From NCBI RefSeq assembly GCF_900142435.1, contig NZ_LT670846.1, positions 462,750 to 526,749 of the forward strand: DNA of 64,000 nucleotides. The letters are read 5' to 3'. The position numbers and the translations under genes were made by a program. Below the pieces are notes generated by a model. It was not told the origin of the DNA and ran no database searches. It saw only the letters and a program-made list of their open reading frames with translations. The stretch comes from Thermocrinis minervae (GTDB lineage: Bacteria > Aquificota > Aquificia > Aquificales > Aquificaceae). Below, one piece after another: positions 1-64,000 of the stretch; position 1 is the stretch's first letter, and each line of letters begins with the position of its first letter.

Positions 1-293
1 TTCCCCACGCTGTAGCCTTTGCCCTTATAGACGCCCTCATAAACCTTAAAAAAGATGTGGATCTCTTTAAGTATCCTGGTGCAGGCTTTAGGGACTTTAC
101 GCGCATAGCCGCCTCGGACCCCATCATGTGGAGAGACATATTCCTAGAAAACAAGGAAAACGTTCTTACGGCTATTGATGTGTATATCAGCTCTTTACAG
201 AAGCTTGTAGACCTCATAAGGGAAGGCAGGGAAGAGGAGCTAACCTCTTACCTTAAGGAGGCCAGAGAGCACAGACTTAGGCTTGAAGAGTAA
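1..293 (+). CDS. tyrA: Prephenate dehydrogenase, C-terminal part (cut by window edge)
   Basis: Only the last ~96 codons are present, read from position 3. Prephenate dehydrogenase makes 4-hydroxyphenylpyruvate in tyrosine synthesis. The fragment opens with a PHAVAFAL helix and continues through GAGFRDFTRIAASDP and MWRDIF, which are conserved in the helical dimerisation domain of TyrA. It ends in a charged helix. The stop at 291-293 lies inside the 3' end of the facing MFS gene, giving a 54-bp tail-to-tail overlap. The catalytic NAD-binding half lies outside the window. The family call is firm; the substrate (prephenate or arogenate) cannot be decided from this part. Confidence 0.85.
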   Translation, partial: PHAVAFALIDALINLKKDVDLFKYPGAGFRDFTRIAASDPIMWRDIFLENKENVLTAIDVYISSLQKLVDLIREGREEELTSYLKEAREHRLRLEE

Positions 294-1760
294 AAGTAGG
301 GCCAAAAGCCCTGGCACCGCCCACAGGCCAGCGAAGGTAAAGGCCATCTTAAAAGCATTTGAATAGGCAAACAGCACCTGCAAGTTGTAAAAGATGGTCT
401 CAGGAACAGCCTTTAGGTACTCAAGTATGTAAAAGTGCTCCTGTATCTCTGAGGTTCTTTGAAAGTTTTCCCACATGTAGCCCTGAAGGTGGTTGGTAGC
501 CATAGCTGTACCGAAGGAACCACCTACGAACCTTATGTAGTGCATGAAGCTCACGGCAAGAGTTCTTTTCTCCTCTCCCACCCTGTTGAGGGCCATCAAG
601 GTTATGGGTGCAAAGAAGAAGCCCATGCCTACAGCTAGTATCACCAGGTAGACCTTTGTCTGAGCCGTAGGCATGTAGAAGTCTGCTTTTGGGATGAGGT
701 AGAGGGAGGAAAAGAGGTACACGGGTATGGCTATAGAGAGAGGTATGAGTGGAGACTTTTTGTCTGCCAAGGCTCCAGCTATGGGAGAAGACATACCTAT
801 GGTTAGGGCCATAGGAAGTATGGCCAGACCCGTCTGAAAAGTACCTATCTGCTTTAGGTTCTCAAAGTAAAGAGGTATAAGGTAAAAGACTTGGTACATA
901 GAAAAGCCAAGCACAAAGCAGTAGACAAAGAGAGAGACTAAAAACTCCTTTACCTTAAGCGTGGAAAAGTCCACCAGTGGATGTTCTGAGGATAGTTCGC
1001 TTAGTAGAAAGAGCAGGAAAGAAAGGGTACTCAGACAGGCCATCCAGAGGATAAAGTCTGAAGAAAACCAACCAAGTTGCTGACCCTTAGACAGGACTAT
1101 AAGCAGGCTTACGGTAGCAGTGGCCAAAAACAGAAAGGACACTACGTTAAAAGGTTGGTGTTTGTTTGCTGTCCTGTATTCCTTAACAAATAGAAGGGTA
1201 AGTAAGATGTTCAGTATACCTATGGGCACGTTTATGTAGAAGACAAACCTCCAGTTTAGATGCTCTGTGAGCCAACCTCCTAAGGTAGGACCTAGGGCCG
1301 GAGCGAAGCTAACTCCTAGCCCATATATACCCATGGCCACTCCCCTCTTTTCAGGAGCATAGGCACTAAAGAGAAGGCTCTCGGCGCTTATGACTATGAA
1401 GGCCTCTCCTAGTCCCTGCACTGCTCTCCAAAAGACCATAAACTCCAGACTGTTGGCCTGACCACAGAATAGGGAAGCTACCGTAAAGAAGGTAAGCCCA
1501 AGGATGAAGACCTTCTTTAGCCCCAGCAGTCTTTCCAGATGCTCCACCATGAGTATACCTACAGCTGAAGCTGTCATGTAGGAGGTTATCACCCACTGAG
1601 CTCCGTATATGTCTGTGCTTAGGGGAGCTGTAAGCTTTGGGACTATTATGTCCACTATGGTGGTGTCTAGAATGGCCATGAAGACGCCCACTACAAGGCT
1701 GAAGGTAAGTATTACTCTTTCCAACGGAGTTATACTCTCGTGGAAGGGGATCTCCTTCAC
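240..1760 (-). CDS. MFS multidrug efflux transporter, DHA2 (EmrB/QacA) type, 14 TM
   Basis: This 506-residue protein is hydrophobic throughout. It has the 14-helix length of the drug:H+ antiporter-2 family. An early DTTIVDIIVPKL segment in helix 1 and the motif-C-like GLGVSFAPALGPTLGGW in helix 5 are typical of EmrB/QacA proteins. It probably exports hydrophobic toxic compounds with proton exchange in the inner membrane. No EmrA-type adaptor is adjacent. The start overlaps the stop of the upstream aminomutase gene by 4 bases (ATGA), so the two are probably co-transcribed. The C-terminus overlaps tyrA on the other strand by 54 bp. The substrate is unknown. Confidence 0.85.
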   Translation of the reverse strand: MKEIPFHESITPLERVILTFSLVVGVFMAILDTTIVDIIVPKLTAPLSTDIYGAQWVITSYMTASAVGILMVEHLERLLGLKKVFILGLTFFTVASLFCGQANSLEFMVFWRAVQGLGEAFIVISAESLLFSAYAPEKRGVAMGIYGLGVSFAPALGPTLGGWLTEHLNWRFVFYINVPIGILNILLTLLFVKEYRTANKHQPFNVVSFLFLATATVSLLIVLSKGQQLGWFSSDFILWMACLSTLSFLLFLLSELSSEHPLVDFSTLKVKEFLVSLFVYCFVLGFSMYQVFYLIPLYFENLKQIGTFQTGLAILPMALTIGMSSPIAGALADKKSPLIPLSIAIPVYLFSSLYLIPKADFYMPTAQTKVYLVILAVGMGFFFAPITLMALNRVGEEKRTLAVSFMHYIRFVGGSFGTAMATNHLQGYMWENFQRTSEIQEHFYILEYLKAVPETIFYNLQVLFAYSNAFKMAFTFAGLWAVPGLLALLLLFKPKSVLSGLLKVRG

Positions 1761-2854
1761 AGTCTGTACTCCACGAAGGATCCAAAGGGACTTCTAAAGA
1801 TGTAGACGTTGTCCTGTCTTTTCTCCACCAGGTATTCAGGTAGTATAGGTACCTTACCTTTACCGCCTGGCAAGTCCACTGCGTAGGTAGGTATACCCAT
1901 ACCCGATATCCTCCCCCTCATGTACTCTATTATCCTAAGGCCAGCCTCTATGCTAGTCCTGAAGTGCATAGCACCTTTTATAGGGTCCGCGTGGAAGAGG
2001 TACACAGGCCTTACCTTTATCCTCAAAAGCTCTCTTGAAAGCTTGAGCATCACTTCGGGGTCATCGTTTATACCCTTGAGAAGGACAGCCTGGTTATTCA
2101 CAGGCACTCCACGTCTTAGAAGTTTTTCTACAGCTTCTTCAGACTCTGGGCTTATTTCCCTGGGATGGTTGAAGTGGGTCATGATCCATATGGGGGAGTG
2201 TCTTTCAAGGATATCTAAAAGCTCTTCTTCAAAAAACCTCTGAGGAGCCAACACCAAAAGCCTTGTATGTATCCTTATGAGTTCTACATGGTCTATTTTC
2301 CTTAGCTCCGAAAGGATGTAGTTTAGCTTTTCGTTGGAAAGGGAGAGGGGCTCACCGCCGGATAGTATAACTTCCCTTATCTGAGGATTTTCCCTTATGT
2401 AGTTCAGCATTAGATCTATCTCTTGCTTTGTTCTTGCCCTTTCACCTTCCAAGAAGATCCTCTTCCTCATGCAGTGTCTGCAGTACACTGCGCAGAAGGT
2501 GGTGAGGTTCAAAAGCACCCTGTCAGGGTACCTATGGGTAAGACCAGGTATTAGACTCTCCTCGTTGAAAGGATTCTCCTGGCCCTTTTCTTGCAGCTCT
2601 TTATCCATCTCAACAGCGCGTGGAATGGCCTGGAGCCTTATGGGATCCTGTGGATCCTCAGGGTCTATGAGGGAAAGGTAATGGGGTGTTATGGCCATAG
2701 GGTAGATGCCTTTCGTCCTATCTATTCCTTCCTCTTCTTCAGGCAGGAGCTTTATGTATCTCTTTAACTCCTCTTTGGTCTTTATCCTGTTCTGCACCTG
2801 CCACTTGTAGTCTCTCCAAAGGTGTTCTGGTACATCCTTGAAGAAGTTTCTCAT
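1757..2854 (-). CDS. KamA-family lysine 2,3-aminomutase-like radical SAM protein
   Basis: The protein (365 aa) carries the radical SAM cluster motif CxxxCxxC (CAVYCRHC, about residue 121), followed by the SGGEPL stretch that contacts SAM. Further on are the HTR and HFNHP segments and a late DLPGGKGKVP lysine/PLP-binding loop. This order is that of KamA/EpmB aminomutases, which convert L-lysine to beta-lysine using PLP and a 5'-deoxyadenosyl radical. The length is closer to KamA-like proteins than to long clostridial KamA. No efp, epmA or acetyl-beta-lysine gene is adjacent, so the fate of any beta-lysine is open. Overlaps of 4 bases on both sides place it in an operon with a MoaD/ThiS-like protein and the MFS exporter. 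Confidence 0.85.
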   Translation of the reverse strand: MRNFFKDVPEHLWRDYKWQVQNRIKTKEELKRYIKLLPEEEEGIDRTKGIYPMAITPHYLSLIDPEDPQDPIRLQAIPRAVEMDKELQEKGQENPFNEESLIPGLTHRYPDRVLLNLTTFCAVYCRHCMRKRIFLEGERARTKQEIDLMLNYIRENPQIREVILSGGEPLSLSNEKLNYILSELRKIDHVELIRIHTRLLVLAPQRFFEEELLDILERHSPIWIMTHFNHPREISPESEEAVEKLLRRGVPVNNQAVLLKGINDDPEVMLKLSRELLRIKVRPVYLFHADPIKGAMHFRTSIEAGLRIIEYMRGRISGMGIPTYAVDLPGGKGKVPILPEYLVEKRQDNVYIFRSPFGSFVEYRL

Positions 2855-3054
2855 CCACCCGATATGGCACTTACTACTTTTACTTTATCCTCAGGGCTTA
2901 TAGATTCCTTCTCATCTGCTATCTGAGAGTTTTTGACCACAAATGCATACTCTCTAGAGAGTCCAAGGGCCTTAAGCACGTCTAAGGCCGTTACCTTATC
3001 CTTTTCAAACTCTAACTCTACCTGCTTTCCTCTGAACTCAACTGTAAGCTTCAT
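2851..3054 (-). CDS. MoaD/ThiS-family ubiquitin-like sulfur carrier protein
   Basis: A 67-residue protein starting MKLTVEFRGK and ending in the diglycine ISGG. Small size, beta-grasp pattern and a free C-terminal Gly-Gly are the signature of MoaD/ThiS sulfur carriers. These are adenylated by a MoeB/ThiF enzyme and thiocarboxylated for molybdopterin, thiamine or thiolation reactions. I chose the ATG at 3052-3054 because the longer reading upstream to 3120 adds a basic stretch absent from the family. No strong Shine-Dalgarno is visible. The stop overlaps the next gene by ATGA. No ThiF/MoeB partner is near, so the pathway is undecided. Confidence 0.75.
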   Translation of the reverse strand: MKLTVEFRGKQVELEFEKDKVTALDVLKALGLSREYAFVVKNSQIADEKESISPEDKVKVVSAISGG

Positions 3055-3070
3055 CAATAGATTTAATTTA

Positions 3071-4180
3071 ATGCTCTGGTTTGTCCTTGTCTTCCTAAGT
3101 GTGTACATGCTTATGAACATCTACGCGTACAAAAGGCTCTTTTCACCTTTGGGTGGTAGCTTTAAGGTCCTTGGTCTTATGCTTGTCTCCTACGGATGGC
3201 TTTCTCCTATCCTTTGGAGATGGGCAGATGGCAACTTGTCTGCTGGTGTAACCTTTAGCTTGGCTTTTACGAGCCTTCTCTGGATGGGTTTTGTAGTGTA
3301 CGTGGTGTTCTTCTCCATGCTTTTTGACCTCTACAAGCTAATGGCAAATATGCTAAAGCTTCCTAGGCTTTCGGCAAAAAGTACAGCCTTAGCTGTGTTT
3401 GTTCTTTCCCTTCTGCTTTCTGTTTACAGCTACTACGAGACTCTGAGGCTCAGGGTTGAGAGGATAGTTTTCTACACGGACAAGATACCAAAGGGTAGTA
3501 GGATAAAGGTGCTCCACATATCCGACCTTCATCTAGGGCCTGTCATGGGTATGGACAAAGTCAGGCTTGTGTTGGACGTTTACAACAGGGAAAGGCCAGA
3601 CATGGTTGTATCTACAGGGGATCTGGTGGATGGAAGCATGAAGGGAAAGGAAGAGCTCGCTGAAGCTCTTGCTCAGATGAAGCCACCCCTTGGCAAGTAC
3701 GCAGTCCTTGGAAACCACGAGTACTACAGAGGTTGGCTCCAGGCCATGGAGTTTACAAAGAAGGCTGGTTTTGTGGTGCTTAGGGACTCTTACTTTCAAT
3801 TGGATGGGCTTATGACCATCGTAGGCGTGGACGATGAGGACTGCAAGCTAGTAAATGCCTGCACAGGTGTGGATGAGGTGAGACTGCTCAAGGAAACTCC
3901 AAAGATAGGTTACGTGCTGCTTCTCAAGCACAGGCCTAAACTTGATCCTTCTCTTGTGGGTGAGTTTGATCTTATGCTGTCGGGACATACCCATGGGGGT
4001 GTTTACTATCCTGTTGGCAAGCTAATACTGACCAAACTCTTCGAGACGGACAGGGGTCTAAAGTACCTTGGTAGAGGTAGCTACCTGTTCGTCAGCATGG
4101 GTGTGGGTACGGGAGGTCCTCCCATGAGGTTCTTATCTCCTCCAGACGTGGCTATCGTTGAGATTGTAGGCAGGCCCTGA
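3071..4180 (+). CDS. Membrane-anchored calcineurin-like metallophosphoesterase
   Basis: From the ATG at 3071 this is 369 aa. The first ~125 residues hold four hydrophobic segments. The C-terminal ~240 residues carry the metallophosphoesterase motifs in order: DLHLG, GDLVDG, GNHEYY and GHTHGG, the residues that bind two metals. The layout resembles the YkuE/YaeI-like phosphohydrolases with an N-terminal membrane domain, so the active site is probably beside the membrane. Substrate unknown. A longer reading in the same frame from 2933 is rejected because it runs antisense through the MoaD-like gene. Only 16 bp separate the two divergent starts. The 3' end overlaps pyrG by 29 bp on the opposite strand. 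Confidence 0.8.
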
Positions 4181-5735
4181 TGAAATCCTTAAAGAGGGGA
4201 TGTGGGTCAAAAGGCTTGCTTTTGAACTCTGGATGAAACTGCACGCCTATGTACCAAGGGTGGTCTTTTAGTTCCATGATTTCCACGAGCTTGCCATCTG
4301 GAGATAGACCCGAGAAGACCATTCCCTTCTCTTCAAAAACTTGCCTGTACCGGTTGTTAAACTCGTACCTGTGTCTATGTCTTTCGTAGATGAGCTCCTT
4401 GTTGTAGATCTGTCTTGCCTTTGTGTTCTCTAAAAGTATGCACGGGTAAGCTCCAAGCCTCATGGTTCCCCCTAGCATCTTTATGCCTTTCTGACCTTCC
4501 ATTAGATCTATCACGGGGTGAGGGGTGTTTGGATCAAACTCTGTAGAGTTGGCACCTTCAAGCCCTATCACGTTCCTGGCAAACTCTATGCACATAAGTT
4601 GCATACCCAAACATATACCAAAGGTAGGTTTTAACTTCTCCCTGCCGTAGGTAAGGGCTGATATCTTACCATCTATCCCTCTCTCTCCAAAACCACCGGG
4701 TACCAGTATACCGTCAGCCTCTTCTAGGTCTCTTTGGTCTACTCTCTGGGAATCTATCCACTTTATGACCACTCTAGCATCGTTAGCTATACCACCGTGT
4801 ATGAGAGCTTCCTGTACGCTTTTGTAGGAATCCCTCAGGGCTACGTACTTACCTACCAGTGCTATGGTCACTTCCTTCTGGGTGTTTTTTAGTACATGTA
4901 CCACCTTCTCCCATCTTGTGGGAACATCCCTGTATTCTAGGCCTAGCCTTTCTGTTATCAGCTTGGGCAAGTTCTGTTTTTTAAAGAGAAGAGGGACTTC
5001 GTATATGTACTCCACGTCCTGAGCAGATATAACACACTCCTTCTTTACGTTGGTGAAAAGGGCTATCTTCTCCCTTATCTCTTCTGGTATTTCCATCTCG
5101 GACCTGCAAACTATTATGTCTGGTTGTATACCTATGGCCCTCAACTCCTTCACCGAGTGTTGTGTAGGCTTAGTTTTTAGCTCTCCTGCACTCTTGACGT
5201 AAGGCACGTATGTTACATGCACAAAGAGAGACCTCTGTCTTCCTAGCTCCATAGCTAACTGACGGATGGCCTCGAGGAAGGGAAGGCTCTCTATGTCCCC
5301 TACTGTACCTCCGACCTCCACGAGGGCTATATGGTTATCCTTCTCTATTTGCATCACGAGCCTCTTTATTTCGTCTGTTATGTGTGGTATAACCTGTACT
5401 GTAGCTCCGAGGTACTCGCCCTTCCTTTCCCTAGTTATGACGTTGTAGTAAACTTTACCTGCAGTGATGTTGTTCTCCCTAGACATCACAGAGTTAGTGA
5501 ACCTCTCATAATGACCTAGATCCAAGTCTGTCTCGGCACCATCTTCTGTCACATAGACCTCTCCGTGCTGGTATGGGTTCATGGTTCCTGGGTCTACATT
5601 GAGGTAAGGGTCTAGCTTTTGGAGGGTAACTTTATAGCCCATCTCCTCAAGCAGAGAGGCTATGGATGCTGATGTGACACCCTTACCCAAGGACGAAAGG
5701 ACACCACCCGTGATGAAGATGAACTTTGTGGACAT
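4152..5735 (-). CDS. pyrG: CTP synthase
   Basis: The 527-residue protein has the full two-domain structure. The N-terminal amidoligase begins with [13 protein letters not shown] and contains the [19 protein letters not shown] region. The C-terminal class-I glutamine amidotransferase has the nucleophile Cys in GICLGMQ and the His/Glu pair in VQFHPEF. It converts UTP to CTP with ATP and glutamine. It is the last gene of a minus-strand run from obg. A TATAAT hexamer reads toward it at 5749-5754 between hslV and pyrG, but without a good -35, so an own promoter is only possible. The tail overlaps the facing phosphoesterase gene. Confidence 0.97.
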
Positions 5736-5758
5736 GGGACGTTTTTCTATTATAGCAT

Positions 5759-6280
5759 TCAGGAGAGGACTTCTATCACAAAGCTTGAGTTAGTGTAGAT
5801 GCATATCTCAGAGGCTATCTGGAGGGAGGTTTTTACTATCTCCTCCGCTGACATACTGGTATTTCTGTACAGGGCAAGTGCACTAGCCCTAGCATAGTCA
5901 CCCCCTGAACCTATGGCTAGAATGGGCTCGTCCGGCTCTATGAGGTCACCATTACCAGACAGCAAGAACATGCTTTCCTTGTCTGCCACTAGCATAAAGG
6001 CCTCAAGCCGCCTTAGGTACCTATCAGTCCTCCAGTCCTTTGCAAGCTCTACACACGCTCTGAGGAGATTTCCCCTAAACTCCTCCAGTTTGTTTTCTAA
6101 CCTTTCCATGAGTGCAAGGCCATCGGCTGCCGAGCCTGCGAAGCCCACAAGTACTTTTCCGTTGTAAAGCCTTCTTATCTTCCTAGCCTTGTGTTTGACT
6201 ACAGAGCTGCCCAGGGTGACCTGCCCGTCGGAACCCATAACCGTTATACCATCCCTTCTCACAGCGAGTACGGTAGTCAT
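5759..6280 (-). CDS. hslV: ATP-dependent protease peptidase subunit HslV (ClpQ)
   Basis: HslV (173 aa) forms the double-hexamer proteolytic core that works with the ATPase HslU. The start [11 protein letters not shown] fits removal of Met to expose the catalytic N-terminal Thr. The [17 protein letters not shown] and AIGSGGDYA segments are typical of the proteasome-beta fold in this family, and the length is normal. hslU is not next to it, unlike in most bacteria, and must lie elsewhere. Its start overlaps the stop of the upstream small protein by 4 bases (ATGA), so it is translated from the uvrC-side transcript. Confidence 0.95.
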
Positions 6281-6567
6281 GAGTTGATTTTACCAAAGAG
6301 CCTTTCAAAATCCTCTTTGAACCTTCCGTCGCACACTACAAAGATCTCCTGTACAGATGTGCCGTTTTTGTACAGTATCTTGTAGCCTGTTCTGGTAGGG
6401 TACTTTAGGAATAGGCCCTTCGAACCTCTTCCTTTGTTTTGCCTCGTTATCCTACCAGGGATTATGGACTTTACAGAGTCAAGTTTAGATAGTTCTAGCA
6501 GCAGCTCTTCAAGTCCTTCCAGAAGGTGGTGTTCCACCTTTACCTTTCCATCCCTGTGCCTACCCAT
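6277..6567 (-). CDS. Conserved small protein, possibly DUF2103-like
   Basis: A 96-residue basic protein with a His-His pair near the start (VEHHLLEG), a SIIPGRITR segment, a beta-rich middle and a Cys late in the chain (FVVCDGRF). The arrangement reminds me of the DUF2103 family, described as a predicted metal-binding protein, but I hold this loosely. It sits between uvrC (8-bp overlap) and hslV (4-bp overlap) and is certainly part of that operon. Spacing, codon use and overlaps support a real gene. The function is unknown. Confidence 0.65.
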
Positions 6568-8248
6568 TGCTTATGTACCTTTCCACCTCTTGCTTTATGG
6601 CCGGATCTATGCCAAGGCGCCTGAGTTCTTCATCTCTTGCCTTTATAAATTCGTACAGGTTTTCAAAATGGCTGTATATGAGCTTTTTCTTTACCTCCCC
6701 TATGCCCTTTATCCTGTCTAGGATGTCCGTCATGAATTCCTTCCTTCTTAGATGTCTGTTGTAGCTTATGGCAAACCTATGTGCCTCGTCTCTAATGTAA
6801 CCAAAGACTCTGTAAAGCACGGGATGCTCCTTTAGCCTCACCTGTCTTCCATCCTCGCAGAAGAGTACCTCTTCTCCCTTTGCTAGAGAAAACACCCTTA
6901 TGGGTAAAGAAAACCTTTCCTTTACCCTTATGGCCACGCTGAGTTGACCTAGACCTCCGTCTATGAGCCATGCGTCTGGCATCCTCTCCTGACCCTCTTT
7001 TAGTCTCCTCGCTCTCCTTGTAAGTACCTCCCCCAAGGAAGCATAATCGTCAACCTTTTCCACGGTCCTTATCCTGTACCTTCTGTACCTCTTTTTGTTA
7101 AAGAGACCCTCTTCCCACACAACGCACGAACCTACTGTAAACTCACCGTAAAAGTTGGACACATCAAAGCCTTCTATCACATAGAGAGGTGGGATCTTCA
7201 GCACCCTTGCAAGCTCCTCTTTAAAGACCTCCATGTCTACATGGCTGCCCATGTTGTCCTCTATCAACTCCTTAAGTTCAGGTTCCATATCCTGGACTAT
7301 CTGCAAGGCTCCCCTCCTTTGCAGCCACTCCTTCACCTCATCCTCGAGGGGAAAGTTCACTACCAGATAGGGCGGTACAGGGTTAGAGTAGTAAAAACCT
7401 AGAAGGATTTCGGAAATCTCCTCCTGGCTGTCCAGTTGGAGGACCTTCTTGTCCACTAGCTTGGAGGATCTTATCAGGAAGATACCGAGGAGTTTACCCA
7501 TAGAGTAGAAGACATCCGCGTGCTTTAGGCTTAGACCGGAGACCTTTTGACCCTGGGCCAATCTCTCCAGGGAGAGTATCTGATCCCTTATGAGGGCACA
7601 CCTTTCAAAGTTTAGGTTTTTCATGTTTTCTTCAAGGAGGTTGTAGAGTCTGTCTAGCACATCTCCTACCTCTCCCGATAGAGCACTCACGGCGCAGTCT
7701 ACCATAAGTCTGTAGTCCTGTTTGGAGATGAGTCCGCAACAAGGTCCACTGCAGAGACCTATATGGTAGTCCATGCACGGCTCGCTCCTCTGTGGCATTG
7801 GGTCGCATGTCCTCAGCTTGTAAAGCTTGTGGATGAGCTTCTTAACCTTGTAAGCCTTGTGCATGCTAAAAAAAGGTCCGAAGATTATCCCTTCGTGTTG
7901 AGTACCTCTCACTACCTTTACGGTGGGGTACGTGTCCTGCGTAATCACAAGCACAGGATAACCAGAGCCGTGCTTATGCATCACGTTGTACTTGGGCTTG
8001 TATAGCTGTATTAAATCTATCTCAAGAGTGATAGCCTCGTACTCGTTCCTGGTCACTATCCACTCTATACTGTCCGAGTGGGTAACTATGGACCTTTCCT
8101 TAGGGTCGGTTTCTGAGTTTTTAAAGTGTTGCAGAAGCCTACTTTTTATGTTCTTTGCCTTTCCTATGTAAATGGGTCTTCCCTTACTCTTAAACAGGTA
8201 AACTCCGCAGCTTTCTGGAGCCTTTTTAATATACTCTAGGCTTACCAT
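6560..8248 (-). CDS. uvrC: Excinuclease ABC subunit C
   Basis: UvrC (562 aa) makes the two incisions of nucleotide excision repair. In order the protein shows the GIY-YIG nuclease domain (CGVYLFKSKG ... IYIGKAKNIKSRL), a Cys-rich CxxH-like patch around 150-170, the UVR/UvrB-binding helix near 200, and the RNase-H-like second nuclease domain with DGGLGQL. A helix-hairpin-helix close to the C-terminus reads IKGIGEVKKK. It overlaps the lytic transglycosylase gene upstream by 7 bp and the small protein downstream by 8 bp. Confidence 0.95.
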   Translation of the reverse strand: MVSLEYIKKAPESCGVYLFKSKGRPIYIGKAKNIKSRLLQHFKNSETDPKERSIVTHSDSIEWIVTRNEYEAITLEIDLIQLYKPKYNVMHKHGSGYPVLVITQDTYPTVKVVRGTQHEGIIFGPFFSMHKAYKVKKLIHKLYKLRTCDPMPQRSEPCMDYHIGLCSGPCCGLISKQDYRLMVDCAVSALSGEVGDVLDRLYNLLEENMKNLNFERCALIRDQILSLERLAQGQKVSGLSLKHADVFYSMGKLLGIFLIRSSKLVDKKVLQLDSQEEISEILLGFYYSNPVPPYLVVNFPLEDEVKEWLQRRGALQIVQDMEPELKELIEDNMGSHVDMEVFKEELARVLKIPPLYVIEGFDVSNFYGEFTVGSCVVWEEGLFNKKRYRRYRIRTVEKVDDYASLGEVLTRRARRLKEGQERMPDAWLIDGGLGQLSVAIRVKERFSLPIRVFSLAKGEEVLFCEDGRQVRLKEHPVLYRVFGYIRDEAHRFAISYNRHLRRKEFMTDILDRIKGIGEVKKKLIYSHFENLYEFIKARDEELRRLGIDPAIKQEVERYISNG

Positions 8249-8745
8249 CTTAACTTGTTTGCTAGCTCTAGCACAGACTTTACGTAATCCCAGTTGTCTG
8301 CGCTTATGCCGTTGTATGCCTTTATGGCAAGAGGCCAGCTTTTATACCTTTTGTAGTTTTCGTAGAGTATACGAGCTCCCAGCTCTATGTTCAGCTCCAC
8401 ATCGTAAAGTTGCTTAGGATCCTTTATACCGTACTCTTGCATAAGACTTCTGTTGTGCTCGTAGTTTACCTGCATAAGACCTATATCCTGTGTGCCATCC
8501 TTGTTCCTGTTATAAGCACTTGGGTTGAAGTTGCTCTCCTTTTTAATCATGGCCAGGAGTATGTTGGGCGGTATGGAGTACTTGGCGGAAACTTCGGACA
8601 CTTTGACACGTATCCTATCTTCTAGGGTGAGGTTGTTGGGCAAACTTTGTATGGTTTCGGACAGAATACTTTGAAAATCCTCTTGTGGCTTTGAAGCTAT
8701 GTGCTTGTCCCTCGTTACCTTAAGGGGAAGTTCATCTTCTATTCT
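8242..8745 (-). CDS. Soluble lytic transglycosylase-like (SLT) domain protein
   Basis: The C-terminal ~120 residues form an SLT domain: IPPNILLAMIKKESNFNP with the catalytic Glu, then GLMQVN and a late KAYNG. It should cleave peptidoglycan glycan strands to 1,6-anhydromuropeptides. I prefer the ATG at 8745 (167 aa), which overlaps fur by 14 bp, over a TTG at 8787 that would overlap fur by 56 bp. Neither start gives a convincing signal peptide, which is odd for a wall enzyme. It may be exported by a specialised secretion or pilus machine, as with VirB1/IagB-type enzymes, or the true start may differ. Confidence 0.8.
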   Translation of the reverse strand, partial: RIEDELPLKVTRDKHIASKPQEDFQSILSETIQSLPNNLTLEDRIRVKVSEVSAKYSIPPNILLAMIKKESNFNPSAYNRNKDGTQDIGLMQVNYEHNRSLMQEYGIKDPKQLYDVELNIELGARILYENYKRYKSWPLAIKAYNGISADNWDYVKSVLELANKLRW

Positions 8746-9187
8746 CATGGCTAGACTTGCATTCTGAACATATGCCAAAGATCTCAAGCCTGTGATGGAG
8801 AGGTGTAAAGTCCATCTCTTGGCATACCTTATCCTGGAGCTCTTCTATCTCGTCTTTATAGAACTCTATTATTTTGCCACACTCTACGCATACGAGGTGT
8901 TCATGGTGAGGTTTTCCTGCAGAGAACTCGTATATGGTCCTGTTGCCGAGTTTTATAACCTCCCTTATGGCCCCGAACTCTTGTAATAGCTTCACCGTCC
9001 TGTAGACTGTGGACCTGGAAACACCATCTTTGCTGGAACCTACCACGTAATGGACCAACTGTTCTATTTCAAAGTGAGAACCGTAGCTTGCTATCTTGTC
9101 CACAAGGTTCAACCTGCTTTTGGTTACCTTATAGCCCCTCTGTTTTAGGAACTGTTCAAAGTTCCTTTTGAGTTCCTGTATGTCCAT
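8732..9187 (-). CDS. fur: Fur-family metal-responsive repressor
   Basis: The 151-residue protein has an N-terminal winged helix (RGYKVTKSRLNLVDKI ... SRSTVYRTVKLL) and a C-terminal dimerisation domain. The metal-binding segment HHEHLVCVECGK and a second CxxC near the end (GICSEC) are present, as in Fur/PerR/Zur proteins with a structural Zn site. Which metal or peroxide it senses cannot be read by eye. A perfect 6-1-6 inverted repeat lies 22 bases before its start codon, which suggests autoregulation. It is transcribed with, or just after, the NurA-like gene and heads the SLT-uvrC-hslV-pyrG run. Confidence 0.9.
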   Translation of the reverse strand: MDIQELKRNFEQFLKQRGYKVTKSRLNLVDKIASYGSHFEIEQLVHYVVGSSKDGVSRSTVYRTVKLLQEFGAIREVIKLGNRTIYEFSAGKPHHEHLVCVECGKIIEFYKDEIEELQDKVCQEMDFTPLHHRLEIFGICSECKSSHENRR

Positions 9188-9209
9188 AGGCTAATAAAAT
9201 AGCCTAAAC

Positions 9210-9222
9210 GAAAATCATTTTC
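9210..9222. promoter_or_regulatory. Candidate Fur box before fur
   Basis: The sequence GAAAATCATTTTC is a perfect 6-1-6 palindrome and matches 11 of 13 bases of the GATAATCATTATC half of the classical Fur box. It occupies the short gap between the stop of the NurA-like gene and the start of fur, so autoregulation of fur and its downstream genes is the simplest reading. Confidence 0.55.
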
Positions 9223-9228
9223 AACAGC

Positions 9229-10170
9229 TTACATGTGGAAAGCTCTTTCTATAACCCTCCTTATGAAGGTGTGGTTTCCAAGGTGGCTTCTTAAAAACTT
9301 CTCCAGCTTGCCTATGGGTAAGAGGTTTTGAGGAGACCTTACATCTTGGAAAGGTTTGCTCGCAAACCTGTAGAGTATGCCCGTGGTAAGGTTTGCTATT
9401 CGCACTACCTCTTCTAGTGGTAAGGTGCTAAAGGTTTCAAGCCTGGCTACGGTGGATATACCTGTACCTTCGGATAGCTTTACGTACCATGTATACCTTT
9501 CTACCTTTTCCTCCTCTTCGTGTGTTCGTTGGTAGTGAACCTTGACTATGGGAGTCCTCTCACCCACGTTAAGCTCCTGTATAAGATTCGTGTGCTCTTT
9601 TGGTATGAATAACTTCTTTATGGTCTTTACATAGCCCACAATAGGATGCGAAAGGTTCTTGAGTTTATAGCTTAGGCTTCCGTCACATATGACCAGATCG
9701 GGATTCTGCTTTAACACCTCTTTGGTACTCTGAACCTCCATTTCCTCTCTGAGTATGTAATTGATATAGCTTGAAACGTCCCCCTCTGTATTTCTGACCT
9801 TAAAACCCAAAACCTCCTCTTCCTGCAAGCTCCCAGGGTAGTTAACTACTAGATACTTTTCCATGATGTAGTCCAAGCTATCTCGTACGTGGTTTATGCT
9901 GCTGAGCTCAAGCAGAATGGAACCAGAAGCCAAAGAAACAAAAGCTCCCGAATAACTAGAACCCTCCCTGTCTACCAGGTAGACTGCGTACTCGGTCCTC
10001 CGCACTCCATCAACAAAGGCTATCTTTATAGGTTCTTCAGGAGGTTTACCTTTGTAAGCTCTAGGTTCTTCAGCAAGATCCACAACCTGAGGAGATTCTT
10101 CTATTTCCACACTCTCCACATCCGGTAAATCCCAAGGCATTATAGCTAGCTCAACGTCCCTCAGCTTCAA
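9229..10170 (-). CDS. NurA-domain nuclease
   Basis: This 313-residue protein resembles the NurA nuclease family, 5'-3' exonucleases that act with the HerA ATPase in archaea and some bacteria. The visible matches are FVDGVRRTEYAVYLVD near residue 52 with the first acidic metal ligand, ICDGSLSY with a second aspartate, VGYVKTIKKLF in the middle, and the C-terminal block SPQNLLPIGKLEKFLRSHLG. No herA is in the window. Its start overlaps obg by 20 bp and its stop lies just before the Fur box. A role in DNA end processing is inferred from the family only. Confidence 0.7.
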   Translation of the reverse strand: MKLRDVELAIMPWDLPDVESVEIEESPQVVDLAEEPRAYKGKPPEEPIKIAFVDGVRRTEYAVYLVDREGSSYSGAFVSLASGSILLELSSINHVRDSLDYIMEKYLVVNYPGSLQEEEVLGFKVRNTEGDVSSYINYILREEMEVQSTKEVLKQNPDLVICDGSLSYKLKNLSHPIVGYVKTIKKLFIPKEHTNLIQELNVGERTPIVKVHYQRTHEEEEKVERYTWYVKLSEGTGISTVARLETFSTLPLEEVVRIANLTTGILYRFASKPFQDVRSPQNLLPIGKLEKFLRSHLGNHTFIRRVIERAFHM

Positions 10171-11158
10171 GGTACAACCTCCATAGCTCTTCTTTTAGTT
10201 TGTCCAAACCCTCCCCGGTGACCGCGGAGATGGCAAGAAAAGTGTAACCCATGTCCTCAAAGGTCTTTTTAAGGTGGTCCAAGAGGCTCCTATCTGAAAG
10301 GCTGTCTATCTTGTTGCCTACTACTAACTGTGGTTTTTTCATAAGCTCCTGTGAGTAGCTTTCCATCTCTTGGTTTACTACTCTAAAGGCTTCTATAGGA
10401 TCCATAGTCCTACTATCGGATACATCTATTAGGTGTAAAAGCACTTTGGTTCTCTCTATGTGCCTTAGGAACTCAAGACCTAAACCTTTACCCTCATGAG
10501 CTCCCTCTATCAGGCCGGGTATGTCGGCTAAAACTAGCCTCCTCTCTTCGTCAATTTCCATCACACCCAGGTTGGGAGATAAGGTAGTGAAGGGATAGTC
10601 GGCTATCTTTGGTCTTGCCCTTGTAAGCTTTGAAAGCAGGGTAGACTTTCCGGCGTTAGGAAGACCGATGATGCCAACGTCTGCTATGAGTTTAAGCTCT
10701 AGGATTATCCACCTTTCTTCTCCCTTCTGTCCCTTCTCCGCATACCTTGGTGCCTGGTTTGTGGGAGTAGCAAACCGTGCGTTACCCCTTCCACCTCTTC
10801 CACCTCTTGCCACTATACACCTTTGACCTTCGTAGAGAAGTTCACATATAACTTCGTTAGTCTGCGCATCTTTTACTACAGTACCTACGGGTACGTACAG
10901 GATGAGGTCTTCACCATCTTTCCCGTGCTGGTTTTTGCCCTTTCCGTGTTCACCCCTTTGGGCTATGTAATGCCTCTTGATTTCAAAGTCGTACAGGGTA
11001 TGCTTCCTTGATGTAGCTACAAGGACTACATCCCCTCCTTTACCACCGTCTCCACCAGCTGGACCACCAAAGGGTCTGTACTTCTCCCTTAGAAAGGCTA
11101 TAGCTCCATCACCACCATCACCAGCTTTTACGTAGATCTTTACAAGGTCAACAAACAT
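10151..11158 (-). CDS. obg: Obg/CgtA GTPase
   Basis: The 335-residue protein has the glycine-rich Obg fold at the N-terminus (KAGDGGDGAIAFLREKY, GGPAGGDGGKGG). A GTPase domain follows with P-loop GLPNAGKST, switch II DIPGLIEGA and NKID. It lacks a long C-terminal OCT extension. Obg binds the large ribosomal subunit and couples ribosome assembly to growth and stress. It is the first gene of the minus-strand run down to pyrG. A 122-bp divergent spacer separates it from osmC and must hold its promoter. Confidence 0.95.
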   Translation of the reverse strand: MFVDLVKIYVKAGDGGDGAIAFLREKYRPFGGPAGGDGGKGGDVVLVATSRKHTLYDFEIKRHYIAQRGEHGKGKNQHGKDGEDLILYVPVGTVVKDAQTNEVICELLYEGQRCIVARGGRGGRGNARFATPTNQAPRYAEKGQKGEERWIILELKLIADVGIIGLPNAGKSTLLSKLTRARPKIADYPFTTLSPNLGVMEIDEERRLVLADIPGLIEGAHEGKGLGLEFLRHIERTKVLLHLIDVSDSRTMDPIEAFRVVNQEMESYSQELMKKPQLVVGNKIDSLSDRSLLDHLKKTFEDMGYTFLAISAVTGEGLDKLKEELWRLYLEAEGR

Positions 11159-11247
11159 CTCTAGCAGATTTCTAAAATATACTACCCTTTACACCCTCTA
11201 CGACGGTATTCTAAAAAGGTATGATAGATGTTAGCAGTTTTTTATTT

Positions 11248-11253
11248 TATAAT
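11248..11253 (+). promoter_or_regulatory. Possible -10 element for the osmC-cfiB-cfiA operon
   Basis: A TATAAT hexamer lies 28 bases before the osmC start, in the spacer between the divergent obg and osmC genes. I found no good -35 at 16-18 bases upstream. A GGGAGGT Shine-Dalgarno at 11269-11275 precedes the osmC ATG. Confidence 0.35.
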
Positions 11254-11280
11254 ATTGGTCCAACCTTAGGGAGGTAGTCT

Positions 11281-11700
11281 ATGAAGGTTAAGGTGGTTCA
11301 GAAGGAAGACTTTCACTTTGTAGGTATAGGTGAAGCTGGTAGAGAAGTACCAATAGACGCTGCGGGCTACGTAGGTGGAAAGGGAAGAGGTATAAGACCA
11401 CCAGAACTCCTTTTCCATTCCATAGCCGGATGCGTAGGTATACATCTGTACGAAGCGTTGCACAAAGAAGGCAAGCACGTGGAACACATAGAGATAGAGA
11501 CGGATGCAGAGAGGGTGACCGAAGGCTACCCGAAGGTGTTTACCAAGATATATCTGTTTGTTAAGGTAAAGGGTCATGTTTCAGAGGAAGATGTCAAAAA
11601 GGCCCTTGACAAAACAATATACAACCCTGGTACGTGTTCTATAGCTTACATGATAAACAAAGTAGCTCCTATAGAGTACAAGATAGAACTCATCTCCTGA
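11281..11700 (+). CDS. OsmC-family protein (thiol peroxidase fold)
   Basis: The 139-residue protein has the OsmC/Ohr layout. A first redox Cys sits in SIAGCVGIHLYEAL after a PPELLFHS segment, and a second Cys in NPGTCSIAYMI near the C-terminus. The two-cysteine pair is that of OsmC/Ohr peroxidases, which reduce organic hydroperoxides. YhfA-like members of unknown role share the fold. It starts 10 bases before cfiB with good Shine-Dalgarno sites at both genes, so it is almost certainly co-transcribed with the carboxylase. Whether it protects that enzyme or only shares its promoter is unknown. Confidence 0.8.
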   Translation: MKVKVVQKEDFHFVGIGEAGREVPIDAAGYVGGKGRGIRPPELLFHSIAGCVGIHLYEALHKEGKHVEHIEIETDAERVTEGYPKVFTKIYLFVKVKGHVSEEDVKKALDKTIYNPGTCSIAYMINKVAPIEYKIELIS

Positions 11701-11710
11701 GGAGGTTGGT

Positions 11711-13129
11711 ATGTTTAAGAAGGTCCTGATAGCCAACAGGGGAGAAATAGCATGTAGGATAATAAGGGCTTGTAAAGAGCTTGGTATAAAGACTGTAGCC
11801 ATCTACAACGAGATAGAATCCACTGCAAGACACGTAAAGATGGCTGACGAAGCCTACATGATAGGTGTAAACCCCTTGGACACCTACCTAAACGCTGAGA
11901 GGATAGTGGACCTTGCCCTTGAGGTGGGAGCTGAGGCCATACATCCAGGTTATGGCTTCTTGGCTGAAAATGAACACTTCGCAAGGCTGTGCGAGGAGAA
12001 GGGTATCACATTCATCGGTCCCCACTGGAAGGTTATAGAGCTCATGGGTGATAAGGCAAGGTCCAAAGAGATAATGAAGAAGTTGGGAGTCCCCACCGTA
12101 CCAGGAAGCGACGGAATCCTGAAGGACGAAGTCGAGGCCAAGCAGATAGCAAAGGAGATAGGCTATCCAGTACTACTAAAAGCATCCGCCGGTGGTGGTG
12201 GTAGAGGTATAAGGATATGCAGGAACGAAGAAGAGCTCCTAAGGAACTACGAGAGTGCTTACAACGAAGCTCTCAAAGCCTTTGGAAGGGGAGACCTACT
12301 CCTTGAGAAGTACATAGAAAACCCGAGGCACATAGAGTTCCAGGTTCTTGGAGACAAGTACGGTAACGTAATACACCTGGGTGAGAGAGATTGCTCCATA
12401 CAAAGGAGGAACCAAAAGCTCGTGGAGATAGCCCCATCTCTGATACTCACGCCAGGAAAGAGGGCATACTACGGCGAGATAGTAGCTAATGCAGCCAAGG
12501 AGATTGGTTATTACAGCGCGGGTACTATGGAGTTCGTAGCCGACGAAAAAGGAAACATCTACTTCATAGAGATGAACACACGTATCCAGGTGGAACACCC
12601 TGTTACTGAGATGATAACGGGTGTAGACATAGTAAAGTGGCAGATACGCATAGCAGCCGGAGAACCACTAAGGTACAAGCAAGAGGATATTAAGTTTAAC
12701 GGTTATGCTATAGAGTGTAGGATAAACGCCGAGGATCCTAAGAAAAACTTCGCACCCAGCATAGGTGTGATAGAAAGGTACTACGTACCAGGTGGTTTTG
12801 GTATAAGGGTAGAGCATGCAGCCTCCAGAGGTTACGAGATAACCCCCTACTACGATTCCCTCATAGCAAAGCTTATAGTTTGGGCTCCCCAGTGGGAAGT
12901 GGCCGTGGAAAGGATGAGGGCAGCTTTGGAAACTTATGAGATAACGGGTATAAAGACCACAATACCACTCCTGATAAGGATAATGCAGGACGAAGACTTC
13001 AAGAAAGGTAGGTTTACCACCAAGTACCTGGAGGAACATCCCTACCTGTTTGAATACGAAGAGGTCAAGTCCAAAGAGGACTTTGCAGCTATGATAGCTG
13101 CAGCTATAGCCAACTATCATGGGCTATAA
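11711..13129 (+). CDS. cfiB: 2-oxoglutarate carboxylase, biotin carboxylase subunit
   Basis: At 472 aa this is an ATP-grasp biotin carboxylase. It has the N-terminal KVLIANRGEIACR, the glycine-rich lid SAGGGGRGIR, and the active-site stretch FIEMNTRIQVEHPVTEMITG. It carboxylates biotin on the partner subunit with ATP and bicarbonate. The sequence closely follows my memory of CfiB from Hydrogenobacter thermophilus, where CfiB/CfiA carboxylate 2-oxoglutarate to oxalosuccinate in the reductive TCA cycle. Pyruvate carboxylase subunit A is the nearest alternative and is hard to exclude without alignment. Shine-Dalgarno GAGGAGGT precedes the ATG; cfiA follows after 24 bp. Confidence 0.88.
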   Translation: MFKKVLIANRGEIACRIIRACKELGIKTVAIYNEIESTARHVKMADEAYMIGVNPLDTYLNAERIVDLALEVGAEAIHPGYGFLAENEHFARLCEEKGITFIGPHWKVIELMGDKARSKEIMKKLGVPTVPGSDGILKDEVEAKQIAKEIGYPVLLKASAGGGGRGIRICRNEEELLRNYESAYNEALKAFGRGDLLLEKYIENPRHIEFQVLGDKYGNVIHLGERDCSIQRRNQKLVEIAPSLILTPGKRAYYGEIVANAAKEIGYYSAGTMEFVADEKGNIYFIEMNTRIQVEHPVTEMITGVDIVKWQIRIAAGEPLRYKQEDIKFNGYAIECRINAEDPKKNFAPSIGVIERYYVPGGFGIRVEHAASRGYEITPYYDSLIAKLIVWAPQWEVAVERMRAALETYEITGIKTTIPLLIRIMQDEDFKKGRFTTKYLEEHPYLFEYEEVKSKEDFAAMIAAAIANYHGL

Positions 13130-13153
13130 AAATTCACTAAGGAGGTCTTAAGG

Positions 13154-15118
13154 ATGTTTAAAAGCATGGCGGATGTACTTGATGATCTAAAGGAGCAGCT
13201 TGAAAAGGTCCAAGAAGGTGGTATAAAGAAGAGGATACTCATCACGGACCTCACCCCGAGGGACGGTCAGCAGTGTAAGCTGGCAACCAGGGTAAGGACT
13301 GAAGACCTTCTGCCCTTGTGCGAGAAGATGGACAAGGTTGGCTTTTACGCAGTGGAAGTGTGGGGGGGAGCAACCTACGACGTGTGTCTTAGGTACCTCA
13401 AAGAAGACCCGTGGGAAAGGTTGAGGCGTATAAAGGAAGTAATGCCCAACACCAAACTTCAGATGCTTTTCAGAGGTCAGAACATAGTAGGTTACAGACC
13501 TAAATCTGACAAGCTCGTGTATAAATTCGTAGAAAGGGCTATAGCAAACGGTATAACCGTTTTTAGGGTCTTTGATGCCCTCAACGACAACAGGAACATA
13601 CAAACGGCCGTCAAGGCCATAAAGGAGTTCGGTGGAGAAGTCCACGCCGAGATAAGCTACACAAGAAGCCCTATACACACATACCAAAAGTGGATAGAGT
13701 ACGCTCTTGAAATAGCCGAGATGGGTGCAGACTGGCTATCCTTCAAGGATGCCACTGGAATAATAATGCCCCTTGAGACCTATGCCATCATAAAGGGTAT
13801 AAAGGAAGCAACGGGTGGAAAGCTTCCCGTCCTGCTTCACAACCACGACATGAGCGGAACGGCCATAGTAAACCACATGATGGCAGTTCTGGCCGGTGTG
13901 GACATGCTAGACACAGTCCTATCGCCGTTGGCTTTCGGATCCTCTCACCCAGCCACCGAGTCTGTAGTAGCCATGCTAGAAGGTACACCCTTTGACACCG
14001 GTCTTGACCTCAAGAAGATAGATGAGTGTGCAGAGATAGCAAGGCAGATAAAGAAGAAGTACAAGAAGTATGAGACAGAGTACGCTGGAGTTAACGCAAA
14101 AGTTCTCATACATAAGATACCAGGCGGCATGATATCCAACATGGTAGCCCAGCTCATAGAGGCCAACGCCCTTGATAGGATAGAGGAGGTCCTAAAGGAA
14201 GTTCCCAACGTGGAGAGAGACCTAGGATACCCACCACTCCTTACACCATCCTCTCAGATAGTAGGCGTGCAAGCAGTCCTAAACGTACTGTCAGGTGAGA
14301 GGTACAAGGTCATCACAAAGGAAACAAGGGACTATGTGGAAGGAAAGTACGGAAGACCTCCAGGCCCTATATCCAAAGAGCTCGCCGAGAAGATCCTCGG
14401 TCCTGGAAAGGAACCGGACTTCTCCATTAGGGCCGCAGACCTGGCAGACCCCAACGATTGGGACAAGGCCTACGAAGAGACTAAGGCCTTGCTTGGAAGA
14501 GAACCCACCGACGAAGAAGTGCTCTTGTATGCTCTATTCCCCATGCAGGCAAAAGACTTCTTCATAGCCAGGGAAAAAGGAGAACTCGTACCAGAACCTA
14601 TAGAGGAGCTCCAAGAGGCAGCAGAGGTAAAGCCTGGCACAGTCCCAGGAGCTGCACCTGTAGAGTTTGAAATAGTCTACCACGGAGAGAAGTTCAAGGT
14701 AAAGATAGAAGGTGTAAGCGCACACCAGGAACCGGGCAAGCCCAGGAAGTACTACGTAAGAGTGGATGGTAGGCTGGAGGAAGTTCAACTAACACCCATA
14801 GTAGAAGCCATACCAGTGGGTGGAGTACAGACACAGGCTCCTGCTGCAGCACAGGGAGGCATACCAAAGGCAACACAACCCGGGGACGTTACCCCACCTA
14901 TGCCCGGTAGGGTTGTAAGGATCCTTGTGGAAGAAGGCCAAGAAGTAAAGGAAGGTCAAACGGTAGCCATAGTAGAAGCAATGAAGATGGAAAACGAGAT
15001 ACACGCACCCATAAGCGGTGTGGTAAAGAAGATATTCGCCAAGCCCGGTGATAATGTAACACCCGACGATGCCATAATGAGAATAGAACCAAAGGTAGAA
15101 GAAGTTAGTTACGGATAA
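13154..15118 (+). CDS. cfiA: 2-oxoglutarate carboxylase, carboxyltransferase/biotinyl subunit
   Basis: This 654-residue protein begins with a pyruvate-carboxylase-like carboxyltransferase barrel: LTPRDGQQCKLATR, then FRVFDALND, and the metal-site HNHDMSG. A conserved oxaloacetate-decarboxylase/pyruvate-carboxylase region follows. An Ala/Pro/Gln-rich linker around 550-575 leads to a biotinyl domain with EAMKMEN, whose Lys is biotinylated. It receives carboxybiotin from CfiB and carboxylates the keto acid. The length and pairing with a 472-residue partner match H. thermophilus CfiA. A strong AAGGAGGT Shine-Dalgarno precedes the start, and a strong terminator follows immediately. The substrate is inferred from resemblance and from lineage. 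Confidence 0.88.
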   Translation: MFKSMADVLDDLKEQLEKVQEGGIKKRILITDLTPRDGQQCKLATRVRTEDLLPLCEKMDKVGFYAVEVWGGATYDVCLRYLKEDPWERLRRIKEVMPNTKLQMLFRGQNIVGYRPKSDKLVYKFVERAIANGITVFRVFDALNDNRNIQTAVKAIKEFGGEVHAEISYTRSPIHTYQKWIEYALEIAEMGADWLSFKDATGIIMPLETYAIIKGIKEATGGKLPVLLHNHDMSGTAIVNHMMAVLAGVDMLDTVLSPLAFGSSHPATESVVAMLEGTPFDTGLDLKKIDECAEIARQIKKKYKKYETEYAGVNAKVLIHKIPGGMISNMVAQLIEANALDRIEEVLKEVPNVERDLGYPPLLTPSSQIVGVQAVLNVLSGERYKVITKETRDYVEGKYGRPPGPISKELAEKILGPGKEPDFSIRAADLADPNDWDKAYEETKALLGREPTDEEVLLYALFPMQAKDFFIAREKGELVPEPIEELQEAAEVKPGTVPGAAPVEFEIVYHGEKFKVKIEGVSAHQEPGKPRKYYVRVDGRLEEVQLTPIVEAIPVGGVQTQAPAAAQGGIPKATQPGDVTPPMPGRVVRILVEEGQEVKEGQTVAIVEAMKMENEIHAPISGVVKKIFAKPGDNVTPDDAIMRIEPKVEEVSYG

Positions 15119-15119
15119 A

Positions 15120-15153
15120 GCCTCTCTGGGGGAGGGGCCCCTTTTTCTTTTTT
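15120..15153 (+). terminator. Rho-independent terminator after cfiA
   Basis: A seven-pair GC-rich stem (15120-15126 with 15132-15138, one G-T pair, five-base loop) begins two bases after the cfiA stop. It is followed by a T-rich tract from 15142 to 15153. It separates the carboxylase operon from the amt-glnB-glnA operon. Confidence 0.85.
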
Positions 15154-15165
15154 CAACAAAATAAG

Positions 15166-15199
15166 GTTAACAAATTTACACTTTTGTTAACAAACTTAC
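15166..15199. repeat. Tandem operator-like repeat upstream of amt
   Basis: GTTAACAAATTTAC at 15166-15179 recurs as GTTAACAAACTTAC at 15186-15199, exactly 20 bp apart (two helical turns) with one mismatch in 14. The same stretch also contains a perfect inverted repeat, GTTAACAAA (15166-15174) against TTTGTTAAC (15183-15191). It lies about 80-100 bp before the sigma-54-type promoter, a usual distance for an enhancer-binding activator. The binding protein is unknown. Confidence 0.55.
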
Positions 15200-15264
15200 C
15201 AAGCCACTCATCGTCTACCTACCACAGATGAGTAATAAACGTGCATCGGAAGAAGGGGACCACT

Positions 15265-15280
15265 TGGCATCAAGTTTGCA
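15265..15280 (+). promoter_or_regulatory. Sigma-54-type (-24/-12) promoter of amt-glnB-glnA
   Basis: TGGCAT at 15265-15270 and TTGCA at 15276-15280 fit the RpoN consensus TGGCAC-N5-TTGCA with one mismatch. The invariant GG and GC are correctly spaced. The element lies 41 bases before the chosen amt start and is preceded by a tandem repeat that could be the enhancer. Nitrogen-controlled transcription is inferred. Confidence 0.75.
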
Positions 15281-15321
15281 AAACAAACTGATAGAAAACC
15301 GTGAATAGGAGGTTTAAAACC

Positions 15322-16629
15322 GTGGGAAGACTATCAAAGGCCTTAAATCTGTTAATGCTGATTGGACTTCTGGAATCTACAGGACTTGCGTTTGCAGAAG
15401 AAAAAACCCCACCTAAAATTGACACGGGTGATACGGCGTGGATGATAACGGCTACTGCTCTCGTTATGTTAATGACCCTTCCGGGGCTAGCTCTCTTTTA
15501 TGGAGGTCTTTCAAAACGCAAAGATACTCTCAATACCATAGCTATGTCCTTTGTGGCATTCTGTATTGTAAGCGTGCTATGGATTGTCTACGGATATACG
15601 CTTGCCTTTGGAGCTGATATTGGAGGAGTCATTGGTAGCCCTGCGAAGTTTTTCCTCCGTGGTGTTGGTGTTAACAGTGTTGCAGATGCTGCTAAAACAA
15701 TCCCAGAATACATATTCGTTGCATACCAGCTAACTTTTGCTGCCATCACCGTCGCCCTTATAAGCGGTGCGTATATTGAGAGGATGAAGTTCTCTGCATG
15801 GGTGCTCTTTTCAATACTGTGGATGACTTTTGTCTATCTGCCTGTTGCACACTGGGTATGGGGTGGAGGCTTCTTAGCAAGTTTGGGTGCACTCGATTTT
15901 GCAGGCGGTACAGTTGTTCATATTAATTCTGGTATCGCAGCGCTTGTTGGGGCATTGATTTTAGGCAAAAGGCGCGAGATGACTCTTATACCAAACAACC
16001 TGACGATGGTGGTTACTGGTGTGGGTCTTCTGTGGTTCGGATGGTTTGGCTTTAATGCGGGCTCTGCTCTGGCTGCAAACGGACTTGCAGGTGTAGCCTT
16101 TATAAACACCAACACTGCCGCAGCAATCGCAGCGATTGCATGGATGACTACCGAATGGTTGCTCTTCAAAAAACCAACTGTTCTTGGCCTTGCATCAGGA
16201 GCAGTTGCTGGACTTGTCGCCATAACTCCAGCAGCAGGTTTTGTAAACGTTCTAGGTGCTGTCATCATAGGACTCCTGGCAGGTATAGTTTCTTTCTTTT
16301 CGGTGGCAGTACTCAAACCAAAGCTTGGCTATGATGATGCACTTGATGCCTTTGGAATTCACGGTATTGCAGGAATACTCGGTGCAATACTTACTGGCAT
16401 ATTCGCGGATCCTTCCATAAACGAGGCAGGAAAGGGCCTGCTTTACGGTAATCCCAAACAACTCTTGATCCAGCTTCTAGCAGTTGCCGTGACTATAGTG
16501 TATGTAGCGATTACTACCCTTATAATCTTTATGATCGTAAAAGCGCTTCTAGGTCTTAGGGTTGATGTTGAAAATGAAATGGAAGGACTTGATGAGAGCC
16601 AGCATGGTGAGAAAGCATATAATCTGTAA
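15322..16629 (+). CDS. amt: Ammonium transporter Amt
   Basis: The protein (435 aa from the chosen start) has an N-terminal signal-like helix ending ..GLAFAEE, then eleven predicted membrane helices. Amt hallmarks are visible: [13 protein letters not shown], the first pore His in VAHWVWGGG, and the second in [12 protein letters not shown]. It conducts ammonium inward. I chose the GTG at 15322 because AGGAGGT at 15307-15313 sits eight bases before it; an upstream GTG at 15301 lies before that site. Codon use is unlike the neighbours: ATT and ATC are common for Ile, and CGC/CGT occur for Arg, where flanking genes use ATA and AGG/AGA. This suggests acquisition by transfer. It is followed directly by glnB, its usual regulator. 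Confidence 0.93.
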
Positions 16630-16631
16630 AT

Positions 16632-16667
16632 GGGGACTTGTGCCACTCTGGCATCATGTTCCAAAAC
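16632..16667 (+). repeat. Degenerate second copy of the amt promoter segment
   Basis: The stretch from GGGGAC (16632) through TGGCATCATGTTCCAAAAC (16649-16667) resembles the sigma-54 promoter region at 15255-15284 (GGGGAC, CACTTGGCATCAAGTTTGC, AAAAC). It has a six-base insertion and small changes. The -24 TGGCAT is kept, but the -12 GC is lost, so it is probably not an active RpoN promoter. The two copies bracket amt. Confidence 0.55.
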
Positions 16668-16683
16668 TTGTAGGAGGAGGTAA

Positions 16684-17025
<342 letters not shown>

Positions 17026-17051
17026 AAAATCTTTATAAAGGAGGTTTAAAG

Positions 17052-18461
17052 ATGCACAAACGCACACCAGAAGAAGTACTAACCCTCATAGAACAGGAGG
17101 GCGTTCAGTTTGTGGACCTTAGGTTCTCTGACCTTTTGGGTCAGTGGCAGCACCTTACCATACCAGCCTACGAGATCTCCCTTGAGACCTTCGAAGGGGG
17201 AAGAGGCTTTGACGGGTCTTCTGTGAGGGGCTGGCAGTCCATACACGAGTCTGACATGATAGCCATTCCAGACCCCTCTACAGCCTTCATAGACCCCTTT
17301 ATGGAACCTAAAACCCTGGTAATGATATGCGATATTTATGATCCCGTAACCAGGGAAAGGTACGGGAGAGACACAAGGTACGTAGCCCAGAAAGCAGAGC
17401 AGTACCTAAGGCAAACGGGGATAGGAGATACCGCCTACTTTGGTCCGGAGGCTGAGTTTTTTATATTTGACTCTGTAGAGTTTGGTACAGGCTCCAACTA
17501 CGCTTTCTGGCGGGTAGACTCTGAAGAGGGATGGTGGAACAGAGAGATAGCCTCATCTGGTTACAAAATACCCAACAAGAGAGGATACTTCCCAGTACCA
17601 CCGTTGGATAAAATGAGCGACCTAAGGAACGAAATGGTTTCTATAATGTCTCAGCTCGGTATAATCGTAGAGCTTCATCACCATGAGGTAGCAACAGCAG
17701 GTCAAGGAGAGATAGACATAAGGTATGACTCCCTCTTAAACCAAGCGGATAAGCTCTTTGTATACAAGTACGTGGTACGTATGGTTGCTTACAAGTATGG
17801 TAAGTATGCCACCTTCATGCCCAAGGTACTCCCTGACGATAACGGTTCAGGTATGCATACTCACTTCTCCATATGGAAGGATGGAAAGAACCTCTTTGCC
17901 GGTTCTGAGTACGCTGGAGTATCTGAACTGTGCCTCTACGCCATAGGTGGTATACTCAAGCATGGTCCTGCGCTTACAGCTTTCACAAACCCAACTATCA
18001 ACTCCTACCACAGGCTGGTTCCTGGCTTTGAGGCACCTGTAAGACTTGCCTACTCTGCAAGGAACAGATCCGCCGCCATAAGAATACCTATGTACTCCCA
18101 GTCTCCAAAGGCAAAGAGGATAGAGATAAGATTTCCAGACCCCACGTGCAACCCATACCTCGCTTTCGCAGCAATACTTATGGCTGCCATAGACGGAATA
18201 GAAAACAAAATACATCCAGGAGAACCTCTTGACAAAGACATCTACTCCCTACCACCTGAAGAACTCAAAGACATACCACAGCTACCTGGTTCTCTTGAAG
18301 AAGCCCTGAAAGCCTTAGAGAACGACTACGAGTTCCTCCTCAAAGGTGGAGTCTTCACTGAAGAACTTATAGAAACCTGGATAAGCTACAAGAGGAAGGA
18401 GATAGACCAAATAAGGTTTATCCCTCACCCCAAAGAGTTTGAACTCTACTTTGATATATAA
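17052..18461 (+). CDS. glnA: Glutamine synthetase type I
   Basis: The 469-residue enzyme makes glutamine from glutamate, ammonia and ATP. It has the N-terminal beta-grasp domain ([22 protein letters not shown]), the catalytic FGPEAEFF and NGSGMHTH signatures, and NRSAAIRIP. The C-terminal DIYSLPPEE contains the Tyr adenylylated in GSI-beta enzymes. It follows glnB by 26 bases with a GGAGGTT Shine-Dalgarno and ends the sigma-54 operon at a strong hairpin. Control by PII and adenylylation is likely from the Tyr site, but GlnE/GlnD are not in the window. Confidence 0.97.
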
Positions 18462-18475
18462 CTGATTTATAAGAT

Positions 18476-18501
18476 GGGGGCTTGCGCCCCCCCATTTTTT
18501 T
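18476..18501 (+). terminator. Rho-independent terminator after glnA
   Basis: GGGGGC (18476-18481), loop TTGC and GCCCCC (18486-18491) form a six-pair GC stem followed by a run of seven T at 18495-18501. It lies between convergent glnA and speH; the last T overlaps the speH stop codon. Confidence 0.85.
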
Positions 18502-18898
18502 AGACTTTAAGCAGTGTACTTCGAAACTCCTCAGACTGCATACCTTCTTCTACATAACCTCGCTCGTGCACCTGCTTGTCTACCCTTGTGGGTTCAAGGG
18601 TAGAGATGATGTAGTCCATGGCCTTGTAAGCCTTGGCCGGATCCCCACATGTATAGACATCCACTGTGGCAAGTCCGTGCTCGGGCCACGTGTGGATGGA
18701 TATGTGAGACTCGGCCAGCAGGACTACACCGGTGGCCCCATGGGGTTGGAACTGGTAGTAGTGGGAAGATATCTTGGTCAGGCCGGCCACCTTGACGGCG
18801 GTCTCAAGCAGGTGCCTCACGTCTTCAACCCGGTCTATAAGCTCCGGGTTGACACCGTACAGGTCCGCTAAGATATGCAGTCCGAGGGTCTTTGCCAT
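18500..18898 (-). CDS. speH: S-adenosylmethionine decarboxylase proenzyme
   Basis: The protein is 132 aa from the ATG at 18896-18898, which has GGAGGAG upstream; a longer reading to 18934 is unlikely. The self-cleavage site is AESHISIHTWPE, with Ser64 becoming the pyruvoyl group. It decarboxylates SAM to give the aminopropyl donor for spermidine and longer polyamines, which are abundant in thermophiles. The size is that of the short bacterial/archaeal class. No spermidine synthase is adjacent. It faces glnA tail to tail. Confidence 0.93.
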   Translation of the reverse strand: MAKTLGLHILADLYGVNPELIDRVEDVRHLLETAVKVAGLTKISSHYYQFQPHGATGVVLLAESHISIHTWPEHGLATVDVYTCGDPAKAYKAMDYIISTLEPTRVDKQVHERGYVEEGMQSEEFRSTLLKV

Positions 18899-18971
18899 CT
18901 TCTCTCCTCCTTCACAAGTTTTAGCATGATACACCTCCTAAAACACAGAATACTAAATTATAATAGCTTTT

Positions 18972-19433
18972 ATGAAAAACTCAAGAGGAAAACAAAAACT
19001 TCGTCCCACTTCTTCCCTGGTAAAAGGAGCACTCTTCAACATGCTAGGAGACATAGAAGGCTTAAGCTTCCTGGATCTTTTTGCCGGTACTGGACAGGTG
19101 GGCCTGGAGGCATGTAAAAGGGGAGCAAAGGTAACTTTTGTGGAAAAAAACCGGACTTTAGCAGAAAAAATAAAACATCTTTCCTGTGGACAGGTGGTCT
19201 GTATGGATGCCATTAGATTCTTAGAAACCTCTGAGTCCTACTACGACATCATCTTTGCAGACCCACCTTATTCCTTTGAAAGTTACGATAAATTAATACA
19301 TCTGGCATTAAAAAAGCTCAAAAATGGAGGAATATTTGTACTAGAACACTCAAAAAAGTTGAACTTCGGTGCAGATAAGATGAAAACGTACGGTGATACG
19401 GTCCTATCTCTGTGGAGGAAGGAAGATGGTTAG
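18972..19433 (+). CDS. rsmD: 16S rRNA (guanine966-N2)-methyltransferase RsmD
   Basis: At 153 aa this is a Rossmann-fold methyltransferase. It has the RPTSSLVKGALFNML start, SAM motif FLDLFAGTGQVGLEA and catalytic FADPPY. These are the RsmD signatures, here a little shorter than the usual ~180-190. It modifies G966 in the 30S P site. coaD overlaps its last 8 bp, the common rsmD-coaD pairing. Confidence 0.9.
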   Translation: MKNSRGKQKLRPTSSLVKGALFNMLGDIEGLSFLDLFAGTGQVGLEACKRGAKVTFVEKNRTLAEKIKHLSCGQVVCMDAIRFLETSESYYDIIFADPPYSFESYDKLIHLALKKLKNGGIFVLEHSKKLNFGADKMKTYGDTVLSLWRKEDG

Positions 19434-19905
19434 GGTAGTCTACCCGGGTACTTTTGACCCACCACACCTTGGCCACCTGGACATAGTAAAGAGAAGCCTA
19501 AGACTCTTTGATGAAGTCCTAGTGGCTGTCGCTAAGAATCCTCAGAAGAAGACCCTCTTCACCCTTGAGGAGAGGGTAGACATGTTTCAAAAGATGGTTG
19601 AAGGAATGGAAAGGGTCAGTGTGGAGGGTTTTGAATGTCTGCTTGTAGATTTCATGAAGCAGAAGAATATATGGGTGATAGTGAGAGGCGTAAGACTCTT
19701 TACAGACTTTGAGTACGAGCTTCTTATAGCTATGAACAACCATAGACTAATGGGAGTAGAAACGGTTTTTATGATGCCTTCTCAGGAGTACATACATATA
19801 AGCTCTAGCATAGTAAAGGACATAGCCTCGTACTGTGGAAATCTGGAAAACCTAGTTCATCCATACGTAGGAAAGAAGCTTAGGGAAAAGTTTGGTTGCT
19901 ACTGA
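19426..19905 (+). CDS. coaD: Phosphopantetheine adenylyltransferase
   Basis: The 159-residue protein starts at the ATG at 19426, preceded by GGAGGAAGG inside rsmD. It has the nucleotidyltransferase motif GTFDPPHLGHLDI and the C-terminal ISSSIVKDIA. It makes dephospho-CoA from 4'-phosphopantetheine and ATP. Length is normal. The 3' end overlaps the facing gcvH gene by 7 bp. Confidence 0.95.
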   Translation: MVRVVYPGTFDPPHLGHLDIVKRSLRLFDEVLVAVAKNPQKKTLFTLEERVDMFQKMVEGMERVSVEGFECLLVDFMKQKNIWVIVRGVRLFTDFEYELLIAMNNHRLMGVETVFMMPSQEYIHISSSIVKDIASYCGNLENLVHPYVGKKLREKFGCY

Positions 19906-20342
19906 TCTCCCTTACACTCCACTCCTTCTCTGTCTATGTACTCCTTCATCTTTTGGATGGCCTCCTGCCCTGTAACTAGGTCCTTTATATCCCTTTCTAG
20001 GTTGTCCGGCTTTATTCTCACTATCCATCCTCTCCCATATGGATCATCGTTTATAAGGTCAGGAGTGTCAAAGAGCTCTTCGTTTCTTTCTACGACTGTA
20101 CCCTCTATGACAGCCGGTACTGGACCCGTCCACTTGCCACTCTCCAAGCTCGCATAGGGCTTGCCCTTGGGCACATGCCTACCAGCCTGCTTTATCCTGA
20201 CGTTTACCATTCTACCTGCCCTCGTCTGGCCTACATCTGTAGCACCGACTGTTACGGTTCCATCTGGTTCTATCCTATACCAGACCTGGTTTTCTATATC
20301 GTAGTAAAGATCCTCAGGTATGTTACACCCCTTATACTTCAT
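19899..20342 (-). CDS. gcvH: Glycine cleavage H-like lipoyl protein
   Basis: The protein (147 aa) has the GcvH fold. The lipoyl-lysine hairpin reads LESGKWTGPVPA, followed by GTVVERNEEL and NDDPYGRGWIVRI. Aquificaceae carry several GcvH-like proteins; some (LbpA) serve lipoate-dependent sulfur oxidation with sHdr rather than glycine cleavage. No gcvT/gcvP or hdr genes are in the window, so which role applies is not decidable here. It overlaps the aldolase gene upstream by 4 bp. Confidence 0.85.
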   Translation of the reverse strand: MKYKGCNIPEDLYYDIENQVWYRIEPDGTVTVGATDVGQTRAGRMVNVRIKQAGRHVPKGKPYASLESGKWTGPVPAVIEGTVVERNEELFDTPDLINDDPYGRGWIVRIKPDNLERDIKDLVTGQEAIQKMKEYIDREGVECKGDQ

Positions 20343-20875
20343 AGCATAAGTATTTTACAGGAATGCTCAAGGACAGATATATGACTGTAAGCATAAAAGG
20401 GGTCCCTGTCCGCCGAAAAAACACCATGACCCCTGACTACCACAATGTGGCTATCCTTGAGTGCTTCTGCTACAGCTTGAGCCAGCTCCTCGCTTCCAGG
20501 TTTGTAAGGTCCTATCACGCGTACCTCACACAGCAGGTCCATACCTTCCGAGTCTACAGGTCTTATTACGTCCACCTTTAGAGATAAGGCTACTGTATGA
20601 ATAGGATGGGCATGTACTACAGCGCTCTTCTCTGTATGAAGGTACACAGCCCTATGAACCAAAAGCTCAGAAGAAGCCCTTTCCCATAGGACACCACCCT
20701 CAAAACTAACAAACACGAAGTCTTCTTCACCAAGGTTCCCCAGGTGAGAACCCCTTCTGCTTATAAGCATTCCGTTGCATACCTTGACTGATAGATTTCC
20801 AGCCCTCGCGTCCACAAGCCCTTCTTGGAACATTAACCTTCCTACATGTATAAGCTTTCTCAAATGGTACCTCAT
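20339..20875 (-). CDS. Class II aldolase/adducin-like protein
   Basis: This 178-residue protein has the zinc-binding pattern of the class II aldolase family. An early AGNLSVKV segment is followed by the acid residues of SSELLVH, HAHPIH in the middle and a third ligand in VRGHGVF. Relatives include fuculose-1-phosphate aldolase, ribulose-5-phosphate 4-epimerase and 5-methylthioribulose-1-phosphate dehydratase or aldolase. Because polyamine synthesis releases methylthioadenosine and speH is nearby, a methylthio-sugar role is possible, but that is inference. It overlaps both the helicase and gcvH genes by 4 bp. Confidence 0.75.
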   Translation of the reverse strand: MRYHLRKLIHVGRLMFQEGLVDARAGNLSVKVCNGMLISRRGSHLGNLGEEDFVFVSFEGGVLWERASSELLVHRAVYLHTEKSAVVHAHPIHTVALSLKVDVIRPVDSEGMDLLCEVRVIGPYKPGSEELAQAVAEALKDSHIVVVRGHGVFSADRDPFYAYSHISVLEHSCKILML

Positions 20876-22839
20876 TCCACAGGCTCCAAAAAGCCGAGGT
20901 AGATGGTCTTTACAAAGCTTCCAAAGTCTACACGAGCTTTCTCTTCTTGCAGGCTTATTATCCTTCCTAATCCAAATTCTTTGTGTTTTACAAGCTGTCC
21001 TTCTTTTAAGGTTTTTACGGATCTTAGCTCTGGCATGTAGGAAGTTTTCCTCTTAAAGGCAGAAAGGTCTAGAAGATCCTTGGGTATGTCGGACAGGAAG
21101 GAGCTAGGTTTTCTGTTTGAACCTCTCGTGTAAGTCAGGTAGAGCATATCTTTTGCCCTGGTTATAGCAACGTAGAAGAGTCTTCTTTCTTCTTCCAACT
21201 GTCTTTCATCCTCAAGAGCCTTCTCGTGCGGAAAGATTCCTTCTTCTAGCCTTGGTAGAAACACTACAGGGAACTCAAGTCCCTTGCTTGAATGTACTGT
21301 CATTATGCTAACTCCTCTTCCCTTATCGTCTACATCTGCAAGGAGGTCTACTTCAGCCAAAAGGTCCTCTAGAGATATGCCTCTTTCCCATCTTTCTTTC
21401 AAGAACCTCATAAGCTCTTTGATGTTTTCCAGCCTCTCTGTAAAGTTTGTGTAGTTCTCCTCTAGGTATGTTTCAAAGCCTACTTCTTGGAGTATAGCCT
21501 CTAAGGTTTGGTGGTAGTTATCTCCACGATGCTTTGAGAGAGTCTTAAGGAGGTTGTGTAAGCCTATGGCTTTTTCTTGTGGCAAGTGCTTGAGGGCCAT
21601 CAAAGACTTTTCAAGAAGGTTGTTACCTGACATACCTAGGATAAGGTCCATCTGCCTCTGCGTTAGCTTTAGTCTTGAAACCTTAAGCAACCTCTCGAAA
21701 GAGAGAGAGTCCTTTGGGTTTGCCAGAAATCTTAAAAAGCTTAGAGCATCCTTTATCTCAGCTCTTTCAAAGAACTTTACAGCACCCACCACCCTGTAGG
21801 GTATTCCCTCTTGGAAGAGGGCCTTCTCTATGTAATCTGTTACGTAGGTTACCCTTACAAGTATGGCCATCTGTTCGTATGGATAATATGCTCTTAGTTT
21901 TTTTATCTCTTGTGATATCCATTTGGCCTCTTCTTCTTCTTTTAAAAACCTCCTTACCACAGGTCTGTGACTTTCGCTTCTTGTGGGTTTTAGCACAGGT
22001 ACCAGATCTTTCCAAGCTGCTTTAGAAGCTGAAAGGATAGCGTTGGCTATCCTTATGATGTATGCTTGAGATCTGTAGTTGTATTCAAGCTTTATCACGT
22101 CTGGTCTAAAGTCTTCCACAAACCTGAGAATGTTGTCAGGTCTTGCGTACCTCCACTCGTATATACACTGGTTCGGGTCACCCACCACGCATATCTTATC
22201 CTTGGCTATAGACTTTAGCATCTCGTACTGTACTGTGTTTGTGTCCTGAAACTCGTCCACCAGTATGAAGTCAAAGCTCTCACGCCATCTTGGGTTTTCT
22301 CTAAAGGCTTTTAGCGTTAGGTAGAGAATGCTACTAAAGTCAAGAAGATTTTGAGATATAAGCAGTTTTTCGTACTCCATGTATAGCTCTTCTAGTAACG
22401 GGTCTGTCTCCTCAATCAAGTCTTCTCTTTTCTTAGAGATGTAGCTCTTTAACCTTTCTAGGGATACCTCATCGCTTCCTTTAAACCTTAGTATCTTCTT
22501 GAGAAGATTATCCCTGTCGTCATCCTCAAGGAGTGTAAAGTCCTTTGAAATCCCAAGGAGTTTATGGTCCTGCTTTATAACCTTAAGCCCGAAGGAATGG
22601 AAGGTCTCCACCCATTCCAAGCTTGCCCCCACAGTCTTTAGAATCCTCTCCCTTATCTCGTTGGCAGCCTTCCTCGTAAAGGTGACCACAAGTATCCTAC
22701 TAGGGTTTAGACCCCTCACACTTATAAGATGCTCTATCTTGTGTACTAAAGTTCTTGTCTTTCCTGAACCTGCACCCGCTACCAGAAGCAAGGGTTTGCC
22801 GTAGTGTTCTACAGCTTTCTTTTGAGATGGGTCTAGCAT
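20872..22839 (-). CDS. UvrD/Rep/PcrA-type ATP-dependent DNA helicase
   Basis: The protein (655 aa) is a superfamily 1A 3'-5' helicase. Motifs in order are LDPSQKKAVEH (Q motif), GAGSGKTRT (Walker A), VTFTRKAANEIRERI (Ia), DEFQDTN (II), VVGDPNQCIYEWR (III), YRS (IV), MTVHSSKGLEFPVVFLP (V) and YVAITRAK (VI). It is a little shorter than E. coli UvrD. The C-terminal ~60 residues contain a KHKEFGLGRI Tudor-like segment of the type that binds RNA polymerase in PcrA/UvrD. It probably acts in repair and replication-transcription conflicts. Confidence 0.93.
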   Translation of the reverse strand: MLDPSQKKAVEHYGKPLLLVAGAGSGKTRTLVHKIEHLISVRGLNPSRILVVTFTRKAANEIRERILKTVGASLEWVETFHSFGLKVIKQDHKLLGISKDFTLLEDDDRDNLLKKILRFKGSDEVSLERLKSYISKKREDLIEETDPLLEELYMEYEKLLISQNLLDFSSILYLTLKAFRENPRWRESFDFILVDEFQDTNTVQYEMLKSIAKDKICVVGDPNQCIYEWRYARPDNILRFVEDFRPDVIKLEYNYRSQAYIIRIANAILSASKAAWKDLVPVLKPTRSESHRPVVRRFLKEEEEAKWISQEIKKLRAYYPYEQMAILVRVTYVTDYIEKALFQEGIPYRVVGAVKFFERAEIKDALSFLRFLANPKDSLSFERLLKVSRLKLTQRQMDLILGMSGNNLLEKSLMALKHLPQEKAIGLHNLLKTLSKHRGDNYHQTLEAILQEVGFETYLEENYTNFTERLENIKELMRFLKERWERGISLEDLLAEVDLLADVDDKGRGVSIMTVHSSKGLEFPVVFLPRLEEGIFPHEKALEDERQLEEERRLFYVAITRAKDMLYLTYTRGSNRKPSSFLSDIPKDLLDLSAFKRKTSYMPELRSVKTLKEGQLVKHKEFGLGRIISLQEEKARVDFGSFVKTIYLGFLEPVE

Positions 22840-22862
22840 GCATATAGTTTAAAATAACCTAA

Positions 22863-23294
22863 GTGTTCAAGGAGCTTATAGCTACAGGTTTTGGTATAGG
22901 AAAACTTGGGTATGCACCTGGTACCCTTGGTACCCTCTTGGGCACCCCTTTAGCGTACTTATTTGGCTACAAGACATACCTTCTACTGGTGTTTATAGTA
23001 CTCTTTTACCCCATAGCCTACACGAGCGTTCAGGATATGCTAAATAGAACAAGAGAAAAGGACCCCGAAGAGGTAGTAGTGGACGAAATCTTAGGATATT
23101 TAGCCTGTTTTACCTTCGTTGAACCGTCTTTGAGGAGCATGGTTTTAGCCTTTGTCCTTTTTAGGATCTTTGACGTGCTAAAGCCCTTCCCTATAAACCT
23201 CTTTGAAAGGTTTCCCGGAGCTCATGGGGTCATAGCAGATGATCTTGCAGCTGGTTTTTTGGTATCAGGTCTCCTTTTCTTTCTGATCCAATAG
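22863..23294 (+). CDS. pgpA: Phosphatidylglycerophosphatase A
   Basis: The 143-residue membrane protein starts with GTG at 22863. It has the PgpA signatures GYAPGTLGTLLGTPLAYL, the acidic EVVVDEILGY and the C-terminal FDVLKPFPI and GVIADDLAAG. It removes the phosphate from phosphatidylglycerol phosphate. Only 23 bp separate it from the divergent helicase start. Its last 30 bp overlap the facing YihY gene. Confidence 0.92.
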   Translation: MFKELIATGFGIGKLGYAPGTLGTLLGTPLAYLFGYKTYLLLVFIVLFYPIAYTSVQDMLNRTREKDPEEVVVDEILGYLACFTFVEPSLRSMVLAFVLFRIFDVLKPFPINLFERFPGAHGVIADDLAAGFLVSGLLFFLIQ

Positions 23295-23993
23295 GTACAG
23301 CACATGGCCGAAGAATAAGATGAGTACAAAAGAGTAGTACACTAACACTAAGAACACGAGGGCGGAGCCAAAAGTGCCGTAAAGGGGATTCAACTTTATA
23401 AGCTTTACCATGAAAGCGGAGAAGAGCTTGTTTACTAAAAAGCTTACACCCGCCAGCAGTAGGCTTACAATCGCAAGATTTTTATAACTAGGCTTATTGG
23501 GGAAGAATATCCTGTAAAGGAGAAGGTAAACCATAAACAAGGATAAGTAGGGAAGTATCTCCGAGTGGTGTATCAAATGTGTAATGGAAAAGGCGGTAAA
23601 GATAAAAAAGGATAATAAAACTATAAAAACAGCTGTTTTTATCCAAAAGTCCCACATTTTATGTTTTTTATCAGTACCAATAATGTAGCAGAAGGCTGAG
23701 TATAGGCTTTTAGAAAAGCCTACTGAATAATAAAAGGCTATGATTACAGACAGTATGGAAATATAATGTCTGTTTTTGTATATCTTAGATAGTTCTTTTA
23801 GAATTCGGTCTGCATATTTTGGAGACAGCTCAAGGATTAATGTTTGAACTCTCTCGTAGTCCAAAAAAGGTAGATAAGAAGCTAAAGTTAGCAGCAAGAA
23901 GATCAAAGAACTCATAACCATGAGAAAGTTGTAGGTGAGTGCACCCGCATGATACAGATAGTCCCTTGAGAAGATGTCTCTAAGGTAGTTCAT
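23265..23993 (-). CDS. YihY/BrkB-family membrane protein
   Basis: The 242-residue protein has about six hydrophobic segments. It starts NYLRDIFSRDYLYHAGALTYNFLMVMSS, a variant of the conserved amphipathic entry of YihY/BrkB proteins, and ends in a Leu/Phe-rich helix with a polar tail. Members are inner-membrane proteins, often annotated as RNase BN by an old error. Function is uncertain, possibly transport. Its start overlaps the stop of the protoglobin gene by 4 bp, so the two are co-expressed. Confidence 0.8.
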   Translation of the reverse strand: MNYLRDIFSRDYLYHAGALTYNFLMVMSSLIFLLLTLASYLPFLDYERVQTLILELSPKYADRILKELSKIYKNRHYISILSVIIAFYYSVGFSKSLYSAFCYIIGTDKKHKMWDFWIKTAVFIVLLSFFIFTAFSITHLIHHSEILPYLSLFMVYLLLYRIFFPNKPSYKNLAIVSLLLAGVSFLVNKLFSAFMVKLIKLNPLYGTFGSALVFLVLVYYSFVLILFFGHVLYLLDQKEKET

Positions 23994-24955
23994 GTTTTTG
24001 TCTCTACCTTACGCACTATGAGGTACACAAGGCCAAGGGCCAGTACAACAAAACCTAAAGTAATCAGCTCGTACACCTTTTCGGGAGTTAAAGACACTAT
24101 AAGGATCTTCCTTATTATGGCCGCGAGGGCAACTCCCACAAAGACGCTTATGCTTATACTTCCTCCCCTTATGTGTTTTATCTCCTCGTACAGGAGCTCC
24201 GATACGGCGTACAGTACAAGCAGAGAGCCTAGTATACTTATGCCAAGCTTTTCCAAAGTGTACGTTCCTGAAAAAGCAAGAAGGATCTCATAGACCACCC
24301 AGTATATCAAGAACATACCTACAACTGTAAGGCTGAGCACTATGAAGGCATCAAAGAACCAGGAGATCCTCCTCAAGGTCTCTATGACTACCCTGGTGTA
24401 CTTTCCGCTACCCAAGTAAAGTTTTAGTTCCTCTTCCCTGAAGGAGCTTACCATCACGTCTAGGTTTAAGTCCAAGGCTTTGTTTACGGACGAGAGTATC
24501 CTGTCCCTTTCTTCCGAACACCCATATAGCTCGGTAAGCTTTTTGCCTATATACTCCCTGACAAAGTTCATAGAAGCGTTGACGTAATGGGGAGGCAACC
24601 CTATCTTCACGTGGGTTTCTCCTATACGGTAGAGCCTTCTAAGGTAGCTCGCATCGTACCTTGAACTAAAGAGGCTTATAAACCAGTCTTTTACCTTTTC
24701 CCTGTGTCTCTTTCTCACTTCCTGGCTGGGAAGGTATTTGCTGGTGTCTGGGAAGTTTTCCAAGTACCTGTAGAACTCATCCATAAACTCTTCAGCATGC
24801 TCTTCAAAGTACTTAGAGACCTTCCTTAGGTTTTCTTCATCTTCGGCCGTCCACCTGTAGTGAACCTTCAGTTCCTCTATGGACTCCACGGAGTAAAATG
24901 ATAACTCTGATGAAGAAAAAACTTCTTTGGTTTGTGATAAGGTTAAGCCTGCCAC
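23990..24955 (-). CDS. Protoglobin-PsiE-like membrane fusion protein
   Basis: Residues ~25-180 look like a protoglobin/globin-coupled-sensor domain. Helices run from YRWTAEDEENLRKV to SVNKALDLNLDVM, and the proximal-His region is GETHVKIGLPPHY (His115 as likely heme ligand). Residues ~195-318 hold four hydrophobic helices with an ELLYEEIKHI segment, like PsiE-type membrane proteins. Heme binding and gas or redox sensing are inferred. The ATG at 24955 overlaps the divergent acyltransferase start by 58 bp; a GTG at 24889 would avoid this. I see no strong Shine-Dalgarno for either. A YihY protein follows in the same operon. Confidence 0.75.
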   Translation of the reverse strand: MAGLTLSQTKEVFSSSELSFYSVESIEELKVHYRWTAEDEENLRKVSKYFEEHAEEFMDEFYRYLENFPDTSKYLPSQEVRKRHREKVKDWFISLFSSRYDASYLRRLYRIGETHVKIGLPPHYVNASMNFVREYIGKKLTELYGCSEERDRILSSVNKALDLNLDVMVSSFREEELKLYLGSGKYTRVVIETLRRISWFFDAFIVLSLTVVGMFLIYWVVYEILLAFSGTYTLEKLGISILGSLLVLYAVSELLYEEIKHIRGGSISISVFVGVALAAIIRKILIVSLTPEKVYELITLGFVVLALGLVYLIVRKVETKT

Positions 24956-25596
24956 TGCTTGCCTTTCTTGTGAGACTTTTAGGTAGGACCATAAGGTGGG
25001 AAAGAAGGTACGACTTTGAGAGGGATAGGGGAAAGATCTATGCCATATGGCACGGGAATGCCTTAGGCATAGCTCTGTTTGGTATGGACAGGGGAATATA
25101 CACCATGGTTAGCCGCTTTAGGGATGGAGACGTGGCATCTTACATACTGGAAAAGCTGGGTTACAAGGTGGTAAGGGGTTCTTCCGAGGAAGGGAAGACT
25201 CACAAAGGTGGAAGAGTGGCACTGCTCAAACTCATACAAGCTGTAAAAGAAGGCAACAACGTGGCTATAACCGTGGACGGACCGAAGGGTCCAGCCTTTG
25301 AGGTTAAAGAGGGCGTAGTCTTTCTGGCTCAGAAGACGAAAGCATGTATACTGCCCGCCTACGCCGATTTTGACAGGTTCATCCTGCTAAACACATGGGA
25401 CAGATTTTTAATCCCCCTACCCTTTACTAAGGGTAGGATCTTCGTGGGAAATCCTATCTGTGTGTCGGAGGAGGACTCTGTGGAGGAAAAGGTTAAGGAG
25501 GTGGAGGAGGAACTCTTGAGGATATCCTCCGTGGGAAAAACCTTTCCGCTACGTAAGGGGCTTTCGCAAAGAGAAGTATTCCAAGGAAAATGCTAA
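24898..25596 (+). CDS. DUF374-type lysophospholipid acyltransferase-like protein
   Basis: The protein (232 aa) has a membrane-anchoring N-terminal helix, then IYAIWHGNALGIAL where the catalytic-type His lies. The VSRFRDGDVAS and AITVDGPKGPAF blocks define the DUF374 acyltransferase relatives of LpxL/PlsC. It may acylate lipid A or a phospholipid in the inner membrane. The ATG at 24898 has GGAG five bases upstream; an ATG at 24910 is an alternative. The last ~34 codons run antisense through the end of the K+/H+ antiporter gene. The tail GKTFPLRKGLSQREVF is therefore probably an extension past the normal family end. Confidence 0.8.
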   Translation: MITLMKKKLLWFVIRLSLPLLAFLVRLLGRTIRWERRYDFERDRGKIYAIWHGNALGIALFGMDRGIYTMVSRFRDGDVASYILEKLGYKVVRGSSEEGKTHKGGRVALLKLIQAVKEGNNVAITVDGPKGPAFEVKEGVVFLAQKTKACILPAYADFDRFILLNTWDRFLIPLPFTKGRIFVGNPICVSEEDSVEEKVKEVEEELLRISSVGKTFPLRKGLSQREVFQGKC

Positions 25597-26656
25597 GCAT
25601 GACCAGTGGAACTACTATGGCCTGCATGGGGGGGTACACAGAAGCAAAAATTACAGAAAACTCACCCCTCTGAACAAAAGATAGACTAGCCCTGAGGGAA
25701 GCCCTTCTACTAAGACCGTAGTACAGGCTTGCCAGGTACGTAGATAGTATCTTGAAGAAAACCATTGCAAAGACGAGTAGCACATAAAGAAGGATATTGT
25801 CGTACGCTTTTAACTCAATTTTGTGGGTAAAGGAGAAGAAAAATATGCCTATGGAGAGCTCCCTTATATCAACCATGTATCTCTCTATACGTTCATATAG
25901 TCTAGATTCTGTCGATACTATGACTCCAAGTAGAAAGGCAACTAAAGCTTCAGATAGGTTAAAACTGTGGGCAATGTAGACAGTAAGACTTATAGTTCCC
26001 AGGAATAAGAAGATCAAAAGATTATCTTCAGCCAATACATCGTAGAGTTTTATCAGCTTATGTGAAAGAAAGTAATCTAGAATGTAAAAGCTTATCGTTA
26101 TAAGGGCCATGAGTAGTATAAACCAACCTAGCCTAATAGGGTTTATTTCATCTCCTGCGGAAAGTGGTATGATAGCAGACAGAAGTGTTATACTCACTAC
26201 GTCCTCAAAGATTAGTATTCCTAAGAGAAGATCTATTTCTGGGTTGGCGAGTCTCATATAGTCCATGAGAAGCTTAGAGGTTATAGCAGTACTAGTGGGG
26301 TACAGAGCAGAGGCTAATGCTACAGAAAGAATTAGGTTCCTAGTAAAGCCGTAAGATATAAGGAATATTGGTATGAAGTTCAGACCAAAATCTAGTAGTC
26401 CTGGTAAAAGGATCTTTTTCAGATTCTCTTTTAATTTCTCAAAAGAGTACTCAAGGCCTATAAAGAAAAAGAGTACAGCTATGGCTATTCTTTCAAAAAA
26501 GGAAAGCTCCTTTGGTATATCCGTCATAAATAGTTTGGCGAGTAAACCTAGGAACATAAAGGAAAGTATCGTGGGAACCTTGAGGTATCTAAGCAGTAAT
26601 GGAAAAAAGAAGAGGGATAACAGTATGATACCTACGTAGAATAAGTCCGATAGCAT
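25493..26656 (-). CDS. CPA2-family K+/H+ antiporter membrane subunit (KhtU-like)
   Basis: This 387-residue protein has about twelve hydrophobic helices of the Kef/KhtU cation:proton antiporter-2 class. Typical segments are FFIGLEYSFEKLK, ALASALYPTSTAITSKLL and the GILIFEDVVSITLL acidic helix. It has no C-terminal RCK domain of its own. The preceding gene supplies that as a separate protein, with TGATG stop/start overlap, as in the KhtTU two-gene system. The C-terminus ends in a Pro-rich tail that is antisense to the facing acyltransferase gene (104-bp overlap). Potassium is the likely ion, inferred from family. Confidence 0.85.
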   Translation of the reverse strand: MLSDLFYVGIILLSLFFFPLLLRYLKVPTILSFMFLGLLAKLFMTDIPKELSFFERIAIAVLFFFIGLEYSFEKLKENLKKILLPGLLDFGLNFIPIFLISYGFTRNLILSVALASALYPTSTAITSKLLMDYMRLANPEIDLLLGILIFEDVVSITLLSAIIPLSAGDEINPIRLGWFILLMALITISFYILDYFLSHKLIKLYDVLAEDNLLIFLFLGTISLTVYIAHSFNLSEALVAFLLGVIVSTESRLYERIERYMVDIRELSIGIFFFSFTHKIELKAYDNILLYVLLVFAMVFFKILSTYLASLYYGLSRRASLRASLSFVQRGEFSVIFASVYPPMQAIVVPLVMLSIFLGILLFAKAPYVAERFFPRRISSRVPPPPP

Positions 26657-27141
26657 CAGATTTCACAGTGTCCGCAAAGTTCTAGGAAGTTGTTTATCTG
26701 TTGTCTTGTACCTACAACAATGAGAAGATCACCTTCTTTTATTATTTCCTTGTAAGGATCTGGTGTAGGTATGAACTGGTCATCTCTTGATATGGCTATC
26801 ACAGAAGCTCCTGTTTTGCTTCTTATCTGAAGCTCAGCGATTGTCTTCCCCACGAGATTAGAGTTTTTACCTACTCTTATCCACTCCATGACCATCTGTT
26901 TGAGGATCATTTCCATTCTTTCAGTTCTTACAGGTTCGTAAAGGGCACCTGCTATCAAAAAACCAAGCTCCTTAGCTTCTTCGTCTGTAAGTTCAAAAAA
27001 GCATAAAGGTTCCTCTTCCTCCATGATGAACAGCTCTCTCTTGCCCGTATGGTATATAACTAACACTAAGGATCTTTTGTTTTTTAACTCTATACTGTAC
27101 TTTTTACCTACTCCAGGTAGATCTGTTTCTTTTATCTTCAT
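26656..27141 (-). CDS. KhtT-like regulatory subunit with RCK-C (TrkA-C) domain
   Basis: The protein has 161 residues. The N-terminal half begins [16 protein letters not shown], typical of KhtT. The C-terminal half is an RCK_C domain, from SNLVGKTIAEL through ASVIAISRDDQFIPTPDP to GDLLIVVGTRQQINNF. KhtT inhibits KhtU and binds cyclic di-AMP or senses pH in Bacillus. Which ligand acts here is unknown. A Cys-rich end (CGHC) is unusual and could respond to metal or redox state. It overlaps hspR upstream by 38 bp and khtU downstream by one base. Confidence 0.85.
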   Translation of the reverse strand: MKIKETDLPGVGKKYSIELKNKRSLVLVIYHTGKRELFIMEEEEPLCFFELTDEEAKELGFLIAGALYEPVRTERMEMILKQMVMEWIRVGKNSNLVGKTIAELQIRSKTGASVIAISRDDQFIPTPDPYKEIIKEGDLLIVVGTRQQINNFLELCGHCEI

Positions 27142-27517
27142 ACTCCTTAATTATATCCCATAACTTTGCCACCTTTTTAACTTCAAGGACGGCAAGGGAC
27201 TTTTCATCCTCTTTCCCCTTCTTTAGCTCTTCCTTTATGAAGGTCAAAAGCTTTTCTATCTGACTTTCTAGTTCTTCTATTTGTTCCTTCATGCGCAGTA
27301 TTATGTCAACACCTGCAAGATTAACTCCAAACTCCCTCGTAAGGGTCACTATTATCTCAATCCTCTTTATGTCTTCTTCCGTGTACCTTCTGGTACCTCC
27401 TGCCGTCCTTTGAGGTTTTATGAGTCCTTCCCTTTCGTAAAGCCTTAGAGTTTGTGGATGTATGTTAAACATCTCAGCCACGCTTCCTATGGTGAAGTAG
27501 ACCTTTTTCTTCTTCAT
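27104..27517 (-). CDS. hspR: HspR-type MerR-family heat-shock repressor
   Basis: The 137-residue protein has a MerR helix-turn-helix: [45 protein letters not shown] coiled-coil dimer helix and a basic tail follow. MerR-like regulators directly behind dnaJ are the HspR class, which repress chaperone genes and use DnaK as co-repressor. It overlaps dnaJ by 4 bp, so repressor and target are co-transcribed and a feedback loop is likely. The last ~12 codons overlap the KhtT-like gene. Confidence 0.88.
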
Positions 27518-28644
27518 GAGTTATCCCTCCTCAAGATACGTTCTGGTTCTGGGAGAAGTTTGTCTAACTCTTTCAAGAGCTTTTCTATCTTTGAACCATC
27601 TCCGAATATCTTGCTAAGAAAGCTTATCTTGGGTATATCTATATGCACTCGTACTATGAGATCACCATAACCAGAACCGCGTAACTTTGGCATACCTTTA
27701 CCCGGAACTCTCACTGTACCACCTTCCTTGATTCCTGGTGGTATTTCTACCTTTAGAGTTTCTCCGCTTGGTGTTGGTACTTCTACTGTAGTACCAAGCA
27801 CAGCCTCCGTGAGCTTTATGTTTACATCCACATAGAGGTTGTCCCCTCTCCTTTCAAAAATTGGATGGGGTTGTACGTTTACAACAAGGTAAAGATCTCC
27901 ATAAGGTCCACCGTATTTACCAGCATGACCCAAACCTTCAAAGAGTATCTTCGAGCCGTTGTCTACACCCGGGGGTATTTTAAGGGTTTTTTCCTCTTTT
28001 ACAGGTATTACTCCTCTGCCACCACATTTGGAACAGATTTCTCTAATGACTCCCTCACCACCACATGTGGGACACGTCTGACTTATGGTTATAAAGAACT
28101 GTCTTTGATAAACTTCTCCCCTTCCACCACATGTAGGACATACCCTTTCTCCTTTGTTCGGATCGTATCCAAGGCCTTTGCATACATCACAGCTTACATA
28201 CCTTGTGTAGCTTACCTTTACAGAGGTACCCTTGTAAGCTTCTTCAAAGCTTATGTTTACCTGTAAGTATATGTCTTCACCTTTAACTGGTCTTTTTGTC
28301 TGTTTCCTCCTTCCTGTTGCTCTGCTAAGTATGTCTTCAAAGCCAAAACCTCTCAGTATATCTTCAAAGATACTTTCTATATCTTCGACAGTAGATGTGT
28401 ACTGCTCTTGAGTACCACTGAAGGCTGCATGACCGTATTGGTCATATAGTCTTCTCTTTTCTGGATCAGAAAGGACTTGGTAAGCTTCGTTTATCTCTTT
28501 AAATTTTTCCTGTGCTTCAGGATCTTTGTTAAAGTCTGGGTGGTACTGTCTTGCCAAACGCCGGTATGCCTTTTTTATCTCCTCCTGGGTTGCGTTCCTG
28601 CTCACACCCAGTATTTCATAATAGTCCTTCTTACCAGACGCCAT
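27514..28644 (-). CDS. dnaJ: Chaperone protein DnaJ
   Basis: At 376 aa this is a full type-I DnaJ. The J-domain has the HPD motif in [13 protein letters not shown] short linker replaces a long Gly/Phe region. Four CxxCxGxG zinc repeats run between about residues 150 and 215 ([32 protein letters not shown]), followed by the C-terminal substrate-binding domains. It stimulates DnaK ATPase. It is transcribed from a sigma-70-type promoter divergent from groES and is followed by hspR. dnaK and grpE are not in the window. Confidence 0.96.
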
Positions 28645-28652
28645 AGCTTAAT

Positions 28653-28681
28653 ATGATAAAACTTTAGTATAGTTTTGTCAA
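28653..28681 (-). promoter_or_regulatory. Sigma-70-type promoter of dnaJ-hspR
   Basis: Read on the minus strand, TTGACA (28681-28676), a 17-base spacer and TATCAT (28658-28653) lie just before the dnaJ start. The -35 is part of CTTGACAA, the same octamer found at the groES promoter, so a shared repressor, probably HspR, may bind both. Confidence 0.65.
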
Positions 28682-28747
28682 GTTTTTAACCTACCTAGGC
28701 TACAGTTTTACAGTAATGCTATAAAATAACTTTTAGCCTACTTGACT
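28677..28747. promoter_or_regulatory. Inverted heat-shock operator-like elements between dnaJ and groES
   Basis: GTCAAG (28677-28682) and CTTGAC (28741-28746) are inverted copies, and TAGGCTA (28696-28702) is mirrored by TAGCCTA (28734-28740). CTTGACT resembles one arm of the HspR-associated HAIR box (CTTGAGT-N7-ACTCAAG), but no complete HAIR or CIRCE element is present. These are candidate HspR contacts only. Confidence 0.35.
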
Positions 28748-28758
28748 AAAGAAACCTC

Positions 28759-28787
28759 TTGACAAGTATGAGGAATGTTAATATAAT
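28759..28787 (+). promoter_or_regulatory. Consensus sigma-70 promoter of groES-groEL
   Basis: TTGACA (28759-28764), exactly 17 bases, then TATAAT (28782-28787): a perfect consensus promoter. The -35 overlaps a CTTGACAAG palindrome. A leader of about 30 bases leads to AGGAGGT and the groES ATG. Such a strong promoter would need repression at normal temperature, which fits HspR control. Confidence 0.85.
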
Positions 28788-28824
28788 ATTCCACTAGAAA
28801 AACCCGTAAAAGGAGGTGAAAGGG

Positions 28825-30782
<1,958 letters not shown>

Positions 30783-30787
30783 ATTCC

Positions 30788-30820
30788 TAAGCCCCCTTCT
30801 GGGGGCTTATACTATCTTTT
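30788..30820 (+). terminator. Terminator after groEL
   Basis: TAAGCCCCC (30788-30796), loop TTCT and GGGGGCTTA (30801-30809) form a perfect nine-pair stem. The T-rich stretch after it is interrupted (TACTATCTTTTT) and runs into the recN start at 30822, so some readthrough into recN is possible. Confidence 0.8.
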
Positions 30821-30821
30821 T

Positions 30822-32387
30822 ATGCTTCACAGGATCCTCTTAGAGAACTTCGCTTTTTTTAAAGCTGAAGAGGTAGAATTCTCTACAGGTTTAAACGTCA
30901 TCACAGGAGAATCTGGAGCTGGAAAGTCTCTACTTTTAAAATCCCTCCTTTTCCTGATGGGTGATGATGGTGACTATCAGGAAGGGACCGCAGTAGAAGC
31001 TTATTTCCAGCTTGGCCAGGAGGAGACTGTCATAAGGCGAGAGGTAAAAAACTCCAGGAGCAGGTACTACATAAACGGTAGAGGAAGCTCTCAGAAGACT
31101 GTGAAGGATCTTCTCTCTCAGGTCATACTCCTGCAGGGTCAGGATGAGAAGCTCAAGATAACCAGGCAAGACTTCCAAAGGGATCTCTTTGATAGATTCG
31201 TGGGTGCCTTGGAGTTAAGGAAGAGCTACGAAGAGATCTACCTGAAGGTAAAGTCTTTGGAAGAGGAAATAGCAAGTTACCTACAAAGTAAGGAAAAGGA
31301 AGAGACACGTATAAAGCTTCTTGAGGAAGAAATAAAAAGCATAGAACGTATAGGTTTATCTTGGGATGAGTACCTACAAGTTAAAAGCAGGCTTGAAGTC
31401 CTCTCAGAGGCAGATAAAGTAAACAGGTTGGTGGAAAAGATACTAGATTTGCTACTAAAGGAAGGCGGAGTGCTAGAAAGCTTGAGTAAAGTCAAGAAAC
31501 TTTCAGAAGATCTAAGTAAGCTATACCCAGAGTTTGAAGCTTGGACAGAAAATCTTTCACATGTTTTAGATCTCCTTACAAGTTTTCAAAGAGAAGTTCA
31601 GAACAAACGTCTAGACCTCAGCCAGGAGGAAATAGACAGACTAAACGAGCTTGTCTTTCAGGTTCAGATCCTTGAAAGAAGGTACAGAAAGACCTATAAG
31701 GAGATACTAGAATACGTACAGGATCTTAAGGAGGAGCTGAAGAGACTAAGGAGTAGTGAAGAGAAGATTGAAGAGTCTTTAAAAACTCTTGAAGAGCTTC
31801 GCCGCACTCTCCAGGAACTAGGTAAAGTCCTGACTGAGAAGAGGTTGAAAGGTAAAAAGACCTTCGAGGATGCAGTGATGGGGTTTTTAAGAGAGCTTGG
31901 ACTGGAGAGGTCAGTTTTTACAGTGGACATGCTTCTTGAGGAAGGAAGATACGGAAAAGAACGGGTTGTGTTTAAGTTCTCCTCTTACGGTGGGGACGCT
32001 GGACCTTTGGATGAAGTGCCCTCAGGTGGAGAGCTGTCAAGGCTTGCCCTTAGTCTCTTCCTCATATCCCCACCGGCGGAGACCTACATCCTGGACGAGG
32101 TAGACACAGGTCTAAGCGGACAATCCTTGCTTAAGTTCACAAAGCTTTTAAAGAAGCTTTCAAAGAACACCCAAGTGATCGTTATATCCCACTCCCCTCT
32201 ATTAGCGAGCGCAGCAGACAGACACATAAGAGTACGTAAGGAGTACATAGGAGATATGCCCATTATGATGGTGGAGGAACTCGAGGGTGAGGAAAGATTG
32301 AAGGAGATAGCAAGGCTTATGGGTAAAGTATCTGAGAGCACTATTCAGAGTGCAAAGGAGTTGATTAGGGAGCTTAGCCATGTTTGA
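30822..32387 (+). CDS. recN: DNA repair protein RecN
   Basis: The 521-residue protein is an SMC-like ATPase. It has an N-terminal Walker A GESGAGKSLLLKSL, a central coiled coil of ~250 residues rich in Glu/Lys/Leu, and a C-terminal ABC signature SGGELSRLALSLFL with Walker B YILDEVDTGLSG. RecN acts early in double-strand break repair and holds DNA ends together. It is somewhat shorter than E. coli RecN (553). The Ogg2-like glycosylase gene overlaps its last 8 bp. Confidence 0.93.
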   Translation: MLHRILLENFAFFKAEEVEFSTGLNVITGESGAGKSLLLKSLLFLMGDDGDYQEGTAVEAYFQLGQEETVIRREVKNSRSRYYINGRGSSQKTVKDLLSQVILLQGQDEKLKITRQDFQRDLFDRFVGALELRKSYEEIYLKVKSLEEEIASYLQSKEKEETRIKLLEEEIKSIERIGLSWDEYLQVKSRLEVLSEADKVNRLVEKILDLLLKEGGVLESLSKVKKLSEDLSKLYPEFEAWTENLSHVLDLLTSFQREVQNKRLDLSQEEIDRLNELVFQVQILERRYRKTYKEILEYVQDLKEELKRLRSSEEKIEESLKTLEELRRTLQELGKVLTEKRLKGKKTFEDAVMGFLRELGLERSVFTVDMLLEEGRYGKERVVFKFSSYGGDAGPLDEVPSGGELSRLALSLFLISPPAETYILDEVDTGLSGQSLLKFTKLLKKLSKNTQVIVISHSPLLASAADRHIRVRKEYIGDMPIMMVEELEGEERLKEIARLMGKVSESTIQSAKELIRELSHV

Positions 32388-33054
32388 GGACATATCCCGT
32401 GCTAAGGAGAAGGTTGGAAGGTATGTCCAGCAGAGGTTAGAGTCCTTTAAGGAACTTGGAAGTACAGGGAAAACCCACTACGACTTTTCTCCCTTCTTGG
32501 AAGTGGAGTTTGACGCCGATCTCTTTTCAGAGCTAGCCTTCTGCATACTAACTGCAAACTCGTCAGCCAGGCTTGGTATAAGGATACAAAAGCTTATGAT
32601 GGAAAACCCACAACTTCTTGACGATGTTGAAGCTTTAGAGAAGGCTATAGCTTCGATGGGACACCGATTTGCAAGACAGAGGGCAGAAAGGATAGTAAAG
32701 GCAAGGCAGAACTTTGAGAGAACATTATCCCTGATTAGATCCACTAAAAACAGTAAGGAGATAAGGGATCTGTTAAGCAACGCAAACTCTAGGTACAAGG
32801 TGGAAGGATTTGGTCTCAAAGAAGCATCCCATTTCTTGAGGAACATAGGTTATGAAGACGTTGCCATCATAGACAGACATATATTCAGATTCCTGATGGA
32901 AAAAAGACTCATTCCAGAGTACAAGACCATCACAAGAAATCTGTATTTTACTGCCGAGAAAGTGTTAGAGAGTATAGCAAGAGATATGAAGTTGTCTTTG
33001 GCTGAGCTGGATCTCTATATTTTCTATATAAAGACCGGAAAGGTGTTAAAGTGA
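32380..33054 (+). CDS. 8-oxoguanine DNA glycosylase/AP lyase, Ogg2-like
   Basis: The protein (224 aa) has a helix-hairpin-helix-GPD fold. The hairpin GFGLKEASHFLRNIGY provides the catalytic Lys, and DVAIIDRHI the catalytic Asp. The TANSSARLGIRI segment near residue 58 is typical of Ogg2, the glycosylase group found in archaea and some thermophilic bacteria. It removes 8-oxoguanine and nicks the abasic site. It is translationally coupled to recN upstream and to the second dnaJ downstream (GTGA overlap). Confidence 0.85.
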   Translation: MFEDISRAKEKVGRYVQQRLESFKELGSTGKTHYDFSPFLEVEFDADLFSELAFCILTANSSARLGIRIQKLMMENPQLLDDVEALEKAIASMGHRFARQRAERIVKARQNFERTLSLIRSTKNSKEIRDLLSNANSRYKVEGFGLKEASHFLRNIGYEDVAIIDRHIFRFLMEKRLIPEYKTITRNLYFTAEKVLESIARDMKLSLAELDLYIFYIKTGKVLK

Positions 33055-34115
33055 AGGACTACTACAAAATACTTGGAGTTGACAAAAAGGCCACTAAAGA
33101 AGAGATAAAGAAAGCCTTCAGAGTACTGGCCAAACAGTACCATCCAGATGTTAACCCAGATCCAAAAGCTTCTGAGATATTCAGGGAGATAAACGAGGCT
33201 TACCACGTGCTGTCTGATGACGAAAGGAGAAGGGAGTACGACCGTATACTAGAGAGTGGGGACGAAAAGAAGTACAGGGACTTTATGGAGTACATCCAGG
33301 AGTTTTTGGAGAGCATATGGCAGGGCATGAGAAGACAGCCAAGACCGAAGAGGGGACAGGACATAAGGCTTAAACTAGAACTAACCCTAGAGGAGGCAGC
33401 CTTCGGCTGCGAAAAGGAGATAGAGTACGAAAGATGGACAGACTGCAAAGAGTGCGACTCTAAAGGTTACATAGGAGAGCTCCAGAAGGAGACTTGCCAC
33501 GCATGCGGTGGTACTGGTAGGAGGGTAAGTGGTATATTCTCTTTTCCAAGACCGTGTTCCGTATGTAAGGGAAGAGGATTCATAGTTAAAAACCCATGTC
33601 CCGTATGTGGTGGAAGAGGAAGGATTGCTAGAAGGAGCGCGGTAAAGGTCACCATACCACCGGGCACAGACGAGGATGAAGTTTTGAAGGTAACCGGTTT
33701 TGGACACTTTGGCGAGAGGGGTGGAGAGCCTGGAGACCTATACCTCAGAGTGATCCTAAAACCTCATCCACATTTTAAGAAGGTGGGTAAAGACCTTTAT
33801 ACGGAGAAGTTCATATCCTTTCCTCTCGCTGTCTTAGGGGGCGTGACCAAGGTAAGAACCCTTGAAGGACATGAAGTGGAGATCTTCATACAGCCAGGCA
33901 CAGAACACGGCGCCACGAAGACCATCCCAGGGCTTGGTTTTCCTCACGATAAGGGAAGAGGCAACCTACATGTACTTCTAAAGATAGAAGTACCCAAAGA
34001 CCCGAGTAAAAAAGTAAGGCAGCTCCTTGTAAAGCTTGCCAAGGAGCTGGGCGAAGAAGGTCTGCAAGTGGAGGACAGTTTGAAGGAGAGGATAAAGAGC
34101 ATCTTCAAGCTTTAG
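33051..34115 (+). CDS. Second DnaJ-type co-chaperone
   Basis: The protein has 354 residues, with a GTG start overlapping the glycosylase stop. The J-domain has YHPDVNPDPKASE with HPD. The usual Gly/Phe region is replaced by a charged linker, QGMRRQPRPKRGQD. The four zinc repeats are CKECDSKG, CHACGGTG, CSVCKGRG and CPVCGGRG; the first departs from the CxxCxGxG form. C-terminal substrate domains are complete. It is a paralogue of the dnaJ at 27514-28644. Coupling to recN and ogg2 suggests it may serve a different client set, but no direct evidence is visible. Confidence 0.88.
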   Translation: MKDYYKILGVDKKATKEEIKKAFRVLAKQYHPDVNPDPKASEIFREINEAYHVLSDDERRREYDRILESGDEKKYRDFMEYIQEFLESIWQGMRRQPRPKRGQDIRLKLELTLEEAAFGCEKEIEYERWTDCKECDSKGYIGELQKETCHACGGTGRRVSGIFSFPRPCSVCKGRGFIVKNPCPVCGGRGRIARRSAVKVTIPPGTDEDEVLKVTGFGHFGERGGEPGDLYLRVILKPHPHFKKVGKDLYTEKFISFPLAVLGGVTKVRTLEGHEVEIFIQPGTEHGATKTIPGLGFPHDKGRGNLHVLLKIEVPKDPSKKVRQLLVKLAKELGEEGLQVEDSLKERIKSIFKL

Positions 34116-34713
34116 AAAACCTTTTAACCTCCAAGTAGCTTCCTATCCTAAAGTTAGACCAAAGGATGTTTAGAAGCTTCAAGAATACAAGCGCTGTTGT
34201 TTGAGCATCGCTTAACGCCCTGTGTTCCTTACTGTGCTCTATACCAAAGTAGTTTGCAAGATCATAAAGTCTGTAGCTTTTCAATCCTGGTAGCAGCTTT
34301 CTGGCAAGTTCGAGGGTGCAGACATGAGGGTGCTTAAAGGGCTTTCCGTAGACAGTCCTATGGTACTTGTCTATGAAGCCTATATCTCTCTTTACGTTGT
34401 GCCCCACTATCACGGAGTTTCCTATGAACCTTAAGAATCTAGGTAAAACCTCCTCAAAGGATGGCTTACCTACTAGCATAGCGTTTGTGATACCAGTCAG
34501 CTTTTTTATCCTTTCTGGAATGAACTCACCGGGGTATACGAGCGTGGAGAAAGATTCTGTTATGACTCCGCCCTCCACTCTCACGCACGCTATCTCTATT
34601 ATGTGAGACTTTTCCATGTTTATGCCTGTGGTCTCTAAGTCTATGCTCACGAAGGTGCTCTCCATAAGAAGTTCACCCATAGAAGATAATTTTAGGAGAA
34701 CATGTCTCTCCAT
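34105..34713 (-). CDS. DnaQ-like 3'-5' exonuclease (DEDDh)
   Basis: A DEDDh exonuclease of about 200 aa. Exo I is FVSIDLETTG, Exo II is VGHNVKRDIGFID and Exo III is HRALSDAQTT, with the catalytic His. It matches the proofreading epsilon/PolC-like exonuclease family. Whether it is the DNA polymerase III proofreading subunit or a stand-alone exonuclease is not clear. Start choice is uncertain: ATG 34713 has AAGAGG close upstream, while GTG 34728 and ATG 34680 are also in frame. It overlaps the tail of the flavoprotein gene before it by 22 bp and dnaJ2 by 11 bp. Confidence 0.85.
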   Translation of the reverse strand: MERHVLLKLSSMGELLMESTFVSIDLETTGINMEKSHIIEIACVRVEGGVITESFSTLVYPGEFIPERIKKLTGITNAMLVGKPSFEEVLPRFLRFIGNSVIVGHNVKRDIGFIDKYHRTVYGKPFKHPHVCTLELARKLLPGLKSYRLYDLANYFGIEHSKEHRALSDAQTTALVFLKLLNILWSNFRIGSYLEVKRFSKA

Positions 34714-35945
34714 AAACCTCTTGCCCACTCGTAGTATCTTTTTGCGGTGGATTCTTTACGCAAATTGTCCTCTCTATGGATAGGTATGAACCTATGCATA
34801 GAGACCTCATACCTAAAGCTAGTTTCCGTCATTATTGCCTCTCGGTCGTTTACCATGGCATAGCATATCATGTAAAGAGCTTCCTCTTCTACTTTCTTAC
34901 CTTTTAGTCTAGCGTTTATTATCTTTGCTACAAGCTTACCCTCCGAGTGTGCGGCGAAGCCACTCTTAGGCAGATACCCCTGAGAAGCATCTCCTATAAC
35001 GAACACGTTCTTTACCTTAGTCTCGTAAGTAAAAGGGTCTACCTCTACCCATTTTTCACCTTTCTTCAAAAGACCGGCCTTTTCCAGAAGGGAATTTGCT
35101 TTCATAGGTGGTATGACGTTGGCTATGGTGTATTTAAAATCCCCATGAGAGGTTCTAACAACCTTTTTGTGAACGTCTACCTCCTTTACAGTAACTCCAG
35201 TAACGTAGGTAGCAACATCCTTATAAAGGTCGTAGTAGGCTGACAGAAAACCTTCTGCGTTTATTATAGGTCTTTCGTTGGCATCTATGAAGTAAAGATG
35301 AGCCTTTAGCTTATTTCTCTTTATCATGCTTGCGATTAGGGCCGCTCTCTCATAAGGTGCCGGAGGACACCTGTAGGGAGGTGGCGGAACAGTCATCACT
35401 ATGTCTCCTTCCTCGAACTCTTCTATTAACCTCTTCAGGTATATATGTTCAGAACCAGGTTTAAAAGCGGGCGGGTTGTATATAACAGACTCTTGATAAT
35501 CTGGTCTGTTCTCTATATCGTAGTCTATACCAGGAGATAGTATAAGAAAGTCATAGCTTATGTAAGCATCCGATATCCTAACGCGTTTTTTGTCCAGCTC
35601 TATACCCAAAACCTTATCCCTTATTACCTTTACACCATGCTTGACCTCTAGCACGTTGTAGGAAAAGCACAAGGGTGTAAGCTCCATCAGGCCAGCCAAA
35701 TAATGGTTAGACATAGGGCACGACATAAAAAAGGGTCTCTCCTCTATCAGGACTACGGATAGCTCTGGGTTTTCCTTCTTGAGGTACTTGGCCGCTGTTA
35801 CACCACCATAGCCTCCTCCTACTATCACCACCTGAGCCTTCTTTAAAGTAGCTCCTGAAAAGGCAAGTGATGAAAGAGCAAATGGACCAAAGGCACTGGC
35901 TTTGATTAAATCCCTTCTACTAACACCTGATGGGCTGTTTGACAT
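34692..35945 (-). CDS. Tat-exported FccB-like sulfide dehydrogenase flavoprotein (copy 2)
   Basis: The protein has 417 residues. It starts with a twin-arginine signal (SRRDLIKASAFGPFALSSLAFSGA), then the FAD-binding VVIVGGGYGGVTAAKYL. The redox-active pair typical of flavocytochrome c sulfide dehydrogenase and SQR-like enzymes is kept: Cys193 in YRCPPAPYER and Cys361 in MICYAMVN. Additional Cys76 lies in SCPMSN. It is a paralogue of the gene at 36646-37965, with the same end (EWARGLWRDMF). Periplasmic sulfide or sulfur-compound oxidation is inferred. No fccA cytochrome is adjacent; the Rieske gene overlaps its start by 26 bp instead. Confidence 0.85.
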   Translation of the reverse strand: MSNSPSGVSRRDLIKASAFGPFALSSLAFSGATLKKAQVVIVGGGYGGVTAAKYLKKENPELSVVLIEERPFFMSCPMSNHYLAGLMELTPLCFSYNVLEVKHGVKVIRDKVLGIELDKKRVRISDAYISYDFLILSPGIDYDIENRPDYQESVIYNPPAFKPGSEHIYLKRLIEEFEEGDIVMTVPPPPYRCPPAPYERAALIASMIKRNKLKAHLYFIDANERPIINAEGFLSAYYDLYKDVATYVTGVTVKEVDVHKKVVRTSHGDFKYTIANVIPPMKANSLLEKAGLLKKGEKWVEVDPFTYETKVKNVFVIGDASQGYLPKSGFAAHSEGKLVAKIINARLKGKKVEEEALYMICYAMVNDREAIMTETSFRYEVSMHRFIPIHREDNLRKESTAKRYYEWARGLWRDMFS

Positions 35946-36636
35946 ACTTGCTTACCTCCATCACTACACATCTATCCACTAAGACCTTTGCTTTTGCGGT
36001 AGATCCGTACCTCTCTCTGAGGTCCTGTTTAAAGTTTTCAAAGAAGGGTTCAAACTGATCCACTCCCAGCACACCGACGGCGTAGAGCTTCCCATCCTCC
36101 TCTTCTAAAATTATAGCTGCAAGGGGTACTTCGGCGGGACCTTCTACCACCTGTCCACCCTCCACGGGGTCAAATATGCTGAGGTGTGCGCAGCACTGTA
36201 TGACTCCGGCTTTTTTAGTAGTCTCGGAGGGTTTGTCCATTGCATAGTAACTTATGAAGGCATAATCGGGAGTAGGATAGCTCCACTGATGAGGGCATAT
36301 GGCAGAGTAAGCCACAAGACTTTTCTTGCTTCCTATACCACCCTGCCATGTGTAAGTCTTACCATCTTTTAGCTTTACTTGAGTAGGTTTTACTTCTTTG
36401 CCCAAGTTTATGAGGAAACAGGGTGTAGATGCGTATGGATAAAAGAAGATGTAAGTTTCTTCTTGTTTTAGCTGGCTTTCGGTTATTGGGTTACCTTTTT
36501 CATCCACTAAGAGAGCTTTGTTGTACCTTTTGAGCAGGTTCTCTTGATTTGCCAATACGTTAGAGATAAGGGATGGGTTTAAGGAAGAAGCCACCGCAAG
36601 GGTGGCGCATACCTTTATGAAATCTCTTCTATCCAT
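35920..36636 (-). CDS. Tat-exported Rieske [2Fe-2S] protein
   Basis: The 238-residue protein starts with a twin-arginine signal (DRRDFIKVCATLAVASS). The Rieske ligands are C114-P-H116 and C148-x-x-H151 (QCCAH), with the cluster loops separated by ~30 residues. A further Cys pair near the C-terminus (CVVMEV ... IRC) could form a disulfide. It is not accompanied by a cytochrome b gene, so it is unlikely to be the bc1 complex subunit. Position between two FccB-like flavoproteins, overlapping one and ten bases from the other, suggests it is their electron acceptor or a shared subunit. This is inference. Confidence 0.85.
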   Translation of the reverse strand: MDRRDFIKVCATLAVASSLNPSLISNVLANQENLLKRYNKALLVDEKGNPITESQLKQEETYIFFYPYASTPCFLINLGKEVKPTQVKLKDGKTYTWQGGIGSKKSLVAYSAICPHQWSYPTPDYAFISYYAMDKPSETTKKAGVIQCCAHLSIFDPVEGGQVVEGPAEVPLAAIILEEEDGKLYAVGVLGVDQFEPFFENFKQDLRERYGSTAKAKVLVDRCVVMEVSKYVKQPIRC

Positions 36637-36645
36637 ATCAGCTCC

Positions 36646-37965
36646 TCATGCAAACATGTCCCTGTATAAACCCTTCGCCCATTCATAGGTGGCTTTAGCT
36701 AGCTGTTGAGACCTTTGGTTTATGACCTTCGGCTTAGGCACTATCTTCTTTTCCTTTTCGTTAAAGCTGTACTCAACGCTTATCACTATAGCTTCCTGCG
36801 GGTCACCGTTCACCATGGAGTAGCATGTGTTGTCTGGCAGTGCAGGAGTTATATCTTTGCCCATCATCCTTGCGGCTATTATCTTTGCTACTATCTTACC
36901 CTGAGAGTTGGCCATGTGACCGCTCTTAGGATAAGGAACTCCACCTATCACGTCTCCCACAAGGAATACCCTCGGGTCTGACTTGGCCTGGAAGGTCAAA
37001 TGGTCTTGGTCTGCCCAGCCTGTAGGCTTACCATCTTTGTCTTTAGCTATGAGGTCTGCCATCCACACGAGCTCACCAGCCTGGTGTGGTGGGTTGAGGT
37101 TTGCATCCGTAAAGTTAAAGTCTCCTTGAGAGGTCTTTATGACTTTCTTTATAGGATCTACTTCCTTTATATGAGCGTTTGGTACGTATTCCACTATACC
37201 TGCATAAAGCTCGTTGTAGGCAGCCATAAACCCTGGGCCCTTTGGAACTATCTCAGGCTTAGGGTCAAGGATGACTACCCTACCCTTTACCTTGTTCTTT
37301 TTAAACACGTAGGCTATCATAGCAGCCCTTTCGTATGGAGCCGGCGGACACCTGTAAGCTCCGGGAGGAACCGTTATAACAAACTCACCCTCCTCAAAGT
37401 TCCAGATCTTTCTCTTAAGAGCCAGGTGTTCAGATCCTGGTATGAAAGCAGAAGGATAGTGTAACATCGTGTATTTTATGAGGTCCTTGTTATCCTTGAA
37501 CCATGCGGAGTAGTTGTATTTTATACCTGGTGCCAGAACAAGGTAGTCGTACTGTATGTAACCATGCGGTGTGTAAACCCTTCTCTTATCCCTTTCTATG
37601 GCAAGTACAGTGGTGTTTATAAACTTGTAACCATACTTGGCCGCAGGCTGGTTGTAGTCATGTGAGAGAAAGTCAAGGCTTACAAGATCTGCAAGCCACT
37701 CGTTGCTTATAGGACATGAGAAGAAGTTAGGTCTTTTCTCAATCAGGATAACCTCCGCGTTGGGAGCTTCTTTCTTCAGATACTTAGCTACCGTAAGGCC
37801 TGCCCATCCACCACCTACTATCACCACTCTATTGCCCTTGGGTTCGGGTAGCATGGCTTCCTTTTTAACTATCGTCTCGGCGGCGGCAAACACGAGTTTG
37901 GGTGTAGAAAGCGCAACACCACCCAAGCCCAAGCCCTTGAGAAAGGACCTTCTGCTTGTATTCAT
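36646..37965 (-). CDS. Tat-exported FccB-like sulfide dehydrogenase flavoprotein (copy 1)
   Basis: The protein (439 aa) is the first gene of the operon. Twin-arginine signal SRRSFLKGLGLGGVALS is followed by the FAD motif VVIVGGGWAGLTVAKYL. Redox cysteines are C206 in YRCPPAPYER and C381 in NTCYSMVN; C84 lies in SCPISN. The FAD-contact GD appears in VFLVGDVIGG. It belongs to the FccB/SoxF flavoprotein family. GGGAGGT lies before the ATG. The C-terminal EWAKGLYRDMF is shared with its paralogue. The substrate (sulfide, polysulfide or another reductant) is not fixed by sequence. Confidence 0.87.
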   Translation of the reverse strand: MNTSRRSFLKGLGLGGVALSTPKLVFAAAETIVKKEAMLPEPKGNRVVIVGGGWAGLTVAKYLKKEAPNAEVILIEKRPNFFSCPISNEWLADLVSLDFLSHDYNQPAAKYGYKFINTTVLAIERDKRRVYTPHGYIQYDYLVLAPGIKYNYSAWFKDNKDLIKYTMLHYPSAFIPGSEHLALKRKIWNFEEGEFVITVPPGAYRCPPAPYERAAMIAYVFKKNKVKGRVVILDPKPEIVPKGPGFMAAYNELYAGIVEYVPNAHIKEVDPIKKVIKTSQGDFNFTDANLNPPHQAGELVWMADLIAKDKDGKPTGWADQDHLTFQAKSDPRVFLVGDVIGGVPYPKSGHMANSQGKIVAKIIAARMMGKDITPALPDNTCYSMVNGDPQEAIVISVEYSFNEKEKKIVPKPKVINQRSQQLAKATYEWAKGLYRDMFA

Positions 37966-38005
37966 GATACTTACCTCCCGTCTTGGTATCTATACTTGCT
38001 TTAGG

Positions 38006-38011
38006 ATTATA
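38006..38011 (-). promoter_or_regulatory. Possible -10 element for the flavoprotein-Rieske operon
   Basis: On the minus strand TATAAT lies 41 bases before the start of the first flavoprotein gene. An ATAACA hexamer 18 bases further upstream matches four of six -35 positions. The rest of the ~220-bp spacer to position 38184 is AT-rich, with another TATAAT at 38137-38142 facing the other way. Confidence 0.35.
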
Positions 38012-38184
38012 GTCGTAAACCATCACCAGTGTTATAAAATGTTTTTAGAAGTTAATAAGTGTTTTTTATGTACTAATATTCTTGTATTCTTAATCTATTT
38101 TGTTCTAATAGTACACACTTTTTTTTACGTTCTCTATATAATAACCAATAGCACAACTATTAAAAGTAAGAGGAGGTGATAAAG

Positions 38185-38610
38185 GTGGTAGATCCAGATA
38201 TACTACTCCTGGCCATAGTAAACATGGCGGAGGGCGTAAAAACGCTCATAGGTGATAAGGGAGCAAAGGCCGTTATGAGGGATGCAGGTAGACAGGCCGG
38301 GCCAAGGCTTTTAGAGAGCCTGATAGGACACTTTCCAGAAGTTCTAAGCAAGGATGAAGCTATCAGGCGAGCTTGTGCAATACTTGAGGATCTGGGTTTT
38401 GCAAAGAGTATTCAAAAACAGGAGGATAAGATAGTAGTCAATGAAGACATATTCACAGATGCTATAGTGGGCAACGATCTTATAGGATCGCCTGTAATAT
38501 ACTTCCTTGCTGGGCTAATAGAGGGCTTTGTTTCCTTCATGAGTAATGAGAAGATATCCCTTACTCCAGAAACTGTTCAAAGGGGAAGTATAGTTTATAG
38601 GATAGGATGA
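38185..38610 (+). CDS. Conserved protein of unknown function upstream of nadD
   Basis: The protein has 141 residues from the GTG at 38185, chosen because AGGAGGTGA at 38171-38179 lies just before it. I do not recognise the family with confidence. The chain is mixed alpha/beta: a helical start (DPDILLLAIVNMAEGVKTLIG), a GRQAGPRLLESLIG helix, and a single FAKSIQKQEDKIVVNE strand pair. The overall pattern is faintly like V4R small-ligand-binding domains. It overlaps nadD by 4 bp (ATGA), so it is co-translated with it. There is no signal peptide. Confidence 0.7.
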   Translation: MVDPDILLLAIVNMAEGVKTLIGDKGAKAVMRDAGRQAGPRLLESLIGHFPEVLSKDEAIRRACAILEDLGFAKSIQKQEDKIVVNEDIFTDAIVGNDLIGSPVIYFLAGLIEGFVSFMSNEKISLTPETVQRGSIVYRIG

Positions 38611-39200
38611 TACTCTTCTTTGGAGGGAGCTTTGATCCCATACACGTAGGGCATCTCATAGTAGCCAGGGATCTTTTTGAGCACCTCTTACCCGAGAAGA
38701 TAGTCTTCATACCAACCTTTCAGGCCCCTTTGAAGGAAAAGCATAGGGCGAGTCCAGAAGATAGGTTTAATATGGTAAAGCTCGCCATAAGACATTTTCC
38801 TTTCTTTGAGGTAAGCTCTATAGAGATAGACAGGGGTGGTATATCCTATACCGTGGATACTGCAAGAGAGCTTTTAAAATTAACCGGAGAAAAACCCTTT
38901 TTTATAGTAGGTGCGGACAGTATACTTCAGCTCCACCTTTGGAAAGATTACAGACAGCTTATAGACATGGCACGTTTTGTGGTGGTGGATAGAGATGGGA
39001 AGGGTAAAGAGGTGAAAAACTACCTTATGGAAAACTTCCCCATGTTGAAGGAAGATCAAGACTACATAATGTTAAGCATAAGGAGGATAGATGTATCATC
39101 AACGGAGATAAGGAACCGTATAAAGAGGGGTTTAAGCATAAAATGGTTCGTGCCGGAGGAGGTGGAGGATTACATAATCAAGAGGGGGCTTTACAGATGA
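38607..39200 (+). CDS. nadD: Nicotinate-nucleotide adenylyltransferase
   Basis: The 197-residue protein has the nucleotidyltransferase motif FGGSFDPIHVGHLIVA, the SYTVDTARELL segment, GADSILQLHLWKDY and the C-terminal IDVSSTEIRNRI. It makes nicotinic acid adenine dinucleotide for NAD synthesis. Its stop overlaps the start of the beta-CASP nuclease gene by ATGA. Confidence 0.95.
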   Translation: MILFFGGSFDPIHVGHLIVARDLFEHLLPEKIVFIPTFQAPLKEKHRASPEDRFNMVKLAIRHFPFFEVSSIEIDRGGISYTVDTARELLKLTGEKPFFIVGADSILQLHLWKDYRQLIDMARFVVVDRDGKGKEVKNYLMENFPMLKEDQDYIMLSIRRIDVSSTEIRNRIKRGLSIKWFVPEEVEDYIIKRGLYR

Positions 39201-40579
39201 GGGTATCCTTCTTTGGAGCTGCAAAGGGTGTTACAGGTAGTTGCTTTTTGCTTGAAGCCTCTGGAAAGAGAATACTTATAGACTGTGGCATGTTCCAAGG
39301 ATTGGAGGAGGAGAAGAACTACCAACCTCTCCCTTTTGATCCCAGAACCATAGACTACCTTATCCTAACACATGCCCACATAGACCATTGTGGTAGGTTA
39401 CCACTTTTAGTAAAAGAGGGTTTTAAAGGTACTTTACTTTGCACAGAACCGACGTACAAGATAGCAAGGTTCATGCTTCTGGATGCAGCAAAGGTAATGT
39501 ATGAAAACTACAAGACTTCATTAAAGAAGTATGCTAGGATAGGTAAAGAACCCAGAGAGCCGCTTTACGACGAACACGATGTACTGGATGTGTTTGAGTT
39601 ACCTAAGAAATTCCTAAAGTACGGAGAAAAATTTTCTATTTCGTCTCACTTAAAGGTCACATTCAAGGACGCAGGACATATACTTGGCTCTTCCTTTGTA
39701 GAGTTTGAAGTATACGAAGATGGAAGGATAAAACGTGTAGTCTTCTCTGGTGACCTTGGTAACAAGAATAAACCCATAGTAAACGATCCATCCTACCCTG
39801 AAAAGGCAGACTACGTGATAATGGAAAGCACTTACGGGGATAGACTTCACAAAAGCTTCGAAGATTCTAAGATGGAACTCCTAGACGCCATAAACTACGC
39901 GTTTAGTAGAGATGGCAACGTGATAATACCCTCCTATGCTTTAGAGAGGGCTCAAGAGATACTCTACGTACTTAGAGAGTTTCATGAAAAGAACCTTTTG
40001 CCAAGGTGTCAGATATTCTTGGACAGTCCTTTAGCGATTAATCTTCTCAAAGTTTTTTTAAGCAGCGTAGAATTCTACGATGAAGAAACCAAAAAGGTGT
40101 TTTTAGAAAAGAACCCTTTTATGTTACCCAACCTGTACTTTACATCAAGCGTGGAGGAGTCCAAGGCTATAAACTCTGTAAGGTCTAACGCCATAATCAT
40201 AGCAGGTTCTGGTATGCTTACAGGTGGAAGGATATTACATCACCTTAAGTACAACCTTTGGAGGGAAGAGTGCGCTTTAGTCTTCGTAGGATATCAACCT
40301 AAAGGAACACTTGGAAGAAAGATAGTAGATGGTCAGGAGACTGTAAACATCTTTGGAGAAGAGATAAGGGTCGCCGCCAAGGTTTACACCATAAATGGCT
40401 TTTCTTCGCATGCAGACCAAGAAGAGCTTCTAGAGTGGCTTTCTTACACTCAAAACCCTTCTATGGTTTATTTAATCCATGGAGAAGAGGAGAAGATGGA
40501 AATTCTCAAGCAAAAGATAAAGGAAAGATTGGGTTTTAATGTATACATACCAAACTTTATGGAGAGTGTAGAACTTTGA
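39197..40579 (+). CDS. Beta-CASP metallo-beta-lactamase-fold ribonuclease
   Basis: The protein is 460 aa from ATG 39197. It has the zinc motif THAHIDHCGRLP, then DAGHILGSS, FSGDLGNK and MESTYGDR. The beta-CASP part follows, with SGMLTGGRILHHL and the final GFSSHADQEELLEW. This is the YSH1/CPSF-like mRNA 3'-end or exonuclease group, without the KH domains of archaeal CPSF and distinct from RNase J. It probably degrades or processes RNA. A reading from 39143 would run through nadD in another frame and is rejected. Confidence 0.88.
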   Translation: MRVSFFGAAKGVTGSCFLLEASGKRILIDCGMFQGLEEEKNYQPLPFDPRTIDYLILTHAHIDHCGRLPLLVKEGFKGTLLCTEPTYKIARFMLLDAAKVMYENYKTSLKKYARIGKEPREPLYDEHDVLDVFELPKKFLKYGEKFSISSHLKVTFKDAGHILGSSFVEFEVYEDGRIKRVVFSGDLGNKNKPIVNDPSYPEKADYVIMESTYGDRLHKSFEDSKMELLDAINYAFSRDGNVIIPSYALERAQEILYVLREFHEKNLLPRCQIFLDSPLAINLLKVFLSSVEFYDEETKKVFLEKNPFMLPNLYFTSSVEESKAINSVRSNAIIIAGSGMLTGGRILHHLKYNLWREECALVFVGYQPKGTLGRKIVDGQETVNIFGEEIRVAAKVYTINGFSSHADQEELLEWLSYTQNPSMVYLIHGEEEKMEILKQKIKERLGFNVYIPNFMESVEL

Positions 40580-40583
40580 AGGA

Positions 40584-40599
40584 GGGGCCGATAGGCCCC
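40584..40599. terminator. GC hairpin between convergent genes
   Basis: GGGGCC (40584-40589), loop GATA and GGCCCC (40594-40599) form a six-pair stem between the beta-CASP gene and the facing small secreted-protein gene. No clear T-run follows on either strand, so it may be a weak bidirectional terminator or an mRNA 3' stabiliser. Confidence 0.5.
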
Positions 40600-40608
40600 G
40601 AGACAAGC

Positions 40609-40836
40609 TTACTTGGGTTGAGCTGGTTGAGCGGGTTGAGCGGGTTGTGCAGGCTCTGCTCCCTTCTTTTCTTCCTTCTTCTTGTGAGCCTTCTTGTGGT
40701 GCTTCTTGTGAGCCTTCTTATGTTCCATCTTTTCTTCCTTCTTTTCCTCCTTCTTCTCGGCAGGAGCAGCTTGTTCTGCTGCTATGGCAGCACCTGCAAA
40801 GGCTACAGCTAATAGAGCTGCTAGAAGCTTCCTCAT
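40609..40836 (-). CDS. Small secreted Lys/His-rich low-complexity protein
   Basis: A 75-residue protein. A clear signal peptide (MRKLLAALLAVAFAGAAIA) is followed by EKKEEKKEEK, then HKKAHKKHHKKAHKK and a tail of four AQP repeats. The mature part is almost only Lys, Glu, His, Ala, Pro and Gln. A strong GGAGG Shine-Dalgarno precedes the ATG, and a hairpin follows the stop, so it is a real expressed gene despite low complexity. It could bind metal through His, or bind anionic wall or lipid through Lys. No family is recognised. Confidence 0.75.
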   Translation of the reverse strand: MRKLLAALLAVAFAGAAIAAEQAAPAEKKEEKKEEKMEHKKAHKKHHKKAHKKKEEKKGAEPAQPAQPAQPAQPK

Positions 40837-40895
40837 GGCTAAACCTCCTTACAAAGATTTTATATTATTATAGTACTACGAGTCTTATGAAAAAC

Positions 40896-42206
40896 TCATG
40901 AAAAACACAGATAAAATTTGGAACCTGCTCCTGGTTGACTTTCTACGTGTATCCTAAACCCGTGAAGATCGGCGATGGCTTTGACTATAGAAAGGCCAAG
41001 GCCAAAGCCTTCCTTTTCACCATCTTCCCTGTAGAACCTTTCAAACACCCTTTGTGTATCCTTTATTCCCTTGCCCGTGTCTTCTACTACTACGCAGTAT
41101 TCCTTGATGTACAGCTTTATGGTACCTCCTTCAGGTGTGTACTTGTAGCTGTTTTCCACAAGGTTTGATATGGCTATTTTAAGGTATTCTCTGTCGGCGA
41201 GCACTATTAAGTCTTCTTTGGGATACTCTACTATAAAGTTGTGGGTGTTTCTTATGTACTCGTACTCTTCCTCCACCTCTGCGAATACTTCAGAAAGGCT
41301 CAGTTCTTCCTTCTTTATGGGAATGCCGCTTTCAAGCCTCATAAGAAGCAAAAGTTTATTTATGAGCCTATGCATCTTTTCTGCTTGAATCTGCATGCTT
41401 TTTATAACCTCCTTAAACTTTTCCTTATCGGTTTCATACACGCCATAGCTTAAGAGTTCCAACTGACCTTTTATGTAGGTAAGTGGAGTTTTGAGAGCAT
41501 GTGCAAAGTTGGCTATTGTTTCCTTTTGAAAGTTGAAGGTCTCTTTTAATTTTTCTAACATATCTGCAAAAGTGTTTATAAGTATGGAGAATTCATCTTT
41601 TGCGTTTTGTTTTTTTATGTTAACATCCATATTACCTTTGTATACCTCTCTTAATTTATCCGTTAAGTACGTAAGCGGCTTAAATGCAGATCTTACAAGA
41701 AAGACTATTATTAGAGATGTTAGGATAGATACTACAGAAGAAAGTGCTAATGTAAAAAAGATGAGTTTCTTCTGTATCTGTTTTATTTCGTCTATTTTGT
41801 TTAAAAATATAAGCTTATAATTTCCGACTGTTTTTGTTATGAAGATATAATCGTTGATCACACCGTGCTTCTCTTTGATTACATTTTCTACGTCTAAAAG
41901 AGGCAATCTTTCTTCATCATAATTTGAGAAGCTATAGATGTAAAGTATCTTATTCTTTTTGTTTAGCACTATAACGGATAGCCTTTCTGAAGCTAAAGCT
42001 TCCGCTAAACCTCTTATGTAGATCTTAGGGTCTTTATAATGCTTTCTGTATACATCCAATATGGGTGAAACATATCCATCGATATAATCTATTGCGTGAC
42101 CTACAAGCACTGTCCTTATAGCTAATACCAAGAATACGGTAGTTATCACATTACTAAATAGGTAAACTCCTAAGAATATGATTAGTATCTTTAGTTTAAC
42201 TGTCAT
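40896..42206 (-). CDS. Sensor histidine kinase
   Basis: The protein (436 aa) has two membrane helices (about 6-35 and 148-172) flanking a ~110-residue periplasmic sensor. A HAMP linker, the phospho-acceptor FAHALKTPLTYIKGQLELL with His236, and an ATPase domain with NLVENSYKYT and the GLGLSIVKAIADLHG box follow. It pairs with the OmpR-type regulator just upstream (11-bp overlap). The signal is unknown. A Thr-Pro after Lys follows the acceptor His, as in the EnvZ/PhoR-type core. Confidence 0.92.
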   Translation of the reverse strand: MTVKLKILIIFLGVYLFSNVITTVFLVLAIRTVLVGHAIDYIDGYVSPILDVYRKHYKDPKIYIRGLAEALASERLSVIVLNKKNKILYIYSFSNYDEERLPLLDVENVIKEKHGVINDYIFITKTVGNYKLIFLNKIDEIKQIQKKLIFFTLALSSVVSILTSLIIVFLVRSAFKPLTYLTDKLREVYKGNMDVNIKKQNAKDEFSILINTFADMLEKLKETFNFQKETIANFAHALKTPLTYIKGQLELLSYGVYETDKEKFKEVIKSMQIQAEKMHRLINKLLLLMRLESGIPIKKEELSLSEVFAEVEEEYEYIRNTHNFIVEYPKEDLIVLADREYLKIAISNLVENSYKYTPEGGTIKLYIKEYCVVVEDTGKGIKDTQRVFERFYREDGEKEGFGLGLSIVKAIADLHGFRIHVESQPGAGSKFYLCFS

Positions 42207-42873
42207 TAGATTTTAGCATGTAACCAAACCCACGTACAGTCTGTATCAATTGATGATTTTCATCTTTTAACTTTCTTCTTAGGTTCTTTATATAAACATC
42301 CACTATGTTGGAGCCTTCTTCATGACCCGAACCCCATATACGGCTGTATATTTTTTCTCTGCTTAATACAGTGTTAGGGTTTTCTGCCAAAAGCTTTAAT
42401 AACTCAAACTCCCGCCTGGTCAGGTTTATACGTTCACCTCTGTAGATCACCTGTGCGGATGATAAATCTATGAAAAGATCACCCACTTTTATATGGTCTT
42501 TGTTGTTCTTTGAGTATCTCCTGAGTACAGCCCTTATACGGGCATAGAGTTCTTTGAAGGAAAAGGGTTTTGTTATGTAGTCATCAGCACCGGCGTTTAG
42601 AACTTCAACCTTATCTTCTATCTGGGACTTGGCAGTTATAACGACTATAGGTATATCTTTGGTTTGTCTTATAGTCTTGCACACCTTGAGGCCATCCATC
42701 TTAGGAAGCATGAGGTCTAGGAGAACGACATCGTACTCTTCTTCCATCACTTTTTTAATAGCACTAAAGCCATCCTTGACCCAATCCACGGAGAAACCTT
42801 CGTACTTTAAACCTTCAACGAGCATGCTTCCAAGGGACAGATCATCTTCTACCAGAAGTATCCTCTCCTTCAT
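42196..42873 (-). CDS. OmpR/PhoB-family response regulator
   Basis: The protein has 225 residues: a receiver with LLVEDD, phospho-acceptor Asp53 in VVLLDLMLPKMDG and the PFSFKEL switch, then a winged-helix DNA-binding domain ending VDVYIKNLRRKLKDE and VRGFGYML. The partner kinase is immediately downstream. The start overlaps the PATAN-like protein gene by 4 bp, so the pair is co-transcribed with the MglA module. Targets are unknown. Confidence 0.93.
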   Translation of the reverse strand: MKERILLVEDDLSLGSMLVEGLKYEGFSVDWVKDGFSAIKKVMEEEYDVVLLDLMLPKMDGLKVCKTIRQTKDIPIVVITAKSQIEDKVEVLNAGADDYITKPFSFKELYARIRAVLRRYSKNNKDHIKVGDLFIDLSSAQVIYRGERINLTRREFELLKLLAENPNTVLSREKIYSRIWGSGHEEGSNIVDVYIKNLRRKLKDENHQLIQTVRGFGYMLKSNDS

Positions 42874-44282
42874 TCCTTAGTAAGCTGGAAGATATCCTCT
42901 ACATTAAGTATCTTAAACACTTCCCTGTAGGGTTGTATAAGTGTCTCTAGTTCTTCTTCTAACTTCTTCTTGCCCAGAACTTTATCCGCCATATCAAGGA
43001 GAAAATTAAGGAGGTTGGTTACTTCTTCCTTATCTACGTAGTTATACTTTCTACATTTTATCTGTCCATCTTCGTACTTAAGGCTGTCCGAAGAGGCAAG
43101 CAGATTCATTACTATGTTGGCGTTCTGTACACTATGTCTGAGGATGATACCATAGAGGATATTTATTAACAGCAGATGTACAACCAAAGATATGTTCTCC
43201 ATCGGGCTTTCAAAGATCAGATCCATCCAAGCCGCATCCTTTAGCTCCAAGCCTTCTAAGAGTCTTAGCGATCCTTCTTTCTCCTCAACCACACCCATCA
43301 TCCTACCCTTGTCAAAGAACATGTACACAACGCTTCCCGAGGAATACACGGTGACAATACCCGATTTCTGCCTTTTGTTCATCCCCATGATGACCTTTCC
43401 GAGCTCAATAAAATCAAGCTCCAAACTAGAAACGGCCTTTCTTTCAAGGTGTCTAAGCATGTACAGGGATATTAGTCTTTCATCCATGCTCAACGCCGTT
43501 ATGCGTGCTCGCTCGCTGTTGCCGAGCATGTAGTAGAATACTTCATGGTCTACAGGGTAGACAGCTACAAGCTTACCCTTTATGTAGTAAATTTCAACCA
43601 GATCCTTCTCATCCCGTATTTTTATTACGCCCGTGAACCTACTGTAGTGAAAGTTCTCAAGCAAAGTTAGAAGCTTTACCTTGGACAGTTCAACATCCTG
43701 TATAACGACATCAAGGTTTACGCTATGCCCTTCCTCTGGATAGTAAAACTGGTAGACATCCACAAATCCTTTGGCTATAAGATCTTTAAGCTTTCTTATA
43801 GATTCTATAAGTGAGTCCTCAGATAAGGCTAGAACTGTGTAGAAACTCTTCCCATCGTAGTTTTCCATACCGGGAAATGGCTTGATTACTCTGAGGACAG
43901 CATACGGTGTTATTATTCCTTCTAAGAGAGTCTTCAGTTCTACTTCTACTAGCTGTGATTGAAGCACAAGCTCTTCAACGGAGACTCCAGAATCCATTAG
44001 AATAAATGCTTCCGAAGGATTATCCTTTCTGAAGGTGAAGAAGCCGCCTGTATTCTGCATAACATCTGAGAAGTGGTAGAGAAGCAGAGACTTCTTGTTT
44101 ACTATGTTACCTCCCAGCAGCTCCAAGCTTGGAGCATAAAACCCTACAACTAGACCGTTTTCTAAATAGAGGGATAAGAACCTGTCCTTAAGGTACAGGT
44201 CCAATATCCCTGCTTTGTTTGCAAGATAGCCGTTTATAAGGTCTACCAGATCTTGCTTTGTGCTAATTGTTCCTGAGAGCAT
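42870..44282 (-). CDS. Protein with three PATAN/DUF4388-like repeats
   Basis: This 470-residue protein seems to contain three related beta-rich units. They lie near residues 1-85 (SGTISTKQDLVDLINGYLAN, then LYLENGLVVGFY), near 208-250 (LLENFHYSRFTGVIKI, then IYYIKGKLVAVYP) and near 300-350 (KVIMGMNKRQKSGIVTVY, then FFDKGRMMGVV). The pattern of a short helix, G-x-hydrophobic strand and FxxGxhxxV is that of PATAN/DUF4388 domains. These occur in type IV pilus and gliding regulators and next to MglA-type GTPases. The mglA-like gene is directly upstream with no gap. A helical C-terminal ~100 residues is of unknown role. Confidence 0.65.
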   Translation of the reverse strand: MLSGTISTKQDLVDLINGYLANKAGILDLYLKDRFLSLYLENGLVVGFYAPSLELLGGNIVNKKSLLLYHFSDVMQNTGGFFTFRKDNPSEAFILMDSGVSVEELVLQSQLVEVELKTLLEGIITPYAVLRVIKPFPGMENYDGKSFYTVLALSEDSLIESIRKLKDLIAKGFVDVYQFYYPEEGHSVNLDVVIQDVELSKVKLLTLLENFHYSRFTGVIKIRDEKDLVEIYYIKGKLVAVYPVDHEVFYYMLGNSERARITALSMDERLISLYMLRHLERKAVSSLELDFIELGKVIMGMNKRQKSGIVTVYSSGSVVYMFFDKGRMMGVVEEKEGSLRLLEGLELKDAAWMDLIFESPMENISLVVHLLLINILYGIILRHSVQNANIVMNLLASSDSLKYEDGQIKCRKYNYVDKEEVTNLLNFLLDMADKVLGKKKLEEELETLIQPYREVFKILNVEDIFQLTKE

Positions 44283-44855
44283 CTATACTGTTATAACTCC
44301 AATCTTCATGAGATATTGGTTTATTAGAAGGTCTAATGTTTCTTGAACGCCTTCACCCCTTATGGCAGAAGCACACACAGATGTATATCTACACTTGTTT
44401 AATGCTTCTTCTAAGCTTTCGTAATTCATACTATTGGGAAGGTCCATCTTGTTGTACTGCAAAACTATTGGTAAGTTCTCTATGCTCTTTCCAACCTTTC
44501 TAAGGTCTTCTTTCAGGAGGTCATAGAAGTACAGGTTGTCTCTTAGCCTTTCTTTTTGGGCGTCAGCCACGAATACTAGCGCATCCACACCCCTTAGCAC
44601 AGTGAGCCTTATGTCCTTGTATATCTCCTGTCCTGGTACTGTGTAGAGGGCAAAGGATACAGTTATTCCATTGACTACTTCGCGTCTGGTTGCAAAGTCA
44701 AACACTAGAGTTCTATCACCAGAGGTGTCTATTTTCAAAAGATTGAGTCCTAAAATTTCAGAGAGCTTTTCTAAGTTTGTAGTTTTACCAGATTGAGGAG
44801 GACCATAGTAAACTATCTTGGCTTTTACGATTTTCTTTTCTATGTCTACTATCAT
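44283..44855 (-). CDS. MglA-like small Ras-superfamily GTPase
   Basis: The protein (190 aa) has the GTPase motifs G1 GPPQSGKTT (18-26), G3 TVPGQE and G4 NKMDLP. TVPGQ in place of DTAGQ is characteristic of the MglA group. MglA sets polarity and drives twitching or gliding through type IV pili or other motors, normally with a GAP of the MglB (roadblock) type. No mglB is adjacent; instead a triple-PATAN protein follows without any gap, probably an effector or regulator. It is one base from the LapA-LapB fusion gene. Confidence 0.88.
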   Translation of the reverse strand: MIVDIEKKIVKAKIVYYGPPQSGKTTNLEKLSEILGLNLLKIDTSGDRTLVFDFATRREVVNGITVSFALYTVPGQEIYKDIRLTVLRGVDALVFVADAQKERLRDNLYFYDLLKEDLRKVGKSIENLPIVLQYNKMDLPNSMNYESLEEALNKCRYTSVCASAIRGEGVQETLDLLINQYLMKIGVITV

Positions 44856-44856
44856 C

Positions 44857-45984
44857 CTATCCCCTCCTTGAATTTACTTTTCCCCATGTAAAACATCCAT
44901 CGCACATGGGTACATAGAAATTATATTCCTTTCCACATATTGTACATACCCACATTTTGTTCAAGGCCTTTAGCTTATCCCTTAAAAGCTTTCCAACGGT
45001 ACCACCTAGCTTGTAAGATGATATAAGCAGCTCAATGTTTTCACTGACAGAAGTCTGTAGATCTTCAAGCTTACTTACGAGGTTAAGCCTCATATAAAAA
45101 AGTGCTAGTACATCTTTGTTTATACTATCTTGTCTTTCTTCCACCATTGGTAATATTTCCCTTATCTCTTCACCTTTTTCGGAAAGGATTAAAAGTAGCT
45201 CGTTCTGTAGACCCTTTTCAAAAGCACCTTCAAGCTCCTTACGAACATCCTTTTGTTTACCTTTCTGCAGCAGGTAGTATATATACTCAGCTAACACAAA
45301 GAAAGATCCATATGTATCTCTTGCTCTTTCGAGTTGTTTTTCGTCCTTTGAGTTTATAAAAGTTAAGATTAAGAGCTCGGACAGTATCCTTTTGTTAATA
45401 TCTTTCTCCCATCTCTCAGAAAGTTTTAATACAGACTCTTGGTAGTTTAGAGCTTCTTGATGTAATCCTTCTAGATAATGTGCATCCCTTAGAGTTTTTA
45501 GGGCTGTAAGATTTTTAGGGTCCTTTTGGAGGGCTATGAGGGAATACTCTTTTGCTTTTTGAGTATCCCTTTTTATGAGTGCATACTTTCCTACTAGTGC
45601 TTCGGAGAGCCCACTCTCTGATGAGATGTTTTCTTGCAAACCTTCGGAGCTTTCAAGTGCCTGTACGTAAAGAGCTTTAGCCTCATCGTATTTCCTTAGA
45701 GCTTTCCTTGCAATCTCTCCGGATCTGTAGGTGTACCCTCTGTAGAATTCTGCTAGACTTTTAAGGACTGTTTTGTAAGATCCTGTTAAAAAGCTGTGCT
45801 TTGTCATAAGAACTAAGCTTGTTAAGCCTATGCCTCCAAATAGCAGGATAAGTATGAGCAAGAACAGAGGGAGTTGATAAGTAGTTCCGAATATGTTGAC
45901 GTTTACCAATTGTGTGTTTTGCATTACAAATATTGAGAAGAGGAAGATAACTACAAATAGGACTATGGTTTTTAACACCTTCAT
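44857..45984 (-). CDS. LapA-LapB fusion: envelope/LPS assembly protein with TPRs and zinc ribbon
   Basis: The protein is 375 aa from ATG 45984, which overlaps rsfS by ATGA. The N-terminal ~70 residues resemble LapA (DUF1049): two helices around FVMQNTQLVNVNIFG. A TPR region follows from ~85 to 330. A rubredoxin-like zinc ribbon (CTICGKEY ... CDGCFTW) closes the chain, as in LapB. LapB controls LpxC turnover by FtsH in enteric bacteria, and lapA-lapB are usually two adjacent genes. Here they form one chain. Role in LPS or envelope homeostasis is inferred; bamD is two genes upstream. Confidence 0.78.
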   Translation of the reverse strand: MKVLKTIVLFVVIFLFSIFVMQNTQLVNVNIFGTTYQLPLFLLILILLFGGIGLTSLVLMTKHSFLTGSYKTVLKSLAEFYRGYTYRSGEIARKALRKYDEAKALYVQALESSEGLQENISSESGLSEALVGKYALIKRDTQKAKEYSLIALQKDPKNLTALKTLRDAHYLEGLHQEALNYQESVLKLSERWEKDINKRILSELLILTFINSKDEKQLERARDTYGSFFVLAEYIYYLLQKGKQKDVRKELEGAFEKGLQNELLLILSEKGEEIREILPMVEERQDSINKDVLALFYMRLNLVSKLEDLQTSVSENIELLISSYKLGGTVGKLLRDKLKALNKMWVCTICGKEYNFYVPMCDGCFTWGKVNSRRG

Positions 45985-46313
45985 AGGCTTACCCTCGGAG
46001 CTGTAGCGTAAAGCCATTCTAAATCGTAGTATTTTCTAACATCTGGTAAAAATATATGCACCAAAACATCTATAAGGTCCAACAAGATCCACTCACCGCT
46101 TTCATATCCTTCCACATGATCCACGTATACATCTCTTTTCTGAAGCTCTTCACGGAGATAATCTGCTAAAGCCCTTGCATGTGTAGGTGAGTTAGCGGAA
46201 GCTATGACAAAGTAATCAGCTATGTTAGTAAGACTTGAAACATCCATAATCACTACATCCTCCGCCTTTTTATTCTCCAATAGTTCTTTTATAATCCTAA
46301 GCTTATCCATCAA
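45981..46313 (-). CDS. rsfS: Ribosomal silencing factor RsfS
   Basis: The 110-residue protein has the RsfS/YbeB pattern: AEDVVIMDVSSLTNIADYFVIASANSPTHARALAD and GEWILLDLIDVLVHIFLPDVRKYYDLE. It binds uL14 and blocks subunit joining under starvation. It overlaps bamD and the LapA-LapB gene by 4 bp each. Confidence 0.94.
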   Translation of the reverse strand: MMDKLRIIKELLENKKAEDVVIMDVSSLTNIADYFVIASANSPTHARALADYLREELQKRDVYVDHVEGYESGEWILLDLIDVLVHIFLPDVRKYYDLEWLYATAPRVSL

Positions 46314-47224
46314 CCCTTTTTAATATACCTTTGGAGATCTTTGTAGTAATTATTCTCTCCAAAAACCTCTTTATACTTTTGAGCTTGTGCCAGACCTTCT
46401 TGATAGCTTTCTTGAGCTATGTTGCGCCACCTTTCTATCTCCTTAGACAGAAAATCTATTCTATTCTGAATGGCTTTCTTTTCTTCTTCTGTTCTTGCTT
46501 CTTTTAGGTGTTTTTGAGCTTGGTTTATCCAACCTCTATATTTTTCTTCCATCTTTTGGGCCTGCTTTCTCACCAGAAGAAGAGATTTTATGTACCTGTA
46601 GAGTAATTCTGCTTCTGAGAATTCATTGGGGTAGTTTATTAGGAGGTCTCTGTACCTCCTTGCCGCTGAATAGTAGTAACCGTAGTCTTCATAAAAACGT
46701 GCTATCAGATATTGATGTTTTGCTTCTCTCCCCTTTATACTTTCTATTATATCTGCTACCCTATCTGCATATGGACTATTGGGATACTTACTCAGGAAAT
46801 CTCTTGCCTTTTCTAAAGCTTTCTGGGTATAGGTTTGATCCCTGTATGCGTCTGGTGCTACCTTTGCGTAACTGTCTATTAGCATGTAGTAAGCCTTTTC
46901 CGTTTCTGGTGAATCAGGATATTGGAAAATATAGTCTTCTAGGTAGACGACGGCGTTGATGTAATCCTTATCAAGGTAGTAGCTCTCGGCGAGTGCATAC
47001 TTTAGATCCTTTATCTGCTGGGGTGTTAGTTGGTCTATGTACTTGAGGGCTTCCTTTAGCTTTTGGGTAGCTTTACTATAACTTCTGTTGGTGTATGCAG
47101 ACATACCTTCTGAATAGAGTTCCTGGGCTAACTTAGCCCTTTTTTCCTCAGTCATCTTTGCGCAGGAAACCACCATCAGCAGAAGGAATATAAAAAACCA
47201 CCTATGCTTTGTAATGTATCTCAT
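46310..47224 (-). CDS. bamD: BamD-like outer-membrane assembly lipoprotein
   Basis: The protein (304 aa) has a lipoprotein signal with lipobox LMVVSC, so it is anchored by an acylated Cys. TPR-like helices follow, including KDYINAVVYLEDYIFQYPDSPETEKAYYML and a second KYPNSPYADRV, the BamD/YfiO pattern. A longer charged coiled-coil extension follows residue ~220. It would help BamA insert beta-barrel proteins. It overlaps the RNase G gene by 23 bp and rsfS by 4 bp. Confidence 0.85.
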   Translation of the reverse strand: MRYITKHRWFFIFLLLMVVSCAKMTEEKRAKLAQELYSEGMSAYTNRSYSKATQKLKEALKYIDQLTPQQIKDLKYALAESYYLDKDYINAVVYLEDYIFQYPDSPETEKAYYMLIDSYAKVAPDAYRDQTYTQKALEKARDFLSKYPNSPYADRVADIIESIKGREAKHQYLIARFYEDYGYYYSAARRYRDLLINYPNEFSEAELLYRYIKSLLLVRKQAQKMEEKYRGWINQAQKHLKEARTEEEKKAIQNRIDFLSKEIERWRNIAQESYQEGLAQAQKYKEVFGENNYYKDLQRYIKKG

Positions 47225-48569
47225 AACTCCCGTACTCCATCTCTTCAGAACCGATTACTTCTATTTTACTCTCTAAACCAAGCTTTTTCAAAAGATTTTC
47301 TACAGTAGGCACGTATTCTGGCCTTACGTAAAGCTCTGCAGGTTTTGTTATCTTGGCTACGTCCTTCTCTATCTCGAAGGTTAGAAGCTCGTCGCTTTTC
47401 ACTCTACCCCTACCTTTACAAACAGGACACTCTTCTGAAAGGATCCAGCAAATGTTCTCGTCTGTTTTCTTCCTTACCATTTCAAGCATACCTAGCTTGG
47501 TAAAACCGTATATCTGCACGTGGCATGACTCTTCCTTAAGGGCTGTTTGTAAGGCTTTTATAACCTCTTCTTTATGCTCTTGCTTTTGCATGTCTATAAA
47601 GTCTACTATGATTATACCGGCTATGTTTCTCAAGACTATCTGCTTTGCTATTTCATGGGCAGCTTCCAGATTTGTTTTGAGAGCATTCTCATCGCATGTG
47701 TTGCCAGATGGATCACCGCTGTTTACGTCTATCACCGTCAGGGCTTCTGTTTTGTCTATGACGATAAACCCTCCACTTTTGAGCCAAACCCTCCGGTTAA
47801 AGATCTTCCTAAGAGCATGATTAAGATCGTATCTGTTTATAATGATGTGTGAATCTTTGGTGTAAACTACCTTTTTTAGAAGTTCAGGATGAAAACTTTC
47901 CAAAAAGCTTACTATTTCGTTCCATACTACCGGGTTATCTACTATTATCTCTTCTATTTGATACCAATAATCTCTTATGATGGTAATGTACTTTGGAAAT
48001 TCTTCCAGTATTAAACCTGGCTTTTTCATAATCTTAGATCTGTTCAATACATAATTCCACGTGGATCTTAGTGATTCTAAATCCTTTTTTATGTCCTCGT
48101 ACTCGCAGAATTGGGCTGAAGTCCTAACTATGAATCCCTCTTTATCATGAACTAGTGGATTTAACATTTCTATAAGTTTAGACTTTTCCGCTTGATCTAA
48201 CTTAGATGAACACTTTATTCCTTCACATAAGGGCATATAAACTAGGGCCTTACCCACTAACACAGGTTTGTTTGTTACCTTTGCTCCTTTCTCCTCTGTG
48301 GGTTCTCTTACCACCTGAACTATGACACTTTCTCCTACCCTAGGATACTCTTCTTTTTTTATGGGGAGGTATGCTTCTTTTCCTATACCAATATCTACGA
48401 AAACACCACCCATTCCCTTCACTATCCTTTTTACCTTTCCTTTGAATAGGCTTCCCACAAGCCTTTGTTTTTTCCTTTTATCAACTTCAAGTTTATAAAG
48501 CTCAAAGCCTTCTAGAAGAAAAGATAGACTTATATATTCACTGGATAGTACTATTAGCCTTTTACCCAT
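47202..48569 (-). CDS. rng: Ribonuclease E/G family endoribonuclease
   Basis: The protein has 455 residues. The S1-like RNA-binding domain includes GSLFKGKVKRIVKGMGGVFVDIG. The catalytic core has the two metal aspartates in ALTVIDVNSGD and IIIVDFIDMQ, and the Zn-link CPVCKGRGR. Length matches RNase G rather than RNase E, with no long C-terminal scaffold. It matures rRNA and degrades mRNA. It is the first gene of the long minus-strand envelope and signalling operon. About 590 bp upstream of it is free of intact genes. Confidence 0.92.
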   Translation of the reverse strand: MGKRLIVLSSEYISLSFLLEGFELYKLEVDKRKKQRLVGSLFKGKVKRIVKGMGGVFVDIGIGKEAYLPIKKEEYPRVGESVIVQVVREPTEEKGAKVTNKPVLVGKALVYMPLCEGIKCSSKLDQAEKSKLIEMLNPLVHDKEGFIVRTSAQFCEYEDIKKDLESLRSTWNYVLNRSKIMKKPGLILEEFPKYITIIRDYWYQIEEIIVDNPVVWNEIVSFLESFHPELLKKVVYTKDSHIIINRYDLNHALRKIFNRRVWLKSGGFIVIDKTEALTVIDVNSGDPSGNTCDENALKTNLEAAHEIAKQIVLRNIAGIIIVDFIDMQKQEHKEEVIKALQTALKEESCHVQIYGFTKLGMLEMVRKKTDENICWILSEECPVCKGRGRVKSDELLTFEIEKDVAKITKPAELYVRPEYVPTVENLLKKLGLESKIEVIGSEEMEYGSYEIHYKA

Positions 48570-48579
48570 CTAAGATATT

Positions 48580-48921
48580 TTAAAAAAACTCTTCAATGCT
48601 AATCGGTGTACTGACGAATTTTAGGTGCACATCCTGGATTTTTCTAAAACTTGACTTCCTCAGGGTTTTATAATCCTGAAAATTCTCTAGGAACCTTTTG
48701 AGATGTTCTTCTGAATCGAGAAAGAGTAAGTCTTTGTCCTCTCTTGTAACGGCATAGTTGCTCTATTCCTTTACAAACGCTCTATATACAGGATATTTGT
48801 AACCTTTTTTGAAAAAAAAGACGTACCTAAGGGCCACGCCTTTAAAGAGTAAGATGAGAGTGCTCAAAAAGCTGGCCATCTCTAAAAACTTTAGATACCA
48901 TAGCGTTGGGTATACTGTTCA
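48580..48921 (-). pseudogene. Decayed protein-coding gene remnant
   Basis: Between rng and the oxidase operon (48570-49159) there is no intact gene. One minus-strand frame stays open for 112 codons apart from a single TAG at 48763-48765. It reads WYLKFLEMASFLSTLILL and KKGYKYPVYRAFVKE before the stop, and TREDKDLLFLDSEEHLKRFL after it, ending ISIEEFF. The composition looks like real protein, with one hydrophobic helix and then a charged domain. I do not recognise the family. A further frame with VAVRHALSVGINIF continues upstream to about 49007, possibly after a frameshift. The remainder, 49011-49159, is the AT-rich oxidase promoter region. Confidence 0.55.
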
Positions 48922-49077
48922 GTCAAAAGCGTAGTTACCCAGTTGAAGATATTTATACCAACAGATAGTGCATGCCTTACAGCTACGCTGCATCTCCTTT
49001 GTGAAGATTATTTCTCATACATGATTTTATGATTTAAAAATCTTTGAATATTCTTTAAATAATCTTTTAAATTTCCC

Positions 49078-49106
49078 TTGACAAACAAGAATGATTAGAT
49101 TATCCT
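49078..49106 (+). promoter_or_regulatory. Sigma-70-type promoter of the ba3 oxidase operon
   Basis: TTGACA (49078-49083), 17 bases, then TATCCT (49101-49106), about 54 bases before the first oxidase gene. The DNA upstream (49020-49077) is very AT-rich, with T and A runs as in an UP element. Confidence 0.7.
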
Positions 49107-49159
49107 TATAAATAAGCTTGGCTTATAAAAGGTTAAACAAAATTTATAGGAGGTGTGCC

Positions 49160-49273
49160 ATGCGAGAGGGTGACTTCTTCCCGAAAGGGGCAGTGGCCTT
49201 CTTTGTGTTAATGCTCCTCTTTTACGCCATTGTGTGGCTGTCAGTTTACTCCATTATGGTTTCAAGGGGGTGA
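49160..49273 (+). CDS. Cytochrome c oxidase subunit IIa, ba3 type (37 aa)
   Basis: The reading MREGDFFPKGAVAFF... ends SIMVSRG and is a single membrane helix of 37 residues. AGGAGGTG lies 6 bases before the ATG, and subunit II begins four bases after the stop. It follows the pattern of the 34-residue subunit IIa of Thermus ba3 oxidase: a KGA start, a hydrophobic helix with W and VY, and a terminal RG. It fills the helix position that B-family subunit II lacks. It is easily missed because of its size. Confidence 0.85.
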   Translation: MREGDFFPKGAVAFFVLMLLFYAIVWLSVYSIMVSRG

Positions 49274-49277
49274 TACC

Positions 49278-49718
49278 ATGGATAAGGCGGAAAAGGGGGC
49301 CCTTTTTACTGCTGTTGTTTTCTTGCTTACCTTCTTTGGGCTTTTGGTTTACGCAGCCAAGGGTATGAACATTGACGTGCCCACCTGTATAACAGATGTA
49401 AAGCCCTTTACAGAAGGTAAGGTTATAAAGCTTTCGGACAACAGGTATGAGATCCACTACCTTGCTTACATGTGGGGCTTTGATCCGGCAGATGTAGAGA
49501 TACCGGCTGGGTCTACGGTGGATATATACCTCACCAGCAAAGACGTAATCCACGGCTTTCAGATTCAACCCAACACAAACGTAAACCTTATGGCCATTCC
49601 AGGTACCGTGTCGTACGCGAGGGTTAAGTTTGACAAGCCAGGCGTTTACCACATAGTCTGCCATGAGTACTGTGGTATAGGTCACCAAGATATGAGCACA
49701 AAGATAATAGTCAAATAA
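49278..49718 (+). CDS. Cytochrome c oxidase subunit II (CuA), ba3 type
   Basis: The protein (146 aa) has one N-terminal membrane helix and a periplasmic cupredoxin domain. The CuA ligands are in DVIHGFQ and CHEYCGIGHQDM: Cys, Glu, Cys, His and Met spaced as in CuA centres. Only one helix is present, as in B-family enzymes. I chose the ATG at 49278 just after the subunit IIa gene; a longer reading from 49230 overlaps that gene. It takes electrons from a cytochrome c donor. Confidence 0.93.
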   Translation: MDKAEKGALFTAVVFLLTFFGLLVYAAKGMNIDVPTCITDVKPFTEGKVIKLSDNRYEIHYLAYMWGFDPADVEIPAGSTVDIYLTSKDVIHGFQIQPNTNVNLMAIPGTVSYARVKFDKPGVYHIVCHEYCGIGHQDMSTKIIVK

Positions 49719-49730
49719 GGAGGTGAGGCC

Positions 49731-51467
49731 ATGAAGCCGGATAGCAGTGTCAAACAAGTCATCATATATGAGATAGTTTTGGGTATAGCCCTTTTGGTGT
49801 TTGGTGTCTATCACGGACTTATGCAAGTTCTCTACAGGGCAGGCGTTATAAAGGACATGTCCTTCGCAAGCATTGAGTACTACCAAGGTCTTACCCTCCA
49901 CGGCGTCATAAACGCCATAGTTTTCACAACACTGTTTATAGTGGCCTTTGGTAATGCAGTCTTCTGGTACCATCTTAAGAAGCCTCTGAGACCTGCAGTC
50001 CAATGGACTAGCTTTATCCTCATGTTTGTTGGTACCCTTATGGCCGCATGGGCTATGTTCACAGGAAGGGCAAACGTGCTCTACACCTTCTACCCACCAC
50101 TCCTCGCCCATTGGACCTTCTACCTGGGTGCAGCATTGTTCCTTGTAGGTTCGATAGTACCTCTCCTTGATTGGATACCTAACTATCTCGCTTGGAAGAG
50201 GGAAAACCCCGACAAGAAGGTGCCACTTGCTGTCTTTGGTGTGCTTGTAAACCACATAATGTGGGTGATAATGCTAGTACCTGTGGTTATAGAGGTACTC
50301 TTCCAACTACTACCGCTGTCTTTGGGACTCGTGAGTGAGATAAACCCTTCCCTTGCAAGAACTCTCTTCTGGGCCTTTGGACACCCAGTGGTTTACTTCT
50401 GGCTACTGCCTGCTTACGTGATGCTCTACACGGTCCTTCCTAAGATAGTTACAGGTGATGGAAAGCTCTATTCAGACTCCGCGGCAAGGCTTGCCTTCAT
50501 ACTGTTCCTCATATTCTCCTTCCCAGTAGGACTCCATCACCAGTTTACAGAGCCAGGTGTGACAAACAACTACAAGCTTATACATGCCTTCTTTACCTTT
50601 GGCGTAGCTATCCCCAGCATGCTAACAGCCTTTACGGTTGCGGCATCCCTTGAGTATTCCATAAAGTCCAAGTATCCAGAGCTAAAGGACAGTCTATTCT
50701 ACTGGTGGACAAAGATACCTTACATAAGCTTAGAGGGAGACAAGTGGCTTGTGTCCTACTTTATGGCAGGACTATTCCTCTTCTTTGTAGGTGGTATAAC
50801 TGGTATAATCAACGCCTCATACAACATGAACCTTGTGGTTCATAACACCTCCTTTGTACCAGGTCACTTCCACACCACCGTAGGTGGTCTGGTCACGCTA
50901 TCCTTCTTGGGTATGTCCCTGTACCTTGTTTCTAAGCTCACAGGTAAGGAGATAAGGTTTAAGGGGCTTGCCGTTTTGGCCCCCTGGCTATGGTGGCAAG
51001 GCATGCTCATCTTTGAGTACGCTATGTCTGTAGCCGGTTTACATGGTTTCCCAAGAAGGACCAACACGGGCATATCCTACCTAAACCCCGATTCTCCTCT
51101 CTACAGGCCTGAATGGGTAGGCTATGCAGAGCTGTCTGTATTTGCGGGAATTCTCATAGTATTGGGCTTTGTCTTCTTCGCCATATCCTTCTTCGGAACG
51201 CTTCTATCACCAAAGGTAAGGGAAGAAACTTTGGAGCTTCCTTCGGCTGAAGCCTATCATGATGAAAAGGTACCAGCTCTCAACAAGATCCTACCTTGGG
51301 CTGTATTCAGCTCTTTGTTGTTCCTCATATCCTACATACCACCTCTATACGATGTGACCAAGAGGGGTGTATTCTTTGACTCTCCAGGATACAACGACAA
51401 GAATCCTATGCCTGTAACTAAGCCACAGGGTAGCGCAGAGCAAAATAAGAAGGTTTCTCAAGAGTGA
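49731..51467 (+). CDS. Cytochrome c oxidase subunit I, B-family (ba3 type)
   Basis: The 578-residue protein has about 13 membrane helices. Heme and copper ligands are visible in LTLHGVINAIVF, in AFGHPVVYFWLLPAY (CuB His with the cross-linked Tyr region), in GLHHQFTEPG and in VPGHFHTTVGG. The HPVVYFWLLPAY form, without the A-family K-channel residues, places it with ba3/B-type oxidases, which have high oxygen affinity. It reduces O2 to water and pumps protons. AAGGAGGTGAG precedes the ATG. No subunit III gene follows; a Sco-like chaperone does. Confidence 0.96.
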   Translation: MKPDSSVKQVIIYEIVLGIALLVFGVYHGLMQVLYRAGVIKDMSFASIEYYQGLTLHGVINAIVFTTLFIVAFGNAVFWYHLKKPLRPAVQWTSFILMFVGTLMAAWAMFTGRANVLYTFYPPLLAHWTFYLGAALFLVGSIVPLLDWIPNYLAWKRENPDKKVPLAVFGVLVNHIMWVIMLVPVVIEVLFQLLPLSLGLVSEINPSLARTLFWAFGHPVVYFWLLPAYVMLYTVLPKIVTGDGKLYSDSAARLAFILFLIFSFPVGLHHQFTEPGVTNNYKLIHAFFTFGVAIPSMLTAFTVAASLEYSIKSKYPELKDSLFYWWTKIPYISLEGDKWLVSYFMAGLFLFFVGGITGIINASYNMNLVVHNTSFVPGHFHTTVGGLVTLSFLGMSLYLVSKLTGKEIRFKGLAVLAPWLWWQGMLIFEYAMSVAGLHGFPRRTNTGISYLNPDSPLYRPEWVGYAELSVFAGILIVLGFVFFAISFFGTLLSPKVREETLELPSAEAYHDEKVPALNKILPWAVFSSLLFLISYIPPLYDVTKRGVFFDSPGYNDKNPMPVTKPQGSAEQNKKVSQE

Positions 51468-52150
51468 AGTTTCTACTGGGGCTCCTGCCCCTTTTCTTTT
51501 TTATAACTTTCTCTTTTTCTCAAAATTCAGGAACGGGTATTCCACCCGATGAATCAAAGACCTTAGGTAAACCGCTACCAAACGTAAGCCTAATCGACTC
51601 GGAAGGAAAAGTCTTTGAACTATACTCACTGAAAGGAAAACCGCTTATCATAAGCCCCATCTACACCAACTGCTCCTCTGCGTGTCCCATAATCACCAAA
51701 TCTTTAAAAGAGGTACTTCCCTCTGTAGGTACAGTAGGTAAAGATTTCAACGTAATCTCCTTTAGCTTTGACTACACAGACACAGTTAAAGATCTCAGGA
51801 AGTTCAAAGAAAGGGAAGGTCTTCCAAAGGAGTGGATAGTTGCAACAGGCAAGACGCGCCAAGATCTTTTTGAGCTCGTAGATGCCATAGATTTTAGATT
51901 TATGAGCATACCAGAGACCAAAGACTTCGTACATCCAAACTTCATAGTGTTTGTATCTCCAGATATGAGGATAAAAAAGTATTTGTACGGAGTTACGTTC
52001 AAAGTACAGGATATAAAAGACTCGTTGTATTATGCTGTAGGACACGAAAGCTTATCTGAGAAATTAAGACCTTACATATTCTTTCTATCATTAGTAGGTT
52101 TTTCCATATCTCTTCTTTATATTATTCTAAAGCTGACGCGCAAGGTATAA
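51464..52150 (+). CDS. SCO1/SenC-like copper chaperone
   Basis: The protein (228 aa) has a signal peptide (MKFLLGLLPLFFFITFSFS) and a thioredoxin-like domain with the copper ligands CSSAC and His in DFVHPNF. It also has a C-terminal membrane helix (FFLSLVGFSISLLYIILKL). It should deliver copper to the CuA site of subunit II. GTG start overlaps the subunit I stop by 4 bp (GTGA), a direct translational link. The extra C-terminal anchor is less common in Sco proteins. Confidence 0.9.
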   Translation: MKFLLGLLPLFFFITFSFSQNSGTGIPPDESKTLGKPLPNVSLIDSEGKVFELYSLKGKPLIISPIYTNCSSACPIITKSLKEVLPSVGTVGKDFNVISFSFDYTDTVKDLRKFKEREGLPKEWIVATGKTRQDLFELVDAIDFRFMSIPETKDFVHPNFIVFVSPDMRIKKYLYGVTFKVQDIKDSLYYAVGHESLSEKLRPYIFFLSLVGFSISLLYIILKLTRKV

Positions 52151-52246
52151 GCTTACATTATATGTATATAAGAACATTTTAAACAGAAGTACAAAAGAAT
52201 GGTTTAAAAATTAATTCCTGTAAAAATTTAAAGGGAGGTAACTCTG

Positions 52247-53479
52247 ATGAAAAGAGGATTTCTCGTTGGAGTGCTTCTTGCAAGCGTGGGGCTTTCCTTT
52301 GCTACCAACGGAGACAACCTCATAGGCGTATCTCCAGCTTCAAGGGGTATGGGTGGAATAGGTGTAGGCATGCCCATAGGACCATCTGACACCATATTCA
52401 GAAACCCAGCCTGGATGACCAACTACAAAGGCTTCAACCTAAGCTTCGGTGGAATCCTCTTTATGCCTGAGGTAAAGGCTAAAGCTACGCTTTTTGGTAC
52501 TAGTAGTCGAAAAGAAACCAGCCAAGCCAAGACCTTTGTAGTCCCAGAGGTGGGCATAGTCCACCAGATAAACGACAAGCTCTTCTTTGGAATAGGAGCC
52601 TTCGGCGTTTCTGGTATGGGTGTGGACTACAGGAACAAAGACCCTATGCTCTCTAACATGCATACAAGCCTCCAGTTCATGAGAGTCATTCCGGCCCTTG
52701 CCTACAAGGTAAACGATGCCCTGTCCATATCCGGTGCCCTGCACCTGGCCTACGGCTCTCTTGACATGGGAGCTAGGTTATGCGATCCTATTACTGGTAA
52801 CTGCTGGAACGCTGGTGGTGGTCAGAGTCAGACCTACGGTATAGGCTTTCAGGTAGGTGTGGCTTACAATATGGGCAACTTCGTCTACGCCGGTCTGACC
52901 TATCAGAGTCCTGTGAGCATGACCTACAAAAGGGTGTTTGACTCTAATAATGATAGAATGTTCGAAGACCTTAAGCTCACACAACCTCAAGAGGTTGCCT
53001 TTGGTGTGGGTGTAAGACCTCTGGATAACTTCAAAGTAGGCCTTGACATAAGGTGGATAAACTGGTCAGATGCTAAGGGATACAAGGAATTCCAGTGGAA
53101 GGATCAGTGGGTGTTCGCTGTAGGTGGAGAGTACAAGCCCATACCCAAGCTGGCCCTTAGGGCAGGTTACAACTATGCAAAGTCTCCCATAAGGGGTGGA
53201 GTCAAGAACGTTGCAAATGCTAACAACATACCAAACCTTGCAGCACCTTTCTCTGACTTTCAGATTGCCTACTTTAACCTTGTAGGCTTCCCTGCTGTTA
53301 CAGAGCACCACATAACCCTTGGTGTTGGCTACGAGTTTACCCCCAACTTCAGCGTGGACCTTGCTTACAAGCACGCCTTCAAAAAGACCGTCAGCGCTAC
53401 AGGTAACGTTCCGGGCTTTAGCGTTGAAGGAAGCAACGCTCAGAACGCCATATCTGTTGGTCTAAACTGGAAGTTCTAA
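52247..53479 (+). CDS. OmpP1/FadL/TodX-family outer-membrane protein
   Basis: The protein (410 aa) has a signal peptide ([19 protein letters not shown]). [29 protein letters not shown] segment follows, typical of the FadL hatch region. The remainder alternates polar and aromatic residues, ending GLNWKF with the C-terminal Phe recognised by the BAM complex. It is predicted to be a 14-strand barrel that takes up hydrophobic compounds. GGGAGGT precedes the start, and a GC hairpin follows the stop. Confidence 0.88.
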
Positions 53480-53485
53480 GACCTT

Positions 53486-53510
53486 GGGGGCTCTGCCCCC
53501 TGTACTTTTA
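53486..53510 (+). terminator. Terminator after the FadL-like gene
   Basis: GGGGGC (53486-53491), loop TCT and GCCCCC (53495-53500) are followed by TGTACTTTTA. The T-run is short, but the stem is strong and lies between convergent genes. Confidence 0.7.
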
Positions 53511-53517
53511 TAAGAAG

Positions 53518-54348
53518 CTAGAAGCCTAAATCTAGTGCTATAAGAACAGATCCCAGGAACATAAGAAGCGCGCCTTTTATCATGTTCTTTGCCTCTTCCT
53601 TTAAGAGAAACTTCGAATATATGAGTACCATAAGAAGCGATACCCTCTCAACGGATGCTACGTATGATGTGGGTATAAGCTCCAAAGAGTAGTTGTACAG
53701 AATATCTCCGAGAGCAAAAAAGACTCCCAAGGGTAAAAAACTTGGTTCTATCCTGGGATTTTTTAGGCTTCCCTTTGGAACAAACAGAAAGGTGGCTGCG
53801 CTCATGAGCAGCGTGTAGTACCAGGAAAAAAAGTAGGCATTAGTTTCTAGGATGGAAAGCTTTCCTATGACCACGTTAAAGCCGAAGAGGAGAGTAGACA
53901 GGAGCATGTAAAGTATCCCTCTGTTCAGGACAAATTCCTTAGGAGAAAAGTTGGTAAGTAACAAAGATCCAAGGACTAAAAGGCAGATACCCCAAAAGCC
54001 AAGAAGACTTATTCTTTCTTCTAGCAGTAGAAAGGAGAAAAAAGCTGAAAAGAAAGGCATGAAGGAATAAAAGGACATGGCAACCGAAAGTGGAGCGTAC
54101 TTTATGGCTTTTACGAAGAGCACACTTGCTATCACTTCAGAAGGAAGCCACAGTAAGGTGTAGGTCAACAGCTTTAGGTTAAAGTCCCAGAAGTAGATAC
54201 CCAAGGGGGTTAGGATCAGAGTAGCTATGGGGAACCTTATCCATAGTATGAGGTTTTCGTCATAACCTTTGTTTATGAGCCTTTTTGTAAAGTAGTCGTT
54301 GGTAGCCCAGAAAAAGGAGGATATGAAGGCCAAAAGAAGACCAATCAT
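53518..54348 (-). CDS. EamA/DMT-superfamily transporter
   Basis: This 276-residue protein has ten hydrophobic helices in two EamA-like halves. The first starts LLLAFISSFFWATNDYFTKRL and the second YMLLSTLLFGFNVVIGKL. It has the VLGSLLL and SVERVSLLMVLIYSKFLLKEE stretches near the end of each half. It probably exports a small metabolite; the substrate is unknown. Only 18 bp separate its start from the divergent aminotransferase gene. Confidence 0.85.
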   Translation of the reverse strand: MIGLLLAFISSFFWATNDYFTKRLINKGYDENLILWIRFPIATLILTPLGIYFWDFNLKLLTYTLLWLPSEVIASVLFVKAIKYAPLSVAMSFYSFMPFFSAFFSFLLLEERISLLGFWGICLLVLGSLLLTNFSPKEFVLNRGILYMLLSTLLFGFNVVIGKLSILETNAYFFSWYYTLLMSAATFLFVPKGSLKNPRIEPSFLPLGVFFALGDILYNYSLELIPTSYVASVERVSLLMVLIYSKFLLKEEAKNMIKGALLMFLGSVLIALDLGF

Positions 54349-54366
54349 AGGGTAAAATAGTTTAGC

Positions 54367-55482
54367 ATGGAAAGACTTTTCACTCCTGGTCCTGTAGAAC
54401 TGCCGGAAAGGGTAAGAGGAGTCCTAGGAAGACAGATAATACACCACCGTACCGAAGAGTTCAAAAATGCCTTCCTTGAGGTAAGAGAACTCTTCAAGAG
54501 GCTGTTAGAAAGCCCTTCGGAGAACTTCGTCTTCTTCGCCAGCTCGGGTACTGGTGCTATGGAAGCTGCCATTCTCAACTTCTTCAAAGAAGGTGACAGG
54601 GTTCTGGTGGTAAACGGTGGTAAGTTTGGAGAAAGGTGGATGCTCCTTGCTAGACACTGGGGGCTCGAGGTGATAGAGTACAAGCTACCTTTGGGTAAGT
54701 CTGCAGATCCAGATAGGATAAGGGAAATGCTTAGAGAAAAACCTTGTAAAGGTGTACTCTTTCAGATCTCCGAAACCTCTACAGGAGCTTTCCACCCATA
54801 TAAAGACATAGGTAAAGTGTGTAGAGAGTTTGACACCTTGTGTGTAGCTGATGCCATAACTGCCTTAGGTGTGTACCACATTAAGCCAGAAGAGGATAAC
54901 ATAGACGTCATAGTGGGAGGCTCTCAGAAAGCTCTGTTGCTCCCACCAGGTCTTTCTGTCATCTGGTTCTCCGAAAGGGCAAGACAGAACTTAACAGACA
55001 GAGCTTTCTACTTTAGCGTAAGCAAGGAGCTAAAAAAACAGGTAGAAGGTCAGACAGCCTGGACTCCCGCCATAAGCCTTATACTTGCCCTAAAAGAATC
55101 CCTTTCCATGCTTCTGGAAGAAACTATGCCGAAGGTAGAGAAAAGGCATAGGCTTATATCTGAGGGAACACTTCAAGCTGTGAGGGTCATGGGTCTTGAA
55201 CCTTTCGCTGAAAACCCAGCCATATCCGTGTCAGCCATATCATCAGATCAATCGGAGAAGATAAGGAAGGAACTTTTAAAGCTGGGTATAAGGGTAGCTG
55301 GAGGACAGGAGGAGTTGAAGGGTAAGATATTCCGTATATCACACATGGGAGTGGACCCAAAGGATGCCCTTATGCTCATAGGCGTGCTTGAAGTGGTGCT
55401 CAAAAAGCTAGGTTTTCCGGTAGAGCTCGGTTCGGGAGTTAAAGCCTTTTCACAGAGGCTCCTTGAAGGTGGTCTATGGTAA
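54367..55482 (+). CDS. Class-V PLP aminotransferase (candidate phosphoserine/alanine-glyoxylate type)
   Basis: The protein (371 aa) begins with RLFTPGPVELPERV and has the active-site Lys in GGSQKALLLPPGL. The DAITALGVY segment has the PLP-pairing Asp. This is the SerC-like/alanine-glyoxylate group of class V, sometimes labelled soluble hydrogenase subunit. The next gene, overlapping by 7 bp, is a PspA-like phosphoserine phosphatase, so the most economical role is phosphohydroxypyruvate transamination in serine synthesis. That assignment is from context and not from residues. Confidence 0.85.
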   Translation: MERLFTPGPVELPERVRGVLGRQIIHHRTEEFKNAFLEVRELFKRLLESPSENFVFFASSGTGAMEAAILNFFKEGDRVLVVNGGKFGERWMLLARHWGLEVIEYKLPLGKSADPDRIREMLREKPCKGVLFQISETSTGAFHPYKDIGKVCREFDTLCVADAITALGVYHIKPEEDNIDVIVGGSQKALLLPPGLSVIWFSERARQNLTDRAFYFSVSKELKKQVEGQTAWTPAISLILALKESLSMLLEETMPKVEKRHRLISEGTLQAVRVMGLEPFAENPAISVSAISSDQSEKIRKELLKLGIRVAGGQEELKGKIFRISHMGVDPKDALMLIGVLEVVLKKLGFPVELGSGVKAFSQRLLEGGLW

Positions 55483-56111
55483 GGCTATACATAGTTAGAC
55501 ACGCAGAAAGCGAGTGGAATCCCATATGTAGATACCAAGGCCTTTTAGATCCTGATCTTTCTCCTAGGGGTGAAAAACAGGCAGAACTCCTCGGAAAAGA
55601 GTTCTCCCACATAAATATAGATGCTATCTACTCATCACCTCTCAGGAGGACCCTAAAGACTGCAAAAGCCATAGCTAAAAACCATAACATTGAGGTTATA
55701 GAAGACAAAAGGATTATAGAGATAGACCACGGGCTGTGGTCAGGGTTACTACAGGAAGAAGTAAAAGAAAGATTCGGAGAGGACTTTAAGCTCTGGCTTG
55801 AAGAACCTCATAAAGTGAAGTTTCCTGAAGGAGAAAGTCTAGAGGATGTAAGACAGAGAGTAGAAAGCTTTTTAGAGGACGTAAAAAGAAAACATTGGGA
55901 TCAAAGTATCGTTGTAGTTTCTCATACAGTACCTATAAGGGTCATGTACTGTATCCTCCTGGGTGTTCCTCTTTCCGTATTCTGGAGCTTTGGTTGCGAT
56001 AATGCTAGTTACTCGGTGGTGCATATGGAAGAAAGGAGAAACGTTATAATGAAGCTCAACATGACATGTCACCTAGGAGAGTTCTATGTGGAAGCGCATA
56101 AAGGTCTTTAG
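55476..56111 (+). CDS. pspA: Metal-independent phosphoserine phosphatase, PspA-like
   Basis: This 211-residue protein is a histidine phosphatase. It has the catalytic RHAESEWN with His9, Arg in SSPLRRT, Glu in EIDHGLWSG and His in VVSHTVPIR. It has the length of PspA from Hydrogenobacter thermophilus, and the GCDNASYSV and CHLGEFYVEAHK ending closely follows my memory of that protein. PspA forms the iPSP that dephosphorylates phosphoserine. General phosphoglycerate mutase is the alternative. It is coupled to the class-V aminotransferase upstream and overlaps the TPR gene by 26 bp. Confidence 0.85.
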   Translation: MVRLYIVRHAESEWNPICRYQGLLDPDLSPRGEKQAELLGKEFSHINIDAIYSSPLRRTLKTAKAIAKNHNIEVIEDKRIIEIDHGLWSGLLQEEVKERFGEDFKLWLEEPHKVKFPEGESLEDVRQRVESFLEDVKRKHWDQSIVVVSHTVPIRVMYCILLGVPLSVFWSFGCDNASYSVVHMEERRNVIMKLNMTCHLGEFYVEAHKGL

Positions 56112-58614
56112 TTTTGTGCTTTTAGTGCTAGTGGCCTTTGCTCAGGTTAAAAAGGAGTTTGACGTTGAAGTAGAGCTTGTAGGAAAGGTCAGCGTAGAAA
56201 AACCAAGACTAGAACCACCGGAAAAGCTGTCGTTGCCAAAGCCGCAACCCGTTGACCTAAGCTACATGTTACTGGAACCTCCTAAGACCTTTGAAGAAGC
56301 TAAGGTCCTACCTGTAAAGAAGGAAAGCGGTGTAAGCTGTGGTGAGCCTAAGGATGCTCTAGCCTATAGGCTAGGAGTTGATTACTACCTACAGGGTAAG
56401 TACTCGCCTGCTAAGGAGGAGCTTTCAAAGGTAGTATCAATGCCTTCAGCCTTTAAACCTATGGCTGAGTATGTGCTTGGCCTTATATACTACAAGGAGG
56501 GAAACCTTGAAAGAGCAAAGGACCTATTTGCATCTTCTTGTAAGTACTCCAGCATCTATCAGAAGGCTTCATGTGAATCTTACTACGCCCTTAGCTTTAC
56601 TCTAGGTCAGGGTGTACCAGAAAACGATGACCCTCTTTGGGGTGCGGTCTACAGCATACAGAAGGGTTCTGTGAAAAGCCCAAACTGTGAGGGAGTGATT
56701 TTTAGCAGATACTGCATCTACGTTCAGAACTTTTACCAAGGTCAAACAGACCCAGAGTACTTCCACAGTACTAACCTAAGGAGAGCTATAGTTTTCTACA
56801 ACGCAGGGCTCTATGACCAAGCTGAGGAGATCTTTAAAGAGTACGCAAAGCCTTCGGCTCCTTACAGAAGGGTAGCCATCTTTTATATGGGTTTGATAGA
56901 GGCTAAAAGAGGAAAACAGGATAAGGTAGTATACTACGGAAGCATACTTGACAGCATAGACCCTCAGCTTGCCAAGCTTTACTACTCTCAGGTGTACTCT
57001 CAGAACCCACTCCTGTCCCGTGTAGCCTACACTTTTACAGGAGATAAGCTTTTCTTAGAGAAGGCAGGTGTAGAAGCCTACAACTCTGGAGATTATCCGG
57101 TGGCACTTGTAAACTTCTTGGATGCTGGGAATGTAAAGTATGCTGTCTACTCTCTTATACGTATGGGCAACTATGAAAAAGCGTACGAGCTTTTGGTAAA
57201 GAAGAAAGATAAAGATCGTGAGGACTATGTGTGGCTTCTGGAAAGTGCCTACTGGTCCGATAAGGATTTAGAAGGGCCGATATCAGAAGTGTCTGGAATT
57301 TATCCAGAGCTTGCCAAAGAATACACGGGTTGGAAGCTCTTCAGAGAGAGGAAGTGGTTTGAGGCTGCTCAGTACCTTGACGACCCATACTACAAAGCTG
57401 TATGCTTTTACAACGCTAGGGATTACAGAAGGGTGATCGAGACGCTTTCAACGAGTTTTGGTAAGCATGCTCTGATCTTAAAGGCAAAAGCTTATCTTAT
57501 GCTCTCTGAACCTCAGGAAGTTGTGAAGATGCTCAAGGATGATGCAGATGAGCAGTCTTACCTTCTTGGGCTTTCGTACTTTCTTATGGGAGACTATGAA
57601 AAAGCTGTAGAACATTTTGAGAAAGTAGAGGATAGACTAAAGTCTAAAGCTCTTCTCAAATCTGCAGATGCCTTTTACAACCTTGGTAATAAAGAGAAGG
57701 CTCTGGAGTATTACCAAAGGGTTCTAAAAGAGTTCCCAGACTCCCAAGAGGCGCAGAATGCCACACTGTCCATCGTAGAGTTGGGTGGTGAGGGTATTAT
57801 AAAGGGACAGCAGATGGTAAAGCTTATAGAGAACTACCTTAAGCAAAACCCGAATAGTCCTATAAAGGATGAACTAAAATACCAACTTGCCCAAGCTTAC
57901 ATAAGCAATGGTGAAGTTACAAAAGCAAAAGCCATACTTCAAGATCTCATAAAAACACCTTTGGTATACAAGGCACTACTTAAGCTGGCAGACCTTGAAG
58001 AGGACAGGACTAAAAAAGCTGTCTTCCTGTACAAAGTCTACAAGGAAGCGAAAGGAGAAGAAAGAGAAAAAGCTAGGAAGGAACTTATCAACATCTTCGC
58101 TCAAGTGGGAGACAAGGAAGGGATGGCCGATCTACTTTCAGAGGGTCCACCAGAAGATAAAGTAAAGGCCATAGACATGTACATATCGTTGGGTAAGTTG
58201 GACAAAGCCAAACAGCTTGCTAAACATCTCATGGATTCCAAATACAGAAGTGAGGGCTTTGAAAACACCCTCTTTGAGCTGTACAAGGCAACACAAGACA
58301 GGACCTACCTTGAATACCTGAAAAGTAGCCCAAATAAGGCTACTGTAACCCAGGCTCTTTACCTTTCTGGTTTAGACTACGAAAGACAGAAGGACCTGAA
58401 GCGTGCTCTCGAAGATTTTGTTGATGTAGTAGTAAACTTTCCAGAATCTGAAGTCTACAACTCTGCTGTATTGGAGGCTGCTAAGATTCTGATAAAGCTA
58501 AATGCAAAAAAAGATGCAAGCTGTATACTACAACGGTTCAACGAAGAGAAAGCAAAGGATGAAGAAAGGAAGGCCAGGCAGATACTTTTAAATGGCCTGC
58601 CCCCGTGTCGTTAG
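56086..58614 (+). CDS. Large secreted TPR-repeat protein
   Basis: An 842-residue protein with a signal peptide (MWKRIKVFSFVLLVLVAFAQ), a Pro/Leu/Glu-rich ~70-residue segment, then TPR or TPR-like helices almost to the end. Clear units include DYEKAVEHFEKVEDRLKSK and NKEKALEYYQRVLKEFPDS, and a late KRALEDFVDVVVNFPES. It is probably periplasmic or outer-membrane associated, acting as a scaffold for envelope or secretion complexes, like BamD/YbgF-type proteins. A specific function cannot be named. It starts inside the end of pspA and ends facing hpf with a 4-bp overlap. Confidence 0.8.
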   Translation: MWKRIKVFSFVLLVLVAFAQVKKEFDVEVELVGKVSVEKPRLEPPEKLSLPKPQPVDLSYMLLEPPKTFEEAKVLPVKKESGVSCGEPKDALAYRLGVDYYLQGKYSPAKEELSKVVSMPSAFKPMAEYVLGLIYYKEGNLERAKDLFASSCKYSSIYQKASCESYYALSFTLGQGVPENDDPLWGAVYSIQKGSVKSPNCEGVIFSRYCIYVQNFYQGQTDPEYFHSTNLRRAIVFYNAGLYDQAEEIFKEYAKPSAPYRRVAIFYMGLIEAKRGKQDKVVYYGSILDSIDPQLAKLYYSQVYSQNPLLSRVAYTFTGDKLFLEKAGVEAYNSGDYPVALVNFLDAGNVKYAVYSLIRMGNYEKAYELLVKKKDKDREDYVWLLESAYWSDKDLEGPISEVSGIYPELAKEYTGWKLFRERKWFEAAQYLDDPYYKAVCFYNARDYRRVIETLSTSFGKHALILKAKAYLMLSEPQEVVKMLKDDADEQSYLLGLSYFLMGDYEKAVEHFEKVEDRLKSKALLKSADAFYNLGNKEKALEYYQRVLKEFPDSQEAQNATLSIVELGGEGIIKGQQMVKLIENYLKQNPNSPIKDELKYQLAQAYISNGEVTKAKAILQDLIKTPLVYKALLKLADLEEDRTKKAVFLYKVYKEAKGEEREKARKELINIFAQVGDKEGMADLLSEGPPEDKVKAIDMYISLGKLDKAKQLAKHLMDSKYRSEGFENTLFELYKATQDRTYLEYLKSSPNKATVTQALYLSGLDYERQKDLKRALEDFVDVVVNFPESEVYNSAVLEAAKILIKLNAKKDASCILQRFNEEKAKDEERKARQILLNGLPPCR

Positions 58615-59213
58615 AGACTTTTACACTTGGTATTTATCACGCCGAAGTTCCCACCCCTTTTCCTGTAGATTATCTTCAGCGTCCCAGTCTTAGAGTCCAC
58701 AAAGGGCATAAAGTAAGCCCCTGTAGTATTGAGTTCAAGGATAGCATCTTCCACACTCATAGGCTTTTCTACGATGAGCTCCTCTTCTACTACTAGCGGT
58801 CTTTCTCTTTCCTCAGAGGGTAAAACCTCTGCCATATGCATCTCTTCCTTTATCTTGGCACCCCGTCTTTTGGCTTCGTGTCTCCTTTGCTTGAGCTTTA
58901 TTATCTGCCTTTCCAACTCATCCAGGACCTTATCAAGGGCTGAAAAAACGTCTGTGTCTTCTTCCCAAGCATGGAGTGCACCCCCACCCCACGTCTTTAG
59001 GTACATGTCTATGTCTACCCTGTATATGGTAGGCCTGCTTTCCCCAGCGAAATCTTTCTGCTTTGCCCTTGAAGTAGAGAGCGTTACAACCACCTCTACT
59101 TGGTCTTCGTCGGCCTCTTTCAGTAACCTTGAGAACTTTTGGAGCTTACCTTCTACGAAGCTTTTCATAGCTTCTGTCCACTCAACTGACTTTCCCACAA
59201 ATTCTATGTTCAT
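58611..59213 (-). CDS. hpf: Hibernation promoting factor, long form
   Basis: The 200-residue protein has an N-terminal S30AE domain (MNIEFVGKSVEWTEAMKSFVEGK ... FSALDKVLDELERQI). A linker leads to a C-terminal dimerisation domain with MSVEDAILELNTTGAYFMPFVDSKTG. The long form joins two ribosomes into inactive 100S dimers. A ~110-bp leader of unusually strong secondary structure precedes it. Confidence 0.93.
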   Translation of the reverse strand: MNIEFVGKSVEWTEAMKSFVEGKLQKFSRLLKEADEDQVEVVVTLSTSRAKQKDFAGESRPTIYRVDIDMYLKTWGGGALHAWEEDTDVFSALDKVLDELERQIIKLKQRRHEAKRRGAKIKEEMHMAEVLPSEERERPLVVEEELIVEKPMSVEDAILELNTTGAYFMPFVDSKTGTLKIIYRKRGGNFGVINTKCKSL

Positions 59214-59234
59214 ACCCTCTTAAAACCTCTCTGA

Positions 59235-59320
59235 CTGTGTTTCAACACAGCCAGGCTGGGGTATTTGTATCCCGCCTTTTCAAGGCTGGTCCTCCCCAGC
59301 GGGCGGTATTGGACCAGCCT
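59235..59320 (-). ncRNA. Highly structured leader RNA between hldD and hpf
   Basis: Inverted repeats fill this leader. CTGTGT/ACACAG (59235-59240/59245-59250) closes a tetraloop that reads UGAA in the transcript. AGGCTGGTCC/GGACCAGCCT (59283-59292/59311-59320) is a perfect ten-pair stem. GCTGGGG/CCCCAGC (59255-59261/59294-59300), CCGCC/GGCGG (59272-59276/59302-59306) and GCCTT/AAGGC (59274-59278/59282-59286) are further stems. The ten-pair stem is incompatible with, or would knot with, the seven-pair stem, so two states or a pseudoknot are possible. A TATAAT at 59325-59330 reads toward hpf, but without a good -35. It could be a regulatory leader, a stable small RNA or an hldD terminator; no T-run follows the main stem. 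Confidence 0.55.
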
Positions 59321-59325
59321 AATTA

Positions 59326-60249
59326 TTATAATCCTTGTAAAAACTTTACATACTCCTCTATGCCTTCTTCTAAGGAGTACTCTGGGCTGTAGCCTAGTAT
59401 TTCTCTAGCTTTGCTTATGTCTGCTTGGGTATAGTTCTGGTAAAAGTCATACGGACAGTCTATATACTCAGGTTCTATGTTTTTGCCCAATAGTCCGTTT
59501 ATTATCTGTACTATCTCGTTGAAGCTTCTCGCTTGGGAACTACCCACGTTGAAGACTCCGGATACATCCTTCTCCATGGCTAGTAGGTTGGCTTTGACCA
59601 CATCCTTTATGTAGACAAAGTCCCTTCTTTGCTCTCCCCACTTGAAGAGCTTTGGCCTTTTGTCCTGTTTTATCTGGAGGTAGATCTGGTAAACCATGCT
59701 TGCCGTCTTACCTTTAAAGCTCTCACCAGGGCCATAGACGTTAAAGTACCTAAGACCTATTACTTTCAAGTCTGGATATTCCTGCACGAAGTTTAGGGCT
59801 ATCTGATCCATTATGAGCTTAGAAAATCCGTATACGTTCTCTGGAGTTAATCCTCTGTCTTCTCTCATGGGTGGTGATGAGTTGCCATAAACTCCCGCTG
59901 AGGAAGCATAGATCACCTTTGCCTTCCACTTTAAAGCACAGTTCAGTACGTACCTAAGACTGTCTGAGTTTGTCTTCATCATCAAAAACTGATCTTGGAC
60001 AGTGGTGTCCGTTATGGCGGCTTCGTGGAATATTACATCGAACTGGAAGTTTTTTTCAATGTACTCCCACAGCTCTGGGTCCTTTATGTCACCTGTGATT
60101 ACCTCACCCTTAAAGCCTATGAGGTTCTTAAAGTGTCCAGAGGAGAAGTTGTCTAGTACATAAACCTTTGCTGTTGGATAGAGTTTGTTTATCTCTTTTG
60201 CGATGTTTGAACCTATAAAGCCAGCCCCACCTGTTACTAAAACCCTCAT
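59326..60249 (-). CDS. hldD: ADP-L-glycero-D-manno-heptose-6-epimerase
   Basis: The 307-residue protein is a short-chain dehydrogenase with NAD(P) motif VTGGAGFIGSNIAKEI. HldD-specific stretches are HEAAITDTTVQDQ, the NVYGFSKLIMDQ Tyr-Lys pair, YFNVYGPGESFKGKTASMVYQ and YQNYTQADISKAREILGY. It makes the heptose precursor of the LPS inner core. It overlaps yidC by 4 bp. A GalE-type UDP-sugar epimerase is the main alternative but lacks these stretches. Confidence 0.92.
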   Translation of the reverse strand: MRVLVTGGAGFIGSNIAKEINKLYPTAKVYVLDNFSSGHFKNLIGFKGEVITGDIKDPELWEYIEKNFQFDVIFHEAAITDTTVQDQFLMMKTNSDSLRYVLNCALKWKAKVIYASSAGVYGNSSPPMREDRGLTPENVYGFSKLIMDQIALNFVQEYPDLKVIGLRYFNVYGPGESFKGKTASMVYQIYLQIKQDKRPKLFKWGEQRRDFVYIKDVVKANLLAMEKDVSGVFNVGSSQARSFNEIVQIINGLLGKNIEPEYIDCPYDFYQNYTQADISKAREILGYSPEYSLEEGIEEYVKFLQGL

Positions 60250-61748
60250 TTTTTCCTCTTAGTTTTCTCCTTGGTCATCTTACCTTTATCTTTAAGGATG
60301 TACTTCTTTATAAAGTAGCTTTGACCTATGTTGAGGATGTTGTTGAAAGTCCAGTAGAGTACCAAGCCTGATGGAAAGCTGGCAAAGAGGAAAGTAAATA
60401 TAACAGAGGAGACATACATCATCACGTTCTGGCTTTTGTCAGGGTTTGGACTTATGAACTGCTGTCCTATCATGGTTAGCCCCATGAGTATGGGGAGGAT
60501 GTAGTAGGGATCCTTTTGAGCCAGGCTGGGTATCCACAGTAAGGAGGCTAGCTGCAGGTCTGCTGTGATTATAAGGACCTTGTACAGAGCAAAGAATACT
60601 GGGATCTGAAAGAGTATGGGCAGGCATCCTGAAAGAGGGTTAAAGCCAGCTTCTGAGTAGAGCTTCATGATCTCTTCCTGCATTTTTACTGGGTCGTTTT
60701 TGTACTTTTCCCTTATCTCTTGCATCTTGGGTGCTAGTTCTGAGAGTTTCATCATGGAAATTGTGCTCTTATAAGTCAGAGGTATCATAAACACTCTGAC
60801 TATGAGTGTAAGAACAAGTATGGACACTACCCAAGAGTGTAAATGTTCATAGATAAAGTACATGAACACAAAGAGGGGCTTTACTATCCACTTTAGCATA
60901 CCCCAGTCTATAACGTCCACAAGGCCTATATCCTTTATCCTTGTGTATTCTTTTGCACCTGCATAGAAATAGATAGGTTCTTTGTATCTTACTGCTACAA
61001 AAGTATCTTTACCATCCACATTGTATACTGCAACGGTGTCAATCTTGCCAGAAAAACCTTTAAAGTAGTACCTGTTTTCTTCACCAGCAAAGCTTATGCT
61101 ACCTTGGAATATCTCCTTTCCTTTCACATCCTCTGTGGAGATTCTGATCACTTTACCATCTAGGTTTAGCACTGGACCAGCGTGTGTATAAAAGCTGTCC
61201 TCTTTACTTAGGTTTCCGGCAAGTACATACAAGGGTGATGTTATACCTTCTACTTGAAGAGTAAGCTTGAAGTACGAACCCATGTAGGAGAGAGTTTTGA
61301 CTACTCTAACCTGCTCATCCTTATACTCTAGCCTTATGGAGTTTCCTTGCTGCTGCAGCTGGTAGGGGGAAAAGTTTAGCTTAAAGTCTAATTCTGGGTT
61401 TCCGGTGAACACCTCGAGTGGGTATACGTTTAGCTTTTTCTCCAACTCAGATACAAGCTGATGATTGTACTTTTTGTCCCAGATGCTTACGATCTTTCCA
61501 CCTTCTTGGGCTACGGAGACTTTGAAGTTTTGAAAGTCAAACTCTTGTACATTCTTTGGTGGTTGACCTTCTCTAGTAGTTCCTAGAAGGAGGTTGGGTG
61601 CTTCAGTCTTCTCTTGTCTTGTTTGCTCTGGCTTTCGTGTCTCCTTGGGAGAAAAGAATAGGGTGTAAGTTTGTAAAGCAAACATCATCAAAAGGACTAA
61701 AAGGGCAAATAGGAATATCCTTTTTGCATCCAGGTCTTTGTTTTCCAT
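60246..61748 (-). CDS. yidC: Membrane protein insertase YidC
   Basis: The protein (500 aa) has an N-terminal anchor helix (FLFALLVLLMMFALQTYTLFF). A periplasmic domain extends to about residue 290, and five membrane helices follow. The cytoplasmic hairpin ELAPKMQEIREKYKNDPVKMQEE and the next helix GCLPILFQIPVFFALYKVL, which is diagnostic, are present. It ends in a Lys-rich tail that can touch ribosomes. It inserts membrane proteins, including the ATP synthase c subunit encoded just upstream. The gene starts at the base where yidD ends. Confidence 0.96.
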   Translation of the reverse strand: MENKDLDAKRIFLFALLVLLMMFALQTYTLFFSPKETRKPEQTRQEKTEAPNLLLGTTREGQPPKNVQEFDFQNFKVSVAQEGGKIVSIWDKKYNHQLVSELEKKLNVYPLEVFTGNPELDFKLNFSPYQLQQQGNSIRLEYKDEQVRVVKTLSYMGSYFKLTLQVEGITSPLYVLAGNLSKEDSFYTHAGPVLNLDGKVIRISTEDVKGKEIFQGSISFAGEENRYYFKGFSGKIDTVAVYNVDGKDTFVAVRYKEPIYFYAGAKEYTRIKDIGLVDVIDWGMLKWIVKPLFVFMYFIYEHLHSWVVSILVLTLIVRVFMIPLTYKSTISMMKLSELAPKMQEIREKYKNDPVKMQEEIMKLYSEAGFNPLSGCLPILFQIPVFFALYKVLIITADLQLASLLWIPSLAQKDPYYILPILMGLTMIGQQFISPNPDKSQNVMMYVSSVIFTFLFASFPSGLVLYWTFNNILNIGQSYFIKKYILKDKGKMTKEKTKRKK

Positions 61749-61954
61749 CAGGGATAGTCAACGCCTCCTTTTGCTAGAGGATGACATCTGAGCACACGCT
61801 TTATAGCCTTGTACATACCCTTAAAAGCGCCGTACTTTTCTACAGCCATTATGGCGTACTCAGAACAAGAGGGATAATACCTGCAAGAAGGAGGATAAAA
61901 GGGCGATACAAAAAGCCTCCACAATCTTAAGAAAAGGATAAGAGGTTTCTTCAT
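61748..61954 (-). CDS. yidD: Membrane protein insertion efficiency factor YidD
   Basis: The 68-residue protein has the YidD pattern LRLWRLFVSPFYPPSCRYYPSCSEYAIMAVEKYG and GVDYP at the end, with three conserved Cys/Tyr features. It supports YidC-dependent insertion. Its ATG shares a base with the rpmH stop (TGATG), with no rnpA between. Confidence 0.93.
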   Translation of the reverse strand: MKKPLILFLRLWRLFVSPFYPPSCRYYPSCSEYAIMAVEKYGAFKGMYKAIKRVLRCHPLAKGGVDYP

Positions 61955-62097
61955 CAGGGTGTTAGTCTGTGTCTGCCCTTCTTCCTTCTTCTCTTTATGA
62001 TCTTCCTACCGCTTTTAGTAGACATGCGGGCTAAAAAACCACTCTTCCTTTTCCTTTTTAGGTTAGAGATGTGAGTTATGTTCCTGGCGCTTGCCAT
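61954..62097 (-). CDS. rpmH: 50S ribosomal protein L34
   Basis: A 47-residue very basic protein in the usual place upstream of yidD. It contains the L34 pattern [21 protein letters not shown] followed by [13 protein letters not shown]. The N-terminus [11 protein letters not shown] differs from the common MKRTYQPS start. Shine-Dalgarno AAAAGGAGGAA precedes the ATG at 62095-62097. It stops directly in yidD, so the RNase P protein gene normally found between is absent. Confidence 0.92.
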
Positions 62098-62110
62098 GGG
62101 TTCCTCCTTT

Positions 62111-62134
62111 TAAAAAAGCAGGGGAGAAACCCCC

Positions 62135-62136
<2 letters not shown>
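62111..62136 (-). terminator. Rho-independent terminator of atpE
   Basis: On the minus strand AGGGG pairs with CCCCT around a six-base loop, beginning at the atpE stop codon and followed by GC and six T (62117-62112). It ends just before the rpmH Shine-Dalgarno, so rpmH must rely on readthrough or a promoter inside this region. Confidence 0.7.
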
Positions 62137-62449
<313 letters not shown>

Positions 62450-62458
62450 TCAACCTCC

Positions 62459-63121
62459 TTAGTGATGTTCTTCATGGACAACTGCACCTGCGAGGTATAC
62501 TACCGAAAGTATCATGAATATGTATGACTGTATGAACACAGCCAAAAACTTTATAGCTATTATAAATAGCAGCAAAAGTGGTGATACAGCCATTATAAGG
62601 TAGTTTTTGATAACCAAGCTTACTAACACTAATAGGAGTAGAGCTCCACCTTTCATGTTGGCGAAAAGCCTTAAGGTTAGAGTTATAGGCCTTGCCAGGT
62701 GTGAAATCACTTCTATCACAAAAAAGACGGGAGCAAGGTAGACGTTTGGTCCCATGAAATGCTTAAGGTAGCCTATACCATGGTGTCTAAAACCTTCAAA
62801 GTTGTAAAAAAGGAAGACGAGTAAAGCCAAAGCCAAGTTTGTGTTTACGTTAGCTGTTGGAGCTTCTAAACCTGGCACCATGCCGAGAAGGTTAGAAAAG
62901 AAGACAAAAAGTCCTATACTTGCTATCAAAGGTACATAACTTAATCCTTCCTCTCCTATGTTTTCCAGTATCATACTCCTGACAAACCTGAGGTACCCTT
63001 CCCAGATGGCTTGAAATTTAGTAGGCCTTATGGAAGGTTTGCCAGCCATCAGTATAAGAGCTAGGGATATTCCCATAGCTACTATACCCAGGTAGACATG
63101 CGTGTAGCTTATGCTTTCCAT
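62459..63121 (-). CDS. atpB: ATP synthase F0 subunit a
   Basis: The 220-residue membrane protein has the essential Arg in ITLTLRLFANMKGGALLL. The SNLLGMVPGLEAPTANVNTNLALAL segment and a C-terminal helix with AVFIQSYIFMILSVVYLAGAV also fit. It forms the proton half-channels beside the c ring. It is separated from hslO by 27 bp and followed by atpE, so the F0 genes a-c are apart from F1 in this window. Confidence 0.95.
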   Translation of the reverse strand: MESISYTHVYLGIVAMGISLALILMAGKPSIRPTKFQAIWEGYLRFVRSMILENIGEEGLSYVPLIASIGLFVFFSNLLGMVPGLEAPTANVNTNLALALLVFLFYNFEGFRHHGIGYLKHFMGPNVYLAPVFFVIEVISHLARPITLTLRLFANMKGGALLLLVLVSLVIKNYLIMAVSPLLLLFIIAIKFLAVFIQSYIFMILSVVYLAGAVVHEEHH

Positions 63122-63148
63122 GGCATCTAAAATTATAGCAGAAGTTGC

Positions 63149-64000
63149 TTATATTTGAGAAAACCTGTAGACCTTGCCACAGAATTTACATACTACTTCA
63201 GCTGGACCTTCCTTGAGTATCTCAGAGAGTTCCTCTTCTGAGAGTAAAAGAAGGCTGGCCTTGGCTATATCTTCGTTGCACGGACAGTAATACTCTATTT
63301 CCTTTAGTCCTAAGATTCTTGGTTCCATACCTTTAAGAAGCTCTACACTTATGTCCTCTGGCCTCTTGTTTACAAGCTCTTCCATGGGAGGTAAGAAGGC
63401 TGCCCTTGAACTTATGAGCTCCTTAGCCTCTTGGGTTGCTCCTCCCATCACCTGGACCATGTATCCACCGGCAAAGCTTACCCTTCCTCCTTCGTCGAAG
63501 AGTACAGCCATGTCCGTATAGGTCTCTAGCTGTTCTGATTGGTAAAAGTAGTAGTTTAGAGCTTCTTTTAGGTTTGTACTCACCAGCGGTACTATGCTTG
63601 TGTATGGTACTCCCAGGCGTAGTTCTTTGACTACCATGAGGGTTCCATCAGGGTACCGGGGAATATCTCCTTCTATAAAACCTCTTACTCTACCCTTTGC
63701 ATCTGCTTCAGCTACTACGACACCGTCGGCGTGTTCTACTTTAAAGAGTACCTTCTGGTCTGTGGCATGCTTTAGCAAGGACGTAAGCATAAGGGCACAT
63801 ATTAGGGCCTCTCCGAGGACTTTAGCTTTATCCTTGTCCAGGTTGTGTATGTTCTGAGCTGTTTTTACTGTGTTAGTTGCACGTAGGGTGTATACTCTTA
63901 TGGGTTCGTACCTTGGTACGGCTATGACCATGTAGTCCTTGTTTTGGAAGTACTCCTTTATTTCGGCCTGAGTTTGGGTATCTAATTCCTTGAAGAGCAT
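63149..64000 (-). CDS. hslO: Hsp33 redox-regulated chaperone (reaches the window edge)
   Basis: The reading is 283 residues, starting at an ATG that is the last codon of the window, so the true start may be this or further out. It has the Hsp33 fold, with ETYTDMAVLFDEGGRVSFAGGYMVQVMGGA in the middle. The C-terminal zinc switch CPCNED ... VVCKFCGKVY holds four cysteines in CxC and CxxC pairs. Oxidation releases zinc and activates holdase activity. Its length is near the family norm (~290). Confidence 0.93.
   Translation of the reverse strand: MLFKELDTQTQAEIKEYFQNKDYMVIAVPRYEPIRVYTLRATNTVKTAQNIHNLDKDKAKVLGEALICALMLTSLLKHATDQKVLFKVEHADGVVVAEADAKGRVRGFIEGDIPRYPDGTLMVVKELRLGVPYTSIVPLVSTNLKEALNYYFYQSEQLETYTDMAVLFDEGGRVSFAGGYMVQVMGGATQEAKELISSRAAFLPPMEELVNKRPEDISVELLKGMEPRILGLKEIEYYCPCNEDIAKASLLLLSEEELSEILKEGPAEVVCKFCGKVYRFSQI

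Follow-up and report, generated by a model that had tools for sequence, protein, structure and literature searches.

Three consecutive genes of Thermocrinis minervae, encoding a flavoprotein of the flavocytochrome c sulfide dehydrogenase type (FccB/FCSD; here A), a Rieske protein (R) and a second such flavoprotein (B), probably specify a variant of the flavocytochrome-c-type sulfide or sulfane dehydrogenase in which an AioB-like Rieske protein takes the place of FccA. In textbooks the periplasmic sulfide dehydrogenase is flavocytochrome c, an enzyme whose cytochrome subunit is its defining feature. The evidence, as read from the sequences, comprises gene order, Tat motifs, redox cysteines, Rieske ligands, gene linkage, a separate flavoprotein clade and recurrent clustering with sox genes, and to these is added the AioB-like fold predicted for R. 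The A-R-B system is genuine and conserved, and its make-up hints at a function; it was partly anticipated in 2012 (PMC3504083).

Organization of the A-R-B operon

All three genes lie on the minus strand of the window, by which we mean the whole 64,000-nucleotide stretch of DNA that was analysed, and in the direction of transcription their order is A, R, B (Table 1).

Table 1. Coordinates of the A-R-B genes in the window.
Feature	Position	Strand	Length	Characteristics
Flavoprotein A (FccB/FCSD-type)	36646..37965	-	439 aa	Tat signal; C84 covalent FAD site; C206 and C381 redox cysteines
Rieske protein R	35920..36636	-	238 aa	Tat signal; ligands C114/H116/C148/H151; without classical disulfide; invariant C149 and C-terminal C238; AioB-like fold (predicted)
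Flavoprotein B (FccB/FCSD-type)	34692..35945	-	417 aa	Tat signal; C76 covalent FAD site; C193 and C361 redox cysteines
R-B overlap (end of R, start of B)	35920..35945	-	26 nt	

A and R are separated by a 9-nt gap, B shares 37 nt with the next gene, which encodes a DnaQ-type exonuclease (34105-34728), and a Shine-Dalgarno sequence resembling GGAGG precedes each of the three starts. The twin-arginine motifs are SRRSFLK in A, DRRDFIK in R and SRRDLIK in B; the curated NCBIfam Tat cut-off is reached by A alone, the signals of R and B having been judged by eye. The original prediction, that three consecutive Tat-signal genes encode flavoprotein, Rieske protein and flavoprotein with no FccA/SoxE cytochrome or cytochrome b beside them, is borne out at the locus, and neither a haem-binding CxxCH protein nor a cytochrome b was found adjacent to the operon. 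A ba3-like COX1 gene, assigned by its GHPxVY motif, is located in the window 12 kb from the operon (49731-51467).

Two other open reading frames were observed on the plus strand. One, of 144 aa, is divergent from the operon (38176-38610) and has no Pfam or NCBIfam match; the other (40647-40901) is a Pro/Ser low-complexity frame with repeated LPSFLPS-like units and is probably a short DNA repeat, not a gene.

The flavoproteins form a clade separate from FccA-linked FccB

In profile searches both flavoproteins match FCSD_central (PF21706) far above its cut-off of 27 bits (99.7 bits for A and 86.2 for B), and the top solved-structure match of both is the FCSD 5n1t (E 1e-53 and 4e-60). The two redox cysteines that had been proposed for each flavoprotein are numbered exactly, the covalent-FAD cysteine is kept in addition, and these active-site cysteines are present in nearly all of 100 flavoprotein homologues. 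The FccAB proteins of Allochromatium and Thermochromatium (1fcd, 3vrd, 5n1t) thus share with A and B the flavoprotein fold, the covalent-FAD cysteine, the redox cysteine pair and Tat export, but they have the cytochrome FccA where the present operon has a Rieske protein, and A and B fall in a separate clade. This separation was seen in a tree of 77 rows, made up of 53 Rieske-linked flavoproteins (counting in a few proteins of that clade that stand alone) and 24 canonical FccA-linked FccB proteins; the two form distinct groups with a split support of 100/100, and A and B do not group with FccA-linked FccB.

Finer placement within the tree is unsure because the branches leading to Methylomirabilota and to the genomes G324 and G345 are long. 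Since the two flavoproteins of G345, a member of the Pseudomonadota, are sisters (support 100/98), the flanking pair arose at least twice, independently. Furthermore, A-type flavoproteins stand alone without R at several loci (L054, L056, L064-L068), and one G324 locus (L198, 5336-10722) consists of FccA-FccB, a YeeE-like transporter, an A-like flavoprotein, SoxY and SoxZ, without R and with the FAD cysteine replaced by Gly; because such proteins occur in the absence of R, the flavoprotein family does not require R.

R is an AioB-like Rieske protein with an invariant terminal cysteine

The Rieske ligand residues C114-x-H116 ... C148-x-x-H151 are present in R, which matches the Rieske profile PF00355 at 25.9 bits (cut-off 20.3). 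Its predicted structure (mean pLDDT 89.4) has the arsenite oxidase small subunit AioB as nearest solved fold (E 5e-9), followed by SoxF of Sulfolobus. Among named NCBIfam families the top score, 101.8 bits, is for SoxL2 (TIGR03171), with a curated cut-off of 582.1, and the AioB family (TIGR02694) scores 56.6 bits against a cut-off of 95.65; because R lies under both curated cut-offs, it constitutes a subfamily of its own.

The likeness to AioB extends beyond the predicted fold to the YP..S.PC motif and the Tat signal, and the AioB of strain NT-26 and R are both without the Rieske disulfide. The two cysteines that usually form it are absent from R; we infer that Y120 and A150 occupy their positions, comparable with F108 and G123 of NT-26 AioB, a protein with a potential of +225 mV (PMC3758308). 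R differs from AioB in that AioA is absent and the neighbours are of the FccB type, and also in a C-terminal extension of about 45 residues with an invariant final cysteine and in an invariant CC in box 2.

Five cysteines of R (C10, C114, C148, C149 and C238) are invariant in a 17-row alignment drawn from Aquificota, Pseudomonadota and Methylomirabilota. Over a larger set, the C-terminal residue is Cys in 74 of 75 R homologues, the one exception ending in Cys-Gly. C10 was considered as part of a lipobox and rejected by eye, its context being wrong, and the terminal cysteine cannot be a by-product of the R-B overlap, since it is kept where B is absent. So conserved a cysteine at the C-terminus is an oddity that lends itself to direct testing.

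Conservation of the R-flavoprotein linkage

R is present in 61 of 136 Aquificota genomes (E below 1e-30), nearly always as a single copy. A PF21706 search of 61 genomes, after which the neighbourhoods were read, yielded 32 relatives in which R lies on a contig that could be read, and in every one of these R is immediately preceded by an FccB-family open reading frame, which is broken in G036 and G050. Downstream, B is found in 20, a B fragment in one and a contig edge in one, while 10 have no B. Conservation of the linkage rules out a chance neighbourhood, and the arrangement is not unique to one genome. Ten of the 32 share with the window an R-B overlap of exactly 26 nt, which suggests translational coupling of R and B. 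As for the duplication of the flavoprotein, two flavoproteins are common, but the second is not obligatory.

Outside the Aquificota, scanning of genome contigs, followed by further searches, turned up R beside FccB-type genes in two genomes of Methylomirabilota and in three of Pseudomonadota, the latter all from a single order. The Methylomirabilota loci read FccB-R-SoxYZ fusion (L133) and SoxYZ-FccB-R (L148, with SoxYZ read by eye from the N-terminus). Of the Pseudomonadota, G345 has a complete flavoprotein-R-flavoprotein trio, G768 has the same order truncated by the contig end, and G735 has two FccB-R pairs, the more intact at L206 and the other (L207, 6672-8977) with a flavoprotein from which the FAD cysteine and one of the redox cysteines are missing.

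Approximately 20 Gammaproteobacteria (L113-L132; Thioglobus, Acidiferrobacteraceae, Granulosicoccaceae and others) carry a relative of R that does not adjoin an FccB gene, its neighbours being mostly formate-dehydrogenase-like or glycolate-oxidase-like genes, and in 8 of 12 such genomes, some of them incomplete assemblies, no FCSD gene was found. Box 2 of these proteins reads CCSE, with Glu for the second His ligand, and the terminal cysteine is retained; the swap (18 rows) is a single change on the R tree, and the proteins are possibly Rieske folds with an altered or lost cluster. Every flavoprotein-linked R has the full Rieske ligand set except that of L133 (1665-2327), where box 1 reads C-S-D-Q with a His ligand replaced by Asp; this gene directly precedes the fused SoxYZ gene, and the flavoprotein of the same locus is without the covalent-FAD cysteine. 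An apparent "HF" ligand state in L070 is an artefact of motif matching within its leader. Because the unlinked gammaproteobacterial clade has Glu and yet keeps the cysteine, the complete ligand set tracks the flavoprotein link, and the terminal cysteine is independent of it.

Genomic context: FccA, the bc1 complex and sox genes

That an FccA encoded elsewhere pairs with both A and B was considered and rejected: with Hydrogenothermaceae FccA as query, no orthologue was found in the T. minervae genome (E <= 1e-3), and clear FccA orthologues are limited to three of 61 genomes. In these three (G042, G056 and G057, all Hydrogenothermaceae) the order is an FccA-like cytochrome, a canonical FccB, R, B and then soxXYZAB, the sox genes having been called from order, size and haem motifs, with SoxY confirmed. 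The T. minervae genome also has a complete bc1 operon (Rieske-cytb-cytc, C1:1266.6-1268.9 kb), and because this separate complex has its own Rieske protein, R is spare for another job; with no cytochrome b linked to it, R is ruled out as the bc1 Rieske.

A cluster of soxY, soxZ, soxA and a soxB-like gene lies at C1:1187.7-1191.9 kb, 0.69 Mb from A-R-B (497-501 kb). Location within a sox cluster, a mark of SoxF/SoxEF, is not seen in T. minervae but is found in the Hydrogenothermaceae and Methylomirabilota relatives. In raw counts over 61 genomes, which ignore kinship, SoxY is present in 35 of 35 R-bearing genomes and in 16 of the 26 others.

Relation to the dhsU cluster

A metagenome paper of 2012 drew the order dhsU1-Rieske-dhsU2 in the large sausage-shaped bacterium, a relative of Sulfurihydrogenibium (PMC3504083); literature searches found no other publication on a cluster of the A-R-B type. 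Recombinant DhsU1, a monomer, showed sulfide dehydrogenase activity and was active without the Rieske protein, DhsU2 was not expressed, and the Rieske gene was listed without interpretation (PMC3504083). The two clusters are alike in the flavoprotein-Rieske-flavoprotein order, in the Tat signal on the first flavoprotein and in belonging to the phylum Aquificota. DhsU1, however, is described as 50% similar to Allochromatium FccB and has a cytochrome gene upstream (PMC3504083), and by that description it corresponds to a canonical FccB, as in G042, G056, G057 and L084, in a cluster that runs on into sox; A belongs to a different clade, and neither cytochrome nor sox genes adjoin A-R-B. The proposal of an undescribed Rieske-linked sulfur-oxidising complex therefore stands in part: the linkage of FCSD-type flavoproteins to a Rieske protein is conserved and no FccA orthologue was found in the T. 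minervae genome, but the gene order had been published.

Proposed function and competing explanations

From these observations we infer that the three proteins form a complex, and its electron path and substrate may be pictured as follows. A, R and B would be exported by the Tat system and act in the periplasm as a dehydrogenase whose substrate is sulfur at the sulfide level or sulfane sulfur. At the Cys-Cys/covalent-FAD site of each FccB-type flavoprotein, sulfide, polysulfide or sulfane sulfur held by a carrier would be oxidised. Electrons would leave the flavoprotein singly for the AioB-like R, a stand-in for the FccA/SoxE cytochrome subunit, and pass from there to a soluble cytochrome c and the terminal oxidase. 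The minimal unit would be A-R, with B as an additional flavoprotein of specialised role, translated together with R. The sulfide dehydrogenase activity of DhsU1, from the related locus, speaks for this reading. Against it stand the fact that DhsU1, the only assayed protein, is of the canonical FccB type and active without its Rieske protein, and the occurrence of A-type flavoproteins without R.

Given that relatives carry these genes beside SoxYZ, sulfur bound to a carrier has to be taken seriously as an alternative substrate. Perhaps, then, the complex acts not in bulk sulfide oxidation but in removing or oxidising SoxYZ-bound sulfur and so maintaining the carrier in an active state while R carries off the electrons. 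In Paracoccus the FCSD homologue encoded by the sox cluster is the flavoprotein SoxF, an FCSD-type flavoprotein is associated with SoxYZ in several lineages here, SoxYZ clusters directly with these genes in three unrelated settings, and soxYZ, soxA and soxB-like genes occur in T. minervae itself. The present system differs from SoxF/SoxEF in having a Rieske protein in the place of SoxE. In T. minervae and in most Aquificaceae, however, the operon lies far from the sox cluster, and we regard this role as unlikely. It is compatible with the variant dehydrogenase, the two not being mutually exclusive.

The cysteines of R invite other ideas. It is conceivable, though distinctly unlikely, that R couples electron and sulfur transfer, its C-terminal cysteine on the added segment taking a persulfide from the flavoprotein while the cluster takes the electrons; the sulfur would then go on to SoxYZ or another acceptor, making R a Rieske protein that doubles as a sulfur carrier. 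That R should be mainly a sulfur-handling protein, whose terminal cysteine takes persulfide sulfur from the flavoprotein active site and whose iron-sulfur cluster is secondary, seems improbable. The near-universal terminal cysteine, the invariance of C149 beside a ligand across three phyla and the replacement of one ligand His in the gammaproteobacterial clade and of one in L133 are in its favour, and SoxY, which holds sulfur on a C-terminal cysteine arm, offers a precedent; but all flavoprotein-linked R proteins other than that of L133 retain their Rieske ligands, and the terminal cysteine could be structural or a disulfide partner.

The nearest fold of R, a subunit of arsenite oxidase, raises the question of whether the substrate of the flavoproteins might be a different thiol or a metalloid, with electrons leaving through an AioB-like protein. 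Such a substrate appears highly improbable, since every profile calls both flavoproteins FCSD, the molybdopterin subunit is absent, and the genomic context, where informative, is that of Sox. Lastly, the notion that R is the Rieske protein of a SoxL2/bc1-like cytochrome b complex that oxidises quinol, with the flavoproteins as coincidental neighbours, takes its support from the leading SoxL2 score but is scarcely tenable, as that score is far under the family cut-off, SoxL2 of Sulfolobales operates with cytochromes b and none is beside R, the bc1 operon has a Rieske protein of its own, and the R-FccB linkage is kept in three phyla.

Implications

If the variant dehydrogenase proposed here is correct, FCSD-type flavoproteins would gain a second electron exit, with a Rieske protein in the cytochrome's place, and AioB-like Rieske proteins would acquire a role beyond arsenite oxidation. 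It would also account for how Aquificaceae, in which FccA is lacking, may oxidise sulfide or sulfur bound to SoxYZ, and the lineage in which a Rieske protein replaces the cytochrome would span many Aquificota and scattered Pseudomonadota and Methylomirabilota.
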